From contig JAJRPJ010000011.1 of the NCBI GenBank assembly GCA_024280835.1, positions 186,001-250,000 on the forward strand: DNA of 64,000 nt, read 5' to 3'. This document shows, in pieces, positions 1 to 64,000 of this stretch (position 1 is its first letter; the number at the start of each line of letters is the position of its first letter). The notes under the pieces were generated by a model. That model made no database searches. It saw only the letters and a program-made list of their open reading frames with translations, and was not told the origin of the DNA. This stretch comes from Candidatus Zixiibacteriota bacterium. Lineage in GTDB: Bacteria > Zixibacteria > MSB-5A5 > GN15 > JACZUZ01. The position numbers and the translations under genes were made by a program.

Positions 1-1
1 C

Positions 2-150
2 CCGGCGCGCAATACAAACGACTCCGAGCGTTTTCGCATTGGTTTGGATAATAGCGAGCGTGAATTGTTCGTCGGCAGATCAGGTAGGATTTATTTGAGC
101 GGTAAGAAAACAGGAACCAAGACAGCCGAGCCGATTGTCTTTGCTAGATA
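2..150 (+). CDS. C-terminal end of an unidentified protein (partial at left edge)
   Basis: An open frame enters from the left edge and stops at TAG 148-150, giving about 48 residues that end in EPIVFAR. It contains the stretch RFRIGLDNSERELFVG. I do not recognise the family. It lies 39 nt upstream of the asparagine synthetase-like gene on the same strand, so it may belong to the same polysaccharide cluster. No start is visible. Confidence 0.5.
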
Positions 151-189
151 GCCCTTTGTAACAAATCAGAGATTAGATATTAGAAAATT

Positions 190-2115
190 ATGTGTGGAAT
201 TTGCGGTTATATAAATCTTGACGGTCGACCAGCGGAAGTCGAAACACTTCGGCGTATGAATGAAACTATCACTCATCGCGGGCCTGATGATTCGGGCGAA
301 TATGTTTTTGGGCCAATGGCTTTGGGACATCGTCGTCTTTCGATTATTGATTTGGCTCGCGGTCATCAGCCGATGCAGGCGCGTGGACTTTCGCAACAAA
401 TTATTTACAATGGCGAAGTTTATAATCATCTCAAAGTGCGCGAAGAACTCGACACACCAGCTGATAGTTTTCAAACAACATGTGACACAGAAACAATTCT
501 GGTCGCTTACCAGCTGCACAAACAAGAATGTTTGAGTCGCCTGCGAGGGATGTTTGCATTTGCAATTTATGATCCCGATGACAATTCACTTTTCTTGGCC
601 CGTGACCGCCTAGGAATCAAACCACTTTATATTTATCGCACAGCTAATTTGCTGGCTTTTGGTTCAGAGATTAAAGCGCTTTTGGCGCATCCTAAAATCA
701 AAGCTGAAGTCAATGTCGCAAAACTTCCGGCGCAGTTGACATTGAAATACACGCTTGATGATGAGACACTCTATCGCGGTATCACTAAATTACCGCCTGG
801 GCATTTTATTCGGATTGACCGTGATGGTTTTCATATGCAGCGCTATTGGGATTTGAAGTTCACCCCCAAAGAGACATTTGAAACTGAGCAAGACGCAGTC
901 ACTGCTTTCCGTGATAATTTCAATGATGCAGTTGAATCACGTTTGATGGCTGATGTTCCGCTTGGGGTTTTTCTCTCTGGTGGTATAGATAGTTCTGTGA
1001 TAGCTGCGGCTATGAGCAAAATGGTCAGTGACCCGATTCAATCATTTACAGTTGCTTTTGCTGAACGTGACTATAGCGAGTTCGAATATTCGCGAGCGGT
1101 TGCCGAACATATTGGCGCAGAGTTACACGAGGTGACAGTCTCTCCTGAGCAATTCTTTGAGGCTTGGCCGACTATGGTCTATCATGAGGACGAGCCGATT
1201 GCGCATCCTTCGTCGATCCCTTTGCACTTTGTTTCGAAATTGGCCGCCGAACATGTCAAAGTTGTTCTGACTGGCGAGGGCGCCGATGAATTGTTGGCTG
1301 GTTATGAGCGCTATTATCAGACTGTATACAATCTGCGCTATGGTAAATATTTTCCATCGGCCTTGCGTCCGTTGACACGCGCCATGATTAATTTATTACC
1401 TGATACATTCACGCCCAAACGCAAAGCAGTGCGCACAGCGCTTTATTTGCCGACTGACATTGACACATTGTTCCTCGATAATTACGCGGCTTTCCCACGT
1501 GATGCGGCCTATTCAGCTTTGCGTCCCAAGTATCAGGAAACAGCTTACAACAATGTCTATGCTAATTTCCGGCATTTGATGGACGAGTGTGACTCCGAAG
1601 ACTGGCTCGATAAAATCCTATATGCCGACATCAAGACCTACTTACTTGAGTTGCTGATGAAGCAAGACCAGATGTCGATGTCTGCATCGCTTGAGTCACG
1701 AGTGCCATTTTTGGATCATGAACTAGTTGAGTTTGCTTGTCGTTTGCCACGCGAATTCAAACTCAAGGGTTTTGACACTAAGCGCATTATCCGCATGGCA
1801 TTGGGTGACACTGTACCGGCACAAATTGTTTCGCGCAGTAAACGCGGCTTCCCGACTCCAACCAAAGAATGGTTTCGCGGCGCATATTTTGGTGTCATGG
1901 AAGAACTTCTGCTCGGTAAGAAGTCACTGGCTACTGAATATATCAACCCTGAGTTTATCCGCGAGACACTCGATAGACATCACCGTAGCGAGTGGGACTT
2001 GCAGGAGAGAATTTGGACGCTCGGTAATTTGGAAATTTGGTTGCGCGTTTGCGTCGACGGCCAAGCTCCTGCGTCGGTCTTTGAAGGAATTGGCAAGGTG
2101 ACACAATGCGCTTGA
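190..2115 (+). CDS. asnB: Glutamine-hydrolysing asparagine synthetase-like amidotransferase
   Basis: 641 aa. The N-terminus MCGICGY supplies the Cys2 nucleophile of a class II glutamine amidotransferase domain (about residues 2-210). The synthetase half carries the PP-loop SGGIDSS near residue 263 and GEGADELLAGYERY further on. Family reaction: glutamine-dependent amidation of aspartate or another carboxylate, with ATP. In exopolysaccharide and exosortase (XrtA/PEP-CTERM-type) clusters, AsnB paralogues of this length are thought to amidate sugars or other glycan substrates. The next gene is a glycosyltransferase of the type found with them, overlapping the 3' end by 10 nt, so a sugar-modifying role is at least as likely as asparagine supply. 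The start is fixed by the mandatory MCG N-terminus; no clear Shine-Dalgarno precedes it. Confidence 0.93.
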   Translation: MCGICGYINLDGRPAEVETLRRMNETITHRGPDDSGEYVFGPMALGHRRLSIIDLARGHQPMQARGLSQQIIYNGEVYNHLKVREELDTPADSFQTTCDTETILVAYQLHKQECLSRLRGMFAFAIYDPDDNSLFLARDRLGIKPLYIYRTANLLAFGSEIKALLAHPKIKAEVNVAKLPAQLTLKYTLDDETLYRGITKLPPGHFIRIDRDGFHMQRYWDLKFTPKETFETEQDAVTAFRDNFNDAVESRLMADVPLGVFLSGGIDSSVIAAAMSKMVSDPIQSFTVAFAERDYSEFEYSRAVAEHIGAELHEVTVSPEQFFEAWPTMVYHEDEPIAHPSSIPLHFVSKLAAEHVKVVLTGEGADELLAGYERYYQTVYNLRYGKYFPSALRPLTRAMINLLPDTFTPKRKAVRTALYLPTDIDTLFLDNYAAFPRDAAYSALRPKYQETAYNNVYANFRHLMDECDSEDWLDKILYADIKTYLLELLMKQDQMSMSASLESRVPFLDHELVEFACRLPREFKLKGFDTKRIIRMALGDTVPAQIVSRSKRGFPTPTKEWFRGAYFGVMEELLLGKKSLATEYINPEFIRETLDRHHRSEWDLQERIWTLGNLEIWLRVCVDGQAPASVFEGIGKVTQCA

Positions 2116-3347
2116 TGTGGCTCAAATCTGATTACATTATTCCGCCCGACACAGGCGGGAAAATTCGCACTTACAATCTCATGCGCGGACTGCGGTCTCT
2201 TTGTGAATTGTCCTATGTCGCTTTGCGTAATACGCCTGATGCTCCTCAGGACGATGAAATCACCAAATGCGCACAACACGTTTCAACCTACTATCAACCA
2301 GAAGAAATTAAGTCAGGCGCCGGATTTTATCTCCGAGTTTTGGCGGGAATGATTTCGTCGCTACCTTATATTGTTCGTAAGTATATCAGCGCAGATATCA
2401 AGGCGCTTCAAGCGCAGTATTGTGATGAATCGGACGAGCCTACAGTTATCCTTTGTGACTTCCTTGAGATGGCCGAAAACGTGGATTTCAGAACTTCGGC
2501 GCCGAAAGTTCTTTTCCAACACAATGTTGAGAGCATGATTTGGCGACGCTATTTTGAGAATGAAACCAATGCTCTCAAGAAGGCCTATTTCAATTATGAA
2601 GCCAAACGCATGGCCGAGTATGAGAAGAACGCCTGCAATAAGTTTGACTTGGTTTTTGTCGTCTCAGAATCAGATAAACAGATTCTTCGCGATGAGTTCA
2701 AAGTCACAAGCCAAATCGAAGTTATCGAGACTGGCGTTGACACAGAATATTTCGCGCCTCAGCCAGAGATTGAAGTTATCCCTAAGAAACTGGTCTTCAC
2801 TGGCTCAATGGATTGGATGCCGAATATCGATGGTATTCGTTGGTTTGTGGGTGAAGTTTATCCACTTATCAAAGCCGCCACGCCAGATATCACGCTCGAT
2901 ATTGTTGGCAGACGCCCCACAGCCGAGGTGTCAGAATTGGCAAATCTGGATAGCTCGATTACGGTCACTGGAGGTGTTCCGGATGTTCGTCCATATTTGG
3001 CGCACGGGGATATTTTCATTGTTCCTCTGCGAATCGGCGGGGGCACCCGGATTAAGATTTTTGAGGCTCTGGCTATGGCTAAAGCCACAGTTTCGACGAC
3101 AATTGGCGCCGAGGGCTTGCCGCTGGAGGCAGGAAAGGATATTCTCCTCGGGGATACACCAACAGAATTTGCCTCTCAGGTGAATCAACTCTTGGAATAT
3201 TCCGATATAAAGAATACAATCGCCAGCAATGGCTTCACACTTGTAGTAGAGAATTATCGATGGGAAAAAATAGCACAAAACTTTCACCAACAGCTCATGA
3301 AACTGACGGACAAGTCAGTGGCACAGAGCGCCGGAGTATCACGATGA
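2106..3347 (+). CDS. Glycosyltransferase, GT-B fold (GT4-like), exopolysaccharide-associated
   Basis: 413 aa. The N-terminus has the donor-independent Rossmann half (MRLMWLKSDYIIPPDTGGK). The C-terminal half has GSMDWMPNIDGIRWF and the nucleotide-sugar signature GGGTRIKIFEALAMAKA near residue 310, typical of group 1 glycosyltransferases in the PEP-CTERM/EpsH sugar-transferase branch. Predicted to be a cytoplasmic, membrane-peripheral enzyme adding one sugar during extracellular polysaccharide assembly; donor and acceptor cannot be read from the sequence. It overlaps asnB by 10 nt and the following dehydrogenase by 4 nt (ATGA), so the three are translationally coupled. Confidence 0.9.
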   Translation: MRLMWLKSDYIIPPDTGGKIRTYNLMRGLRSLCELSYVALRNTPDAPQDDEITKCAQHVSTYYQPEEIKSGAGFYLRVLAGMISSLPYIVRKYISADIKALQAQYCDESDEPTVILCDFLEMAENVDFRTSAPKVLFQHNVESMIWRRYFENETNALKKAYFNYEAKRMAEYEKNACNKFDLVFVVSESDKQILRDEFKVTSQIEVIETGVDTEYFAPQPEIEVIPKKLVFTGSMDWMPNIDGIRWFVGEVYPLIKAATPDITLDIVGRRPTAEVSELANLDSSITVTGGVPDVRPYLAHGDIFIVPLRIGGGTRIKIFEALAMAKATVSTTIGAEGLPLEAGKDILLGDTPTEFASQVNQLLEYSDIKNTIASNGFTLVVENYRWEKIAQNFHQQLMKLTDKSVAQSAGVSR

Positions 3348-4660
3348 ATGTATCATTATTCGGCCTAGGCTATGTCGGCGCGGTTACTGCCGCCTGTTTA
3401 GCAGATAAAGGTTTTCAAGTTGTTGGCGTTGATATCAATCAGAGCAAAATCGATTTGCTCAATTCTGGTCAGTCGCCAATTATTGAAGAAAAAATCAGCG
3501 ATGTTGTCGCTAATGCAGTCAAGACAGGCAAACTTCGCGCCACCACCGACATTGCCGCGGCAATCGCCGAAACAGATGTTTCACTTGTCTGTGTCGGAAC
3601 CCCTTCGCGCTCCAATGGTGACCTTGAACTGGACTATGTCAAACGAGTCAGCGAGCAAATCGGTGAAGAATTAGCCAAGAAAGACGGCTATCATACGATT
3701 ATCCTCCGAAGCACGGTTCTGCCAGGCACAACAGAAGATATTGTTTTGCCGATTCTCGAAAAGGCCTCAGGTAAGAAAGTCGGCGAAGGTTTTGGCTTGT
3801 GTTTCAATCCTGAGTTTTTGCGCGAGGGCAGTTCGGTTAAAGATTTTTATGAGCCGCCATTTACTCTTGTCGGTGTTCGCAATGACTCGGACGCTCAGGC
3901 TGTGCGCGACCTTTATGGCTGGTTGGACGCTGAGTTTATTGTCGTCGATATCAAGACCGCCGAGATGGTCAAGTACATCAACAATAGCTACCACGGTTTG
4001 AAAGTTGCATTTGCCAACGAAGTTGGACGACTGAGCGCGGCTTTGGGAGTTGATTCGCATACGGTCATGGAGATTTTCTGCAAAGACACCAAACAGAATC
4101 TCTCTAGCTATTATATGAAACCTGGCTACTCTTTTGGCGGCTCGTGTTTGCCTAAAGACTTGCGGGCAATATTGTATAAGGCTAAGACACTCGATGTGCC
4201 TATGGAAGTTTTTGCTTCTATTCTGCCTTCGAATCAAACCCAAACTCAAATTGGGATTCAGATGATCGAGGATGCTGGCTCAAAGAAAGTCGGATTGCTG
4301 GGATTATCTTTCAAAGCTGGAACCGATGATTTGCGCGAGTCACCGTTGGCGACACTCGTTGAGTCACTTCTGGGCAAAGGTTATCAAATCAAGATATATG
4401 ACAGCAACGTCTCTTTGGCCCGACTGGTCGGAGCTAACAAGGCCTATATCGAAAAAGGCATTCCGCATATTTCAGAGTTGCTAACTGGCTCTCTTGAAGA
4501 GGTTATCGACGATAGCGACACAATCGTCATTGGTAACCCAGCCGATGAGTTCCGTGAGGCGCTGAAGACAATTCCCGCTGGAAAAACTGTTATTGATTTG
4601 GTGCGAATTGTCTCGGATTTAAGCACAACCCCAGACGGCTACCAAGGAATTGGCTGGTAA
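3344..4660 (+). CDS. GDP-mannose / UDP-glucose 6-dehydrogenase family (AlgD-like)
   Basis: 438 aa from the ATG at 3344. The frame is open back to 3260, but that extension lies inside the preceding gene, and the ATGA overlap with a start at FGLGYVG fits better. The NAD-binding glycine motif GLGYVG is at residues 6-11. The catalytic-cysteine motif GGSCLPKD has its Cys at residue 268, the same number as the active-site Cys of Pseudomonas AlgD. Family reaction: two-step NAD-dependent oxidation of a sugar nucleotide to its uronic acid. The motif VVGVDINQSKIDLLNSGQSP resembles GDP-mannose dehydrogenases more than UDP-glucose ones, but the substrate is not certain. It supplies uronic acids for the polysaccharide built by neighbouring glycosyltransferases. 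Confidence 0.9.
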   Translation: MNVSLFGLGYVGAVTAACLADKGFQVVGVDINQSKIDLLNSGQSPIIEEKISDVVANAVKTGKLRATTDIAAAIAETDVSLVCVGTPSRSNGDLELDYVKRVSEQIGEELAKKDGYHTIILRSTVLPGTTEDIVLPILEKASGKKVGEGFGLCFNPEFLREGSSVKDFYEPPFTLVGVRNDSDAQAVRDLYGWLDAEFIVVDIKTAEMVKYINNSYHGLKVAFANEVGRLSAALGVDSHTVMEIFCKDTKQNLSSYYMKPGYSFGGSCLPKDLRAILYKAKTLDVPMEVFASILPSNQTQTQIGIQMIEDAGSKKVGLLGLSFKAGTDDLRESPLATLVESLLGKGYQIKIYDSNVSLARLVGANKAYIEKGIPHISELLTGSLEEVIDDSDTIVIGNPADEFREALKTIPAGKTVIDLVRIVSDLSTTPDGYQGIGW

Positions 4661-4735
4661 ACGGCATTCTCAATTGATTTGATAGGTTCGCCGATTCAGG
4701 CAACAGAATCGCGCCTACTCACGTATAGGCTTCTG

Positions 4736-4766
4736 GGAGACAGTCTGTTTTGTAAAGTCTCCTTTG
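4736..4766 (+). terminator. Possible weak terminator after the dehydrogenase gene
   Basis: GGAGAC (4736-4741) pairs with GTCTCC (4757-4762), followed by a short TTT. The stem is six pairs and the U-tract is weak. It lies in the 214-nt gap before the next glycosyltransferase. The gap also holds the direct repeat GCAGTACTA at about 4792 and 4810. I see no clear promoter there. Confidence 0.3.
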
Positions 4767-4874
4767 GGGCGAAGCCGCCACGCCTAAAGCAGCAGTACTA
4801 GTATAGAAGCAGTACTACTATTGAAAATGACTATAAATCTGGCGCAATCACCTCCAACCCTATAACTTGGCGCC

Positions 4875-6302
4875 ATGACGACAGATTCCGCGAAAAATCC
4901 ACAATCTAATCCGCAATCAAATCCAGCGTCTAGTCCAGCGACTTCTAGTGGCAGAACCGACTGGCCAGAAGTTGCGATTGTCATGCCTGTGCGCAACGAA
5001 TCAAGATTCATTGCCGAAACCTTGACGCAAATAATTGAGCAAGACTACCCCGCTGAGAAAATCCAATTGGTTATCGCCGACGGACATTCGACCGACGGCA
5101 CAGTTGAGATCATTAACGAATTCAAAGACCGACTTCCACAGTTGAAAGTTTACGCCAATGACAAAGGCGGACCTGGAAGTGGACGTAATATAGGAATCAG
5201 AGAAACAACGGCGCCTTATATCATCGTCATTGATGGTCACGTTCATATTCCTTCCAAAACACTATTGCGTGATATGGTCGAAACTTTTGAGCGCACTCGC
5301 GCTTTCTGCCTCTGCCGTCCTCAGCCACTCGACCCGCCAGGAATCAATTTGTTTCAAGAAGCTGTTGCTTTGGCGCGTGGATCGTTGTTGGGGCATAATC
5401 CTAGTAGTGATATCTATTCTGATGTAGAAAAGGAAACTGATCCGACAAGTTCTGGCGCGATGTGGCGCCGAGAGGTTTTTGATAAGCTTGGTAATTTTGA
5501 TGAAGATTTCGATGCCTGTGAGGATGTTGACTTGAATTTTCGAGTTCAACAATCTGGTATGAAGGCTTGGATTTCACCCAAATTACGAGTTTTCTATTAT
5601 CCGCGTTCGACTGTTAGAGGTCTTTGGCAGCAGATGTTCCGCTATGGTGTTGGGCGATTTCGGTTTACACGCAAACATAATGTCAAATCTGTAACGCAAT
5701 ATCTGGCTCCATTGGGTGTTCTGGCTTTCGTGTTTTTCGGTCTGCTTAGTATTCTAGGTCGAAATGGCCCGCAGGAGTTTACTGCCTTCATGTTTGTCGG
5801 TTACTTGGTAGCAGTTTTGGCGACCACTGGATACATCAGTTTGCAGAAGCAAGAATTTGCTTATGTGTTTTCTTTGCCAGTAATATTTCCGATTATCCAT
5901 TTCGGACTGGGTATTGGTTTCATTTATGAATTTTTCCATGAGGCTCGTCATCGTCACAAAAGCGGCCAGCCTTTGAACCCTTATGAAAAAGTCATTGTCA
6001 AGACCGAGGCGCCACCAGTCTCTCCCGAGCCAGTGACACCAACAGCCGCACCAACGACTGAAGTGGCGCCAAAATCCAATATTGAACCAGAGCCACAAGT
6101 GGAGCCTGCCTCTCCTGCATCACCGACGACGTCACAAGCGCCACCTGCGCCTCCGTCACCTCCAGACATTCCACAACCTAAACCACCAACACCTCCAGAT
6201 ATTCCAAGGCAGGCGCCGCCCGAGGCGCCAAAAGCTCAGGAAAAGTCAAAACCGCCGAGCCACCAGAAACCACCGAGTTATCCAAAACCAAACGACAAGT
6301 AA
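4875..6302 (+). CDS. Membrane glycosyltransferase, GT2 family, with long proline-rich tail
   Basis: 475 aa. A GT-A domain occupies about residues 33-260: VAIVMPVRNESRFIAET at the front, the acceptor-site region EDVDLNFRVQQSG later. About three membrane segments follow (near 276-296, 301-322 and 328-355). The last 100 residues are almost entirely Pro, Ala, Ser, Thr, Glu and Lys, with many PPxP runs, which is not usual for the family. Predicted to polymerise or extend a polysaccharide at the inner membrane (ExoA/ succinoglycan-type GT2). Residues 1-30 are also low-complexity (NPQSNPQSNPASSP). A dedicated transcript is likely, as the upstream gap is 214 nt. Donor unknown. Confidence 0.88.
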   Translation: MTTDSAKNPQSNPQSNPASSPATSSGRTDWPEVAIVMPVRNESRFIAETLTQIIEQDYPAEKIQLVIADGHSTDGTVEIINEFKDRLPQLKVYANDKGGPGSGRNIGIRETTAPYIIVIDGHVHIPSKTLLRDMVETFERTRAFCLCRPQPLDPPGINLFQEAVALARGSLLGHNPSSDIYSDVEKETDPTSSGAMWRREVFDKLGNFDEDFDACEDVDLNFRVQQSGMKAWISPKLRVFYYPRSTVRGLWQQMFRYGVGRFRFTRKHNVKSVTQYLAPLGVLAFVFFGLLSILGRNGPQEFTAFMFVGYLVAVLATTGYISLQKQEFAYVFSLPVIFPIIHFGLGIGFIYEFFHEARHRHKSGQPLNPYEKVIVKTEAPPVSPEPVTPTAAPTTEVAPKSNIEPEPQVEPASPASPTTSQAPPAPPSPPDIPQPKPPTPPDIPRQAPPEAPKAQEKSKPPSHQKPPSYPKPNDK

Positions 6303-6331
6303 ACGCTTTTCTATATTCAGGATAGTTCTAT

Positions 6332-7474
6332 ATGTCTGAGCCAATTGATGTTTGTTATGTGATTTCGAGTATCACAACTGGTCAGGCGGGCTCTGAAGGA
6401 CACTTGTTGCGCCTGATTCACAATTTGGATCGCAAGCGATTCACTCCGCATTTGATTGTTCTGCAAGAGTCTGAATGGACCAAGCGTTTCAGTTCAACCG
6501 ACGAGCCAGATGTTTCTTTAACAGTTCTCGGTTTCGAATCTTTCAAGAAACTCTCGAGTTGGAAAACAATCCGAAAACTTGCAAGTATTTTCCGAGAATT
6601 TAACACAAAGATTGTCGAGTTATATTTCACCGACGCTCATTTTGTTGGGTCTATCGCCGCTAAGCTTGCTCGAATACCAGTTGTCATATCTTGTAGACGT
6701 AACCTTGGTTATCAGTATGGCAAAAAAGAGCTGAAACTCTCACGCTTCGGGAATTATTTCGTGACGCATTTTATTGCCAATGCCAAAGCTGTCGCGGATC
6801 ATATTGCTAAGCTTGAAGGTATTAATCGCCACAAATTCACTGTGATTCATAACGGTGTAGATCTAAATAAATTCGATCGCGCGACGGAGCGCAAAGTTCC
6901 TGCCGACTATGCGCAGTTCATTGAGGGTAAGAAAGTTGTGGCTCTCTCGGCCAATTTACGTCCAATCAAGAATGTGCAAGGTTTTCTAATTTCGGCCTAT
7001 CAGATTAGCGCCAAGAATGAAGATGCTGTTTTTGTGATCCTTGGCAGTGGACCAGACGAAACGTCGTTGCAGTCTCTTAGCGCCGAGTTGGGAATCGCTG
7101 ATAGAGTTTACTGGGCTGGCTCGGTTGAAGCGCCGGCGCTGTATTTATCTCGGGCTGATGTTTGTTGTCTGAGTTCAGATTCGGAAGGTTTTTCTAATTC
7201 GATAATCGAGTATATGGCCGCCGGCAAAGCTGTCGTCGCCACTCGTGTCGGTGGCGCTGGCGAATGTATTGCAGCTGGGAAAAGTGGATTTCTGGTCGGC
7301 AAAGGAGCCGCAGATTTTATGGCGCGTTATGTTTTGAAACTATTGGATGATTCAGCGATGTGTCAGTCATTTGGAGCCGCTGGCAGAAAAATTGTCGAAG
7401 AACGTTTCACACTCGAATGTCAGATGTTGCAGTATCACAGCTTGTATGAGTCACTTCTGTCTGCGTATTCATGA
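6332..7474 (+). CDS. Glycosyltransferase, GT4 family
   Basis: 380 aa, GT-B fold. The N-terminal half begins VCYVISSITTGQAGSEGHLLRLI. The C-terminal donor site shows NLRPIKNVQGFL, then SDSEGFSNSIIEYMAAGKAVVATRVGGAGE, the classic GT4 E-x7-E signature. Predicted to be a cytoplasmic, retaining sugar transferase acting in the same polysaccharide pathway as the genes upstream. It starts 29 nt after the GT2 gene and is the last gene of the plus-strand cluster; the next gene is convergent. Sugar specificity cannot be inferred. Confidence 0.9.
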   Translation: MSEPIDVCYVISSITTGQAGSEGHLLRLIHNLDRKRFTPHLIVLQESEWTKRFSSTDEPDVSLTVLGFESFKKLSSWKTIRKLASIFREFNTKIVELYFTDAHFVGSIAAKLARIPVVISCRRNLGYQYGKKELKLSRFGNYFVTHFIANAKAVADHIAKLEGINRHKFTVIHNGVDLNKFDRATERKVPADYAQFIEGKKVVALSANLRPIKNVQGFLISAYQISAKNEDAVFVILGSGPDETSLQSLSAELGIADRVYWAGSVEAPALYLSRADVCCLSSDSEGFSNSIIEYMAAGKAVVATRVGGAGECIAAGKSGFLVGKGAADFMARYVLKLLDDSAMCQSFGAAGRKIVEERFTLECQMLQYHSLYESLLSAYS

Positions 7475-7504
7475 GTTAGCCTTCGCTTTCATTTTTTGAA
7501 ATAT

Positions 7505-8641
7505 CTATCTCTCTTTTAGAAGCGTTGCTGTAACAAGCCCCATAATAACTCCAGCAAAAGTATTCAAAGCAAGTATGCCTACAACGGTGAGCAACAACAC
7601 CGTGAAGCCGCGCTTGTCAGTGACGGACATGGCTGGTTTTGATAATTCTATGCCTGCGAAAACCAAGAGTGTCCCAAGAATTGAGAGTGGGTAGTATTGC
7701 AGTAATGTCATGGCCCCTACACCCAGCGAAATGCCGACAATTAACTTGCCGATTCCAAGCATGACCACCGAACCACCAGTTCTTGCACCAAAATGATACT
7801 GCCCCGCCAAACCTCCCGAGCCATGACACATGGGCATTGCTCCAAACCAACAGAAGAGTAAGTTCATCGCTCCTACTGATGTGGCCATTGATTTAGTTGA
7901 GATGCGTTTGTTTGGGAAAAGATCACCAGAGAGAGCGCAGACAGCAATCACTGAGTTCAAGAGCGTCAACGACAGTTGTGGCAATGCTCCACGTAGGAAT
8001 CCCTGACGCCATTCTGTGAGAGTCGGAATGATAAATTGTAATTCCAAACTACCTGGCTGAAAGAATGTTGTACCACTGGGAAGATTAATAAACATAATGG
8101 CTATTCCCACAGCAAAGATCCCGAGCGCAGTTGGGATTTGTTTGGCGCGCATTAGGGCTAACGTTATCACACCCAAGATGATTGCAATCAAGGCCCCATC
8201 TAGCGCCAGCCAATCAGCGCCAGCGATAAACTCCACTCCTTTGATGGCGAGCTTTAGACCTACTCCAAGTTGAATACCGCGCACTACTGCAACTGGGACA
8301 ATGTTCTTGATTTTTTCAACAGCGCCAGTAGCGCTCAGGGTTATCATCAGGACACCCATCAGCAATCCAGCGGCAGCAATTTCACCTGTTCCGAGTTGTT
8401 CGGCAATCGCCACCGCGGCAATCGCTTTCATAGGTTGAACTGGAACTGGCAAACCGAACAAGACACCTGTGAGAATATTGGCGATTCCTGCGAAGATCAA
8501 GACCACAGCTATGTCCATCCCATTGGCTAGTGACATAGCCACAGCCAGTGGGATGAAAGTGCCCAAGTCTCCGAGCCCGCCTGAGAACTCCATCAAACTG
8601 AAGCGCATCTCCCGAATGTTAGTAGCGATATTTACGAACAT
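7505..8641 (-). CDS. MOT1-type molybdate (SulP-like) permease
   Basis: 378 aa, almost wholly hydrophobic, with about ten membrane segments. The N-terminal GGLGDLGTFIPLAVAMS and VPVQPMKAIAAVAIAEQ are hallmark motifs of the MOT1/sulfate-permease-like family that imports molybdate across the inner membrane. It is the last gene of a seven-gene molybdenum cofactor operon, 23 nt after moeA, which supports molybdate rather than sulfate as substrate. A GGAG lies 8 nt before the chosen ATG; an alternative start at MRFSLMEF (8608) is possible. No ABC-type modABC genes are in the window, so this may be the cell's route for molybdate. Confidence 0.85.
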   Translation of the reverse strand: MFVNIATNIREMRFSLMEFSGGLGDLGTFIPLAVAMSLANGMDIAVVLIFAGIANILTGVLFGLPVPVQPMKAIAAVAIAEQLGTGEIAAAGLLMGVLMITLSATGAVEKIKNIVPVAVVRGIQLGVGLKLAIKGVEFIAGADWLALDGALIAIILGVITLALMRAKQIPTALGIFAVGIAIMFINLPSGTTFFQPGSLELQFIIPTLTEWRQGFLRGALPQLSLTLLNSVIAVCALSGDLFPNKRISTKSMATSVGAMNLLFCWFGAMPMCHGSGGLAGQYHFGARTGGSVVMLGIGKLIVGISLGVGAMTLLQYYPLSILGTLLVFAGIELSKPAMSVTDKRGFTVLLLTVVGILALNTFAGVIMGLVTATLLKER

Positions 8642-8664
8642 AGCCTTGGCTCCGTCTCTGCGAA

Positions 8665-9894
8665 CTATCTTAGTAAATCATCCCAAAACAAGACATCGAC
8701 GGTATTAGTGACGGCTGTTTTGTCTTTCCTTTTGCGCTCAATTATCAGGCCGTCGCTATTGAGTAAAGCGGTTAGTGACGCTGATGATTTCTTAGTTGAA
8801 TATTCGGCGACAAATTCAGAACCTTCACGGCGAATTTTTCCTGGCCAAAGTAACATTCGTTTGCCAGAGCGAGAGTTCGATTTCAAAGTGGCCGCCACTG
8901 GTTTCGGTAAATAATCTCGATAGCCACACATTTTCTTAAGCGCAGGAATGACCAAAGTGGCGCAGGTCACCGCTGTTGAAAGTGGATTACCTGGCAGACC
9001 CAAGAGCAACTGGGCGCCACGTTTGGCAAAGAACACTGGCTTACCAGGTTTCATAGCAATCTTGTGAAACATCTCTTCCCAACCCAGCTCGGAAGATACA
9101 GGTGGGACCAAATCTTTATCCCCTGCGGAAACTCCTCCACTGGTAATTAGCATATCGATGTCTGAATTGTTATCACTATCGAGCGCTCCACGTAGAGCGT
9201 GTTCGGTATCCCCAACTGGAGCGCTATGCTCGATTCGTTCACAGAATGTTTGGATGAGAGCCGCTATTGTATAGCGATTGGAATTGTAGATCTGCCCAAA
9301 TTGCAATTCCGTTCCAGGCGCTACCAGTTCATCACCTGTGGTAAAGACAGAAACGCGCGGTCTGCGATGGAGGCTAACGGTTGCCAGCCCCATACTCGCC
9401 AACATCCCAGGCTCTAGGGCGGTGAAGCGATGCCCCGCTCGAAACACTGTCTCTCCTACACTAAGGTCTTCGCCAGCTGGCCGAACATTCGCGCCGTTTT
9501 TTGCAGGTCGGATAAAAGTGACAGATTCCTCGGTAAAGGTCACATCCTCGACTTTGACGACTGTGTCATAGCGATTTGGAACAGCGGCGCCTGTCATGAT
9601 TTTCAGCGCCTGATTTGAATTGTCTTCAGCCACCTTATCTTGCGTACTAGCGCCAGCATACACGACGTCCACCACCGGCAATGTGATCGGTGAACTTTCC
9701 GAACAATTCTCAAGTAGCTCTGCTCTAATAGCAAAGCCGTCCATTGCCGAATTACGGAAACCCGAGACATTGACTGGTGAGACTATATCCTGCGCCAGAA
9801 TGCGACCGACGACATCGCTGACAGCGACATTCTCTGCTGGCAGAACGCTCACACTGTTGATAATCATCTTTATTGCAGAATCAAACTCAATCAA
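8665..9894 (-). CDS. moeA: Molybdopterin molybdenumtransferase MoeA
   Basis: 409 aa, normal length. Domain order is that of MoeA: N-terminal linker, the DGFAIRAE region (conserved SAMDGFA near residue 50), the MoCF-binding core with TSGGVSAGDKDLV (Asp in the metal-insertion site), PGKPVFFAKR and GLPGNPLS, then the C-terminal beta domain. It inserts molybdate into adenylated molybdopterin in the cytoplasm, releasing AMP. Embedded between mogA (27 nt away) and the molybdate permease, so metal uptake and metal insertion are encoded together. Confidence 0.95.
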   Translation of the reverse strand: MIEFDSAIKMIINSVSVLPAENVAVSDVVGRILAQDIVSPVNVSGFRNSAMDGFAIRAELLENCSESSPITLPVVDVVYAGASTQDKVAEDNSNQALKIMTGAAVPNRYDTVVKVEDVTFTEESVTFIRPAKNGANVRPAGEDLSVGETVFRAGHRFTALEPGMLASMGLATVSLHRRPRVSVFTTGDELVAPGTELQFGQIYNSNRYTIAALIQTFCERIEHSAPVGDTEHALRGALDSDNNSDIDMLITSGGVSAGDKDLVPPVSSELGWEEMFHKIAMKPGKPVFFAKRGAQLLLGLPGNPLSTAVTCATLVIPALKKMCGYRDYLPKPVAATLKSNSRSGKRMLLWPGKIRREGSEFVAEYSTKKSSASLTALLNSDGLIIERKRKDKTAVTNTVDVLFWDDLLR

Positions 9895-9921
9895 AATTAC
9901 CTCTCACGCCTGTTCTTGGCG

Positions 9922-10416
9922 CTATATTTCTTCAGCGCAATCAGCTACTCTACTTGCCAATAATTTCAAGGGATGCTCAAAAGTTGGCAATAGAAACTCC
10001 ATTAGCTCCCCAACAGCCTTTGGTGAGCCTGGTAGATTGATGATGAAAGTTGAGCCAACAATTCCTGAAACGGCCCGTGAATACATAGCGAACTTGGCTT
10101 TCTCGGCGCTGTAGCGTCTTAGCGCCTCGTCAACACCAGGAGGGGGGCGTTCAATCAGGTTGGCGGTTACTTCGGGAGTATTATCGCGCGGGGCGCAACC
10201 AGTGCCACCACTGGTAAGCACAAGCTGCATGTTTTTGGCTATGAACTCTTTGAGCGCCTGTTCGATTTCAACAGGCGTGTCACTGACAATCTCTGTGAGA
10301 ACAATTTCAAATAACGAATTGTTCAGCCACTTTTTGAACACAGGTAGACATCCGTCAGCTCGTTCGCCCGAAGCGGCTCTATCAGAGACTATAAGTATGC
10401 CGACCTTATATTTCAC
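9922..10416 (-). CDS. mogA: Molybdopterin adenylyltransferase (MogA/MoaB family)
   Basis: 164 aa. N-terminus KVGILIVSDRAASGERADG and the core TSGGTGCAPRDNTPEVT are the MoCF-binding motifs of MogA/MoaB. The enzyme adenylates molybdopterin with ATP, providing the substrate for MoeA. The length fits MoaB slightly better than MogA (about 195 aa); no second copy is in the window, so it is presumably the working enzyme. Fifteen nt separate it from moaC on the same strand. Confidence 0.92.
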   Translation of the reverse strand: MKYKVGILIVSDRAASGERADGCLPVFKKWLNNSLFEIVLTEIVSDTPVEIEQALKEFIAKNMQLVLTSGGTGCAPRDNTPEVTANLIERPPPGVDEALRRYSAEKAKFAMYSRAVSGIVGSTFIINLPGSPKAVGELMEFLLPTFEHPLKLLASRVADCAEEI

Positions 10417-10430
10417 ATAAGCTCCCGTCT

Positions 10431-10910
10431 CTAGTTGCGATTGTTAAAGTCACCTGACTTACCGCCACGCTTTTCTAGTAGTTTTAGATCAGTGATGACA
10501 ATATCTTTTTGAATCGCTTTGAGCATATCATAGATAGTCAAAGCAGTGACACTACAAGAGGTTAGCGCTTCCATTTCGACACCTGTCCGCCACAAGCAGT
10601 TGGCAGTAGCTTCTACGGTTACTGTCTTTAGTTGGTCATCCAATTTGAATTGGAGATTGATGCTCTGCAAGGGGATTTGATGACAAAGCGGGATTAGGTC
10701 TGACGTTTTCTTGGCAGCCTGAATGCCAGCGATCTTGGCAACAGTCAAGACATCGCCTTTGGCTATTTTGTTTTCGATTAGCGCGGTATAGGCCTCACTA
10801 TTGAGGATTACTGTCACTGTTGCTGTAGCTATTCGCTCAGTTAGTTCTTTTCCGCCAGTGTCCACCATTTTGGCGTGGCCGCTCTTATCGACATGGCTTA
10901 ATTTGCTCAT
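10431..10910 (-). CDS. moaC: Cyclic pyranopterin monophosphate synthase MoaC
   Basis: 159 aa, usual length. Shows the N-terminal KLSHVDKSGHAKMVDTGGK, the substrate-binding LIPLCHQIPL (His and Cys conserved) and the C-terminal MLKAIQKDIVITDLKLLEKRGGKSGDF, with the catalytic Lys-Asp-Lys set in KAIQKD..I.D..L..K.GGKSG. It converts the MoaA product 3',8-cyclo-GTP to cPMP. Only 3 nt from the end of moaA. MPT synthase genes (moaD/moaE), which act next, are not present here. Confidence 0.95.
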   Translation of the reverse strand: MSKLSHVDKSGHAKMVDTGGKELTERIATATVTVILNSEAYTALIENKIAKGDVLTVAKIAGIQAAKKTSDLIPLCHQIPLQSINLQFKLDDQLKTVTVEATANCLWRTGVEMEALTSCSVTALTIYDMLKAIQKDIVITDLKLLEKRGGKSGDFNNRN

Positions 10911-10913
10911 GCC

Positions 10914-11858
10914 TTAGCCGCCTATTTCTGAGAGTGACGGCAAGAACTGGCCTTTGACTGGCTCAGTGTGGCAGCCGACATAACGTTTCTGGGCCATGAA
11001 ACCATCAACCTGTTTCTCGGCGGCTTCATGGCCACCATCAAGCATAGCAAACAAGTCTGTGCAGTGCCCTGAGAACAAACAACTGTATAGCTTGCCGTCA
11101 GAGACAAGTCGAATCCGATTGCAAAAGTCACAAAACGGTTCACTAACTGAATTTATGAAGCCAACATTGATTTTCAATTGTGGTGAGTTGTAATATCTCG
11201 CTGGAGAAGCTTTTTCGGTTGGCGCTGGCGCGAAGGCATAGCCGATTCGGCGCATGGTATCAGCGCCAGAGACGAAGCCACGGTTCGACGAAGCGCTGTA
11301 CTTGGTTGGCATGAACTCGATAAAGCGCATGTCCACACCCAAATCGTTGGCGAAGTCTACCATTGCCTTAACGTCGCCGTCATTGACGCCTTTGACCACC
11401 ACACAGTTTAGTTTGACTGTCGGAATAACTTTGACTGCTTCGCGAATACCAGCGACTACTTTCTCAAAACAGTCAACAGTTGTAATCGCTCTAAACTTGT
11501 CGGGGTCAACAGTGTCGATACTGACATTGACACTATCTAATCCCGCGTCGGCTAGCTCCTGCGCTTTGCGTTTGAGCAACCGCCCATTGGTGGTGATAGC
11601 CACTGGCATTGACGCATCCAGAGATTTGGTGTAGGCAATTAGTTCTGCGACATGCGGATAGAGTGTCGGCTCACCGCCAGTAAAACGCACACGCTCGATG
11701 CCAAGGTGATGCATAAGTTTGATTGATTGTTTAAACAATTCTGGATCAGTAAAGTCCTTTGGGCCATAGGAGTCTATTGACGGCGGACGACAGTAGAAAC
11801 AATTGAAATTGCAGGCTGCAAGTAGTGAAACTCGTAAATACTTCATTCTATCATTCAT
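10914..11858 (-). CDS. moaA: GTP 3',8-cyclase MoaA (radical SAM)
   Basis: 314 aa. The N-terminal radical-SAM cluster CNFNCFYC (CxxxCxxC) binds the SAM-ligated 4Fe-4S. GGEPTLYP is the SAM-binding glycine motif. The C-terminal cluster motif CDFCNRIRLVSDGKLYSCL binds the second, GTP-ligating cluster. The protein ends in Ile-Gly-Gly, the conserved double-glycine tail needed for activity in known MoaAs, so it looks intact. It catalyses the first step from GTP in the cytoplasm. Oxygen sensitivity of the clusters fits the linkage to nitrate respiration. Confidence 0.96.
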   Translation of the reverse strand: MNDRMKYLRVSLLAACNFNCFYCRPPSIDSYGPKDFTDPELFKQSIKLMHHLGIERVRFTGGEPTLYPHVAELIAYTKSLDASMPVAITTNGRLLKRKAQELADAGLDSVNVSIDTVDPDKFRAITTVDCFEKVVAGIREAVKVIPTVKLNCVVVKGVNDGDVKAMVDFANDLGVDMRFIEFMPTKYSASSNRGFVSGADTMRRIGYAFAPAPTEKASPARYYNSPQLKINVGFINSVSEPFCDFCNRIRLVSDGKLYSCLFSGHCTDLFAMLDGGHEAAEKQVDGFMAQKRYVGCHTEPVKGQFLPSLSEIGG

Positions 11859-11882
11859 GATCTAGCCCCTAGATTACTTCCA

Positions 11883-12380
11883 TTAACGCACTTTTGCGTT
11901 GTTTGTATATTCTGCTTTAAGGATAAACGTCACTAATGAATCAAGTTCCTCATCTTTGAAATGTGGGATTTCAGAGTCTAAGACATCTGCGCCGTAACTG
12001 GCGACTATACCCTCTGGTAACTGTCCTTTTAGTCCATCTCGATTGCGCATGAGAAATAGCTTTGGTCTGGCTGATGATTTGTCCCCTTCGATGAGACAAA
12101 TATCAAAACTTTCTTTGATAATTCGCCAAGCAATGTTCTGGTATTCATCATGGGGCAGGGCGAAGACTGCCATTTCGGATTTGCCGATGGCCATAGTCAA
12201 ACCCGCGCCTGCCAGGCGATGACGGAATGAATCTTTGCCTGGGGTGTCGAATGTGTGTGTATGGCCAGTGTGTTTCACTGTGGCGACTTTCAGTCCTTGG
12301 GTGATAATCAATGGAATCAATTTCTCCACCAAGGTTGTTTTGCCAGAATTCTTGGCTCCGACTATCCCAAACTCAATCAC
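11883..12380 (-). CDS. mobB: Molybdopterin-guanine dinucleotide biosynthesis adaptor MobB
   Basis: 165 aa. N-terminal P-loop GAKNSGKTT at residues 8-16, then VKHTGHTHTFDTPGKDSFRH, both diagnostic of MobB, a GTP-binding helper of MobA. Its start overlaps the end of mobA by 4 nt (ATGA), so the pair is translationally coupled. Role: assists formation or delivery of the bis-MGD cofactor used by DMSO-reductase-family enzymes such as NarG. Confidence 0.94.
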   Translation of the reverse strand: MIEFGIVGAKNSGKTTLVEKLIPLIITQGLKVATVKHTGHTHTFDTPGKDSFRHRLAGAGLTMAIGKSEMAVFALPHDEYQNIAWRIIKESFDICLIEGDKSSARPKLFLMRNRDGLKGQLPEGIVASYGADVLDSEIPHFKDEELDSLVTFILKAEYTNNAKVR

Positions 12381-12979
12381 AGTGACACATCCTCTCGGCC
12401 AACCTGAGTTTGGATGTCATCTGGTGTGTTTATGTTTCGCCAAATAGTTTTCTTAACTGGAAGGAATCGCGAATTAAGCTCTTTTACGATTTCCCACAAT
12501 CGATAAGGTCGGTTTTCTTTGGCGACAGCTATAAATGTTTCAAGTGTGTGTTTCGAATATATGCCACAAAGCGGCTGGATATTTCCAGCTTCCAAAAGAC
12601 CGAGATAATCTTCCCCTGAATAATTCGCGCAAAGAGCTTTTATAGTCGAAGTGTCAATATCCGCTAGATCAGCAGCAACAACAAAGCAGGCTTCATCTTG
12701 GCAGTTTGCTAAGGCGGCAATCACGCCACCCAATGGACCTAGGGCATTCGGATAATCAATTATAACTGGTAGAGAGAAATCACTGAACTTTTCAGAGCTC
12801 TTGGCTACTAGCGCCACATTCTCAAATACCGAATGACAGGCGGCAAGTGTATGCTCAAGCAGTGGCTGACCGTCGACAGTGACGAACAATTTGTCGCGTC
12901 CCATTCTTCGGCTGGCTCCACCCGCCAAGACATAGGCCTGCCGAATCGCTATTTCTGGTTGTCTTTCGGTATTTTTCAT
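12377..12979 (-). CDS. mobA: Molybdenum cofactor guanylyltransferase MobA
   Basis: 200 aa. The nucleotide-binding motif YVLAGGASRRMGRDKLF occupies residues 16-32; ADLADIDT supplies the metal-binding Asp, as in MobA nucleotidyltransferases. It attaches GMP from GTP to molybdenum-molybdopterin. First gene of the cofactor operon; its ATG is 31 nt downstream of a strong intrinsic terminator on the same strand and has no obvious Shine-Dalgarno or promoter of its own. Expression must therefore depend on reading through that terminator, which is the main argument for regulation by the leader RNA upstream. Confidence 0.94.
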   Translation of the reverse strand: MKNTERQPEIAIRQAYVLAGGASRRMGRDKLFVTVDGQPLLEHTLAACHSVFENVALVAKSSEKFSDFSLPVIIDYPNALGPLGGVIAALANCQDEACFVVAADLADIDTSTIKALCANYSGEDYLGLLEAGNIQPLCGIYSKHTLETFIAVAKENRPYRLWEIVKELNSRFLPVKKTIWRNINTPDDIQTQVGREDVSL

Positions 12980-13010
12980 TTTGTCGACTCTATTTGAATC
13001 TACTCGCCAT

Positions 13011-13043
13011 AAAAAAATCCGTGACCGGTTTGGTCACGGATTT
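13011..13043 (-). terminator. Strong intrinsic terminator in front of mobA
   Basis: Read on the minus strand, AAATCCGTGACC (13043-13032) pairs perfectly with GGTCACGGATTT (13026-13015) around the five-base loop AAACC, giving a 12-bp stem, and runs into seven T residues (13017-13011). No gene ends immediately before it: narI stopped 233 nt upstream. It therefore terminates the leader transcript rather than a coding gene. Confidence 0.9.
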
Positions 13044-13185
13044 CGAGATATCAATACAGAACATCAAAGATGCGCCATGAATCGACAATTCGTGTAAGCT
13101 CCTTTGCCAAACCGGGCAGGTCGGAGGATTGCTCCTCGGGCCGTAGAGTCCCTGCTGACCACGTGGGCCCTGCAGGGTTCGAAGC
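13011..13185 (-). ncRNA. Candidate riboswitch/attenuator leader RNA of the molybdenum cofactor operon
   Basis: About 175 nt between a consensus promoter and the terminator before mobA. Visible pairings: CCCTGC...GCAGGG (hairpin around 13176-13149), GAGGA-GCAA-TCCTC (13138-13125), a five-pair stem closed by a GNRA tetraloop, and an enclosing set AACC/GGTT plus AGCT/AGCT. Together they suggest a three-way junction. CCGGTTTGG (minus, 13115-13107) is exactly complementary over 9 nt to CCAAACCGG at the apex of the terminator (13033-13025), so an alternative antiterminating structure exists. Location before Moco genes and the GNRA loop recall the known Moco riboswitch, but I cannot verify the match. 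Alternatives: a stand-alone sRNA, or a 6S-like RNA. Confidence 0.65.
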
Positions 13186-13191
13186 TGAATC

Positions 13192-13220
13192 AATATACTA
13201 TTTCTGTTCTACTGTTTCAA
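13192..13220 (-). promoter_or_regulatory. Sigma70-type promoter of the leader RNA / mob-moa operon
   Basis: On the minus strand TTGAAA (13220-13215), a 17-nt spacer, then TATATT (13197-13192). Five of six consensus bases in each box with optimal spacing. Predicted transcription start near 13185. It lies in the narI-mobA gap and is the only clear promoter for the cofactor operon. Confidence 0.7.
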
Positions 13221-13275
13221 TAACCTGTTTTCTTAAAGAAATGGTGTCAATTAGCGGTATGATCTCTCAACCCAG

Positions 13276-13992
13276 CTAGGATCTATCTCTTTCGCCTGCA
13301 ATCAGTTTTCTATTCTTGTACCAACGGACAACCTGATGGCGACGGAAAAGGAAGTGATTTGGGACGACCAAGACATGAACTAGACGAGTGAATGGGAAAA
13401 TACCTATCAAAACAAAGGCGTTGATTACGTGCAGCTTCACCATCAATGGCAAAGCTGAAATGTAACTCACATTGGGGCTGAACTCGGCCAAAGACCAAAG
13501 ATAGGGAGTCATTGCTCCTGGGAACCATGACGAACCCCAGCGATTGAACAAGGCCATATACAAGCCAATTACAATCTGTAACACCAGGAAGAATAACAAC
13601 ACCCAGTCAGCTTTGCTGGTTACCATCCGCACTTTTGAATGTTTGAGCCGGCGACGAATTAGAGCTATGACACCAATAAACGACAGGGCCGCAAAAGCGA
13701 ACATCGTCGCTTCTAAGACATAGAGCCGCACTGGAACACTGTTCCAATTCAAGACCAATTTCGGGAAGAGCATCATCACGGTGTGCCCTGTCAAGACAGC
13801 AATCAAGCCATAGTGAAAAGGCACCATTCCCCAAAAGTGGGTTTTGTTTTCCAGAAACTGTGATGAGAGACTAGAAAAAGTAAACTTCTGTACCCGATAG
13901 CGCTGGATAGTGACGAAGAAAAACGTAAACAGCGCCACATACGGAAACACACCGAACAAAATCTGATCGAACAACAATCCTGAGCTATCCAC
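13276..13992 (-). CDS. narI: Respiratory nitrate reductase gamma subunit NarI
   Basis: 238 aa from a GTG at 13992. This start has AAAGGAAG six nt upstream and overlaps narJ by 8 nt. The frame is open to an ATG at 14070, but those extra 26 residues are polar, repetitive (QKVQESQKVQ) and overlap narJ by 86 nt. About five membrane segments begin at LFGVFPYVALFTFFFV. Histidines in the helices (PFHYGLIAVLTGH and KLHVINAFVLIGIFPFTRLVH) are the haem b ligands expected of NarI. It anchors NarGH at the cytoplasmic face and takes electrons from quinol. Its stop lies 91 nt before the leader-RNA transcription start. Confidence 0.92.
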   Translation of the reverse strand: MDSSGLLFDQILFGVFPYVALFTFFFVTIQRYRVQKFTFSSLSSQFLENKTHFWGMVPFHYGLIAVLTGHTVMMLFPKLVLNWNSVPVRLYVLEATMFAFAALSFIGVIALIRRRLKHSKVRMVTSKADWVLLFFLVLQIVIGLYMALFNRWGSSWFPGAMTPYLWSLAEFSPNVSYISALPLMVKLHVINAFVLIGIFPFTRLVHVLVVPNHFLFRRHQVVRWYKNRKLIAGERDRS

Positions 13993-14577
13993 GCGCCACT
14001 TCCTTTCTTGAACTTTCTGGCTTTCCTGAACCTTCTGGCTGAGTTTGCTTTTGAGCTTGATCCAAGTCATGACGAGATTTTACGTCCGCTTGAATCGCGT
14101 ACAATACATTTACATAGGGGTTTTCTAGCCCCTTGAGACCAGTTGTCATTTTCTTCATCGCTGGAGCAACATAGCCCTGAGCAAATGAGTCTGCTTCACT
14201 CTTGCCCATGCGCCCTAACGCTCTGAGAACTTGTGACAAATGATCTGGTAATTCGGATGTCTCGGCGATATCGAACCGACGTAGTGTTTGGCGCATGTGG
14301 ACAATAAATGCTCCGCGTTCGTAGTTTTCGGCGTACAACTGCCAACCAACTTCAAGAGCGCATTTGGTATTTATGTCAAATGTGCGTGTAAACAACTCTT
14401 CTAACTCTTCGACATCTTTGCCTTCAATAGCTGAGACAAACTTTTTTAGGTACATATCACCATCTGAGTTAGCCAATTGCATTTCCTCAATGCAGGTTTG
14501 CAATGATTCATGAAATCCATCCTGAGGATATTGTAGCAATGTCCCCAGTGAATCATAAAATTTGGCTTTAGAATAAC

Positions 14578-14581
<4 letters not shown>
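13985..14581 (-). CDS. narJ: Nitrate reductase assembly chaperone NarJ
   Basis: 198 aa. Resembles the NarJ/TorD chaperone family: helical, with FYDSLGTLLQYP near the N-terminus and the conserved ELPDHLSQVLRALG in the middle. It keeps apo-NarGH soluble and competent for cofactor insertion, and is not part of the final enzyme. The C-terminal 35 residues are polar and low-complexity (KQTQPEGSGKPE). Overlaps narH by 4 nt and narI by 8 nt, the standard narGHJI order. Confidence 0.92.
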
Positions 14582-16068
<1,487 letters not shown>

Positions 16069-16087
16069 TATATACTCTCCTCTCGAG

Positions 16088-19000
16088 TTACCAAATAAGT
16101 TCAGGTAGTTTACGGACTAGAATGTGTGTGTCGCGGTTACAACCAACGGGACCCCAGTAATTGAAGTGGAACGTAAACTGACCGTAGCCACCCGCCATTA
16201 AACTCGGTTTCAATCTTGTGCGTGTAAGTGAATTATGTCCACCCGCACGGCGATTCCCACGCAGTGGTGATTTGGGAACGGAGTAGGTTCTCTCAGGTGC
16301 GTGATATTGAATACAAACTCCAGGCGGAATTCGATAGCTGACTACAGCGCGAGTAACCACCACACCGTGATCATTGTGCATCTCAACCCAATCGTTATCA
16401 TCAATGCCAATCTTCTCGGCATCCTTCTCGCTAATCCACAATGGCTCAACTCCACGTGAGAGTGTCGTCATTCTTTGATTATCACCATAGGTGGAATGTA
16501 TATGCCACTTGCCGTGGGGTGTCAGATAATTAAGAGCGATAGTATCACCATCCTTGGTACTGAAACGCATGTCCGAATATTCAGTCGGCAATGGTTTCGG
16601 TTTGTAGGTTGGCAAATGTTCACCAAATTGGAGATACAATTCGTGATCAAGATAGAAATGCTGACGACCAGTTAGTGTGCGCCATGGCACCATCTGTTCG
16701 ACATTGTAGGTAAATGGCGAATAAGCGCGTCCATTCTCTAGCAAACCACTCCACATCGGACTATTGATAAACCGCTGAGGACGAGTTTGTAGGCCTTTGT
16801 AGCTCGAACGCACAGAACGTGATTTCTCTGCCAAGTGCGCTAGCGGCAATCCAACTTTTTTCTCTATGTTCTGATAAGAGCGATAAGCTAGCTCACCATT
16901 GGTTACCGAAGCAAAATTGAGAATTGTATTACAAACATCCTCATCGGCTTTTAGCGAAGGATACTTCTTGCCGCCCCACTCTTCGGTTTTTTCGGTGATA
17001 AGCGCCTTATCGTAGAAATCATCGATAGCATAGTGAGTGCCATGAGCGCCCAAACCATTCTTGCGCGCCAAGGGCCCAAACGAGATATATTGATTGTAAA
17101 GGTTCTTGTAATCACGATGCACGACTTTGAAATTCGGCATTGTCTTGCCTGGAATCGGCTCAACTTCACCTGCTCGCCAATCCTGCATTTTCGCCTGTGA
17201 AACTTCAGCTGGTGTATCATGCGCCAACGGTGTGGCAACCATATCTGGAACTGGCTCAGGGAAATGCTTCTCAGAGAACTCTGAGAATCTCTTGGAGATG
17301 GCTTGGAAAATCTTCCAGTCACTCTTGGACTCCCAACACGGTGGCACGGCCTCCGAAAGTGGATGGATGAAACTATGCAAATCTGTAGAATTCAAATCCG
17401 CTTTTTCATACCAAGTCGCCGCTGGCAATACGATGTCTGAATACAAGGCTGAAGTGTCCATACGGAAGTTCAGATCAATCACCAAATCCATCTTGCCTTG
17501 CGGAGCTTCTTTATGCCACTTAATCTCTTTGACCGAATCTTCCGCCATATCTTTGGAAATAGCATTGTTATGCGTTCCCAAATAGTGCTTGAGGAAATAC
17601 TCATGTCCTTTTGAGCTGGCCATCAAAGCGTTTCCACGCCAGATAAACCAAACGCGTGGCCAATTCTCCGGCGCATCAGGATCATCAACTGAGAATTTCA
17701 ACTCGCCAGATTTGAGACGTTTGACAATATCAGTGACAACCTGAGAGTCGTCAGTGGCTCCCGCGGCTTTGGCGTCATTGACCACGTCCACCGAGTTCTT
17801 ATTGAACTGCGGATAGAATGGCAACCAACCTGAGCGCACTGCGCGAGACTGGACATCCATCGTGTGACCAGTTGCGAGTGTGCCTTTAGGCTGATGTTTC
17901 GGAACTGTATGATAATCGGTAAACTCTTTTTCATAACGCCATTGATCAGTGTGGACATAGTGCCAACTCGGCGCGTTCTGCAAACGGGATGGCCCATACC
18001 AATCTTTGGCCATCGCAATTGCGCCCCATGATTCACCTGGAGCGAGTTTTTCTTGTCCGACATAATGCGCCAAACCACCACCATTGACACCGACACAACC
18101 ACAAAGCATCAACGCATTGATTCCTGCGCGATACATCAGGTTGCCGTGGTACCAGTGATTGATTCCAGAGCCAATAATAATCGTACACTTGCCCTTGGTG
18201 TGTTCGGCTGTGCTAGCCCATTCGCGAGCGAAGCGAATCACCATATCGCGACTCATGCCTGTGTATTTCTCTGACCAAGCTGGTGTATATGGAGCGTCGT
18301 CGTCATAGCTGAAGTTTTCATCGCCAGTCAAACCACGTGGCACACCATATTGCGCCATCAACAAATCATAAACTGTCGCCACGACAACTGTTTTGCCGTC
18401 AGCGGTTTGAATTTTACGCACTGGAACTGGACGCGCCAAATCAACGCCCTGACCAAAGTCATCAAAGCGAGCCTTGACTACTTCATCGTGTGAGTTCAAG
18501 AACGTCAAAGCTGGGTCAATGTCACTACCTGTGACACCGTCCTTCAACAACAGGTTCCATTTGCCTTTTTCTTCGCCCCAACGATAACCAACACTGCCCA
18601 TCGGCATTTTCGGTTTGGCATCGGTGGCATCCCACATCAAGTACTTCCACTCACCGTTTTCAATGTCGGTGTAGCCATTGAGACGATTGGCGCGTAGTAG
18701 TTGGCCTGGATTGTAGAGACCTGCTTCATCGGTTGTGTCAAGTTCGACCAACATCGGTGAGTCGGTGTATTTCTTGGCATAGTCGATGAAATATGGAGTT
18801 TGTTTTTCGTGGTGATACTCTTTTAGCAGCACATGATTGACCGCCATCCACCAAGCGCCATCCTGCCCTGCGTTCAGCGAAACCCATTCGTCGGCATATT
18901 TGGCTACCTGATTGAAATCAGGAGCAAAGACCCACATTTTGGTTCCATTGTGACGCGCTTCAGCGGCAAAGTGACAATCTGGTGTGCGAGTCATGTTCAG

Positions 19001-19615
19001 ATTCGAACCCATGACAGCTAGCAACTTTGAATTGTACCAGTCAGCGGATTCATTGACATCGGTTTGCTCACCCCAAGCTTCAGGTGAGGCTGGTGGTAAA
19101 TCGCAATACCAGTCATAGAATGAAAGTCCGACACCGCCCATTAACTGCAACATTCTCGAACCTGAGGCATAACTAATCATCGACATCGCAGGAATCGGCG
19201 AGAAACCAGCGATTCTATCTGGGCCATGCTCTTTGATTGTGTGCACATTCGAAGCGGCAATAATATCCAGCACAGTATCCCAACTTGCGCGGCGGAATCC
19301 ACCTTTACCGCGAGCTCTTTGCCAACGCGCACGAGCTTCGGGATCGGAGACCATAGCTTTCCAAGCTTCCACAGGATCATCGTATTTTGCGCGCGCCTGT
19401 TTCCAAATATCGAGCATAGCGCCGCGGATATATGGATACTTGACTCTTAGTGGTGAATAGAGATACCACGAATAGGAAATTCCCCTCTGGCAACCACGAG
19501 GCTCATAGGGTGGCAATCCAGCTTCTAGTTCTGGATAGTCAAGTTGTTGCATTTCCCAGGTGACGATACCCTCTTTGACATATATCGCCCAGCTACAGCC
19601 ACCAGTGCAGTTCAC
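16088..19615 (-). CDS. narG: Respiratory nitrate reductase alpha subunit NarG (open body; 5' part interrupted)
   Basis: 1175 codons from the first in-frame start after an internal TAG (GTG at 19615). Contains NCTGGCSW (Cys ligands of cluster FS0), [24 protein letters not shown] (Asp ligand of molybdenum), and the MGD-binding body through to the C-terminal [12 protein letters not shown]. It reduces nitrate to nitrite on bis-MGD, and no twin-arginine motif is seen, so a cytoplasmic location is likely. NarG normally starts some 40 residues earlier; those residues are encoded upstream (19616-19735) but separated by TAG. Starting at the GTG would lose the RWQHDK..RSTHG segment, including the FS0 His ligand. 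Probable readings: a sequencing error, recent pseudogenisation or readthrough. Confidence 0.93.
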
Positions 19616-19735
19616 GCCATGTGTACTACGAATGACTTTGTCATGTTGCCAGCGGTTTCGGTAAAACTCCTACCATTGACGATCATTGGGAGTAACCTCA
19701 TCCTTTATCCACGGGGCTGGTGTATTTGTACTCAA
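19616..19735 (-). other. narG: narG 5' coding extension containing an in-frame TAG
   Basis: Translating upstream of the GTG in the same frame gives [18 protein letters not shown] directly joined to the NarG body, clearly homologous to the NarG N-terminus. Before it is TAG (19672-19670), and before that PWIKDEVTPNDRQW back to a TTG at 19735. That TTG has GGAGG six nt upstream, a good ribosome site. The expected residue at the TAG is Glu (..QW-E-EFYRNRW in relatives, from memory), so one G-to-T change (GAG to TAG) would explain it. It overlaps the end of the cytochrome gene by 38 nt. Confidence 0.75.
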
Positions 19736-20654
19736 GATACGCCTCCGAGCTTGCTGTTTCTTTGCTTATTGTAGTTTGTTTTTTTCGTATTTTTAGCCTT
19801 GCGCTGTCAACCATCGGGCGACGAACTGCGCGGAAACGTCCGCTCCAAAATCCGCCGAAAGCCAGTAGAAGCACAAGAGTTCCACCGACGCCGTAGAAAA
19901 TCACACCCATCCAAAGCACCACCCCACCCGCTTCTGGAGCATTTTTTGAAGTCTTTTCAAGAAGCGCTACTAAAGCGTTTAGTTCATCTTCTTCTAATGG
20001 ACGAGGTTTGAAAACTGATTGCATGGTCGCTGTTGGAGGAGCGGAAAGCCAAGCGGTTAAACCTGCGCGACCCTGCAAACGAACAAAGACCTGAGTCAGG
20101 TCTGGGCCAAGACTCCCTCCCATTGCCGCTCCTGAACCATTGGCAGAATGACATGACAAACAAGGTGGGGCTCCACTTTTCAATCGAGCGCCTCCGCTAA
20201 ACAATTCGATCCCGTGAGCTATATCAGCAGCGGTAAATGGAATTACAGGAGCTTCTATGACGCCAAACTCAGAAAGTTCTAGCTTGGATTCGGCTTCAAT
20301 CATATCCAGCAATCCTTCAGCGCGTTTTTTATCAATTGGCACAGTGACCATGATGATTCCGTTGGCTTCCTTGAGCAATTGAAGTGCGTAGGGGTCACCA
20401 GCGTCTATTTTGGCTTTCGGGTTCATGATGAACTCGGTTAGCCATTCGCGATCTTTGCGGTCGGTGACATTTTTCAAATCTGGGCCAATTAACCGACCGC
20501 CGCCAAGACGATGACAACTGGTGCAATTGAGTTTGAAGAACTCTTTCGCAGTTTGCCCATAACTATTCGAAGGCGCTCCTACCGTAAGGAGCAGCAAAAC
20601 TATGGCGCGCATCAACCAAGTCCTTGCGAAAGGTATTGAGAGAGGTGTTGTCAT
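19698..20654 (-). CDS. Membrane-anchored dihaem cytochrome c (NarC-like)
   Basis: 318 aa. Signal sequence (AIVLLLLTVGAPSNSYGQ, ends near residue 34), then two haem c sites CTSCH (near residue 45) and CLSCH (near 168), each in its own cytochrome c domain with a downstream Met. A membrane segment follows near residues 243-265 (VVLWMGVIFYGVGGTLVLLLAF) and a basic cytoplasmic tail. First gene of the nar operon; narG begins inside its end. In Thermus a dihaem NarC encoded before narGHJI helps anchor and feed the reductase, so the same role is inferred. It would sit in the periplasm facing the NarI haems. Confidence 0.88.
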   Translation of the reverse strand: MTTPLSIPFARTWLMRAIVLLLLTVGAPSNSYGQTAKEFFKLNCTSCHRLGGGRLIGPDLKNVTDRKDREWLTEFIMNPKAKIDAGDPYALQLLKEANGIIMVTVPIDKKRAEGLLDMIEAESKLELSEFGVIEAPVIPFTAADIAHGIELFSGGARLKSGAPPCLSCHSANGSGAAMGGSLGPDLTQVFVRLQGRAGLTAWLSAPPTATMQSVFKPRPLEEDELNALVALLEKTSKNAPEAGGVVLWMGVIFYGVGGTLVLLLAFGGFWSGRFRAVRRPMVDSARLKIRKKQTTISKETASSEAYLEYKYTSPVDKG

Positions 20655-20834
20655 CTATCCAACTCTTTCTTGTTTAGCCACATTGTTTTCCCTGACTGCC
20701 CGACAGCCGACTTGCGAGCAAACCGAATTACGGACTCTATTATCTTTTATTACTTTTTGTTTCAATTACCTGTTATTGGACCAGTTATAGCCATATTGCC
20801 AAAGATTAAAAGAGTTTCCGACCCCTTTATCTTG

Positions 20835-20863
20835 TTTATACGGCAAATTGACTGTTTAGTCAA
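20835..20863 (-). promoter_or_regulatory. Nar operon promoter with palindrome over the -35 box
   Basis: On the minus strand TTGACT (20863-20858), 17 nt, TATAAA (20840-20835); start expected near 20828, leaving a leader of about 175 nt before the cytochrome gene. The -35 box is one arm of a perfect palindrome, TTGACT-N4-AGTCAA (20848-20863). TTGAC-N6-GTCAA is CRP/FNR-superfamily-like in sequence, although spacing differs from FNR (N4). Overlap with -35 would suit repression, or the site may be fortuitous. The rest of the 448-nt gap (20655-21102) shows no gene. Confidence 0.6.
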
Positions 20864-21030
20864 GGAGTTATTTGAAAAAAAGGTAATTTTGTCTTGAATT
20901 ATTACAGATATGGCGATTAGCTGGAATGTGAAAACACACTCTGGACAATTGTGGGGCGTAAGTTGTTGAATCTATGTCGATTACTATTGTATCTGGTCCG
21001 CAGACATGATATTTGTTTTCTTGAATAATA

Positions 21031-21052
21031 CGTCAGGTCTGAGGACCTAACG
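21031..21052. repeat. REP-like palindrome, copy 1
   Basis: CGTCAGGTC-TGAG-GACCTAACG, a 22-nt near-perfect palindrome in the gap between the TonB-like gene and the nar promoter. The same core occurs at 23191-23212 and 38728-38749, and more degenerate copies at 38687-38710 and inside 25159-25303. All are intergenic. Confidence 0.7.
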
Positions 21053-21102
21053 GAACAGGAATATCTCACCAAAAGTAAAGCTTTTTCAAATCAACCGCCA
21101 GA

Positions 21103-21489
21103 TCACAATACAAACTCAATAACAAAAGTCGACCACGCCTCTATCGGCTCACCACAACGCATCTCAGGCGAGAAGGTTGACTTCTGGGCCGCGTCCAAAG
21201 CGGCCTGTTCAAAACCGGCATTTGCCCCAGACTTCTTTCTAATTCTCGCATCGATCACTATTCCAGTGGTATCGATAAGAACGGTCACCCATACGACTCC
21301 TTCAAGTCCAGCCCTCTTGGCCAGCTCTGGATAGACAGGGGCAACCCTATCAACAAACTCGGCCGGAGAATCATTCGCGCAGGATTTCACTGGAGCAACA
21401 CCTGAGTCTGCGCATCCGCTTACCTGCCCAACAAATGTTGCAAGAATGAGTACTAACCAAAGGTGGTGTTTCTCTTTCATATTCTTCAC
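21103..21489 (-). CDS. Lipoprotein with TonB C-terminal domain
   Basis: 128 aa. Signal peptide with a lipobox ending VSGC (Cys at about residue 26), then only a TonB_C-type domain: PVYPELAKRAGLEGVVWVTVLIDTTG, then KKSGANAGFEQAALDAAQKSTFSP. Unlike a true TonB there is no proline-rich span and no cytoplasmic-membrane anchor; as a lipoprotein it would sit at a membrane surface in the periplasm. Role unknown; may bind outer-membrane receptors or act as a partner protein. Lies 7 nt from a homologous gene on the same strand, a tandem duplication. Start assigned at the first ATG; MKEKHHLW is an alternative. Confidence 0.75.
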   Translation of the reverse strand: MKNMKEKHHLWLVLILATFVGQVSGCADSGVAPVKSCANDSPAEFVDRVAPVYPELAKRAGLEGVVWVTVLIDTTGIVIDARIRKKSGANAGFEQAALDAAQKSTFSPEMRCGEPIEAWSTFVIEFVL

Positions 21490-21496
21490 CAGCGAG

Positions 21497-21958
21497 TCAT
21501 CCTACGGGAACACAATCTTCTCTCAGTCTAAACCGAAAAGGGAAGCTCGCCCAAACCGCAACGGGTTCGCCATTTGAAATAGCTGGACTAAACTCACATC
21601 TCCAAGCGGCCTCAATTGACGCCTCTTCAAAACCAGCGTTTGAACCCGAATCCTTCACGACCTTAACATCAATAACTACTCCAACAGTATCTACCAACAA
21701 ACTCACCCAAACAACCCCTTCTAGGCAATAATCTAGCGCTGCTTGTGGATAAACTGGGACAGCTTTTAGGACAAACGCTGGCTCAACATCTCGATGCGTC
21801 AAACTCGTATCTGGAGTTGTATTGTCTGGGTCAATCGGATTGCGGCTTGACTGCGAACCACCGCTTGCCTGAAAAACAATTAAAGCCAGCCATACTAGAA
21901 AACTAAACCTGCATGTCCAAAGAGTTCTATTCATTGTTGTTCTGCCGAATATATTCAC
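21497..21958 (-). CDS. Secreted protein with TonB C-terminal domain
   Basis: 153 aa, or 145 from the second ATG (21934), which sits closer to the hydrophobic signal segment FSFLVWLALIVFQASG. The mature part is again just a TonB_C domain (PVYPQAALDYCLEGVVWVSLLVDTVG, then KDSGSNAGFEEASIEAAWRCEFSP). No lipobox Cys at the cleavage site. Paralogue of the next gene downstream with the same motifs, and probably co-transcribed with it. Function not known; a free TonB_C domain without anchor cannot transduce energy by itself. Confidence 0.72.
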   Translation of the reverse strand: MNIFGRTTMNRTLWTCRFSFLVWLALIVFQASGGSQSSRNPIDPDNTTPDTSLTHRDVEPAFVLKAVPVYPQAALDYCLEGVVWVSLLVDTVGVVIDVKVVKDSGSNAGFEEASIEAAWRCEFSPAISNGEPVAVWASFPFRFRLREDCVPVG

Positions 21959-22217
21959 TAAAACAACCTAACGCAATAACTTCCTCATGGCAAGCACATT
22001 CTTGACTGTAATTGGCGGTCTTCTTAATCAATCAGCAAGCCAAACAACTACATATTTGTACTTGAATCTCAATGTCTCCCCATAGTATGAAAGACATTCA
22101 ACAAAGATTGTCACCCATTGCAGATTAACTCGTCTGAATCGCTACAACTTCAATACCCTACGTAGCTCTATATGCAAAACGAACCCATTTGCGCATTCAA
22201 GTGTTTGGACAAGTAGA

Positions 22218-22634
22218 TTACAATTCGGTGACTTTCAGGTTGCGGTGAAGAATCGCATACAAAACCCAGCAAACTACCGCAACCATGGATGATATTACAG
22301 CCACTTCTGGAGTGTCCGTCCAAAGCCACTGGACACCCTCTTTTTCTATCCATGAGACATCGCCGAAAGCAAAAGGGACGAAAGTCGCAAATATCGCCAG
22401 ATACAATAGCAATGACCTAATCTTGAGATAAAACCGAGTCGCCTTGAGAGCTTTGAGTTCGTCCGGAAGTTCAAGCCGTGGAGCTTCAAGAGCAAACGGC
22501 AAATGGTGTTCACTTGCAAATTCAGGATATTGCGCAAAGTAATCGTTAACCAATGCAAGTGTATCCTCGCTGGCATGTTTTGAATAATAGAGTGGCAACA
22601 AGTCCGTGATTATGTTTTCTGTAATTCTAGACAT
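22218..22634 (-). CDS. Putative membrane anti-sigma factor
   Basis: 138 aa from the ATG at 22634, which follows AAGGAG by six nt and begins immediately after the sigma gene stop. The frame is open further upstream, but that part lies inside the sigma gene. Residues 1-35 (ITDLLPLYYSKHASEDTLALVNDYFAQYPEF) match the pattern of zinc-finger-type anti-sigma domains, yet the Cys and His zinc ligands are missing. Two membrane segments follow (about 72-92 and 112-132). Inferred to bind and hold the ECF factor at the membrane. Cognate signal unknown. Confidence 0.65.
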   Translation of the reverse strand: MSRITENIITDLLPLYYSKHASEDTLALVNDYFAQYPEFASEHHLPFALEAPRLELPDELKALKATRFYLKIRSLLLYLAIFATFVPFAFGDVSWIEKEGVQWLWTDTPEVAVISSMVAVVCWVLYAILHRNLKVTEL

Positions 22635-22635
22635 C

Positions 22636-23124
22636 TTAGTCTCCTTGCGATAATTCTCGTAATAGTTTTCTTGATCTTGATATTTTGACTTTGACATTTG
22701 CTACTGAAATCTTCAAATAGTCGGCGATTTGCTGATAGGTGAATCCTTCATTCGCCAAGAGAAGCAACGCAGTTCTATCAATTTCGGACAATGACTGCAA
22801 TCGTATCATCACTTGCGCAAGTTCAGACTCGTCTTCAATTACTTTGTCGATTCTCTCTCTTGGGTCTTGAAGGTTTTCGCGTAAATCACTTTTTCTCTTC
22901 TCTTTTTGCAATTGCTGTAAATAGAGATTCCTGACAATGGTTATCAGGTACATTTTGACGGTCTCGACCTCAATTTTCGAGGGTGTCGTCCATAGCCTAA
23001 TGAATGCCTCTGAGGTCAGGTCCTTAGCGTCATCCCTATCGCCAGAAAGCCAGTATGAGAAGCGAGTGATATCTTCAACATATTTCTTGTAAACCTTATG
23101 AAAGGTGATAATCGGCAAAGTCAT
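22636..23124 (-). CDS. ECF-type RNA polymerase sigma factor
   Basis: 162 aa from the ATG at 23124. Region 2 is visible as DAKDLTSEAFIRLW, region 4 as LSEIDRTALLLLANEGFTYQQIADYLKISVANVKVKISRSRKLL. Lacks regions 1 and 3, as ECF factors do. A longer TTG start (23181) is possible but would precede the putative start site of transcription. Followed by a membrane anti-sigma candidate, the usual arrangement. Directs transcription of an envelope or stress regulon; target genes are not evident apart from itself. Confidence 0.88.
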   Translation of the reverse strand: MTLPIITFHKVYKKYVEDITRFSYWLSGDRDDAKDLTSEAFIRLWTTPSKIEVETVKMYLITIVRNLYLQQLQKEKRKSDLRENLQDPRERIDKVIEDESELAQVMIRLQSLSEIDRTALLLLANEGFTYQQIADYLKISVANVKVKISRSRKLLRELSQGD

Positions 23125-23130
23125 ATAGAG

Positions 23131-23160
23131 AGTATCAAACAGATGGGGGAAAGTTACAAA
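23131..23160 (-). promoter_or_regulatory. Putative ECF autoregulatory promoter
   Basis: On the minus strand TTTGTAACTTTC (23160-23149) resembles the GTAAC -35 box of many ECF promoters; GATACT (23136-23131) lies 16 nt downstream of TGTAAC as a -10. The predicted start site falls within a base or two of the ATG at 23124, which would make the mRNA leaderless. Confidence 0.35.
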
Positions 23161-23190
23161 GAAAATCAAATTATCTAACAACGTTCGTTA

Positions 23191-23212
23191 CGTCAGGTCC
23201 TCAGACCTGATG
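23191..23212. repeat. REP-like palindrome, copy 2
   Basis: CGTCAGGTC-CTCA-GACCTGATG, between the sigma factor gene and the end of recQ (20 nt downstream of the recQ stop in transcription direction). Same core as the copies at 21031 and 38728. It could act as a transcription stop for recQ, though no T-run follows. Confidence 0.65.
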
Positions 23213-23231
23213 TCAGATTTCAGAGTGCGCG

Positions 23232-25055
23232 TCAGTTCTGCTTCTGACCGACGTAGTCGCGGATTAGGGGTAGGAATTCGTCGGCGTATTTTTGGGCTTT
23301 GGATTCGCCGACTCCGTACATCTCGAGGAAGCTGGATCTGTCGAGTGGTTTTTTGCGGGCCATGTCTCGCAAGGAGGTGTCATGGAAGACTACATATGGC
23401 GGAGCGCCTGTTCGTTGGGCGATTGTTTTGCGTAGGGTGCGCAGTTCGTCGAAGAGGTCTTTGTCCACACCTTCCCAATTTTCGGAGATTTGTTTGCTGG
23501 TTTTGGGGCCTTTGGATTTGGAGCTTTTCTCGGCGGGTTTGAGCAATTTGGGTGTGGCGTCACCTCTCAACACTACACGGCCTGATTCGGAGACTGCCAG
23601 CACATTGAACTCGCCAGTCTTGGCCAAGTAACCTTGCGCAACTAATTGTTCCACCCAATCCCGAACCGCGCGCACAGGAAACTCATCGAGAATCGAGAAT
23701 GTACTCAGGGTGTCATGACCGAATTCTAGGATACGTTTCTCGCGCGAACCAACTAAGACCTGTGTGGTGTAGGCAGCGCCAAAACGCTGATCAAGCCGCA
23801 GGACACATGAGATAATTTTCTGAGCAATCACTAACGCGCCATCGACAGTGTCAAGATTGCCCAGACAAATATCACAAGCTCCGCAATTCTCAGGGGCGAA
23901 TTCTTGGCCGAAGTAGTTAACCAAGGCTTTGTGACGACAAGTGACACCAGTGCAGAAATCGTAAATTTCATTGAGCTTGCGCAGAGAAATATCGAGGCCT
24001 TCTTGCTCGGAGCCTTGCATGATTCGATTCCAAGTTCCATAGTCGCCGCCACTATAGAGCAAGACACAGTCCGCTTCGAGACGATCACGACCTGCGCGGC
24101 CGCTCTCTTGCTGATAGTGCTCAATTGATTTGGGCATGCCCGCATGAATCACAAAACGCACATTGGATTTATCGATACCCATACCAAAAGCCACAGTGGC
24201 GACAATCACATCGACATCCTCGTTGATAAAAGCCTCTTGATTGGCTTTGCGCAGTTCGGGTTCTAGACCAGCATGATACGGGGCAGCCGAATAGCCATCG
24301 CTGTTGAGATAGTCGCACATATCCTGCACATCTCGCCGTCTGATGCAGTAAATGATTCCTGATTCGCCACGATGTTTGTTGAGCGTTTCGATGACTTGTT
24401 CGAGCATTTTGTGTTTGCGCTCAACGCTATAGACCAAATTCGGTCTATCGAAATTACCAACCAACATAGTTGGACTCACAAGTTGCAATTGCTCGGCAAT
24501 GTCGTCGCGGACTTTTTCGGTGGCAGTTGCGGTGTAGGCATGAATCGGAGTGTTGGGGAATATATCTTTGAGACCGCCGAGACGACGGTATTCGGGGCGG
24601 AAGTCATGGCCCCACATGCTGACACAATGCGCTTCATCGAGAATTATCGCCTCGATTTTTGACTCTCTTAAGAGTTCGACTCCACCAGCTCCGAGCAGTC
24701 GTTCTGGCGAGAGATAGAGTAACTTGAGGGTCTTGTCGCTCAGATGTTTGAGAGTCTCGCTGCGTTCCTCTGGTGTCTGACTACTATCGAGCCGACCGGC
24801 AGAGACACCGCAATCGATAAGCGCATCGACTTGGTCTTTCATCAGAGAAATTAACGGAGAGACGACCACAGTCAAGCCCTCACAGAGAACCGCGGGGGCC
24901 TGAAAACAGAGAGATTTACCGCCACCAGTGGGCATGACCACCACAGAGTCGGCTTTGGAGAGCGCGGCGGTCATCGCTTCAGCTTGCAAAGGCAAGAAGC
25001 TGTCATAGCCCCAATGTTTTTTGACTACCTGCGCGACGGCATTAAGGTCTGGCAT
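23232..25055 (-). CDS. recQ: ATP-dependent DNA helicase RecQ
   Basis: 607 aa. Superfamily 2 helicase motifs in order: MPTGGGKSLCFQAPA (Walker A), DEAHCVSMWGHDFRPEYRRL (DEAH plus the RecQ aromatic loop), YTATAT, QESGRAGRDRLEADCVLLY (motif VI). Then the zinc-binding RQC region CRHKALVNYFG..CGACDIC, a winged helix, and an HRDC domain over the last 75 residues (DELRTLRKTIAQRTGAPPYVVFHD). Unwinds DNA 3' to 5' in RecF-pathway recombination and fork repair. Full length and intact. Confidence 0.96.
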   Translation of the reverse strand: MPDLNAVAQVVKKHWGYDSFLPLQAEAMTAALSKADSVVVMPTGGGKSLCFQAPAVLCEGLTVVVSPLISLMKDQVDALIDCGVSAGRLDSSQTPEERSETLKHLSDKTLKLLYLSPERLLGAGGVELLRESKIEAIILDEAHCVSMWGHDFRPEYRRLGGLKDIFPNTPIHAYTATATEKVRDDIAEQLQLVSPTMLVGNFDRPNLVYSVERKHKMLEQVIETLNKHRGESGIIYCIRRRDVQDMCDYLNSDGYSAAPYHAGLEPELRKANQEAFINEDVDVIVATVAFGMGIDKSNVRFVIHAGMPKSIEHYQQESGRAGRDRLEADCVLLYSGGDYGTWNRIMQGSEQEGLDISLRKLNEIYDFCTGVTCRHKALVNYFGQEFAPENCGACDICLGNLDTVDGALVIAQKIISCVLRLDQRFGAAYTTQVLVGSREKRILEFGHDTLSTFSILDEFPVRAVRDWVEQLVAQGYLAKTGEFNVLAVSESGRVVLRGDATPKLLKPAEKSSKSKGPKTSKQISENWEGVDKDLFDELRTLRKTIAQRTGAPPYVVFHDTSLRDMARKKPLDRSSFLEMYGVGESKAQKYADEFLPLIRDYVGQKQN

Positions 25056-25158
25056 AGGCGCCTTTCTCTATATTGATCTTCAATATTAGTATTGTATATC
25101 AGCGGCGGTAATTGGCGTGTGGCGATATTGTTGACTGTTGTGGTAAAACAATACTCTC

Positions 25159-25303
25159 GGGCTTGTTGATAAACACCGAAACCGTTGTATGACCCGACGC
25201 TTCCCCTATGAGCGAGTGTCAGGTCACAATTTTCACTGCTTCAATATCAAAACAGGCGAAAATCAAGACCTGACACAACAAATGGGACTTTATCAACAGG
25301 CCC
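25159..25303. mobile_element. 145-bp foldback element (MITE-like)
   Basis: Ends are 15-bp inverted repeats, GGGCTTGTTGATAAA (25159-25173) and TTTATCAACAGGCCC (25289-25303), matching at 14 of 15 positions. Inside, a second inverted pair GTGTCAGGTC (25217-25226) and GACCTGACAC (25267-25276). No open frame. Target duplication is unclear. The inner arms share the GTCAGGTC core of the REP-like palindromes. It sits in the 732-nt gap between the divergent genes recQ and typA; the remainder (25304-25787) has one small hairpin (CAGCGC TTTT GCGCTG) and no gene that I can support. Confidence 0.55.
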
Positions 25304-25787
25304 TCCAGCGCTTTTGCGCTGAACCGAAATATAGGAGCTTGTTGTGGAATAATGCAAATAGAGCTACATCACATATTTTGGTAAGTTGGGGCTTTGGCTC
25401 TTGTTACCCTTGGCCAAACGAAGAGATTCTGTGCTGGTATCCTATTATCTGGCAACAAGATACTTCGCTTCTCTCAGCATGACACTTCTGGCTAGGAAGA
25501 AGGCTGCAATGTCATGGAATTACCATCTTTGTTCAGCAACTTACCACAGCAAGAAAACAGTTGCCAGATTGTGAATTGTTGCTTACTATCTCTCTGCGTT
25601 GTATGTAGGAGGCCAGTCCTGGTCTACCTAGTTGCGTAGATGTATATTTCGTATATTCCCCCCCCTCCAACTTAATTAAGCTGAGCGCCTTGGGTGGAGT
25701 GTGACCAACAAGCGGATATTTTTGCCGCGCTAATAATATAGAGATGTATTCTTTAGAAAGTATGTCTCCAGAAGGATTTAACGCTTT

Positions 25788-27698
25788 ATGACACCAGTAG
25801 AGAAGATTAGAAATCTGGCGATTCTCGCCCATATTGATCATGGTAAAACCACCTTGATCGATTCGATTTTCCAGGCCACGAAAACGTTTCGTGATAATCA
25901 GGAAGTCGTTGAGCGTTTGATGGACAATAATGTTCTCGAAAAAGAGCGCGGTATTACTATTCGTTCGAAACACTGCACTGTCGAATGGCATGATTATCTA
26001 ATCAATATTATTGACACCCCGGGCCATGCGGATTTCTCTGGTGAAGTTGAGCGTGTGCTTTCGATGGTTGATTCTGTGCTTTTGTTGGTTGACGCCAATG
26101 AAGGCCCAATGCCACAAACTCGTTATGTGCTGATGCGGGCTTTGAAACTCGGTTTGCGTCCGATTGTGATTATCAACAAAGCTGACCGTCCAAATGCGCG
26201 GCCAGAACATGCCCTTAATAAGACTTTTGATTTGTTTATTGATCTCGGAGCGACTGACGAGCAGGCGCATTTCCCTGTGCTGTATGGTTCAGGACTTAAT
26301 GGTTGGTTTGTGCGTGACCTTGATAGAGACGAGCAGAATGGCATGGAGCCTTTGTTTGAGGCGATTATCAATGATGTGCCAGCGCCAACTGTTGAGGAAG
26401 ATGGTGAGCTTGTTATGCAGGTCAGTTCGCTGGACTGGAACGATTACATTGGCCAAATCGGTTGCGGACGAATTATTAGTGGCTCGATTAAGAAGGGTCA
26501 GGAGTTCAATCGTCATGTCCAGCGCTGGAAAGATTTGTCTAACCAAGAAGCTGGTTGGGAATATGTTAGCGCTAACAAAGCCAAATGTGTTCATCTCTGG
26601 GTTTCTCGCGGTCTTGAGAGAATTGAGGCTGATGAAGTCGGAGTCGGTGACATTGTTTGGGTAGCAGGACCAGAGGAAATTGGCATCGGTGATACATTCG
26701 CCACCAGCGAAGACGCTTCTGTGGCGTTAAAACCACTGGAGATCGAAGAGCCAACAGTTTCGATGTTCTTCTTGGTCAATTCGGGGCCGTTTTCTGGTGA
26801 AGACGGAACCGCGATTATGCTGCGCCAACTCAAGGAGCGTTTGACTCGCGAGTTACGTGTGAATGTCGCGCTACGGATGGAAGATATTGGCCGCTCTGAT
26901 GGTGTAAAAGTTTCAGGTCGTGGCGAATTGCATTTGGCGATTCTAATTGAAGAGATGCGCCGCGAGGGACTTGAGTTTTGTATTTCTCGTCCAGAGGTTA
27001 TTACGCATAAAGACACCGCTGGCAATACTCTTGAGCCAATCGAACAATTGATTATTGATGTGCCTGAGGAGTTCCAAGGCGCGGTTATTGAGAAGTTAGC
27101 CCGCAGACAGGGTGGCTTGAGAAATATTGAAAGTACCAGTTCGAATTTTGTGCGACTAGAGTTTGGTATTCCGACTCGTGGAATCATTGGCTATCGTTCA
27201 GAGTTTTTGACTGACACACGCGGACTAGGAATTATGGCCTCAAGATTTATTGGCTATGGCCCTTGGCGTGGAGAGATCAACGCGCGTAGTCGTGGCTCGG
27301 TGGTTAGCATGGGAACTGGGCCTGTGACGGCCTATTCTCTTGAGAGTATGCAAGAGCGTACTGTTGTTTTTGTCGAACCTGCCGAGAGAGTTTATGCTGG
27401 ACAGATTGTTGGCGAGAATTCACGGTCTGGTGACTTGCCTTGCAACCCAACCAAGAAGAAACATTTGACCAACCATCGCGCTTCGACTAAGGACATCGCA
27501 ACCAAGCTGGATGTGCCACGTAAATTGTCACTTGAACAGGCGATGGAATGGATTGGTGATGATGAGTTGGTTGAAGTCACACCCAAAGCGATACGAGTTC
27601 GCAAAGCGATCCTCGACCCCGACAAACGCAAGCGCGCGGCTAAGGCCAGCGCTAGTCTGTCACTAAGCGCGGCGGCGGCTGAAACAGCGGCTAAGTAG
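25788..27698 (+). CDS. typA: Ribosome-associated GTPase TypA/BipA
   Basis: 636 aa. G-domain motifs: AHIDHGKTT (G1), RGITI (G2), DTPGH (G3), NKAD (G4). Downstream are EF-G-like domains II, III and V and the BipA-specific C-terminal domain with [21 protein letters not shown]. Length is slightly above the usual 605-615 because of an Ala/Ser/Lys-rich tail. It binds the 70S ribosome and aids 50S assembly and stress or low-temperature growth. AGAAGGA precedes the ATG. Single-gene transcript ending at the terminator at 27728. Confidence 0.96.
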
Positions 27699-27727
27699 TC
27701 ACTACTTTAGAAACAATTTTACGAAAC

Positions 27728-27768
27728 AAAAACGCCCGAGAGGAAAATTTCTTTCGGGCGTTTTTTTT
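27728..27768 (+). terminator. Intrinsic terminator of typA
   Basis: AAACGCCCGAG (about 27730-27740) pairs with TTTCGGGCGTTT (27752-27763), followed by a T8 run. Thirty nt after the typA stop. Confidence 0.9.
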
Positions 27769-27829
27769 GTTAGCTGTGTTGTCATTGAATCGATGTTCAA
27801 CAAAACATCTGCTTTGACTTCATACAGGC

Positions 27830-28375
27830 TCAATCATATGGTGTGTTGAACAGAAAATACTTGTGGTCATAGTATTCAATTTGTGCTGTAAATCTATCGC
27901 TGAATATGAGCTTGTCTGTCTCTTGGTCAAATACTTTTATGGTGAAAGACACTGCGAAATCTCGCTTGTAGTCATTGGGAACTCCAATTGGCTCTATGTC
28001 CAATCCATATCCAACACTTCCGGTAATAAATCTACTTTCTGTTATCGCCAGAGTCGGCTTGAGGGAAGCAAAAGGTTCTTCAAGCTTAAGTGTAACCGAG
28101 TCTACAACAAGAAAGAGCTGGCGCTTTGTGTCGATTGTATCTTGAATGTAGACACCTAGCGAAACGTATTCCATGCTAGTGTCCAATAGCATAATCTCCC
28201 TAGCATCGGGATCAGCGGAAACGAGCGCTAACCCTGAGCCATCAAATTGAATGTTCCCGATTGCGATCGGCCTCACCTCTGCTACTGTCAAATAATAACG
28301 ATAGTGACAGGCAGAGGCTACCAGAATGACTCCTATAGATGACAATAGTAGCATAATCGAACGATATAAACGCAT
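27830..28375 (-). CDS. Hypothetical lipoprotein
   Basis: 181 aa from the ATG at 28375 (GAAGGGAG six nt upstream); the open frame extends eight codons further. Signal peptide LLLSSIGVILVASAC with a lipobox-like ASAC. The mature protein is beta-rich (alternating polar and hydrophobic residues), with no motif I recognise. Next gene upstream on the same strand is another lipoprotein of similar size and character, but I see no clear sequence identity between them. Function unknown. Confidence 0.65.
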   Translation of the reverse strand: MRLYRSIMLLLSSIGVILVASACHYRYYLTVAEVRPIAIGNIQFDGSGLALVSADPDAREIMLLDTSMEYVSLGVYIQDTIDTKRQLFLVVDSVTLKLEEPFASLKPTLAITESRFITGSVGYGLDIEPIGVPNDYKRDFAVSFTIKVFDQETDKLIFSDRFTAQIEYYDHKYFLFNTPYD

Positions 28376-28506
28376 ATTAACTCCCTTCAATTCAGACAAA
28401 CTCAGCTGGGTCGCTCACAGCTTCCTGTGAGAATATATCGACTATGCACACGGTATGCTATTTGAATCTATCGGGTTTTGTCTTGGGGTGAGCTTTTCTC
28501 CGCAGA

Positions 28507-28662
28507 AAGGTCGAAAACCCTTGCGGTTTCGACTTTTTTTGAATTGTTACTATTACGCACTTCCATACTGCCGCTCGACGCACAACCAAAGTAGCGGCGA
28601 GTAATAATCATAGTTTATGATATGGATATGAAATGTCGAAACCACAAGGGATTTCGACCTAC
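28507..28662. mobile_element. Foldback repeat, copy 1 (156 bp)
   Basis: Begins AAGGTCGAAAACCCTTGCGG and ends with the inverse complement, ATTTCGACCTAC; the terminal arms are about 25 bp with few mismatches. An inner pair, CCGCT and AGCGG, adds a second hairpin. A second copy with over 90% identity by eye is at 29308-29462. No coding capacity. The rest of the 343-nt gap between the lipoprotein genes (28376-28718) contains nothing else I can name. Confidence 0.7.
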
Positions 28663-28718
28663 GAAACTTACAGCCGCTAATCCTACAATGGTCGACGAAT
28701 GCGCCTGCTGTTCCGCTA

Positions 28719-29243
28719 CTAACCAATTGGTAATTTTTCGCTATCCTCAAACCTGAAAAACTGCACAGTTGTGTCAGCGAGAACAGTTCCACCACGATTA
28801 CTATAAGAAACTGATACGGTTAGCACAATGGTATCCACAGAGTTAGGAATTACCATGTCCTCAAATATGTACGTATCATGGTAATCTACTTTAATGGCGG
28901 AGCTTGTGCGTAGTTGGTCAAGTTGTAGTTCAGTAACAGTTTGCTTAAATCTAATTGTGGCTCCGAGAAAACTCACACCAACATATTCTCTTTTGTCGTT
29001 ATCGTTCGTGATATCAATTGGATGCGTCCAAATTGATATCCTGTAAACACTGTCAGCTCTATTGTCTTTTGTCACATTCACAGATATAGAAGTTCCGAAA
29101 CCAATCTTCGCAAAATCAAAACCATTCCCAACATTCGGCAGTTCCCCACCAGTTCCAAACTGCTTATAGTAGGCAGTAACACAACTCATGGCGCTCATCA
29201 AGAGAGCAGTTAAGAACAACCCCAATAGAATCCTAGTACGCAT
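28719..29243 (-). CDS. Hypothetical lipoprotein between two foldback repeats
   Basis: 174 aa. Signal peptide LGLFLTALLMSAMSC with a lipobox-type Cys at residue 21. Mature part predicted beta-rich, with VSVSYSNRGGTVLADTTVQFF near the end, similar in style to an immunoglobulin-like or filament-associated domain; no family recognised. It is bracketed by two copies of the same 155-bp element, so gene and repeats may have arrived or been duplicated together. Anchored in the envelope by inference only. Confidence 0.65.
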   Translation of the reverse strand: MRTRILLGLFLTALLMSAMSCVTAYYKQFGTGGELPNVGNGFDFAKIGFGTSISVNVTKDNRADSVYRISIWTHPIDITNDNDKREYVGVSFLGATIRFKQTVTELQLDQLRTSSAIKVDYHDTYIFEDMVIPNSVDTIVLTVSVSYSNRGGTVLADTTVQFFRFEDSEKLPIG

Positions 29244-29307
29244 GATAACTCCTAGCTTGAATCCAACTTCGTAAAAATCTACCGTAACATTACGAACAGA
29301 CAGAAAA

Positions 29308-29462
29308 GTAGGTCGAAGACCCTTGCGGTTTCGACTTTTCTTGAATTATTACTATTACGCACTTTGATACTACCGCTCGACGCACAACCAAAGTAGCGGC
29401 GAGTAATAATCATAGTTTATGATGAATATGAAATGTCGAAACCACAAGGGATTTCGACCTAC
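29308..29462. mobile_element. Foldback repeat, copy 2 (155 bp)
   Basis: Starts GTAGGTCGAAGACCCTTGCG and ends TTTCGACCTAC on the inverse strand. Same inner hairpin (TACCGCT/AGCGG) and an ATTATTAC/GTAATAAT arm. Same orientation as copy 1. It ends 41 nt from the next gene's stop codon. Confidence 0.7.
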
Positions 29463-29503
29463 GAAACTTTCTTTGTTTGATGCGGGATTCGGCTTACTTA
29501 ATT

Positions 29504-31405
29504 CTATTTCAGGAAGACCATTTTGCGGGTGGCGGTGAAGTTTGCGGCGGTGATTTTGTAGAAGTAGATTCCGCTGGCTACGTGTTTGTTGTTTTTGTCG
29601 GTGGCGTTCCAAGTGACAGTGTACTCACCTGCGGATTGTTGACCTTGGTCGAAGGCTTTTACTCTTTGGCCTAGAATATTATAAATCACAATTTCAACTT
29701 CGGCTTTGCTTGGCAGGCTGTATGAAATAATTGTCGTTGGATTGAAGGGGTTTGGGTAATTCTGCTCAATGCTGAATGACTCAGGTAGTGTCACTTTGGG
29801 ATCATCATCATCGATATCAGTTACTAACACGGTTTCATAATGCCAATAAAGCGTTAGACGTGGGCCATCATTTGCAGTTGGCAACGCAGACGGGCCAATG
29901 TGGTTCATCTCGATATTTGATGTGCTATAGAGAGTGTCTGTTTGCATGGCGAATCCGTAATTGACGGACGGGGTATCGAGCCAAGCCTGAAACCATTCGG
30001 GATTGACAGGAAACCTTGTCCAACTATTAGGCGGTGTCACGGTCTTGTTTTCGCGCAAGGTGTCTTGCGGTCTCCAAGGGAAAATATCGACAGTTGTGTC
30101 CTTACCGCCTTCTACCTTCCAAACTGAATCAGTGACTAAGTCACCTAAGTTGCTCGGCCAGAGATGGCGTGAGAGCGATGGATAAGCTGGTGTGAATCTG
30201 TTGGCCCAATGATTTGTACTCGAAGCTGTGTCATTGACTCCGCAAGATGTTCCGTCATAGGTTGAGGTGCCCTGATTGAACTTTACCTGCCTGCGAATTC
30301 TGGCTCCGTAGACGCGCAAGTCAAAACTTGAATCCACACCTTGGATATTGTAGGCCGAACCAGCTCTGAGGTGCATTGAAAAATTGACTGAGTCAATCAC
30401 AGCTTTCAAACCGGCGGGGGCGGCTCCAATATATCTGGCCAGCGAGTCATATCTGACCATGTAAGAAGGTTCACCGTTATCGAAACCAGTTCTAATATCG
30501 TCTCCATCGGAGATAGTAGCCATGTTGCATGAACCAATTTCGAACCAAGTGTTGATTAGCAGATGATCAGTGACTCGGACACGGTTATGAACAATCGGGT
30601 TGGCGGTGTCGGCTAGTAGCCAATAAAATGAACGTGTGAACAACAAGTCCCAGCCATGACTCCAACTCCATATATCGGCGTTGGTGAATCCGCTGTACAA
30701 ACGCCTGTTAGGGGCGGCGGTGATACCGTCTTGCAGCAATGCGCCCGAATCAACAGCGACCATGCAGGCGGTGTCGAGTCCTGCCGAGCCAGTGGCGAGC
30801 ACCAGCGACTGTAAATCGCCGCCACGAGCGCCGACAACCTGTCCAACTGGTAAGTTGGCATTGACTATACTAAAGATTGTATCACCAGGCGCTGGGGCTG
30901 TTATCCAGTGGTTGTGCGGATTGAGCCAAGAATTTGCGGCAGCGGCGTTCAGTTTTGTGCCAAGTTTGAAACTGGTCAATGAGTTTGCATCGAAGAGCCA
31001 AATCGGAACATTGATATTTGAGATATTATATGAACCGAAAATAGTAGACGCCCAAATTACAACCGAAGCGTTGACAGAGTCCCACCAGAGTTGATTGGAG
31101 CCTTGGTTATTGGCCAGTAGGTCGTCCATATACTCTGGTAAAAAAGAGCCGCCAGAGGCTGTCGCTAATGAGTCACGAATGTAACCAAAGATAAGCGCAT
31201 CCCCAGAGCTGACGGAGTTCACATCAGGCACAACAAAGACAATTTTCTTATCCGCGCCAAAACTACTGGCTGGCGCAAACGCCAAAGTTGTGACAGTCAA
31301 CAGAGTGACAAGTATCGCGCTGAGCCAAGATAGACTGGAAGTTCGGCTGTAGCGATTGTTGAAGTACTTTTCAGAATGTTTACTAGAATGAAATTGAGAG
31401 GGCAT
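29504..31405 (-). CDS. Secreted protein with FlgD/T9SS-like C-terminal sorting domain
   Basis: 633 aa from the ATG at 31405, which has AAAGGAG six nt upstream. Long N-terminal region with a signal segment near residues 27-52 (LSAILVTLLTVTTLAFAPASSFGA). The body has no family that I recognise; Trp- and Asp-rich stretches and NIQGVDSSFDLRVYGARI suggest a beta-sandwich surface protein. The last 80 residues (IEQNYPNPFNPTTIISYSLP, then YNILGQRVKAF, GIYFYKI, MVFLK) are the C-terminal FlgD-like/type A sorting domain of FCB-group proteins exported to the surface. Substrate-type role only; partner secretion genes are not in the window. Confidence 0.8.
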   Translation of the reverse strand: MPSQFHSSKHSEKYFNNRYSRTSSLSWLSAILVTLLTVTTLAFAPASSFGADKKIVFVVPDVNSVSSGDALIFGYIRDSLATASGGSFLPEYMDDLLANNQGSNQLWWDSVNASVVIWASTIFGSYNISNINVPIWLFDANSLTSFKLGTKLNAAAANSWLNPHNHWITAPAPGDTIFSIVNANLPVGQVVGARGGDLQSLVLATGSAGLDTACMVAVDSGALLQDGITAAPNRRLYSGFTNADIWSWSHGWDLLFTRSFYWLLADTANPIVHNRVRVTDHLLINTWFEIGSCNMATISDGDDIRTGFDNGEPSYMVRYDSLARYIGAAPAGLKAVIDSVNFSMHLRAGSAYNIQGVDSSFDLRVYGARIRRQVKFNQGTSTYDGTSCGVNDTASSTNHWANRFTPAYPSLSRHLWPSNLGDLVTDSVWKVEGGKDTTVDIFPWRPQDTLRENKTVTPPNSWTRFPVNPEWFQAWLDTPSVNYGFAMQTDTLYSTSNIEMNHIGPSALPTANDGPRLTLYWHYETVLVTDIDDDDPKVTLPESFSIEQNYPNPFNPTTIISYSLPSKAEVEIVIYNILGQRVKAFDQGQQSAGEYTVTWNATDKNNKHVASGIYFYKITAANFTATRKMVFLK

Positions 31406-31687
31406 CCATTGCTCCTTTAGTATCATAGACTCACGAAGTGGTGAGTTTGTCTCCGATATGTGTCTTCATTCCTTTATCGACACATTACAACAACATTCTA
31501 CATCTAATTGCGACAACAAGCCAACGATCATGAACATCAAGTAGTAATTTTAGATACGAAAATCAATTCCAGAAAGCGCAGTAATCGGTGTAAGTCCATT
31601 GCCTATTTGAGCATGAGGAGGCTCAACCAAGTTTCTGGTGGGGAAAGTATCCCAATAATCCCAATAAAACAAGTAAGGCAAATAATA

Positions 31688-31767
<80 letters not shown>

Positions 31768-31953
31768 CTTGAAAGTACACTTTGAACATCCGTATTGGAC
31801 GTTCGCAGTGTCGGCGAAGAAACACATATTGAATGATTAAGATGGTGAAGTCAAGTAGAGAGAGATGCAGCGCTCACTAATATCCATAATTTGAATTTGA
31901 GAGACATTGCGAAGAGTGGGACTTCGATTACTGTAGGCGAAAAAGCTGCGCAC

Positions 31954-31992
31954 AAAAAAAAGAGGAGCGCCTCCCTCACAAAAGCGCTCCTC
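31954..31992 (-). terminator. Intrinsic terminator of a candidate small RNA
   Basis: On the minus strand GAGGAGCGC (31992-31984) pairs with GCGCTCCTC (31970-31962), nine perfect pairs, followed by eight T. No open gene ends just upstream. Confidence 0.88.
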
Positions 31993-32084
31993 CTGTCCCC
32001 ACCTCTTAAATACCCTTCACCGCCGTACTTAAGAGCAACTAACTGAATATCTTTAGTATCAAGTCCTGTGCCAAAATTGCACAA
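31954..32084 (-). ncRNA. Candidate small RNA (about 130 nt)
   Basis: Between the promoter at 32091-32119 and the terminator. Three stem-loops: TGTGC/GCACA (near 32080-32062), a long one with CTCTTAAGTAC (near 32035) pairing GTATTTAAGAG over 11 positions around loop GGCGGTGAAGG, and the terminator. Single-stranded between stems is a purine-rich tract GGTGGGGACAGGAGG holding repeated GGA motifs. The overlapping open frame reads through the terminator hairpin and is unlikely to be a protein. Family unknown; not matched by eye to 6S, SRP, tmRNA or RNase P. The gap 32097-32319 upstream contains two weak hairpins and no gene. Confidence 0.55.
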
Positions 32085-32090
32085 AAGTTG

Positions 32091-32119
32091 ATTATTCCTT
32101 CTTAAACGAAGACAATCAA
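32091..32119 (-). promoter_or_regulatory. Promoter of the candidate small RNA
   Basis: On the minus strand TTGATT (32119-32114), 17 nt, AATAAT (32096-32091). Near-consensus sigma70 type with ideal spacing; predicted start about 32084. Confidence 0.55.
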
Positions 32120-32319
32120 TAGCTTAGGAGAACTGGAAGTTTGGGATCACCTGGGCGCTTGAGATGATCAGAAGCATAACCTGCGCCACACGGTATGAGC
32201 CAGCCTCTGCCGTGAGCGCAACTCATTGCCCAACAGCTAGATAGGCTAACGCAAATCTTGCGGCAACATAATACCCCCCAAAGGGGCTTATGGCCAGTTT
32301 TGGCGCAGTAGCTGCGCTT

Positions 32320-33819
32320 CTACTTGTTGGTGGACTTTGATTTGCTCTTTGGAGCTGGCTTGCGTTTGGCGGCCAAGTGAATCGACATGCCATGCACATC
32401 GTGGCAGGCCTCCATCAGGGCCTCGGAAATCACAGGATGCGCAAAGATCATGTTGCCCAGCTCGGTGACTGTCAGCCCACGCTGAACGGCCAGCACAGCG
32501 GTATGGATAACATCGGCGGCATGCGGCCCGACGACATGGACTCCAAGAATCTTGTCAGTCTTGCTATCACCGATAACTTTGCACTCGCCGGCAATTTCGT
32601 TTTCGGCGTGAGCTTTGCCGAGCGCGCGCATTGGATAGCGGCCAATAGTGACCTTATGGCCAGCTTCAATTGCCGCATCTTCTGTTAGGCCAACTGAGCC
32701 GATCTCGGGGTGGGTGAAGATAACCGAAGGGACAGCTTTGTAGTCAATTGTGCGTTTGTCACCGAGGATATTATCTGTGGCGACGATGCCCTCGGCTGTT
32801 GCGGTATAGGCCAAGAGAACAACACCTGCGACATCACCGACTGCATAGATGTTTTTGACATTGGTGCGCATGTGTTTGTCGACAGTGATTGAGCCGTTTT
32901 TGTTCTGTTTGATTTTCAGTTTTTCGAGTCCAAGGTCCTCGACATTGAATGAACGTCCGACCGAAAGCAGAGCTTGTGTGGCCTCGACTGTGGCGCCATC
33001 GGAAAGCTTGGCGCTGATTCCTGTTGGACCTGACTTGATTGATTCGACTTTGATACCTGTGCGAATATCGATTTTCATTTTCTTGAACTCACGGCGAATT
33101 TGCTCAGATGTGCCTTTGTCTTCGAGAGGCAACAATCTGTCCATCAACTCGACCATCGTGACTTTGACATCCAGCATCGCGAGCATCGAAGCCCATTCGC
33201 AACCAATTACACCGCCACCGATGATTAACATCGATTCTGGCAGTTTTTGCATTTCGAGAAGATGGTCAGAGGAAAGAATCGCTTGGCCATCGAGTGGGAA
33301 AGCGGCTAGGTTCATTGGCCGTGAACCTGTGGCGATGATGATACTGTCGGCCTTCAGGACAGTGACTTTGTCGTCGTCGTCAGTGACAGTAACTTCATTT
33401 TTGCCTGTGATTTCGCCATAGCCATTGTAGACATCAACTCCATGCGATTTCATCAGAGAATTGACTCCACCGACAACAGTCGAAACGACTTTGTCTTTGC
33501 GCTTGAGCATCGCTGGCCAATTGACTTTGGCGTCGACCGCCAGATCGATACCAATCTCACTGGCGGTTTTCATTTTGTCATAGACTGTGGCGCAGTTGAT
33601 GAGGGCTTTGCTGGGGATACAGCCACGGTTGAGACATACGCCACCGAGTTTATCCATTTCTACGAGGGCAACTTTGGCGCCTCGGATAGCCGCATGAATC
33701 GCCGCTGGATAGCCACCTGGGCCACCGCCGATTGCTACTATTTTGTATGTTCCTGTATTGTTTCTTTCTTTAGCCATTATTCGCATGCCCCAACTTGAAT
33801 TAGTTTCATTCATGTTCAC
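32320..33819 (-). CDS. lpdA: Dihydrolipoyl dehydrogenase
   Basis: 499 aa as open frame; the conserved part starts at YKIVAIGGGPGGYPAA. Starts at 33813 or 33777 (MAKERN) are equally possible, and no strong Shine-Dalgarno decides between them. FAD-binding GGGPGG, the redox disulfide GGVCLNRGCIPSKAL, the NAD-binding GGGVIGCEWASML, and the C-terminal HPVISEALMEACHD (His-Glu pair) are all present. It reoxidises the lipoamide of 2-oxoacid dehydrogenase or glycine cleavage complexes. No E1/E2 genes are next to it, so the enzyme is probably shared among complexes. A short Lys/Ser tail (KRKPAPKSKSKS) is unusual. Confidence 0.94.
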   Translation of the reverse strand: MNMNETNSSWGMRIMAKERNNTGTYKIVAIGGGPGGYPAAIHAAIRGAKVALVEMDKLGGVCLNRGCIPSKALINCATVYDKMKTASEIGIDLAVDAKVNWPAMLKRKDKVVSTVVGGVNSLMKSHGVDVYNGYGEITGKNEVTVTDDDDKVTVLKADSIIIATGSRPMNLAAFPLDGQAILSSDHLLEMQKLPESMLIIGGGVIGCEWASMLAMLDVKVTMVELMDRLLPLEDKGTSEQIRREFKKMKIDIRTGIKVESIKSGPTGISAKLSDGATVEATQALLSVGRSFNVEDLGLEKLKIKQNKNGSITVDKHMRTNVKNIYAVGDVAGVVLLAYTATAEGIVATDNILGDKRTIDYKAVPSVIFTHPEIGSVGLTEDAAIEAGHKVTIGRYPMRALGKAHAENEIAGECKVIGDSKTDKILGVHVVGPHAADVIHTAVLAVQRGLTVTELGNMIFAHPVISEALMEACHDVHGMSIHLAAKRKPAPKSKSKSTNK

Positions 33820-33983
33820 CGACCGCCTGGCTCCCTGCGCTAATATTTAGCGCGGACAGCGTAAATCGGCACAGCAGGAGAATACGCTGAATCTACGTAA
33901 CTGGCAAGCCACGTGGCTCTGTCAGTAAGATATGTCCTTGAAGTTGTTGAGGCATGTGGATTTGAGACAATGGCCTGGCTGGG

Positions 33984-34832
33984 CTATTCCAGCCACCAGC
34001 AATGTGGCGCTGGGCCACCTGCGAAGATTCTGGCGATCATATATGGCACATCGGCGACATTGACATTCTTGTCGGCATTGGCATCGGCTTCGTTGGCGCA
34101 AGGTGGAGCTTCACCATCTGCGAATATGCGAGCTATCAAGAACGAGACATCGGCGATATTCGCAAAGCCGTCACCATTTGCGTCTCCAGGAGTTGTGCAG
34201 CACCCTGCTGGAAATACTGTTATACAATAGCCGCCATCGGGATAACCACCAATACTCTCTCCCCACGTCGTGACTGGATTGGGAGACATGAGCCATGTAC
34301 CACTCGGCGGAAGGAAAGCAGAGTCTATACAAAGTACACCAGTATCATCAAGTTGCAAGTCTGCCATGAAGACATCAATAAGAGGTTCCGATAGAAAACC
34401 ACCTGGTGAAGCAATCGCCACTCCTCCGGCTAAGAAACTATCTGGAACCAAACTATCTGCCCTAAAAAACACCGCTGGGCCACCCAGATTCCAGACGCTA
34501 ACGTCCCAAGTGTCAAGTATTATCAAAGCAGAATTGTAATCTCCACTGAGATTCCATCCTAATTTCATGTTTGGATTTGTCGGTGAACTCAACACGAACC
34601 CAATAGTGGCCCCAGTTACTCTTACAGCAGACTGTGCGCTCCAGATTAGTCTGACACTCGAGCCAGCGACAGCCATCGCTTGTAAGCCATTAATCGTGTC
34701 AGGAACTGATACTCCATTTCCTTCGGCGCGCACCTCTAAATTGGCTGTCTGGGCGTGAGTATTGCTCGCTGAAAAAACTACGAGAAAAGCTACCAACAGA
34801 GAAAGTTTCTTACCTAAGAGATTGCAATTCAT
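33984..34832 (-). CDS. Secreted protein with type I dockerin
   Basis: 282 aa. Signal peptide LSLLVAFLVVFSASNTHAQ (to residue 28), then a beta-rich domain of about 180 aa (resembling cohesin-like or Ig-like folds but unassigned), then a cysteine pair (CCTTPGDANGDG) and two dockerin repeats: DANGDGFANIADVSFLIARIF and DANADKNVNVADVPYMIARIF. Each carries a calcium-binding loop with Asp/Asn ligands. Expected to be docked to a cohesin-bearing surface partner, not seen in the window. Stop lies near a short Trp tail (HCWWLE). Confidence 0.82.
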   Translation of the reverse strand: MNCNLLGKKLSLLVAFLVVFSASNTHAQTANLEVRAEGNGVSVPDTINGLQAMAVAGSSVRLIWSAQSAVRVTGATIGFVLSSPTNPNMKLGWNLSGDYNSALIILDTWDVSVWNLGGPAVFFRADSLVPDSFLAGGVAIASPGGFLSEPLIDVFMADLQLDDTGVLCIDSAFLPPSGTWLMSPNPVTTWGESIGGYPDGGYCITVFPAGCCTTPGDANGDGFANIADVSFLIARIFADGEAPPCANEADANADKNVNVADVPYMIARIFAGGPAPHCWWLE

Positions 34833-35293
34833 TGAGATACCTTTTTAGGAGAACCGTTGACAAGTATTTTCGTAATCTTGCAAGGAGTCCAAAAACGGAC
34901 AATTAGCACCTACCTTTCTAAGGTAGCAATCTAGCTCAGTTTTGGCAAGAGTAATTTTCTGCGCCCCCCCACCAGCCCACATCAATTCTCCACCCCAAAA
35001 ATGGGATGGAATATTTGTATCTTTGGCCTCAAGAAACGCATCCGATTTGCTTGACATCGGCCAATTCTCGCGTAATATCGGTAATCGTTTACTAAACATT
35101 TGATGACGTTTTAGTAAACAAGCCAAACGGAAGCAGCGCTTCTATTTTGAGGCCAATCAACCGCATCGTTTGCTGAACGAGAGTAACAAACGAGTTTCGG
35201 TTATTTGGGTAACTGCGCCGCCATTGATGTAGCGTAATAGTCCCTGATAAATGTAACTATAGATACCTGCATCAAGAGTAATAGAAGGATATA
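34833..35293. other. 461-nt gap without a supported gene
   Basis: Between the dockerin gene (-) and speD (+). A 93-codon minus-strand frame (34845-35126) has no ribosome site and no recognisable content, so I do not call it. The speD end has AGAAGGA before its ATG. No riboswitch or terminator stood out. Confidence 0.5.
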
Positions 35294-35749
35294 TTGATGA
35301 AGAAACTTGGCAGACATGTGCTCGCAGAGTTCACTAACTGCGATAAGGCCGTATTGAATGACTCGGCAAAAATTGAGAGTTGGTTAAAAGAGTCCGCGCG
35401 AAAATCAGGGGCGACAATAGTCAAGACAGTGTTTCATCATTACAACCCACACGGTGTTTCGGGTGTGGTGGTTATCGCCGAGTCACATATTTCGATTCAC
35501 ACTTGGCCTGAATATGGTTATGCCGCAGTTGATTTCTTTACTTGTGGTGACAATGTCGATCCGTTTTTGGCTTGTGACTATTTGACAGAAGTACTGGAAG
35601 CTACGGATGTGCTCACTCGCGAATTCGCCAGAGGTATTCCCTCGCAATCAGATAGTATTCTGCCTCACAAGCCAGCCAATTTGGTTGGCTCAAAGGAAGA
35701 GACACTCGAAGTTGAGACAGTTGAAGTCGAAACGGTCGAAGCATTATAG
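35294..35749 (+). CDS. speD: S-adenosylmethionine decarboxylase proenzyme (class 1B)
   Basis: 151 aa. The autoprocessing site is Glu63-Ser64 in ESHISIHTWPE; Ser64 becomes the pyruvoyl group. His69 and Cys84 (in DFFTCGD) occupy the catalytic positions known from the Thermotoga enzyme (His68, Cys83). It supplies decarboxylated SAM as aminopropyl donor for spermidine synthase. The C-terminal 15 residues are an acidic Glu-Val repeat (ETLEVETVEVETVEAL). Only 2 nt separate it from the decarboxylase gene downstream. AGAAGGA lies 7 nt before the ATG. Confidence 0.96.
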   Translation: MMKKLGRHVLAEFTNCDKAVLNDSAKIESWLKESARKSGATIVKTVFHHYNPHGVSGVVVIAESHISIHTWPEYGYAAVDFFTCGDNVDPFLACDYLTEVLEATDVLTREFARGIPSQSDSILPHKPANLVGSKEETLEVETVEVETVEAL

Positions 35750-35751
35750 CA

Positions 35752-36939
35752 ATGAAAGCAATTAACGTATATCAAGACACTCCAGTGGGTGTTAAAGGCA
35801 AGACACAGTTCCGCATGGCTCTAGCCGAGCGTGATGTCCGCGATATCAAAGGCCCTGCCCTATTTCTTTCGCGCAAACAAGTTAGAGAGAACCTGCGTGA
35901 ACTCTCTGAGGCTTTGCCAAATGTGGCGTTACACTATGCAGTCAAATCCAACGACAACCCTGCGCTATTGAGTGTTATAATCGAAGAGGGGCATAAGTTT
36001 GATGTTTGCTCGGCTCGTGAGATTGAAGATTGTATCAAAGCTGGCGCAACTACTAATGATTTGCTACATACACATCCAATTAAGTCTGATTATGAAATTG
36101 AGCAAGCGCTCTCGGCTGGCATTTCTACTTTTGTAATTGATAATAGTGACGAAATAGAAAAGTTTCGCGCCTTTCGGAGAAACTCTCCTGAACAAATTAA
36201 ATTGATTGTCCGTTTTTGTGCGGTCGAAGCGGCGGAGATTTCTTCTCTGGTGCAGTGTAATCTTTCTTACAAGTTCGGTTGCGCTATCAATGAAGTTCGC
36301 GGGTTGGTGGATGAAGTTATTGCCGCTGGTTTCACTTTTGCCGGGCTGGCATTTCATGTTGGCTCACAATGCCTGACACCTGAGCCATACTTGACAGGTA
36401 TCAATATCGCCTCGGACATTATTACCGAGCTAGACGCCGAAGGGATTGGCACACCGCTCTTGGATATTGGTGGAGGATTTCCCGTTGAGTATCTTGAAGA
36501 AATTATTTCACTGGCAGAGTTCTGCCAGCCGATTAATTCAGCGCTGGAGTCACTAATTCCAAAATATGTCCGATTGGTTTGTGAACCTGGTCGATGTATT
36601 TCGGCGACAGCGGTGACGGGGTTGGTGAATATCATTGGTCGTTCTGTGCGTGATGGTGTCACTTGGTACTATGCAGATGACGGGGTGTATGGTTCTTTTT
36701 CTGGACGGATTTATGATCATTGTTCGTATCGTGCCTTGACCGACCGTAATACTACATGGATTCCATCGGTTTTGGCGGGCCCGACTTGTGATTCGGTAGA
36801 TGTGATTTACGACAATATACTTTTGCCGCCGCTTGAGATTGGTGATACTTTGGTGTTTCCTTCAATGGGAGCATATTGCGCAGTGTCGGCCTCGGGATTC
36901 AATTCACTCAAGCAGGCGCAAATTATTATTATTGATTAG
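35752..36939 (+). CDS. Ornithine decarboxylase, fold III (PLP-dependent)
   Basis: 395 aa. PLP Lys65 in HYAVKSN; the glycine-rich phosphate motif DIGGGFPVEY; CEPGRCISA; and the substrate-site GPTCDSVD with Cys346, a residue typical of ornithine decarboxylase and its close relatives. It makes putrescine from ornithine in the cytoplasm. Lysine or arginine as substrate cannot be excluded from motifs alone, but the neighbours speD and speE favour ornithine. Gap to speD is 2 nt, to speE 32 nt. Confidence 0.92.
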   Translation: MKAINVYQDTPVGVKGKTQFRMALAERDVRDIKGPALFLSRKQVRENLRELSEALPNVALHYAVKSNDNPALLSVIIEEGHKFDVCSAREIEDCIKAGATTNDLLHTHPIKSDYEIEQALSAGISTFVIDNSDEIEKFRAFRRNSPEQIKLIVRFCAVEAAEISSLVQCNLSYKFGCAINEVRGLVDEVIAAGFTFAGLAFHVGSQCLTPEPYLTGINIASDIITELDAEGIGTPLLDIGGGFPVEYLEEIISLAEFCQPINSALESLIPKYVRLVCEPGRCISATAVTGLVNIIGRSVRDGVTWYYADDGVYGSFSGRIYDHCSYRALTDRNTTWIPSVLAGPTCDSVDVIYDNILLPPLEIGDTLVFPSMGAYCAVSASGFNSLKQAQIIIID

Positions 36940-36971
36940 TCTTTAATGCACGGTTAAGAACAGTAATATCT

Positions 36972-37919
36972 ATGAAAAACAAATCACAATCATCAAAGAC
37001 ATCGGCATCTAAGACAGCTATGACAAAGACAGTCGGCGGCATCAAAGCGCAAACTGGTTTGCAGGACTCACTGCAAATGTGGTATACCGAATTGCAGAAC
37101 AATCATTCTGGCAATATTTTTCGAGTTGATCGTGTGCTTGAGTCCTATGATTCCAAGTTTCAACGGATTGATGTTTTGCAAACCGTAGGGCTGGGCAAGG
37201 CTTTGGCTTTGTACGGCTCTTTGATGGTGACTGAGGGCGACTATAACGCCTATAATGAGGCATTGGCACACACGGCGCTGTTTGCTCATCCGAATCCAGC
37301 TGAGGTGTTGATAATCGGCGGTGGTGATTGTGGGTGTTTGACTAATGTCTTGAAACATCCTGAAGTCAAGACTGCCACGATGTGTGAACTCGACAAGGAA
37401 GTTGTCGAAGTTTGCAAAAGACACTTCCCGAAACTGACTGCTGGACTCAAAGACCCTCGTGCAAAAGTTAAATTTGCTGACGGTAAGAAGTTTTTGGAAA
37501 CTACTAAGAACAAGTATGATGTGATTCTGCTGGATTTATCGGATCCGATTGGGCCAGCGGCTGAATTGTTTCAGAAACAATTCCATCAGACTGTCTTTGA
37601 GAGACTAAAAGATGACGGCATTTTGGTAGCGCAGTCGGAGTCACCGTTTTATAATCAAGAGATTGTGAAGACTTTGTATTCCAATCTTGATTCGATATTT
37701 CCGCTGGTGAGGATGTATCTGTGTCATATGATTACTTATCCATCGGCGCTGTGGTCATTTGCTTTTTGCTCCAAGAAGTACCATCCGCTGGATGATTTCG
37801 ACCAGAAGCGTTATGACAAACTGGCTCGCAAGATGAAGAACGAATATTACAACTCCGACACACATCGCGCCTCGTTTGGTTTGCCGGAATATGTGAAGCG
37901 CCTATTACCGACAATATGA
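36972..37919 (+). CDS. speE: Spermidine synthase (polyamine aminopropyltransferase)
   Basis: 315 aa. Preceded by about 30 polar residues rich in Ser/Lys/Thr not typical for the family; the domain begins at LQMWYTELQNNHSGNIF. Donor-site motif IIGGGDCGCLTNVLKH (usual GGGDGG has Cys at the fifth place here), LDLSDPIGPA near residue 190, ESPFYNQE. Transfers an aminopropyl group from decarboxylated SAM to putrescine. An alternative start MTKTVGG (37020) would drop much of the polar leader. Confidence 0.94.
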   Translation: MKNKSQSSKTSASKTAMTKTVGGIKAQTGLQDSLQMWYTELQNNHSGNIFRVDRVLESYDSKFQRIDVLQTVGLGKALALYGSLMVTEGDYNAYNEALAHTALFAHPNPAEVLIIGGGDCGCLTNVLKHPEVKTATMCELDKEVVEVCKRHFPKLTAGLKDPRAKVKFADGKKFLETTKNKYDVILLDLSDPIGPAAELFQKQFHQTVFERLKDDGILVAQSESPFYNQEIVKTLYSNLDSIFPLVRMYLCHMITYPSALWSFAFCSKKYHPLDDFDQKRYDKLARKMKNEYYNSDTHRASFGLPEYVKRLLPTI

Positions 37920-37949
37920 TTTACAGACATAACTTACAGGAATAATAAT

Positions 37950-38660
37950 ATGTCGCTCAAGACAGTTCTCATCATTCAGAATCATCCGATAGAGACACCT
38001 GGGCGGATTGGTGAATATCTCGAAAAACATAAGATTCCTTTTGAAGTAGTTCATTCTTATCGTGGTGATGAGTTTCCTGATCCAGCAACACTATCAGCGG
38101 TTATTAATCTTGGTTGTCCTGCCTCTGTCTCTGATATTCAACAAGCTGACTGGGCGATGCGGCTTTTTGATTATCTGGATGATGTGATTGAAGCTGAGAT
38201 CGCTTACTTGGGCATCTGCTATGGATCGCAATTGATGGCCGCCAACCGTGGCGCGGCTGTTCTACCACTCCCCGACAAGGAAATCGGGGTCTATCAATTG
38301 ACCCTCACATCCGCAGGCCAAAGTGATCCATTGTTTGCTGGATTCCCAAAGACATTTCCTGTTTTTCATTGGCATGGTGATATGTTTGATATTCCTGATG
38401 GCGCCGAGAATTTTGCCACATCTGAAATCTGCGTGAATCAAGCCTACGGTCGGCGGAATTGTTGGGGTATACAATTTCACTTGGAAGTAACCTCTGCCAA
38501 ACTTGAAGTTTGGGTTAAGGAGTATGCCGACGAATTACCAGATGTAAGTAAGAGCGCCGAAGATGTTCTTGCGGAGTACAAGGCGGTAGAAGCCGAGACG
38601 GGGCGGCTTTGTGATTTGTTGATGGGTAATTTTCTTGCGGCATGTGTAGAGTCGTGTTAA
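37950..38660 (+). CDS. Class I glutamine amidotransferase
   Basis: 236 aa. Nucleophile Cys90 in GICYGSQLMAAN, His-Glu of the triad in QFHLEVT; fold of the GuaA N-terminal domain. Stand-alone GATases of this group include hydrolases of gamma-glutamyl compounds and GMP-synthase-like proteins of unknown role. Co-linear with speD, ornithine decarboxylase and speE, with a 30-nt gap, so a link to polyamine chemistry (for example cleavage of gamma-glutamyl-polyamines, or amidation) is inferred and unproven. C-terminus LLMGNFLAACVESC has a Cys end. Confidence 0.85.
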   Translation: MSLKTVLIIQNHPIETPGRIGEYLEKHKIPFEVVHSYRGDEFPDPATLSAVINLGCPASVSDIQQADWAMRLFDYLDDVIEAEIAYLGICYGSQLMAANRGAAVLPLPDKEIGVYQLTLTSAGQSDPLFAGFPKTFPVFHWHGDMFDIPDGAENFATSEICVNQAYGRRNCWGIQFHLEVTSAKLEVWVKEYADELPDVSKSAEDVLAEYKAVEAETGRLCDLLMGNFLAACVESC

Positions 38661-38686
38661 GCAAAACTCTTGGAGCTTTCTAGGTT

Positions 38687-38749
38687 GTGTCAAGTCCTCA
38701 GACGTGACACTTATTCTGAGCGCAAACCGTCAGGTCTGAGGACCTGACG
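38687..38749. repeat. Two REP-like palindromes, copies 3 and 4
   Basis: A degenerate copy at 38687-38710 (GTGTCAAGTC CTCA GACGTGACAC) followed 17 nt later by a perfect palindrome at 38728-38749, CGTCAGGTC-TGAG-GACCTGACG. They fill most of the 141-nt gap between the amidotransferase and the DinB-like gene. Could attenuate transcription out of the polyamine operon. Confidence 0.75.
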
Positions 38750-38801
38750 AAACGTCGAAGACGAATCCGCATTTGATTAGTAGAGAAACAAGGAAACCAA
38801 A

Positions 38802-39293
38802 TTGTCACATAGCAAACTTGATCCCAAAATAGATGTCCTGCTACAAACCTACGACCAAGCTTATGACAAAACTGCTTGGCATGGAACTAATCTGCGTGGT
38901 TCGCTCCGTAGAGTGAAGTTACCTGAGCTGATTTGGAGGCCTGGTAAAGGCAGACACAATATCTGGGAGATTGCTTTGCACTGCGCTTATTGGAAGTATG
39001 TTGTTTGGCGAAGAATCACAGGCGCCAAAATGGGGGCCTTCCCGCGCAAACCAAGTGACTGGCCCCAGCTACCAGCTGAGCCAAATCTAAAATCTTGGAA
39101 AGAAGACTTGGCTTTGTTAACGCATTGGCATAAAGAGCTTCGAGAAGAGATAACTTTGTTTCAGCCAGCGAAGCTGAACTCGAAACCCAAGAATTCCAAA
39201 GTCAGTTTCATTCAAACTATTTATGGAATATCATCACACGATTTATACCACGCTGGTCAAATCCAACTTCTCAAACGTTTGATCCGAAAGTAG
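38802..39293 (+). CDS. DinB-like four-helix protein
   Basis: 163 aa, TTG start with AAGGAAA upstream. The helical bundle carries three His in DinB positions: HNIWEIALHCAYW (residues ~50) and HDLYHAGQIQLL near the C-terminus, forming a likely divalent metal site. The family includes stress-inducible proteins and thiol S-transferases such as bacillithiol transferases; the substrate is unknown here. Separated from neighbours by REP-like repeats upstream and a converging response regulator downstream. Confidence 0.78.
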   Translation: MSHSKLDPKIDVLLQTYDQAYDKTAWHGTNLRGSLRRVKLPELIWRPGKGRHNIWEIALHCAYWKYVVWRRITGAKMGAFPRKPSDWPQLPAEPNLKSWKEDLALLTHWHKELREEITLFQPAKLNSKPKNSKVSFIQTIYGISSHDLYHAGQIQLLKRLIRK

Positions 39294-39402
39294 TTATGTC
39301 ACTAGAAGAGAATCAGAAAGCCCTCTCGCTAGCAAGTAACGCCGCCCCTGCCCTACGTTATGTGTTTCGCTGATATTGGGTGACACAGCCGAGCGATTTG
39401 CC

Positions 39403-40098
39403 TCAGTCTACCACCAAACGCAAACCCTTGCCGTGGACACTGAGTAACTCGACCGAGCCATCTTTTTGTAGGTAATTGCGTAATTTCGAGACAAAGACAT
39501 CCATGCTCCTCCCAGAAAAATACCCATCGTCTCCCCAAATTTCTTTCAGGGCGGTTTCGCGCGGCAAAGTCTTATTCATGTGCAAACAAAGCATGCGCAA
39601 AAGCTCGGCTTCCTTGGGAGTTAGTTTTCGATCACTATCTGAGGATGTCAATGTGCGCCTATCACTATTGAATTGGAATGATGCAATCTTGAACTCTATT
39701 TGATTGGATTCACTATTGTCAACCGCAGCAGTGCGACGCAGCGAGACTTGAATCCGAAGTTCAAGCTCTTCAATAGAAAACGGCTTAGTTATGTAATCGT
39801 CACATCCGATTTTGAAACCTTCTATCCTATCTTCTTGCAGAGACTTTGCTGTCAAAAAAATTATCGGTGTCTGAGTATCAAAAGCACGAACTTCGCGGAC
39901 AAAAGTAAACCCGTCCTTCTTGGGCATCATAATATCTACCAAACAGAGATCGTAGCTCTCCTGTGCAAATGCAGTAGCCCCCTCTTCTCCGTCATAGCAA
40001 CGTTTTACTGAATAGCCATTGAGCTTGAGATGCTCCTCAATAACCGCGCCGAGATTCGGATCGTCTTCAAGCAGGAGTATTTTCTTGGAAACGCTCAT
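39403..40098 (-). CDS. Response regulator, OmpR/PhoB family
   Basis: 231 aa. Receiver domain 1-120 with phosphoacceptor Asp55 (LVDIMMPKKDG), acidic pair Asp12-Asp13 and Lys (FLTAKS). Winged-helix DNA-binding domain from about residue 135 (LTPKEAELLRMLCLHMNKTLPRETALKEIWG, then SMDVFVSKLRNYL). Overlaps the histidine kinase gene by 4 nt. Probably acts at the four phased repeats in the divergent region at 41852-41887, controlling its own operon and the export module beyond. Confidence 0.93.
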   Translation of the reverse strand: MSVSKKILLLEDDPNLGAVIEEHLKLNGYSVKRCYDGEEGATAFAQESYDLCLVDIMMPKKDGFTFVREVRAFDTQTPIIFLTAKSLQEDRIEGFKIGCDDYITKPFSIEELELRIQVSLRRTAAVDNSESNQIEFKIASFQFNSDRRTLTSSDSDRKLTPKEAELLRMLCLHMNKTLPRETALKEIWGDDGYFSGRSMDVFVSKLRNYLQKDGSVELLSVHGKGLRLVVD

Positions 40099-41813
40099 TT
40101 TGCTTTCTCTGGTAGTTGTTTACGTGGTAAAATTACTTCAACCTCTGTTTTCTCGCCAAGTACACTGTGCAGAGTAATTTCTCCGTGATGTTGCTCAACA
40201 ATTAGTTTTACGTAACTTAGCCCTAAGCCAAACCCCTTGACATCATGCACATTGCCAGTTGGCGCACGAAAATATTTCTCGAAAACCTGTTTTTGATTTT
40301 GCGGATCAATTCCAATTCCCTGATCTTCAATACGAAAACCAATTCCCCGATTGCTATCGAATGTCCTCACTGTAATCTGCGGAGCGTCAACGGAATACTT
40401 GTTAGCATTGTCCAGTAAATTGTGTGCGATATTTAGCAAGTGCACCTTGTCAGCTTCTAGGTGTGCGTCGGTGGCTTTGAAATCGCGTTTTACGACACCG
40501 CCAGATTCAGAGACTCTTAGATCAATTGCTCGGATTGCATCATCAAGTATCTCATGCAAATCAACCGTAACTGGCGAGAGCTCTAGCGTACGCTCCTCAA
40601 GAGCGGCTATTTGCAAAATACGCTCGGCTTGCCCACGCATCCGTTTGGCTTCACTCTTAATCATCGCATTGAAGCGCTTTATCTTTTGGGGATCGGAGAG
40701 AACTTCTTCACGGTCAAGCGCCTCAGCCGCTAGAGTCACTGTAGCGATTGGGGTTTTGAACTCATGAGTCATATTGTTGATAAAGTCAACCATGAGTTCT
40801 GAAACGCGATGCTGTCTATTAAGAGAGCGGATACTGTATCCGAAAGAACCAAGAATCAGAAGCGTAAGAAGAGCCGTGGCCACAAGCATTGGTGTCATTT
40901 GTCCCCAGATAAACATCTGCCTTTCTGGAAAATAAATCGACAAATAGGCTGGCGCGGCAAAGAAATCATCTGGGAAAAGTCGCACTCGAAAATCAGACTC
41001 CGCCAATTCTGCCCGAAAGTTATTGTCAGAAATCAAACGAATCGAATCATCAGGTTCAGCATAGACCGCGTAGGCGTAGTCAAGGTTGATACCAGCCTGA
41101 GTTAATGCTTCCTGTACTACAGAATCCATATTGGTAGAATCTAAACGCTTTTCAATTGGTATCGATTCGGAGTTAACAAAATTCTTCATCACTTTGGCGA
41201 CTAGCTTGAATTTTCTAGATTCATCTATCAACCCATTTGCATGCCTCATACGCTGGAACCGGTCCCCATCACCCAGAGCGCCAGAGAATACATGTGAGCT
41301 GTCTTGGTAGGAACTCCAGGAGTACTTATGGACACCTGTGTCTGTATCATTAACAATGATTTCATAGTTGCCCGAATTGTGAAATGAATCAACCAATACA
41401 GTCTCAACTCCACCAGATACCGATTGTTTAGCGATTCTAACCTGCTGTGGATTCTCGACTTTGTAGCGAATCGTATCGCCAATTATCTGAAGAGGCTCTT
41501 GATACTCAACATCAATGTCCATGCGAAATTCATTTCCGGAAGCCGCAAGACTATCGGCGGAAAAAACAGCGACTATGGTGGCGCTATCTAAACTATTACC
41601 AGCCAGCGATGAAGAGAGAATCAGCATTGTCGCCTCCCCAACAGCTAGAGCGTCCGATGCGCTACTCAGCGCAGACATTACGTTTCGCTGAAATGTACTT
41701 TCTTTTAACTCCATCGCGCCAGAAAGAAGCGAGGCCTGCAAGCCTGTTAAGCCAGTTAGAGCTAACGCCAAGAGCGCAACTATCCATTTCACTGATTTTG
41801 TTCTAATAGCCAT
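40095..41813 (-). CDS. Sensor histidine kinase
   Basis: 572 aa. Membrane segment 1 at residues 8-28; a periplasmic sensor of about 270 aa, of no family I recognise; membrane segment 2 near 310-332 (MLVATALLTLLILGSFGYSI). Then HisKA with phospho-His350 in THEFKTPIATV, N box LLNIAHNLLDNANKYS, and G boxes DQGIGIDP and GFGLGLSYVKLI. Transcribed before its response regulator, with a 4-nt overlap. Sits back to back with a PDZ/ABC module, which suggests it senses an envelope condition dealt with by that exporter. Confidence 0.93.
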   Translation of the reverse strand: MAIRTKSVKWIVALLALALTGLTGLQASLLSGAMELKESTFQRNVMSALSSASDALAVGEATMLILSSSLAGNSLDSATIVAVFSADSLAASGNEFRMDIDVEYQEPLQIIGDTIRYKVENPQQVRIAKQSVSGGVETVLVDSFHNSGNYEIIVNDTDTGVHKYSWSSYQDSSHVFSGALGDGDRFQRMRHANGLIDESRKFKLVAKVMKNFVNSESIPIEKRLDSTNMDSVVQEALTQAGINLDYAYAVYAEPDDSIRLISDNNFRAELAESDFRVRLFPDDFFAAPAYLSIYFPERQMFIWGQMTPMLVATALLTLLILGSFGYSIRSLNRQHRVSELMVDFINNMTHEFKTPIATVTLAAEALDREEVLSDPQKIKRFNAMIKSEAKRMRGQAERILQIAALEERTLELSPVTVDLHEILDDAIRAIDLRVSESGGVVKRDFKATDAHLEADKVHLLNIAHNLLDNANKYSVDAPQITVRTFDSNRGIGFRIEDQGIGIDPQNQKQVFEKYFRAPTGNVHDVKGFGLGLSYVKLIVEQHHGEITLHSVLGEKTEVEVILPRKQLPEKAK

Positions 41814-41851
41814 GCCCCAATATACGCAAAATTATCCACCTAGGTTCAACA

Positions 41852-41887
41852 TTAACATCTCTTAACATTTGCTAACACATCTTAACT
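41852..41887. promoter_or_regulatory. Four 10-bp-phased TTAACA repeats (probable response regulator site)
   Basis: TTAACA at 41852 and 41862, CTAACA at 41872, TTAACT at 41882: four half-sites with exact 10-nt period, one helical turn, in direct orientation. This is the layout of OmpR/PhoB-type tandem binding. They lie 39 nt from the kinase gene start and immediately upstream of TTGAAA (41895-41900), a possible -35 for the PDZ operon whose -10 is poor, as expected of an activated promoter. Confidence 0.65.
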
Positions 41888-42032
41888 CGGGGAATTGAAA
41901 CAGACCCCCTATCCTCAGACGTAACAACCACCAAGCGAATGTCAATACGCTTCGCAAAACTAGAACATTACTAAGAAGACAAAACAACAAAAGAGACAAT
42001 TAGACACAGTTTCACTGAAAGGAATTACAAAA

Positions 42033-42839
42033 ATGAACAAACCCGCAACCTTTTTCGGACTAATTATTGGAATAGCTCTCGCTTTCGCGACTCTTCCGAC
42101 AACGTCCCACGCCCAGAAAATGGTAATGGAATTAGATGGCGATAGTATTGAAGGTCAGCCATACATCATCGCCGAACTCGGAGCTGTAGTCGTCTTTAAA
42201 AACAAGAGGCTCGAAATCATGCACGTTATGGACAAACACGCACGCCCGAAGGAATATCTCTCTGTTGACGTTCAAGCTGGGGATCGGTTCGTGATGTTCA
42301 ACGGAACTCGTTTGAAAACACTTGAAGATCTCAAAGGAGCTTTCGAAAATGCCAAAGTCGGCCAGAAATTGAAATTCGGCATTAAGCGTGACAAAGGCAT
42401 GCACATGATAAGTTTCGCCAAAGCAGATCCAGAGTCACTACCACAGATGTCTGGCATGACAATGACCATCGATGATGACGGCCCCGACAGCGAAGACGGT
42501 GCAGACGGAGATGTAAACTTCAATTTCCAAGGCGAAGTTGCAATGCTGATGGGTTCTGGAATTATCGCCAATGAAACTGACGCAGGAATTTTGATCGGCG
42601 CTCTAATGCCAGGCGCACAGAAGCGCTTTGGTAAAGTAGATATCTCCAAAGGCGATAGAATTATCAAATTACAAGGCAAGAAGATTACGGCTCTGTCACA
42701 ATTAAGCGAGCTTTATGACAAGATTGAAGTTGGCGGAAGTGTTGAATTTGTGCTCGCCAATGAAGAGGGAGAATACACAGTAACCTTCAAGAAACGTGAC
42801 ACTCAAGACGGGCCTATCATCAAGACAATCACCAACTAA
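42033..42839 (+). CDS. Exported PDZ-domain protein
   Basis: 268 aa. Signal peptide GLIIGIALAFATLPTTSHAQ (cleavage near residue 28). Two PDZ-like regions: VQAGDRFVMFNGTRLKTLEDL (near 85) and ISKGDRIIKLQGKKITALSQL (near 205), separated by an acidic stretch (DDDGPDSEDGADGD). No protease domain, so it is likely a periplasmic adaptor binding peptide tails. AAAGGAA precedes the ATG. First gene of the export module; its ATG is about 150 nt after the phased repeats. Confidence 0.85.
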   Translation: MNKPATFFGLIIGIALAFATLPTTSHAQKMVMELDGDSIEGQPYIIAELGAVVVFKNKRLEIMHVMDKHARPKEYLSVDVQAGDRFVMFNGTRLKTLEDLKGAFENAKVGQKLKFGIKRDKGMHMISFAKADPESLPQMSGMTMTIDDDGPDSEDGADGDVNFNFQGEVAMLMGSGIIANETDAGILIGALMPGAQKRFGKVDISKGDRIIKLQGKKITALSQLSELYDKIEVGGSVEFVLANEEGEYTVTFKKRDTQDGPIIKTITN

Positions 42840-42856
42840 TTGGCAGTCAAGAATAA

Positions 42857-44980
42857 ATGACATATCGCAGACATATGACTCGGATGAATATTAAGACAGC
42901 TAAAGCGCTCATGCTGGGCATTCTGGCGCTATCTCTACTAATTACAAGTTCTGCATCAGGGCAAAGTAATTCAGCATTCAACCAGCGTGATGATGAATAT
43001 CGGCTTCTTGGTCTCAAGCGAGCTCGTCAGGCGTTTGACATAGCGAATTCTGAATTGCAACGTCAACAAGAGCTGTACAATCGGAATCTAATCAATCGTG
43101 CGGAGCTTGAGCGCGCTCAGAGCGTCTTTTCAGGAGCGGAAGTCAATTACCAGCAATCACTATTGGCAGTCCTCTTTGAGCGCCAATATGTCACTGTCAC
43201 CTCGGCGGTGAAATATCAAGCTGATGACAATACAAAACATGTGCGCTTGACATTAGCCAATACCTCAGGTGGTTCTGCAGAGTTCAAACATCTGCTGAAC
43301 ATGGAAGACGATTTGTTTCAGTCTCTCAAGCCAGAGGTCGTTCACAATGTCTATGCTTCACTGGTAAATGAAAACGGCGCCATTATCAGTCAGCCTTATG
43401 AAATCAAAATCGAAGAGCTACGCTACGGTGAGCCACAAACTGTAGATTTTGCGATGTTACAAGACCTTGATGTCGTGACAGTCTACTTGATTTACAGTAA
43501 TGGCACGGAGCGCAGCTTCAAGATATTCTTGCAAAAGGACGAATCGGTCAATCGGGTCATTGTACAATCCGAACAGTTCTCTCAAGAAGTTAATCTTGGC
43601 CAAACAGCAAAGTTTGATCTGACACTTGAGCAATTCAGCCGTTCGCGAGACACTTATAGTTTGCAAGTGGTAAACTTGCCGCGACAAATCGCACGTTCTT
43701 TCACTGACCCAGCTGGTCGAGTTCGCCTGACACAGCTCAAATTCACAGAGTCATCGCAAAGCAAACGTGCGGTTCTGGAAGTGACTTTGCCAGATAGACC
43801 AACTGACGAAGTCACTATGGGACAGACAATTGAGTTTTTTGCGCTGGTTATACCGCGGGGACGACTCGCAGAGTTTCCCGACTTGAAAAGCAAACACTGG
43901 ACAGAGCAGGAGATTATAGCTCTGGACATCGGGTATGTCCGTCTGGAGCTCGCGCCTCGCGGCCAAGGCGAGATTCTAGTCCGCGCTCCGCTGCTTTTCA
44001 AGTCAATCAGCGCTGGCGAAATTGTTACACTAGAGTTTGAGTTGTTCAACGAAGGTAGTTTGCGAATTGACAATATTGCGTTCGATGTAGAATTACCACT
44101 GCGCTGGGGCAAGACCTTGAGTCCTGATTTGATTCAGTCACTTGAAATTGGCGCAGATCGGCGTGTGACATTAACGCTTTCACCGCCAGAGGATGTCACT
44201 GAAGGTCGATATGACATTCGATTGCGCACTGATGCAATGTCCAACAATCAACCCGTAACTGGCGAAGACAAGACCTTTACAATCGAAGTGCGCTCCGAGA
44301 CCAATGTTCTGGGCGCCTCGTTGATTGTCATGCTTCTACTGGGATTGGTCGGCGGAATTGTCATCTTCGGTGTCAAGTTGTCAAGAAATAGCAAGAACAT
44401 TCAAGAGGTTTATTCCTTAGAGAGAAAAGAGACACAAATGAATGACTACAATGGAAAACCATTGCTTGAGGCTATAAACCTCACCAAACGTTACGAAGAT
44501 GGTGTTTTGGCGTTGGACCACATTTCGTTTGAAGTCCAGGCTGGTGAAATCTTCGCGATGCTCGGCGGCAATGGCGCTGGGAAAACAACTGCGATAAATC
44601 TATTTTTGAACTTCATTGAACCAACCGATGGAGAAGCCCGCATCTGCGGAATCACGACACATCAGGAGCCACTTGAAGCTAAGCGGCTAGTGTCTTTTGT
44701 CTCTGAGAATGTCATGCTCTATCAGAACTTCACGGCTTTGCAGAATTTGGATTTCTTTGCCCGTCTTGGAGGTAAGACTGACTACACAAGAGATGACTAT
44801 CACGAGGCTCTTCTTCGTGTTGGACTTGCCGAAGAATCCCATGCCAAGAAACTCAAAGGATATTCAAAAGGCATGCGGCAAAAATGTGGCATTGCGATTG
44901 CGATACTAAAAGACTCACCAGCGATTCTGTTGGATGAACCAACCTCAGGGCTCGACCCAAAGCTGGTCGCGAATTTTTGA
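42857..44980 (+). CDS. Extracytoplasmic domain protein fused to ABC ATPase (truncated by frameshift)
   Basis: 707 aa. Signal peptide (LMLGILALSLLITSSASGQ), a coiled-coil start (RQQELYNRNLINRAELERAQ), then about 400 aa of beta domains similar to NEW3/Ig-like alpha-galactosidase-associated repeats, a membrane segment (ASLIVMLLLGLVGGIVIFGV, ~492-511), and from Met529 an ABC ATPase: Walker A GGNGAGKTT, signature YSKGMRQK, Walker B ILLDEPTSGLDP. The frame stops at TGA 44978, just after Walker B; the H-loop and the rest continue in the -1 frame. Fusion of an exported domain to a cytosolic ATPase is unusual but topologically sound. ATPase could also start at the internal ATG, after AGAAAAGAG. Confidence 0.85.
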   Translation: MTYRRHMTRMNIKTAKALMLGILALSLLITSSASGQSNSAFNQRDDEYRLLGLKRARQAFDIANSELQRQQELYNRNLINRAELERAQSVFSGAEVNYQQSLLAVLFERQYVTVTSAVKYQADDNTKHVRLTLANTSGGSAEFKHLLNMEDDLFQSLKPEVVHNVYASLVNENGAIISQPYEIKIEELRYGEPQTVDFAMLQDLDVVTVYLIYSNGTERSFKIFLQKDESVNRVIVQSEQFSQEVNLGQTAKFDLTLEQFSRSRDTYSLQVVNLPRQIARSFTDPAGRVRLTQLKFTESSQSKRAVLEVTLPDRPTDEVTMGQTIEFFALVIPRGRLAEFPDLKSKHWTEQEIIALDIGYVRLELAPRGQGEILVRAPLLFKSISAGEIVTLEFELFNEGSLRIDNIAFDVELPLRWGKTLSPDLIQSLEIGADRRVTLTLSPPEDVTEGRYDIRLRTDAMSNNQPVTGEDKTFTIEVRSETNVLGASLIVMLLLGLVGGIVIFGVKLSRNSKNIQEVYSLERKETQMNDYNGKPLLEAINLTKRYEDGVLALDHISFEVQAGEIFAMLGGNGAGKTTAINLFLNFIEPTDGEARICGITTHQEPLEAKRLVSFVSENVMLYQNFTALQNLDFFARLGGKTDYTRDDYHEALLRVGLAEESHAKKLKGYSKGMRQKCGIAIAILKDSPAILLDEPTSGLDPKLVANF

Positions 44981-45207
44981 ATCTCCTCAGCGAACTTAAG
45001 AGTGAGGGCAAGGCAATTCTAATGTCCACTCATGATATTTTCCGCGCAAAGGAGATATCAGATAAGATAGTAATTATGGACAACGGGAAAATTATCATGC
45101 AAGAAACAGCTGCGAGCCTACAAGGTCAGAATCTCGAAGAGCTGTACATGAACTACATGGGCGGTTATCGCGAAAATGTTGACAATATTGACAATGTTGC
45201 AGTTTAA
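44977..45207 (+). CDS. C-terminal part of the ABC ATPase in the -1 frame
   Basis: 76 residues beginning LNLLSELKSEGKAILMSTHD, continuing without a gap from the ATPase encoded upstream: D-loop ends there, H-loop STHD here. Joined at a T5 run (44974-44978); one more T would restore a single frame. Not a separate gene. Without it, the ATPase would lack the switch His and be inactive, so either the sequence has an error, the gene is broken, or frameshifting occurs. Confidence 0.8.
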   Translation: MNLLSELKSEGKAILMSTHDIFRAKEISDKIVIMDNGKIIMQETAASLQGQNLEELYMNYMGGYRENVDNIDNVAV

Positions 45208-45230
45208 GGAAGGACTGAAGGAATAGGACA

Positions 45231-46661
45231 ATGCTTAGGACTATAATCGAAAAAGAAGCGCGCGATTTGTTAACTTCAACAAAATTCGTCGCCAGCTTTT
45301 TGGCTTGCACTGCGCTTATTCTACTGGCTTTCTATGTCGGCGCCACCAACTACAAAATTTCACGCGCACAACATGCAGCCTCCCAGGCAGAAAACATGCG
45401 ACAAATGGAAGGACTCACTAGCTGGCTAGAACTAAGAAACCATCGCATTTTTCTACCGCCGCAACCACTTGAAGCGCTTGTCACTGGAATTTCAAACGAC
45501 ATTGGTCGCACAGCAGAAGTCCGCAGTCGCGGTGAAATCATTCCAGAGGACAGTCGCTTCAATGAAGACCCCATCTTTGCGGTTTTCCGTTTTCTAGATT
45601 TGAATTTTGTTTTCACTATAGTCCTCTCCCTATTTGCGATTCTTTTGGGATACGACGCAATCAGTGGTGAAAAAGAGCGCGGCACACTCAAGTTATCATT
45701 TTCTAATGCTGTTCCACGTTCTACATATTTACTCGGAAAGTTCTTTGGTTCTTTCATCACACTTTCAACAGCTTTGTTGATAGCTCTTTCGCTGGGTTGC
45801 CTAATGCTTCCGATTCTGGGTGTCAATCTCAGTGGTGATGAATGGTCGAGACTGGCGCTGATCATACTTACTGGTCTCCTGTATTTCGGCGCATTTCTCA
45901 CACTGTCTATTTTTGTTTCCTCAAGAACGGTCAACACGTCCAGTTCGTTTCTGGCGCTGTTAGTTATTTGGTTGGGAGCAACATTGATTTCTCCGCGGGC
46001 GGCAACTCTACTAGCAGGTCGAGCGGTTGATGTTCCGTCTGTTGATGAAATAGCCGCACAAAAAGCAACCTTCGGACGTCAACTTTGGAAAGAGTTTCGT
46101 GATGGTATGAAGGAGTTCAGCTCGCCATCAGATGTGTCCGATACTGATATACAATTGGTCATGCAACGCTTCAACGAGTTCATGGACTCGCTGACGAATA
46201 TCAGAGATAGCAAAATGGACGTGTTCACAGAGCGCCTTAACGAGGAGCGAAAGAACAAACAACGTAAACAACAAGCTTTGGCCTTCAACCTAGCTCGAAT
46301 CTCACCAGCTGCATCATTGTCCTTGGCCAATTCCGCCTTGGCTGGGACATCACTTGAATTGCAGAATCGCTTTTACGACGAAGGCACAGTCTATCGAAAA
46401 GGGTTTAACGCTTTTCTCAAAGAGAAAACAGGCATTAACGTCGGTGGGCGGATGATTATTATGACAACCGACGATGATGAAGATGAAAATGAAAAACCAA
46501 AGGTAATCGACGCTACTGAATTGCCAAAGTTTAACTTTCAAACAGCTTCAATCACCGAATCACTGGAAACCGCTGTCGTGGATATGGGAATCCTAGCGCT
46601 CTTTAATCTACTGTTCTTTGCTGGCGCGCTGTTTTCATTCACGAGGTATGACGTGCGCTAA
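45231..46661 (+). CDS. ABC-2 type permease, first copy
   Basis: 476 aa. Membrane segment near residues 17-37, then an extracytoplasmic loop, then a block of segments (FVFTIVLSLFAILLGYDAISGEKERGTL, the conserved permease motif, near 125), FGSFITLSTALLIALSLGCLML, LLYFGAFLTLSIFVS. A soluble helical part follows (about 250-440), then a final segment and the end FTRYDVR. Matches ABC-2 permeases with large internal loops (DUF3526-like). Pairs with the ATPase just upstream (23 nt). Confidence 0.88.
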   Translation: MLRTIIEKEARDLLTSTKFVASFLACTALILLAFYVGATNYKISRAQHAASQAENMRQMEGLTSWLELRNHRIFLPPQPLEALVTGISNDIGRTAEVRSRGEIIPEDSRFNEDPIFAVFRFLDLNFVFTIVLSLFAILLGYDAISGEKERGTLKLSFSNAVPRSTYLLGKFFGSFITLSTALLIALSLGCLMLPILGVNLSGDEWSRLALIILTGLLYFGAFLTLSIFVSSRTVNTSSSFLALLVIWLGATLISPRAATLLAGRAVDVPSVDEIAAQKATFGRQLWKEFRDGMKEFSSPSDVSDTDIQLVMQRFNEFMDSLTNIRDSKMDVFTERLNEERKNKQRKQQALAFNLARISPAASLSLANSALAGTSLELQNRFYDEGTVYRKGFNAFLKEKTGINVGGRMIIMTTDDDEDENEKPKVIDATELPKFNFQTASITESLETAVVDMGILALFNLLFFAGALFSFTRYDVR

Positions 46662-46734
46662 GAGCGCCTGAACTACGCCTTGCAATAACACGACATAGGG
46701 TACAGCACATAGCCTAGAGAAAGAGAAAAGAAAT

Positions 46735-48183
46735 ATGTTTTCAGTATTGGTAGTCAAAGAACTAAAAGCGATTATTCTCAGCCCAAAGTTTTCGGTGACA
46801 TTTGCCGTTTGTTCTGCGCTGATAATACTTTCCATCTTTACAGGGATTCGCGAATACAACAATTCAGTCAAAGGCTGGGAATCTGCGGTTGCTCTCGCCG
46901 ATCAACGCGCAGGTGAGTCAACCAACTGGGGACACTTCTCATATACGACGCTACGTAAACCAGATCCCATGAGTATCTTTGTTTCTGGGCTGACAAATGA
47001 CATTGGTCGATGGTCTAATATCAAAACCGATGAATCCGTAAAACTAAAACATAGTCCATACTCTGATGATCCAATCTATGCAGTTTTCCGCATGGTGGAT
47101 TTCTCCTTTGTAGTTCTAATAGCTCTCTCCTTGTTTGCTATTCTCTTCACCTATGACGCAATCAACGGTGAACGGGAATCTGGCACGTTGGAACTAGTGA
47201 TGGCCAATAGCATACCGCGCTCAGAGTATCTTCTGGCAAAACTTTCAGGGGCGTGGCTAGGCCTGACCTTGCCTATACTAGTACCCATCCTACTGGGGCT
47301 GTTACTAGTTGTGGCCTATGGCATTCCCTTAACTGTATTACACTGGGCCAAAATCATGACTCTCATCGGAGTCTCAATCTTGTTCTTCACTCTGTTCATC
47401 ACGATTGGAGCTTTCTTCTCGACAATTACTCGTCACTCAAGCGTCTCGTTTCTTCTGTCGCTTATTATGTGGGTGACTTTTGTTTTGATTGTCCCCCGCG
47501 CTGGAGTCATGGCCGCCGCTAGTTTGGTTGATGTGCCTCGTGTTGCAGAAATCGAGGGTCAACGTGATGGCTTTGCCAAAGGATTATGGGCTGAGTTCTA
47601 TCGTGATATGGAAAAGCGTTTCCGTAATGATGAAACATCAGGGTTTGATGGTGATGATGACATGGCGATGTGGACACGTATGGAGCGTGAAGATTCATTG
47701 CGTAAAATCATTGAGCTACAAGTTGAAGAATACGAAATCAAACTCTTCGATGACTTACGTCAGAAAAAGGCCAAGCAAGAAAAGCTTGCTCTCACACTGT
47801 CGCGCCTATCACCTGCATCGTCATACCAGCTTGCCTTGATGCAGCTAGCGGGAACCGACATTACTTTGAAATCACGCTATGAAAAAAGTATGTCCGAATA
47901 TCGCCAGCGCTGGAACGCCTATGTTGAAGCCAAACAAAAAGAAAGCGGCGAACAAGGGGGATTTGTCTCAATCAGTATCGACTCAGAAACTGGAGTAAAT
48001 ATTGGAACTGGCCGTGATGATCAAACAGTCGACATTAGTGACATGCCCCGCTTTGAAGCGCCGACACCAACATTCGCTGAAAGTTTCACCCCCATACTAG
48101 CTGATATTGCTATACTCGGACTGGGAATCCTGCTCTCATTCTTTGGTTCATTCTTGGCGTTCTTGCGCTACGATATTAGATAA
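46735..48183 (+). CDS. ABC-2 type permease, second copy
   Basis: 482 aa. Paralogue of the preceding permease with the same layout: NDIGRW, PIYAVFRMVDFSF, LFAILFTYDAINGERESGTLEL, a soluble helical insert (260-430) and the C-terminal FGSFLAFLRYDIR. The two probably form a heterodimeric membrane channel with the ATPase dimer. AGAAAAGAA precedes the ATG, 73 nt after the previous gene. Substrate unknown. Last gene before a strong terminator. Confidence 0.88.
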   Translation: MFSVLVVKELKAIILSPKFSVTFAVCSALIILSIFTGIREYNNSVKGWESAVALADQRAGESTNWGHFSYTTLRKPDPMSIFVSGLTNDIGRWSNIKTDESVKLKHSPYSDDPIYAVFRMVDFSFVVLIALSLFAILFTYDAINGERESGTLELVMANSIPRSEYLLAKLSGAWLGLTLPILVPILLGLLLVVAYGIPLTVLHWAKIMTLIGVSILFFTLFITIGAFFSTITRHSSVSFLLSLIMWVTFVLIVPRAGVMAAASLVDVPRVAEIEGQRDGFAKGLWAEFYRDMEKRFRNDETSGFDGDDDMAMWTRMEREDSLRKIIELQVEEYEIKLFDDLRQKKAKQEKLALTLSRLSPASSYQLALMQLAGTDITLKSRYEKSMSEYRQRWNAYVEAKQKESGEQGGFVSISIDSETGVNIGTGRDDQTVDISDMPRFEAPTPTFAESFTPILADIAILGLGILLSFFGSFLAFLRYDIR

Positions 48184-48244
48184 CTATGCGCTCGTTCAGG
48201 CCAGACTCAAGTGGCAGAGCTTTGTGCAAACATAGTTTAATAAG

Positions 48245-48281
48245 AAAGTGTCTGCGCCAAAATCTTGGCGCAGACACTTTT
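48245..48281 (+). terminator. Strong terminator closing the PDZ/ABC operon
   Basis: AAAGTGTCTGCGCCAA (48245-48260) pairs with TTGGCGCAGACACTTT (48265-48280); 16 pairs with loop AATC, ending in T-rich sequence on either strand, so it can also serve the convergent DUF1330-like gene. Confidence 0.88.
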
Positions 48282-48302
48282 GCATTGGGTGACAATCTAT
48301 CG

Positions 48303-49109
48303 TCAAAGCTTGATCATGATTTTGGTATGTAGCATATCGATTCGTGTCAGGGCCTTGGCCATCAATGGGGCGGCATCTTTTTGGAATCTCTTGTCTGAAC
48401 TCAAGACATGAAAATCCTCAGACTTGTCCCATTCAACAATACCAGCCATATGCGGGACATATGAAAAGTCACCGCTGGGCGCGTCTTTGATAGAAGCGAA
48501 CGTAACTTTGAACTCTGGGTACGGTCGTCCATAGCTGCGTTTGATAGGCTCAGAAACTTCAAAATACTTAGGCAAATAGGTATCCGCTTCGGGAGTCAAC
48601 CAGGCTCCAAAAAATTCGTACGACTTGTCGGCTCTAAAGACAATTTCGACATCTTCACCGACTTCATAGAAAGCAACTTTGATGAAACTTAAGGCGTCAT
48701 CACGCAAGTGGACAATTTTCTTGTAGCGCTTGTCACTTTCGAATTTCTTCTTAACCGCCAAGCTAGGCCACTCAAAGATAGCTACCATTTGTGGGCTGAT
48801 ATCACCTGCGGTAACTTCTGTCACACCAAATGTAGCTAACATACTCACGCCATAATCCTTACCGATCCGCAAGGCCTGTGGAAAATATTCGTCATTCAAC
48901 TGCTTCTCTTTACCAGATTTGACAGAAAAGTAGGCAATGTCATAGACCATTCCCTTTTTGAAAGCGATTGTCTCAGTCTGATTATTTGAATTGACCTCGT
49001 GCTTACTGTCACTCCAGCCAGTGGCAAAGTTGACGCCAATGCTTAAAGTAGTAACTGTGATTGCCAGCGTTAGTTTCTGGACAAGTTTCTGTGTGGCGCT
49101 CTTAAACAT
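48303..49109 (-). CDS. Exported protein with two DUF1330-like (dimeric alpha/beta barrel) domains
   Basis: 268 aa from the ATG at 49109, which has GGAGG five nt upstream; the frame is open five codons further. Signal segment LTLAITVTTLSIGVNFATG. Two repeats of a ferredoxin-like domain, each ending in an edge strand motif: VAIFEWPSLAVKKKFESDKRYKKI and AGIVEWDKSEDFHVLSSDKRFQKD. The domain resembles DUF1330/NIPSNAP proteins of unknown function, which are usually cytoplasmic and single; export and tandem fusion are unusual. Divergent from an AraC-type regulator. Confidence 0.72.
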   Translation of the reverse strand: MFKSATQKLVQKLTLAITVTTLSIGVNFATGWSDSKHEVNSNNQTETIAFKKGMVYDIAYFSVKSGKEKQLNDEYFPQALRIGKDYGVSMLATFGVTEVTAGDISPQMVAIFEWPSLAVKKKFESDKRYKKIVHLRDDALSFIKVAFYEVGEDVEIVFRADKSYEFFGAWLTPEADTYLPKYFEVSEPIKRSYGRPYPEFKVTFASIKDAPSGDFSYVPHMAGIVEWDKSEDFHVLSSDKRFQKDAAPLMAKALTRIDMLHTKIMIKL

Positions 49110-49155
49110 AATAACCTCCGTCAAAATCTTTATTAATTGATTTGTTAATTTACTT

Positions 49156-49350
49156 CTAGCACACCGTATTGAATCGAAATTCCAGCAGTGACTCCTGTAC
49201 TAATTCTTGCCCATTATTCTGCTCTTTCTCCTTTATTACTTTCTTGGGTTGGTAATTTTCTAACTCTCTCTTAGTCTTCTTCAAATCCACTTGTGCGCTA
49301 TTGATGCTTGCCGAATTGTCTGTCCTGACTTTCTTATTGGAGCGATTCAT
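49156..49350 (-). CDS. Possible small basic protein (doubtful)
   Basis: 64 codons, rich in Lys, Asn, Gln, Glu, with the run KKTKRELENYQPKKVIKEK. No clear ribosome site and no known family. Upstream of the DUF1330-like gene on the same strand, in a gap of about 400 nt (49110-49521) that otherwise holds only the divergent regulator's start region. May be non-coding. Confidence 0.25.
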   Translation of the reverse strand: MNRSNKKVRTDNSASINSAQVDLKKTKRELENYQPKKVIKEKEQNNGQELVQESLLEFRFNTVC

Positions 49351-49521
49351 TCAACATTCCCAAGCCACCTACTTTGTATATACGCGCAATTATTGAGAAA
49401 GATTATGGGCTAAACGCTTGATATGTTGTCCATTCGTCCTTTTACGATGGCCAAACTGTCAGTTTTGACGTATATAGAACTGTAGGTCGTTATGGCTGAT
49501 AAGCTTGAAAGGATAGATTAA

Positions 49522-50481
49522 GTGGATGTACTAGCAGATGTAATAGCCGCAACTAGAATCGGCAATGCGATTCTCTGCGGCGCAGAGTTCATGGCCCCTT
49601 GGGGCATTAGGTTCGACTCAGAGAATAGAACTCATTTCCATATTGTCAGCCGTGGCAACTGTTGGCTTCGACTAGACGCCGAATCAGAGCCGCTGCAATT
49701 ATTTCAAGGTGACGTGGTTATGGTTCCCTTCGGTGGCGGGCACACCATCTCTGATTCACCTGAAACTCCAGCGCTCCCAATGGCCGAGGCGCTGGCAAGT
49801 TGTTCGCGCACTATTCACAACAAAAAACGGAGCGACAATCATTGTGGGGCGTTAGGCGCTCCAGCTAGTGGTTCGACGACTCTGATCTGTGGTGGCTATA
49901 GCTTTGACCATCAAGAGAAGAATCCATTGCTCTCACTCCTACCTCATGTCATCCATATCTCTGCAGATAGGATGGAGGATGGTGGCTCAATGCAAACTGT
50001 CTATCGTTTGTTGCGCAATGAAATCTATGAGAAAGCGCCAGGCTCTGAAACAGTCATTGGCCGTCTAGTGGATGTCATGTTCGTCTATATACTTCGCTAT
50101 TGGGTAGCCAACGAGCCGAAAGATTCAGCGGGATGGCTAACAGCGCTAGAGGATCCCCAGATTGGCAAGACACTTTCGTTAATGCACGAAAACCCAGGTA
50201 GACCTTGGACAGTGGATTCGCTTGCCAGTGAATCTCTGATGTCACGAGCGGTTTTTGCCAAAAAGTTCTCAGCGTTGGTTGGGGAACCGCCACTTTCGTA
50301 TTTGACGCGTTGGAGGATTGGACTTGCCGCACGAAGTATTCGTGAGTCACGTAAACCGTTGAGCGAAATCTCAAGAGAGATTGGTTATGAATCGGAGTTT
50401 TCATTCAGCAAAGCTTTTAGCAGAATAATGGGCCTGCCACCAGGAAAGTACCGAACAAGAGAAAAGATACAACAAATGTAG
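49522..50481 (+). CDS. AraC family transcriptional regulator with cupin domain
   Basis: 319 aa, GTG start after AAAGGAT. N-terminal cupin (Cupin_6 type) with FHIVSRGNCWLRLD and LQLFQGDVVMVPFGGGHTI; C-terminal double helix-turn-helix from about residue 215 (WTVDSLASESLMSRAVFAKKFSALVGEPPLSYLTRWRI, then LSEISREIGYESEFSFSKAFSR). Members of this group respond to small ligands or metals. Divergent from the exported DUF1330-like gene, a plausible target. Confidence 0.9.
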   Translation: MDVLADVIAATRIGNAILCGAEFMAPWGIRFDSENRTHFHIVSRGNCWLRLDAESEPLQLFQGDVVMVPFGGGHTISDSPETPALPMAEALASCSRTIHNKKRSDNHCGALGAPASGSTTLICGGYSFDHQEKNPLLSLLPHVIHISADRMEDGGSMQTVYRLLRNEIYEKAPGSETVIGRLVDVMFVYILRYWVANEPKDSAGWLTALEDPQIGKTLSLMHENPGRPWTVDSLASESLMSRAVFAKKFSALVGEPPLSYLTRWRIGLAARSIRESRKPLSEISREIGYESEFSFSKAFSRIMGLPPGKYRTREKIQQM

Positions 50482-50520
50482 CAGCAGAGTGGCCCTGATA
50501 TTCGTCAGGGCCACTCTGCT
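50482..50520. terminator. Bidirectional 17-bp hairpin between convergent genes
   Basis: CAGCAGAGTGGCCCTGA (50482-50498) pairs completely with TCAGGGCCACTCTGCTG (50504-50520) around loop TATTC. No long T-run, so termination efficiency is uncertain; it overlaps the end of the AraC gene and precedes the dockerin gene stop by 7 nt. Confidence 0.65.
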
Positions 50521-50526
50521 GACACC

Positions 50527-51876
50527 CTAGTTTCCCGTAGTCCCACACACTGGCGCAGCGCCACCAGCAAAAATCCGAGCAATCAGAAAAGTTACGTCCG
50601 CTATATTGACGCTGTTATCACCATTGGCGTCACCCTCGTCGGCGCAAGGGGGCGCTGAGCCGCCAGCAAAGATTCTTGCGATGAGGTAAGTGACATCGGC
50701 GATGTTGGATGTGCCATCGTTGTTTGCATCACCAGCTGTATTGCAACAACTGGGCGTGGGAGGATTGAAAATAGCCATGCCTTCATTGACTAGGCGTGTA
50801 TGACTGAAAACAAGTGTGTCATTCTCTGGGAGATTAATCGGAGTTATAACACTTGTAAGGTTGGTGTCTGAATACTGTGGCATTGCCCAGCTCTCGAAGA
50901 TAAGATGATCTGGCTGCCCGATCGCTGAATCGACTTGGTTTATCCAATCAATAGCGCCTTCGTAGTAGACACTGTCAGTGTATTGCCCAAACTCGTAGAG
51001 CTGGGTGTTGAACCTAAGGTCAATCAGAATCGGAGCAAAGGCTATACTATGAGCGCCTAAGAACGTTTCCAACTCCTGCAGATCTGTCTTCAACTGTGCG
51101 AGTGTTACACTACCATAGGTTGTTCCTGCATAGTCGATGATTCTGAGTCCATGCACATCCAAGTGAATAAATGGAAGGTTGATACCTAGATTTTCCAACT
51201 CTGTCACATATGTCTTGATTCCATCAACATCCACTTCAGGATAGAGAATAATTTGACCAACAATAATTGATGGAGCTGCGTTATTCATCATAGTGATGAA
51301 CTCCGCAACCATAGCTGCAATTTCAGCTAGGCTTTCAGTTTTACATTCAGGCCCCCCTAAAGGCGGATAGATAGGCGAATACCATCTTCTGATAGGTTCA
51401 TCTATGGCTATGTAACGGACTGTTCCTCCGTTGTTCTGCACATTGACAATCGCATCCACCGTCCAGTTGAAGGCATTTTGCGCAGCGTTTTGCCTTTCGG
51501 CGCTACAATCGACAGACGTACCGAATGGTGTTTGCGGTAAGATGCCCGCTCCCTCAATTGCAATCTCAATACCCCATTGTTCTAGTTTAGTGAACGCCTG
51601 AACCGCAGCAAGATTGGTCAGTGTATTAGAATTGCACAGGCCGCCTACGCAAGGCCATGAATTCACATGGTGAGTCAGAAACTGAAACACGTCAATCTGT
51701 GACCTAGCGGAATCCCACTGCGTTGGGTTGGTGAATAACTGCAGCAAATCATCGCTACCCATGCTAGGTCCATACCAGACTTGGCTACTGTCTGCAGGTT
51801 GGCAGCGCGCAGAAGGACACGCAAGAGCGCTTGCTAGCGCAAACAGCAGAGCCGTAAGCGCAACTTTTTTTCTCAT
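50527..51876 (-). CDS. Secreted protein with type I dockerin, possible glycosidase
   Basis: 449 aa from the ATG at 51876 (GGAG nine nt upstream). Signal peptide LTALLFALASALACPSARC. The body (residues ~35-370) has alternating helix and strand pattern with conserved-looking acidic motifs (RYIAIDEPIRRWY; IHLDVHGLRIID; LIFESWAMPQY), which suggests a TIM-barrel hydrolase; I cannot name the family. The C-terminus has CCNTAGDANNDG and two dockerin repeats (DANNDGTSNIADVTYLIARIF; DANGDNSVNIADVTFLIARIF). The pairing CC-x2-GDAN is shared with the dockerin gene at 33984. Confidence 0.82.
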   Translation of the reverse strand: MRKKVALTALLFALASALACPSARCQPADSSQVWYGPSMGSDDLLQLFTNPTQWDSARSQIDVFQFLTHHVNSWPCVGGLCNSNTLTNLAAVQAFTKLEQWGIEIAIEGAGILPQTPFGTSVDCSAERQNAAQNAFNWTVDAIVNVQNNGGTVRYIAIDEPIRRWYSPIYPPLGGPECKTESLAEIAAMVAEFITMMNNAAPSIIVGQIILYPEVDVDGIKTYVTELENLGINLPFIHLDVHGLRIIDYAGTTYGSVTLAQLKTDLQELETFLGAHSIAFAPILIDLRFNTQLYEFGQYTDSVYYEGAIDWINQVDSAIGQPDHLIFESWAMPQYSDTNLTSVITPINLPENDTLVFSHTRLVNEGMAIFNPPTPSCCNTAGDANNDGTSNIADVTYLIARIFAGGSAPPCADEGDANGDNSVNIADVTFLIARIFAGGAAPVCGTTGN

Positions 51877-52077
51877 CTCGTTCAAACTCCGTTAGTGTCA
51901 CCATCATTTAACTTAGAGGAACAGGACCTCCTACAAAGATACGACATATTGTTAGATGAACAAGGGAAGAATTGTCAGGTGAAAACATGATGGGGTTTAC
52001 AAGATGAGCTTCTAAGGCTGTGCCACAAAACGTGCGCTTGTTTCACTTGTCTAGAGTCATGTGTAAACTAAGACGCT

Positions 52078-53304
52078 TCAAAAATGGCGCTGGATTGAAA
52101 TCAGCGCATGATCGTCACGACTGAATGGAAACAGTTGGTCGTTGGTTGGAACACTCACGAACCCCCGCCACTCTAGTTCAATTGTCATGGACTCACCGAT
52201 GCGTCGACTGGCCTCGAAGAATATTGCAGTGGACTGATTGTCAAGATCGATGACAGCCCCTGCTAGAGCCGCAGTGGATTGGACATCGTTGAATGCCAAA
52301 CGCCCACCCAAAAATAAGTCATTTTCAAAAGGCAAGGGAGAAAGAGAACCACGATCGTCATAGTGATACTCCGCCAAAGCTCCCAAGTCATAGTTTGATC
52401 CAAACAGTCCAACGAATGTACGTTCGAATCCACCAACCGCGCTAAATGACCTCTTTCCCAGAATTTCTTCAGAGACACCCTCAAACTTCCAAAGAATAGT
52501 TTCGGCTGTCCACTGCAATTCCAAACCAGTTCTCTCAGTTTGCGTATAGAACGGCCGTAATACTAATTCACCACCGTCACGGGCTAGCAAGAAACTTGGG
52601 GCGCGGTTAGTCCCCGAAAAATGGCTCACGCCGAAATCTAGATTACCAATCGTATGTGACCAACGCAGCGCCCAATCAAAGTGATACTCTTCAGCATCAG
52701 ACTCATAGATAGGATTGTCAGTGTCAATGGGCAAAGGCCCACGCAAACGTCCGTCAATGCCAGCGAATGTTCGCGTCCGAAAATATGGTAGCGCAAAGGC
52801 TTCGACTATTCCCCATGAACCAATATGAGTTAGGTGTACCATCGGTTGGCCAAGCTTGTCTTCGCCATCAAAGTTTTCTACAAAATCGGTTTGATTGATG
52901 AAGTCTACCAGATGTTGCGTTTCGGTGACACCCCAGAAAACCTGTTTGACTCCCAGAGCCAATTCCCAGCTTGACCATATTTTTTCGTAATACAATTCAC
53001 GAATATCCAGATGACTTCGCTCAGAGTCATTGGCATCAAATCTCCCGTAAGGAGAAAAGACGAAACGCGCTGTGCCATTGCTCAGGTCACGATAAATCTC
53101 TGGAGCGACAAAAAACGAAACATCCGCATCAGACTGCCTAGAGTCAAAAGCGCTCTGAGGGAAAACACGTGTTTCAACACCCACTTTACCGCTTAGGTCA
53201 AAGCCACTAAGCTCAAGCGCCCTCGCCCTTGGGGAAACGAGTATTATGACGCTCAAGCTTAGAAACAATAGTGTTCGTGAGGAAAAGTAATTCAATGGGA
53301 GCAT
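52078..53304 (-). CDS. Outer-membrane beta-barrel protein (DUF1302-like)
   Basis: 408 aa. Signal peptide LLFLSLSVIILVSPRARA. The body is an alternating-residue beta pattern (about sixteen strands), and the protein ends in Phe (SIQRHF), the outer-membrane assembly signal. Third gene after the RND transporter and LolA-like gene, with TAATG overlap at 53304. Such trios (MMPL, lipoprotein-sorting protein, DUF1302-type porin) are thought to move lipids or hydrophobic molecules to or across the outer membrane. Exact substrate unknown. Confidence 0.78.
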   Translation of the reverse strand: MLPLNYFSSRTLLFLSLSVIILVSPRARALELSGFDLSGKVGVETRVFPQSAFDSRQSDADVSFFVAPEIYRDLSNGTARFVFSPYGRFDANDSERSHLDIRELYYEKIWSSWELALGVKQVFWGVTETQHLVDFINQTDFVENFDGEDKLGQPMVHLTHIGSWGIVEAFALPYFRTRTFAGIDGRLRGPLPIDTDNPIYESDAEEYHFDWALRWSHTIGNLDFGVSHFSGTNRAPSFLLARDGGELVLRPFYTQTERTGLELQWTAETILWKFEGVSEEILGKRSFSAVGGFERTFVGLFGSNYDLGALAEYHYDDRGSLSPLPFENDLFLGGRLAFNDVQSTAALAGAVIDLDNQSTAIFFEASRRIGESMTIELEWRGFVSVPTNDQLFPFSRDDHALISIQRHF

Positions 53305-54143
53305 TATCGCGCGCGTTTAAGTGTGCTTTTGTCGAAGTCACGTTGGGTGAAGCCATTGCCAAAACTGTAATCCGCCCAGAGCAAGGATGTGGCTTTGCCT
53401 GTTTGAAGGTTTTTCATTTCCATCTCATCAGCGCGCCAGAAATGGCCGAGATAGAGTTTGTATGATTTGTAGACCAGCGATTTCAAATGCGAATCCTTTC
53501 TGTCATAGAAATCTATCTTTTGAACTCGGTATTCTTCCTTGTCATACCAAACTATTTGTTTGGTGTAACCAGAGCGTTTGTCGGTTGGGATGCGCTTAAC
53601 TTTGAAACAATCCACTCCATTGGCAGAATCCTCACCCAAATACTCATAGGTATATTTTTCAATTTCTTGTGATGACAAATCCTCGAAGGCAAACTCACTG
53701 CCCATAAACGGACCGGATTTATTCCCCGACGAAATACGTTTGATGCGTTTTAGCGCTGGCAAATACAGCCATTGATCGTCGGCCCCTTCGACATGCGTAA
53801 AAGAAAGAAACGCTGTGCCTTTTACGTCACGAGGTGTATGAAAAATCGTGAGCAATTTGTCGCCATCGTCATTCATCTCTAATGAACGAATAGTAATCTC
53901 ACGGCCACTGGACTCGCCATGACGGTTGGTGAGCGTCATGACCATCTTGGCCGAAAGGTCTCCCCAACCAGAATCTCGATTGTCCGCTTCTATGGCGATT
54001 TTCAAACCCTGATTCGAATCCACTTCCGCATAGACTCTACTGGAGCCCAGACCCGCAATACTGAATATCACAATAGCAACCGTTAGCGCCGTTTTGCTCA
54101 TAACCGATACACTCGTTAACTGTTTCATCTTCTCTATCTCCAA
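53304..54143 (-). CDS. LolA-like outer membrane lipoprotein-sorting protein
   Basis: 279 aa. Signal sequence TVAIVIFSIAGLGSSRVYAE. Motifs DDQWLYLPALKRIKRIS and GSEFAFEDLSS are characteristic of the LolA-like family found with RND/MMPL exporters; they form an incomplete beta-barrel that can bind lipid chains. Periplasmic carrier between inner-membrane transporter and outer-membrane barrel by inference. Start uncertain: MEIEKMKQ, MKQLT and MSKTA are all near. Confidence 0.88.
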   Translation of the reverse strand: MEIEKMKQLTSVSVMSKTALTVAIVIFSIAGLGSSRVYAEVDSNQGLKIAIEADNRDSGWGDLSAKMVMTLTNRHGESSGREITIRSLEMNDDGDKLLTIFHTPRDVKGTAFLSFTHVEGADDQWLYLPALKRIKRISSGNKSGPFMGSEFAFEDLSSQEIEKYTYEYLGEDSANGVDCFKVKRIPTDKRSGYTKQIVWYDKEEYRVQKIDFYDRKDSHLKSLVYKSYKLYLGHFWRADEMEMKNLQTGKATSLLWADYSFGNGFTQRDFDKSTLKRAR

Positions 54144-54187
54144 TTTGTATTTTTTTGTAATGTCTCTTGAGTAGTTCTCGCGTTCTT

Positions 54188-56575
54188 CTAGGCGCGCGCA
54201 TCGGCAATTTTGCCTGTAATTGTGTCACCACTTTTCTTGCCTAGTTTCAAATTCTCAGTCACTGGCGCTCCATCGACTTTCAATAGAAGCGCTGGTAACA
54301 ATATGAAATCAGCTAACAGCGCAGTTGCGACAGTTATAGCTGTCAATAGCGCCATATCAGCATTGAGACTGAATGCTGACAATGAAAGAATTGAGAATCC
54401 TAAAACCAATGTTAATGTTGTGATGACCATCGCTGGCCCAACGGTTGTGAAGGATTGCCGGACCGCATCTGCCGCGTCGAGTCCATCTTCGCGTCTGGCG
54501 CGCAAGTATTTCGTTAGGAAATGAATTGTGTCATCAACTACAATTCCAAGTGTCATTCCTATTACTGGAGCCATTCCCATATTTATTTCGCCATGATAGA
54601 GCGCCCAAATACCGAATCCGATTCCAATCGGAACCATGTTAGGAATAAGACTCAAGACACCTAGCTTAACATTGCGCAACGCCAGCAGAATTACCAGTGA
54701 AACTAGAATCAGCGCCAGAAAACTTCCTAGCAATGTATTGTTCAACGACACTTCAGAAATGTGTGCAAACATAACTGACGGACTCGAACCATGCGCGTGC
54801 ATATATTTTGGTGTATTAGCCCGCAACCAGTCTTCCCCAGCTCCAGCTATTCCGCGCATTTCTTTGGTCGACACATCACCTTTCATGGTGACAATAAACC
54901 TTGTTGATGACTTATCAACATTGATTTGATTATTGAGATCCAATCCATAAGGTAGTGACATCTCGTAGAGCAGCAAATATTGCGCGGCAAGTTCCCTATT
55001 GGCTGGAAGTGAATAGAACGCTGAATCGTCACCGTGCATGCTCATATTCAAACGCTTCATCACATCGGTAAATGTCGCGACGTGAGTCACGCCTGGATAC
55101 TGACGATACCAGTTCGAGAAATCTTCAAGTTTGGCCAGATATTTGACATCGGCTATTCCCTGACTCTCAGCTGCAGCCACCGAAAACTCGACCTGATACG
55201 GACTGGTCATATTCTCGGCGATAAAATCACTATCAGTGCGAAATAGTATTGACTCATCAAAATACTCTGTAAATCTGTCATTGAGTTCATTCATAGGCGC
55301 AAACGAGACTAATGTCACAACCACCACAGCTGAACCCCAAAGAGCAGTTCTACGTGATGAAATCACCCACTCGGCCATACGCCCAAATATTGGATGCGTG
55401 GATTCAGTCTTCTTTCGAGCTCTAATCGGTAACAATGATAGAAGCGCCGGAAGAGTAAAGACTGAGAAAGCAAAAGCGGCCGCAACTCCAACTGCTGTTA
55501 TATTGCCAAGATGTGTGATTGGCGGTACAGGAATCCAGTTCAAGCTTAAAAATCCGATGACTGTGGTCAGTGAGGTTAGAAACACTGGTAGCAAATTAAC
55601 ACGCATGCTCTCAATAATCGCTTCACTTTTTGCCATGCCATTTCGCATCATCCTCAGCGCTGTTACAATAATATGCACACAGTCCGCTATCGCCAATGTC
55701 ATGACAATAGTCGGCGCGGTAATTGACATCGGAGTTAGTCCGATACCAGCCCATCCCGCAATACCCATCGAGAAAATCATTGAGAGAGTAATCACAAACA
55801 GAGTCGCAATTGTGCCACTAATTGAGCGCATAGAAAACAATAACACCAAAATCATCGCTAGGTACATCAGCGGAACAAGACTCGACATATCAGACATACT
55901 CGCCTGCATAAATGCCGTATTCAGCATCGCTATTCCTGACATGTAAATCTCTATTTCAGGATATTGCTCGGCCATCATTGCGCGAATCTCATTGGTATAC
56001 GCAAAAACCTCGGTGACAGCGGTAGGATCGTCGTCTGGGAATTGTAGTGTAATGTTTAACGCCGTGACATGGGAACCATCTGTTATTAGTCTCTTGTACA
56101 GGGCTGGCTCCGATAGCGCTACGCCCTCCAAATATATCAAATCCGCGGGTGTATATTTGAGATCGTCGTGAACCAAATCCCTGACTAAGAGATCATCCTC
56201 GTCGGCGGTTGTATGCTGGAAGTTACTAATTGCATCCACTCGAATTGAGTAGGGCATCTTCCAACTCATGGTAGTGATGTCTTTGACCGCTTGGAGAGTT
56301 CTCTCGGTGAAGACTTTCCCATCAGTGGGAGCCAGCACAATTAGAACATTGTCGTTCTTGATATATGTTTTTTCTATTTGTTCAAAAGCTGCCAATTGAG
56401 GATTGTCCTCATCAAACCAGATTCTGTATCCCTGATTGAAATAGAGATTCTGGGCCCCGTAACCGCCAATAGCCACAACCAACAGCGTCACGAACATCAC
56501 CAAGAGACGATTTCTCAGTAGCCACTTAGTATAACTGACTACCCCGCTCTGCTTTTCTTGTTTCTTCCGACTCAC
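54188..56575 (-). CDS. RND/MMPL family transporter
   Basis: 795 aa. Twelve membrane segments in two repeats: one alone (residues 23-45), a large periplasmic domain, five more, then the same again. Motifs include the fourth-helix charged residues (MTLAIADCVHIIV and TLGIVVDDTIHFLTKYLRARR) typical of hydrophobe/amphiphile and MMPL exporters; the Asp pair carries protons. It probably transports lipids or hopanoid/polyketide-like molecules from the inner membrane to the partner LolA-like protein. First gene of the operon, with a palindromic promoter upstream. Confidence 0.93.
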   Translation of the reverse strand: MSRKKQEKQSGVVSYTKWLLRNRLLVMFVTLLVVAIGGYGAQNLYFNQGYRIWFDEDNPQLAAFEQIEKTYIKNDNVLIVLAPTDGKVFTERTLQAVKDITTMSWKMPYSIRVDAISNFQHTTADEDDLLVRDLVHDDLKYTPADLIYLEGVALSEPALYKRLITDGSHVTALNITLQFPDDDPTAVTEVFAYTNEIRAMMAEQYPEIEIYMSGIAMLNTAFMQASMSDMSSLVPLMYLAMILVLLFSMRSISGTIATLFVITLSMIFSMGIAGWAGIGLTPMSITAPTIVMTLAIADCVHIIVTALRMMRNGMAKSEAIIESMRVNLLPVFLTSLTTVIGFLSLNWIPVPPITHLGNITAVGVAAAFAFSVFTLPALLSLLPIRARKKTESTHPIFGRMAEWVISSRRTALWGSAVVVVTLVSFAPMNELNDRFTEYFDESILFRTDSDFIAENMTSPYQVEFSVAAAESQGIADVKYLAKLEDFSNWYRQYPGVTHVATFTDVMKRLNMSMHGDDSAFYSLPANRELAAQYLLLYEMSLPYGLDLNNQINVDKSSTRFIVTMKGDVSTKEMRGIAGAGEDWLRANTPKYMHAHGSSPSVMFAHISEVSLNNTLLGSFLALILVSLVILLALRNVKLGVLSLIPNMVPIGIGFGIWALYHGEINMGMAPVIGMTLGIVVDDTIHFLTKYLRARREDGLDAADAVRQSFTTVGPAMVITTLTLVLGFSILSLSAFSLNADMALLTAITVATALLADFILLPALLLKVDGAPVTENLKLGKKSGDTITGKIADARA

Positions 56576-56693
56576 AATTCGCTCCTAAGTAATGCTTTTT
56601 TACACTTTTCTTTTCTTGTATGTCTGTACTTAACTGGTCGTACCTGAACTTTGGTGACTTATGGTCATTTATTTACCCATGGTCAGATAACGA

Positions 56694-56722
56694 CTTATAG
56701 TTTGAAAAAGTTTCATTGTCAA
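56694..56722 (-). promoter_or_regulatory. Promoter of the MMPL operon with operator in the spacer
   Basis: On the minus strand TTGACA (56722-56717), 17 nt, TATAAG (56699-56694). Inside the spacer is a perfect inverted repeat, TGAAA-N3-TTTCA (56703-56715), which would place a dimeric repressor right between the boxes. The TetR gene divergent at 56979 is the obvious candidate. Confidence 0.7.
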
Positions 56723-56860
56723 GGCATTATTTTCATATAATTATGAGGATGTATATAACTACCTGTGTGGCAGTGCCTTACAGTCGGACATGCAATATCA
56801 CAAATTGTGCCACGGCATCGCCAATTGACATGGAACTATTCGGCGTTTACGAACGTTTAC

Positions 56861-56889
56861 TTGACAGGCGGTCATATTTTGAATATATC
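56861..56889 (+). promoter_or_regulatory. Promoter of the TetR gene
   Basis: TTGACA (56861-56866), 17 nt, TATATC (56884-56889). Immediately upstream is GTTTAC-N4-GTTTAC (56845-56860), a direct repeat that may be a second regulator site. Predicted start near 56896, leaving a leader of about 80 nt. The rest of the gap 56576-56978 shows no gene. Confidence 0.65.
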
Positions 56890-56978
56890 TAGACTGCCGA
56901 GTGGAATTCTCAGGGAAGCTCCACAAGAAATATGGCAGGGACTGTATTGGCCATAATTATTGAAGCGAGGTAGATGAT

Positions 56979-57638
56979 ATGGGTGTAGCGGAAAGAAAGG
57001 TACGCGAGAAGCAACGTCGGTTGAATGATATTCTTGATGCTGCCGAAGAAGTATTTTTTGCCGCTGACGGTATAACGGCCTCAATGGACGATGTCGCCAA
57101 GAGAGCGGAAGTAAGCAAGGGTACGCTCTATATTTACTTCCAGAATAAAGAATCGCTCTATCTCGGAATCGGCGCGCGTGCAAATGTGATTGTACAGGAG
57201 ATGTTTGCATCTGCTGCTGCCACCGAAAAAACTGGAATCAATCAAACGCTGGCCATCACGGAGGCGTATTATGAATTCTCCAAGCGCTATCCCAACTACT
57301 ATAAGATAAAATCACTATCTGACGGAGCAACAGACAAAGCGTTTCAAGCTCTAAGTGACGATCCACTCGGGAAGCAATGCCAGGATTCCGCCACTGCCTG
57401 CGGTCGAGTGCTTCGGGAGGCAATCGCCCTTGGAGTTTCCGACGGTTCAATTCGCTCTGATATAGACCCAGATGTGACAACTGTTTTGTTGTGGGCTAAG
57501 TCCAATGGAGTTATTTCTTTGATCCAAATCAAGGGCTGCTTTCTCAAAGAGAAAATGAACATAAATGTTGAGAGTATTTGGAACGAGTTTCAAAAGACCA
57601 TTCGCATTTCGCTCGAACTACCCAAGAACCAAAGCTAA
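56979..57638 (+). CDS. TetR/AcrR family transcriptional regulator
   Basis: 219 aa. The helix-turn-helix is clear in residues 15-60 (ILDAAEEVFFAADGITASMDDVAKRAEVSKGTLYIYFQNKESLY). The C-terminal domain is all-helical for ligand binding and dimerisation. Divergent from the MMPL operon, whose promoter has a palindrome in its spacer, so this is its likely repressor, responding to the exported compound. GAGGTAG lies before the ATG. Confidence 0.93.
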   Translation: MGVAERKVREKQRRLNDILDAAEEVFFAADGITASMDDVAKRAEVSKGTLYIYFQNKESLYLGIGARANVIVQEMFASAAATEKTGINQTLAITEAYYEFSKRYPNYYKIKSLSDGATDKAFQALSDDPLGKQCQDSATACGRVLREAIALGVSDGSIRSDIDPDVTTVLLWAKSNGVISLIQIKGCFLKEKMNINVESIWNEFQKTIRISLELPKNQS

Positions 57639-57770
57639 TTTACGTTGCAATCTCCCCTAGTAAGCTTCCGACAGTAAACAAGCGCCACTTACAAAACCAG
57701 AGCCTCAGCGAAAATGTTTGCGTGACACAACAATTTCTTTTGCTTCGATTCTTATCTCACAAATCTCTTC

Positions 57771-59087
57771 CTACTCCAAACTCTTTTTGTTACTCACAAC
57801 TGTAAACCAATCAACTCTGCGTGTTAAGTACATCATCAAGGCAAGGGCTATGAACAATAACGCACTCCCCATTATGAGAGCAAAATCTTGTAGTTGTAGG
57901 ACAATGTACAGATAGCCGTATAGAATTATTAAGACTATAGCAACTATCAACGTCTGTGACTTATCCGAAAGAACACTGATAGAATAGAACGATATTAATG
58001 TGACAATCCCAGTACTCGCAATTAGATAGGCGTACAAAAAAGGTATATACTCTGATAATGATAACAAAAGAGTGTAGAATATTACTAGCGCTACTCCTAT
58101 TAGCAAATACTGTATGGGATGAATAGCTTTGTTACTCAAAATCTCTATTACAAAAAATGTTAAGAACGTTAGTGCAATAAACAGAATTGCGTATTTTATT
58201 GTGCGCATTGTTTTTTGATATTCATCCACCGACAAAAGCAAGTTCACTCCAAATACTGATCTGCCTAGGTTGTATCTTGACCCTACCCATTGTTGTGGGA
58301 AGTCACGATTTATGTGAAGTATCTTCCAATTAGACTTAAACCCTTCTTGATTCAGTTCTCTTTCTACTGGTAAGAAACTCCCAATGAAACTCGGATTCTG
58401 CCAATTTGAAGTTAATTCGACTTTGGTTTCCTTCCCAACCGGAGAGAAAAGCAATTCGAAACTACCGTTTAAGTTCAGTCTTGTGCTGAATTCTATTGCT
58501 GATTGTTGATTTGACATGTCGGTTCTAACACTAAATCCTGACGAAATTAGATCACTCGTTTCAACTCCTGAATTGACTGAAAGCTTCTCACCATTCCAAA
58601 GTATGTTTATGGAATCCCTAACTCCTTTCATATCGGAAATGCCCATGGATACAATCGCATCTTCAAGAATCATATCCTCACGCTCAATACCTAGCTCGGC
58701 AAAATTGGGTAAACCAAAGGCTCCAGAGATTTGCAATTCACTGTTGTATAATACCGTCTCATATATGCCTCGATTTCTTATTTCCGGATTTACGACTCCC
58801 TCAATATCCAATCTCTCAGGCAGGAAATGCGCATATTTGATTCCAGTAGTTAATTCTTTCTTGTCACTATACCAACGATATCTAAAAGGAATACTCAAAA
58901 TCGGTCCGACGAGTAATTGTTTGCCGCCCCAATTGCTACTGATTTCAGAGGCAACTTGATCTCGCCTTAACTCTCTTTCAGCAATCAAGGACTTAGTCAA
59001 GAATGCGGGTATGAGTAACACTAATGCAATAATTCCTATTACGATTAATCTCACACTAACTGACTGTCTCATATCGGCCACTGACAT
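57771..59087 (-). CDS. CreD-family inner membrane protein
   Basis: 438 aa. One membrane segment near residues 12-33, a large periplasmic domain to about 270 (NWGGKQLLVGPILSIPFRYRW is a family motif; WVGSRYNLGRSVFGVNLL near its end), then five to six membrane helices. CreD proteins are envelope-stress proteins linked to beta-lactam or colicin tolerance in some bacteria; mechanism unknown. Third gene of an operon with a winged-helix regulator 29 nt upstream. Confidence 0.9.
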   Translation of the reverse strand: MSVADMRQSVSVRLIVIGIIALVLLIPAFLTKSLIAERELRRDQVASEISSNWGGKQLLVGPILSIPFRYRWYSDKKELTTGIKYAHFLPERLDIEGVVNPEIRNRGIYETVLYNSELQISGAFGLPNFAELGIEREDMILEDAIVSMGISDMKGVRDSINILWNGEKLSVNSGVETSDLISSGFSVRTDMSNQQSAIEFSTRLNLNGSFELLFSPVGKETKVELTSNWQNPSFIGSFLPVERELNQEGFKSNWKILHINRDFPQQWVGSRYNLGRSVFGVNLLLSVDEYQKTMRTIKYAILFIALTFLTFFVIEILSNKAIHPIQYLLIGVALVIFYTLLLSLSEYIPFLYAYLIASTGIVTLISFYSISVLSDKSQTLIVAIVLIILYGYLYIVLQLQDFALIMGSALLFIALALMMYLTRRVDWFTVVSNKKSLE

Positions 59088-59116
59088 TCTCGACTCCGAT
59101 CACTTCTTGGTAATTA

Positions 59117-59419
59117 TTATTTCAGTCGCCATTTAAGTAACTCTTCCAACGCATTGAGATGAGCTTGAAAAGCATTACGACCAACTTTGGTGATTGAAAA
59201 ACTTGTATTTGTCTTCTTATTGATGAATCTCTTTTTGACTTTGATATATTTGTTGTGCTCCAACACAGAAATGTTGCTGGAAAGGTTACCGTCGGTAACA
59301 CCCAGTAACTCTCGCATAGAGATAAAATCAACTGACTCATTTACCATGAGGGCTGACATGATTCCTAGGCGCGTCTTGTTCTCAAAGACCTTGTTGATTT
59401 GATCGATAATTAGCTTCAT
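59117..59419 (-). CDS. Winged-helix regulator (HTH_34, ArsR/MarR-like)
   Basis: 100 aa. Helix-turn-helix LLGVTDGNLSSNISVLEHNKYI with wing residues KKRFINKKTNTSFSITKVG. Such small regulators accompany CreD genes and a membrane protein in many FCB genomes; the pair is presumed to autoregulate. Its start overlaps the membrane-protein gene by 4 nt. Confidence 0.88.
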   Translation of the reverse strand: MKLIIDQINKVFENKTRLGIMSALMVNESVDFISMRELLGVTDGNLSSNISVLEHNKYIKVKKRFINKKTNTSFSITKVGRNAFQAHLNALEELLKWRLK

Positions 59420-60039
59420 CGTTCGTACTTAAAATACATTAGGATGCCATAAATCATAGTTGAAACCCCGAAACCGACTGCCCACAGGATCAGGCCTGCT
59501 TCATACCAAAAGGCAGCTATTACACCCAAAGAAATTTCAACGAGGCCAAGCCAAAACATGTCCATTTGTACGAATCGAGCTGCGTTGAGCAAGGCCAAGC
59601 CAAAGAACAACAGCAGCGCTGGGCAGACCAATTGATACTGACCCTGTAAGACCAGCGCCGTTGTGAACAATCCACCGGCACAAAGTGGTATAAACATATG
59701 AGCGGCAAACCTTCGGGACACACTATTCCAGATAGCCTCCCCTTTTTTCTTCGCCTTCCTAACTGTAAGTATCAGAGCTGTCAGCAGCGTAACTACCAGA
59801 GCGCTAAGAGCAATCACAGCAAGAAAATATTGAATATCTCTTTCTGCGGCGATTCGATTGATAATGCCATCACTAATTGTTACTGATCCGAGCTTCGTGG
59901 CCACCAACACGAAAGTTAGTAGCCCAAACAGCCCAGCCATTACACCAGACAATCCAGTCAATGAAACGAACGTAGTCGAACGCTCCATTATTGACCTAAT
60001 GTGCGTAATGCTCTCCAAGTGATCTCTGTCTTTATCCAT
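59416..60039 (-). CDS. Hypothetical membrane protein upstream of CreD regulator
   Basis: 207 aa. Six hydrophobic segments: about residues 28-48, 70-92, 108-128, 132-150, 155-175 and 178-200. No motif of known activity. First gene of the three-gene operon; overlap with the regulator argues for coupled synthesis. May sense signal or stabilise CreD. Confidence 0.72.
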   Translation of the reverse strand: MDKDRDHLESITHIRSIMERSTTFVSLTGLSGVMAGLFGLLTFVLVATKLGSVTISDGIINRIAAERDIQYFLAVIALSALVVTLLTALILTVRKAKKKGEAIWNSVSRRFAAHMFIPLCAGGLFTTALVLQGQYQLVCPALLLFFGLALLNAARFVQMDMFWLGLVEISLGVIAAFWYEAGLILWAVGFGVSTMIYGILMYFKYER

Positions 60040-60062
60040 TTTACTCCTATTTTCAAAGCACT

Positions 60063-60081
60063 TTGATATTCAAAGTATCAA
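60063..60081. promoter_or_regulatory. Palindrome upstream of the CreD operon
   Basis: TTGATA-N7-TATCAA (60063-60068 and 60076-60081), with a nested CTTTG/CAAAG pattern, 24 nt before the first gene of the operon. Likely operator for the winged-helix protein encoded in the operon. Confidence 0.45.
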
Positions 60082-60280
60082 TATATGCTTTAATACATTC
60101 CCCGCAAGGAAAAGTTTCAACTTAGTCAAATCGTATTTCGACTAAGCGCTTTTCTTTGCTATATAGAGCTGCCCTGCAATAAGTTACTAGGCTTTGGGGG
60201 GGAGACTTATGTCGTGTTATCTAAGGCTGGGACAATTTAAGTTGTCGGGGCAAATAACCAGTTGCATACGCTTTGGCGTA

Positions 60281-61168
60281 TTAGCTGACCTTTGTCATTG
60301 GAATATCTACGACCTTTTGGCAGTCACGAGAGCAACACTTGTTGTATTTTTCTTCACATTTATGACACGAGACGTAGAAAAGATCACAGGCCGTGTTGCG
60401 GCAATTGCGTAAGAAATCACTCTCTTCGTTGCAGATATGACAAACAGAGACAGCTTCACCTTCGCTGTTCATGGGTGAGACCATGCGTTTATCAAAGACA
60501 AAGCACTTGCCTTCCCAAACAGAACGCTGATGGATTTTACCAAACTGTATTATCCCTTGGTTGAGTTGATAGACATCAGTTAGTCCTTGTTCTTTGACAT
60601 AGGCAGTAGCTTTTTCACATCGTACTCCACCAGTACAATACATCACTACTTTCTTATCTCTTAATGCTTCAAGGTCGACCTTCTTAGTAAACTCTCGGAA
60701 TGTCTGCAAGTCCAAATGGGTAGCCCCTTTGAAATGTCCAATTTCAAACTCGTAGTCATTACGGGTATCTAATAGGACGACATCTTCTCTTAGGCTCCCA
60801 TCCTCATTGTACAACTCAAGAAATTCATCAGGAGACAAATGGTCGCCTATGTTTTTCAAATCGACATCACAATCAAATCGAACAATCTCTTTCTTGACTT
60901 TGATCTTCATCTTCTTGAAAGGGTGTTCGTTGTAAGACTCTTCTTCCTTGAAGAAAATATCTGAAAGACCAGGAATTTCCTGCAAGACTTTTCTCAAAGC
61001 GTCGGTATTTGTTCTGTCGGATGAGATCGAGCCATTGATACCCTCATGACTCACCAGTATCGTTCCCTTATAGATTTCAGCACAGCAGAACTCTCGAAGC
61101 GAGGCAGCTACTTCTTTCGGTTTGTCGAAATTTGCGTATTTATAAAACCCTAATACAATCATAGTCAT
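60281..61168 (-). CDS. trhO: tRNA uridine(34) hydroxylase TrhO (rhodanese-like)
   Basis: 295 aa. An N-terminal ferredoxin-like domain (GFYKYANFDKPKEV) then a rhodanese domain with the loop YCTGGVRCEKA, nucleophile Cys178; C-terminal Cys-rich zinc-like region (CHICNEESDFLRNCRNTACDLFYVSCHKC). Hydroxylates uridine 34 of certain tRNAs in the pathway to cmo5U. Intact and of normal length. Short gap of 247 nt (61169-61415) upstream. Confidence 0.92.
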   Translation of the reverse strand: MTMIVLGFYKYANFDKPKEVAASLREFCCAEIYKGTILVSHEGINGSISSDRTNTDALRKVLQEIPGLSDIFFKEEESYNEHPFKKMKIKVKKEIVRFDCDVDLKNIGDHLSPDEFLELYNEDGSLREDVVLLDTRNDYEFEIGHFKGATHLDLQTFREFTKKVDLEALRDKKVVMYCTGGVRCEKATAYVKEQGLTDVYQLNQGIIQFGKIHQRSVWEGKCFVFDKRMVSPMNSEGEAVSVCHICNEESDFLRNCRNTACDLFYVSCHKCEEKYNKCCSRDCQKVVDIPMTKVS

Positions 61169-61415
61169 GTCACTTTACTGAGAGTTTCGCGCTCGGGTGG
61201 ATTTCCTTATTCCTATACATTCCACATCACATTATACAAAATGTCAGCCAATGAACAAGTGTGAAAATATGGACTAGAGGAAACGGGCCTAGAAAGTGAC
61301 GGCTTTGCCCTCTGTGCCAATATAAGTGAGACACAATTCGATGGTTCTTTGGTAGGGCGGTTGGATGATGTTTAGATGAGTGTATTGGATTGCGTGAGTC
61401 GGTTTCCGTTTCCAT

Positions 61416-63974
61416 TCATGACTTAAGCTTGGCCAAACGCTCCTTTGCGTCTTTAATCGACGGAATACCTGTATCGGCATTTCTCCAGATGTCGAGGAAG
61501 GTTTCATACTGAGCGATTGCGCTGTCCTTCTCTCCCAACGCCTCATAGCAGATTCCCAACTTGTAGCGTCTTCTCGCCCACGGATAGTCATGTTGAAATC
61601 GATCGATCGATAGACTTCCCACTTTGCTATATTCTCCAATGGCCTCACGGTAGTTTGACGTCCGCAAGAAACATTCTCCGAGTGCGAAGCGTGCATGCGA
61701 GAACTGCACCTCGCTTAGCGTCTCAACGGCAAGTATCGACTCGAACTGTTTCCGTGCATCAACATACGCCCCTTGCTGAAGGCTGATTCGTCCCAACAGG
61801 TAAGTCCAATCAAAATTGAATGACTTTGAACCTGTCAGCTTGTAAATCATGTTTGCTTCATCTCGTGCTTCCTCAAACAAACCTCTTTCGAGGTAAGTGA
61901 GACCAAGAATAAGATGGTCTCCTGAAAGTACAGCCCATGTTTTTGTGGGCTTTGTTCTTGCATTACTACTGTGAGCCACTGACGATAGGTCAAACTTGGC
62001 AAACATGCGAAAAGTGTTTTCCAACAAAGAGAGCGTCACTCTATTTTCAGGGTCAATCAGTAACGCTTTCTGTATCGTAATCTCAGCGTCGCGAAACCGA
62101 CCTTGCTTGAGATATACATCAGCTTTACCCCAAAAGGATGGCAGTAAGAATGGATCAATCGTCAATGCCGCCGAGAATTCCCGAAATGCATCGTCAAGCT
62201 CTCCTCTAATCGAGTGAATATCACCAAGACCGTCATGCGCGTGGGCATGATTGGGATTGAGTTCCAGAGCCCTCCGCATTTCGAGTTCCATATTTTCGAG
62301 ATCCCCACGGTTCTCAAAAACAAATCCCAGGGCAAAGTGCGCCTCAGCAGATCTTCCATCTAAAGCAATCGCTTGCCGCGCCGATTCCTCTGCGAGACGC
62401 AGCCAACGTTCGTCGTAGTCCCAGCCGGAGTTGGAATACTGTGTGTAACACAAAGACAAACCAGCATAGGCGAGCGAAAACATAGAGTCCAGCCCAATAA
62501 CAGTCTTGAAGATTTCTATTGCCTGCTCATTTTCCGAGCGAGAGTATGTGTAGAAAAGAGACCGCCCTTTCAAATAGAGTTTGTACGCCTCTACGTTCGA
62601 AGTAGGCGCTTTCCGAAGGGATTCGCGCTCTGGCTGTAACAAGGTGATATCAAGTTCTCGGGCAATTGAGATGGCTATCTCCGACTGAAGCGCAAAAATT
62701 TTAGTTAGCGCCCGCTGATAGGACTCAGACCAGAGATGCCGATCATCAGAAACCTGAATCAACTGCGGAATAATACGCACAATGTCTGTGTCCCCTGTTT
62801 TGTCCCAGAGAATCGTTCCCTCAAGGATATAACTAACACCCAGCTCAGCGCCTATTTGTTGCAGAGACTTGTCTGTTTCCTTGTATTGCATCGAGCTGGT
62901 GCGGGATATCACACCAAGTCCGGAGAGATTCGCCAGTCGCGATGTAATCTCATCGGTGATACCATCGGCGAAATATTCATCTTCGGCGCGACCGAGATTT
63001 TCAAAGGGAAGAATAGCTATTTTTTTGATCGCGGCGGAATCATTGGTGACAGAAGCGTTTGATGGCCAAAACTTGATTGCTCCAAATGCAAGTGCGCTGA
63101 GAATAGCAATGCTTGAAATCATCAATGGCATTTTGCTCTTAGATTTGGCTGGAGTTGCAATAATTGTACTCCCAGAAGGAGCAAGTAGCCGTTTGAGATC
63201 GCTAGTAACACCTTCGGCGTGCTGATAGCGCAATGATGCTTGTTTTTCCAGAAGCTTTGAAACAGTGCGCTGTAATTCATCAGGTACACTCGCTTTGTAA
63301 CGAGCTAGTGGCTCTGGATTGTCAGTGATTATCGACTTGAGCGTGGCAGCTTCATTGTCCTGCTCAAACGGCGTGCGTCCAGCTAATAGTTCATATAGTA
63401 ACACTCCGAGCGAAAACAAATCAGATCGACGATCAATTTTCTGCCCCTGCACTTGCTCTGGTGACATATAGCGAATAGTGCCGAGAGTTGAGCCAGTCTT
63501 AGTAAGGTTCTCACCACCTTGAATAGCAGCCAGTCCGAAATCAAGAATCTTAGGACGGCCATAGGAATCGATGACAATATTTGCCGGTTTAATATCTCGA
63601 TGGACAACCTGCTTTTCATGAGCCGATCCCAGACCATCACACAGTTGAATAGCAATTTCGATAATTCTATTAACATCAAGTTTATTGCTTTTCGATAAAT
63701 CTGAAAGAGTCTGGCCCTCAACTAATTCCATCGCAAAGAATGGCCGACCATGTTGTTCTGAGACTTCATAGATGGTGACAATGTTCGGATGGTTAAGTTT
63801 GGCGGTGGCCTGAGCCTCACGAGTGAATCGAGCGCGAAGGTCAGAATCCTGAGCCATGTTAGCTGGCAGAAACTTTAGAGCGACCTTGCGATCAAGCTTG
63901 GTATCTTCTGCTAGATACACTTCCCCCATGCCGCCTGCCCCGATTTTATCGACTATGCGGTAATGTTGCACCAT
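61416..63974 (-). CDS. PknB-type Ser/Thr kinase with FlgO-like and TPR domains
   Basis: 852 aa. Kinase domain 1-265: glycine loop GAGGMGEVYLAED, ATP Lys in VALKFLP, catalytic VVHRDIKPANIV, DFG in KILDFGLA. A membrane segment follows near 283-303. Then a FlgO/adenylate-cyclase-associated region (KKIAILPFENLGRAEDEYFADGITDEITSRL) and about ten TPR units to the end (for example LGFVFENRGDLENMELEMRRAL). Such kinases are common in FCB and acidobacterial genomes, and link extracytoplasmic TPR sensing to phosphorylation. Targets unknown. Starts 26 nt from the window edge. Confidence 0.93.
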   Translation of the reverse strand: MVQHYRIVDKIGAGGMGEVYLAEDTKLDRKVALKFLPANMAQDSDLRARFTREAQATAKLNHPNIVTIYEVSEQHGRPFFAMELVEGQTLSDLSKSNKLDVNRIIEIAIQLCDGLGSAHEKQVVHRDIKPANIVIDSYGRPKILDFGLAAIQGGENLTKTGSTLGTIRYMSPEQVQGQKIDRRSDLFSLGVLLYELLAGRTPFEQDNEAATLKSIITDNPEPLARYKASVPDELQRTVSKLLEKQASLRYQHAEGVTSDLKRLLAPSGSTIIATPAKSKSKMPLMISSIAILSALAFGAIKFWPSNASVTNDSAAIKKIAILPFENLGRAEDEYFADGITDEITSRLANLSGLGVISRTSSMQYKETDKSLQQIGAELGVSYILEGTILWDKTGDTDIVRIIPQLIQVSDDRHLWSESYQRALTKIFALQSEIAISIARELDITLLQPERESLRKAPTSNVEAYKLYLKGRSLFYTYSRSENEQAIEIFKTVIGLDSMFSLAYAGLSLCYTQYSNSGWDYDERWLRLAEESARQAIALDGRSAEAHFALGFVFENRGDLENMELEMRRALELNPNHAHAHDGLGDIHSIRGELDDAFREFSAALTIDPFLLPSFWGKADVYLKQGRFRDAEITIQKALLIDPENRVTLSLLENTFRMFAKFDLSSVAHSSNARTKPTKTWAVLSGDHLILGLTYLERGLFEEARDEANMIYKLTGSKSFNFDWTYLLGRISLQQGAYVDARKQFESILAVETLSEVQFSHARFALGECFLRTSNYREAIGEYSKVGSLSIDRFQHDYPWARRRYKLGICYEALGEKDSAIAQYETFLDIWRNADTGIPSIKDAKERLAKLKS

Positions 63975-64000
63975 TACGCCTTTGGTCAGGACAAGGTGGG

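Follow-up and report, generated by a model that had tools for sequence, protein, structure and literature searches.

Upstream of mobA, the first gene of a molybdenum cofactor (Moco) operon, the minus strand of the window (the whole 64,000-nt stretch of DNA that was analyzed) carries a leader that raises two questions: is it a riboswitch, and, if so, of which class? A sequence-only reading had described a promoter, a foldable RNA and a terminator with a matching antiterminator. We found every one of these elements at its described position in the leader (13220-12980), and we consider it highly likely that they make up an OFF riboswitch that acts in cis by terminating transcription and forms a structurally distinct sub-class of the Moco family. 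The leader is organized as follows.

13192-13220, minus strand: sigma-70-like promoter, with the -35 box TTGAAA (13220-13215), a 17-nt spacer and the -10 box TATATT (13197-13192).
13097-13186, minus strand: variant Moco-family aptamer with four helices, matched by covariance model R1 over 13187-13096 (103.9 bits) and by RF01055 over 13196-13083 (22.5 bits).
13181-13186, minus strand: 5' strand of P1, AGCTTC, with the partner GGAGCT at 13102-13097.
13150-13177, minus strand: P2, CCCTGC (13177-13172) paired with GCAGGG (13155-13150), with a short apical part in which no tetraloop receptor was seen.
13143-13149, minus strand: junction J2/4, ACTCTAC, in the place of P3 in P3-bearing Moco RNAs.
13119-13142, minus strand: P4 hairpin, with a GCAA tetraloop at 13132-13129.
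13105-13118, minus strand: P5 hairpin, TGCC-CGGTTT-GGCA, doubling as the putative antiterminator strand CCGGTTTGG (13115-13107).
13097-13105, minus strand: AAAGGAGCT, a Shine-Dalgarno-like sequence that includes the 3' strand of P1 and whose AAAGG is common to the canonical Moco RNAs aligned.
13015-13043, minus strand: terminator hairpin of 12 bp, stem 13043-13032 / 13026-13015, loop AAACC.
13033-13025, minus strand: terminator apex CCAAACCGG, complementary to P5.
13011-13017, minus strand: T7 tract of the terminator, seen in the sequence.

The leader folds to -70.1 kcal/mol against -55.1 ± 4.4 kcal/mol for dinucleotide shuffles, all 200 of which it beats (RNAfold, z -3.4). The near-consensus promoter is present as claimed. 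It matches 10 of 12 consensus positions, which by itself is no better than chance since one such site is expected in this region alone, but its register is kept in the nearest relative (TTGAAG-17-TACATT) and promoter-like pairs are enriched at the same register across 26 sequences (summed score 189 versus 139 ± 14 for shuffled sequences, reached in 0 of 300; kinship uncorrected). The expected transcription start is at the foot of P1. The earlier statement that mobA has no other promoter also agrees with the relatives: the first gene begins at most 19 nt past the hairpin in 19 of the 23 sequences, usually after 2-10 nt, leaving no space for a promoter beyond the terminator.

The aptamer core (about 13184-13099) is 77-94% identical in 19 genomes of the same order, out of 60 related genomes searched by BLASTN. 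Model R1, built from 20 sequences, matches 21 of 80 genomes of this order (Zixibacteria) at 88-112 bits, whereas it gives the canonical Moco RNAs of the order only about 36 bits. Outside the order, it also matches five genomes from other families of the class. Among 84,980 species genomes, a pattern scan picked up 19 loci, 18 of them in Zixibacteria or in unnamed or mislabelled bins, so that this exact form of the variant hardly occurs outside Candidatus Zixiibacteriota. The pattern match in Massilia (L056) was taken as chance because model R1 does not find it, and the short, weak matches (about 24 nt) seen in many genomes probably represent T-arms of tRNAs (L028 is a tRNA). One carrier, contig DYGG01000001.1 (L061), is labelled Ignavibacterium sp. 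and is probably a mislabelled bin.

In the alignment of these relatives, 95% of the cells are standard pairs and 11 pairs change on both sides, giving a covariation score above 500 of 500 shuffles and all slid controls. Covariation is found in P1, in four of seven pairs of P2 and in five of ten pairs of P4; the P5 stem is invariant in 20 sequences. The GNRA-capped stem of the sequence-only reading corresponds to P4, and its loop is GYAA (GCAA or GUAA) in 27 of 27 sequences, one of which is a second, weak match in G117. The 12-bp terminator with its T7 tract, also part of that reading, was missed by a simple terminator scan but is confirmed by RNAfold and by the relatives: a strict script recovers a hairpin plus T-run in 18 of 23 sequences (0.4 expected), and in the other five the hairpin is bulged or the T-run is shorter.

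The genes downstream of the terminator follow each other on the same strand.

12377-12979, minus strand: mobA, molybdenum cofactor guanylyltransferase, the first gene controlled (PF12804, 108 bits).
11883-12380, minus strand: mobB (PF03205).
10914-11858, minus strand: moaA (PF04055 and PF06463).
10431-10910, minus strand: moaC (PF01967).
9922-10416, minus strand: mog/moaB-type molybdopterin-binding protein (PF00994).
8665-9894, minus strand: moeA (PF03453 and PF00994).
7505-8641, minus strand: MOT1-type molybdate transporter (PF16983, 198 bits).

Within the order, the variant always precedes mobA-mobB, usually followed by moaA-moaC-mog-moeA and in several genomes by the MOT1 transporter. In the other families of the class it lies before mog (G117) or before moaA (G125-G127), so that the RNA is placed upstream of Moco synthesis genes, as is typical of the Moco RNA family. 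At moaA loci lacking the variant (G044, G068, G022, G051, G070 and second copies), neither RNA type is present. In one genome (L012, G036), mobB is followed by mog without moaA and moaC in between, and the bin has no member of either family elsewhere, reflecting a deletion or an assembly error. This context bears on the idea that the hairpin merely terminates the nar operon at its 3' end and adjoins an unrelated structured gap, or that the leader is a trans-acting small RNA. The narI gene indeed ends just upstream, at 13276, and promoter plus terminator delimit a unit of about 175 nt. However, the RNA keeps its position ahead of mobA, mog or moaA even where a gene other than nar lies upstream, its spacing to the gene is tight, and no conserved copy standing apart from Moco genes was found. 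We regard this explanation as very improbable.

The central claim of the sequence-only reading was that P5 and the terminator apex form mutually exclusive structures, the design of a terminating riboswitch. CCGGTTTGG (13115-13107) is the exact 9-nt complement of CCAAACCGG (13033-13025), and the complement is conserved in relatives together with the stems. Between species, the P5 loop letters GT, AC, GA, GC and AA occur together with the apices CCAACCGG, CCTGTCGG, CCGTCCGG, CCTGCCGG and CCGTCGGG, respectively. The duplex between P5 and its own terminator averages -14.2 kcal/mol, compared with -12.8 ± 0.3 kcal/mol after permutation, and none of 20,000 permutations was as low (18 distinct pairs; phylogeny uncorrected). 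In simulated folding, transcripts cut in the terminator loop form the P5:apex duplex in most sequences (about 10 pairs in the window), and with the 3' arm added the window forms the terminator and P5 together. In some relatives the antiterminator is still favoured after the 3' arm is added, which fits a switch that needs ligand to terminate. The fit is less good in part of the set: in two of 23 sequences (G043 and G059) the terminator matches P5 poorly, and the antiterminator simulated for G026, G048, G057 and G004 is weak or partial or does not last. Overall, the claimed design is borne out by conservation, covariation and folding of a switch-like kind, with aptamer/antiterminator and terminator pairings that exclude each other and covary, as in terminator-type riboswitches.

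Instead of serving as an antiterminator, the same complementarity could provide a loop-loop (kissing) contact that stabilizes the terminated state with ligand bound. Its centre lies in the two loops, and the full-length fold contains both hairpins. Yet the complement extends through the loops into both stems (8-10 bp), where it is unusable without opening the hairpins, and the cut transcripts fold into the exchange duplex. A kissing contact is therefore improbable in our view.

Under the antiterminator model, RNA polymerase would begin at the base of P1 and then produce P1, P2, P4 and P5 of the aptamer. Bound ligand, for which Moco or a late precursor is the likeliest candidate, would lock P5 in the aptamer, the terminator would fold freely, and transcription would stop at the T-run, switching off mobA-mobB-moaA-moaC-mog-moeA-mot1. 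Without ligand, the P5 strand CCGGTTTGG would capture the emerging apex CCAAACCGG, leaving the hairpin incomplete and allowing the operon to be read. Here we infer ligand binding, termination itself and, from hairpin geometry and feedback logic, the OFF direction.

The hairpin may also act on ribosomes. In most relatives it covers the ribosome-binding region as well, with the mobA start abutting the T-run, so translation would probably be blocked too; where mobA starts 2-10 nt past the hairpin, a joint control of termination and of ribosome access is probable. In genus g22 (L013, L012, L011, L015, L044), the terminator 3' arm contains the consensus Shine-Dalgarno sequence GGAGG, only a few nucleotides upstream of the start of mobA, and the terminator is merged with the ribosome-binding site. 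In G043 and G059 (L025 and L024), the P5 complement is degraded and the mobA frame apparently starts upstream of the hairpin, after the P1 AAAGGAG, and runs through it. This upstream start points to a translational platform in these two genomes.

These observations give some weight to a reading in which the RNA acts mainly on translation, the hairpin being a Shine-Dalgarno sequestrator with an incidental T-run and the ligand altering access to the ribosome-binding site, as does the E. coli platform, which has its ribosome-binding site in P1 (PMC2408646). Against it stand the T-runs of 4-9 after the hairpin, the window itself, where mobA starts 36 nt past the hairpin, and G117, where a purine-rich ribosome-binding site lies well past the hairpin. 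A mainly translational switch is possible but, on balance, rather unlikely. In the window, an ATG right after the T-run opens a six-codon frame (12990-13010; MASRFK, stop) whose end lies 10 nt upstream of mobA, and mobA of the relatives starts at about the place of this frame, which could be a relic or serve as a coupling ORF. A leader peptide translated from the Shine-Dalgarno-like sequence of P1 was rejected as a general mechanism, since its length, frame and presence are not conserved.

Which class does this terminating riboswitch belong to? At gathering scores, Rfam finds only one tRNA over the window and no family in the leader. A permissive scan of 401 nt places RF01055, the Moco RNA motif, at the expected site over the full model length (22.5 bits, E 0.004), below the curated gathering score of 36 bits; the relatives score 20-36 bits. 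The RF01055 scan of the whole own genome does not list the leader, which is a limit of sensitivity because the 401-nt scan detects it. Matches to snoRNA, Atu_C9 and similar families were noise, and no hit to an unrelated RNA family emerged. At the nucleotide level, the alignment matches the Moco core of E. coli moaA and of canonical Zixibacteria RNAs (CUCCGA; CCU.CCCG; UUGG.AAAGGAG). Helices P1, P2, P4 and P5 are present and P3, which is optional in the Moco RNA family, is absent. The variant P5 carries an inserted G-C pair (CCU-G-CCCG..UUGG-C-AAAGG versus the canonical CCU-CCCG..UUGG-AAAGG) in 26 of 26 good members, with A replacing G in one. No canonical tetraloop receptor was seen by eye in P2 of the variant; a scripted receptor flag, positive in seven variants, was loose and unreliable and missed some canonical RNAs. 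In the canonical set the P4 loop is GAAA, save for one RNA in which the script called none.

By alignment and predicted structure, the leader RNA is a divergent, structurally distinct sub-class of the Moco riboswitch family RF01055 and homologous to the Moco riboswitch. The sequence-only reading had left the class open: kinship with Moco RNAs stands, a wholly new architecture is not supported, and the variant may possibly differ from the rest of the family in its ligand specificity. On this assignment, the RF01055 model of Rfam overlooks a whole lineage of Moco RNAs.

Exactly which ligand the Moco riboswitch recognizes is, as stated in PMC10845959, yet to be identified, and Moco RNAs lacking P3 have been proposed, on the basis of correlation, to sense the tungsten cofactor, Tuco (PMC2408646). 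Nine genomes of the order carry a canonical P3-less Moco RNA above the gathering score (68-82 bits), and none of the nine has the variant. The absence of any genome shared between the 21 with the variant and these nine is suggestive but not significant alone. In the nine canonical-RNA genomes, including two bins rated 100% complete, MoaA, MoaC, MoeA and MoaE were not found. By profile, MoaA occurs in 19 of the 21 variant genomes versus 0 of 9 canonical ones (exact test, about 4e-6, relatedness uncorrected). True NarI (above 190 bits) was found in six genomes, all six with the variant. The tungsten-enzyme gene AOR (PF02730) occurs in four of 79 genomes overall, two of them canonical and none variant-bearing within the order; the variant thus shares the lack of P3 with the tungsten-cofactor sub-group but not the host genes. 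The correlation fits the variant poorly, because its nitrate-reductase genome has no AOR and variant genomes carry the Moco operon. From gene context, we favour Moco or a late precursor over Tuco as its ligand.

A tentative extension is that the variant has a ligand preference of its own, having been retuned, by the extra P5 pair and the new J2/4, for Moco or a precursor made de novo, while the standard P3-less RNA of the same order senses the tungsten cofactor or an imported cofactor. If true, P3 is not the determinant of metal choice. The two P3-less forms in the same bacterial families also offer a natural contrast for locating ligand-determining nucleotides, since the variant always lies before Moco synthesis genes and the other form occurs in genomes without the pathway.

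The nine genomes without MoaA, MoaC, MoeA and MoaE may import the cofactor. We observed canonical Moco RNAs before a TonB-dependent receptor gene (L029 218-2155, L031 5772-7775, L032 2646-4568, L030 9675-11624, L033, L034); the best NCBIfam relative of the receptor, below cut-off, is the vitamin B12 receptor, and several of these loci lie near formate dehydrogenase-N and fdhD-mobB-mobA. The vitamin B12 receptor BtuB is under cobalamin riboswitch control. By analogy, the arrangement suggests that these Zixibacteria take up Moco or molybdopterin across the outer membrane and that a riboswitch controls this uptake. Just upstream of canonical Moco RNAs there is also a short, apparently multi-pass membrane protein (L029 2592-3239, L032 5013-5828, L068 4677-5270, L069 6945-7580), with no NCBIfam match and, for the one tested, no Pfam match; it is a candidate for the inner-membrane part of a cofactor importer.

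Compared with known systems, the variant shares with the P3-bearing E. coli moaA type (RF01055) the order of P1, P2, P4 and P5, the CUCC-GA, CCU.CCCG and UGG.AAAGG core, a GNRA loop on P4, the placement before Moco biosynthesis genes and the feedback logic. It differs in lacking P3, which is replaced with its flanks by J2/4 (ACUCUAC), in a shorter P2 without tetraloop receptor, in GYAA instead of GAAA, in the additional G-C pair of P5, in the terminator plus antiterminator platform and in a score under the Rfam gathering score. The P3-lacking Moco RNAs proposed as sensors of tungsten cofactor (PMC2408646), represented by nine genomes of the same order, likewise have no P3 and have the same core. 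Unlike the variant, these canonical P3-less RNAs keep GAAA and have a longer P2 (CCUAAG/UAUGG type), and in most cases read they precede a TonB receptor, near formate dehydrogenase, whereas the variant occurs in genomes with the Moco operon. Finally, four of 176 Moco RNAs lack the receptor and have a GCAA loop (PMC2408646); as in the variant, the GCAA loop accompanies receptor loss, and these RNAs may be its nearest published relatives.
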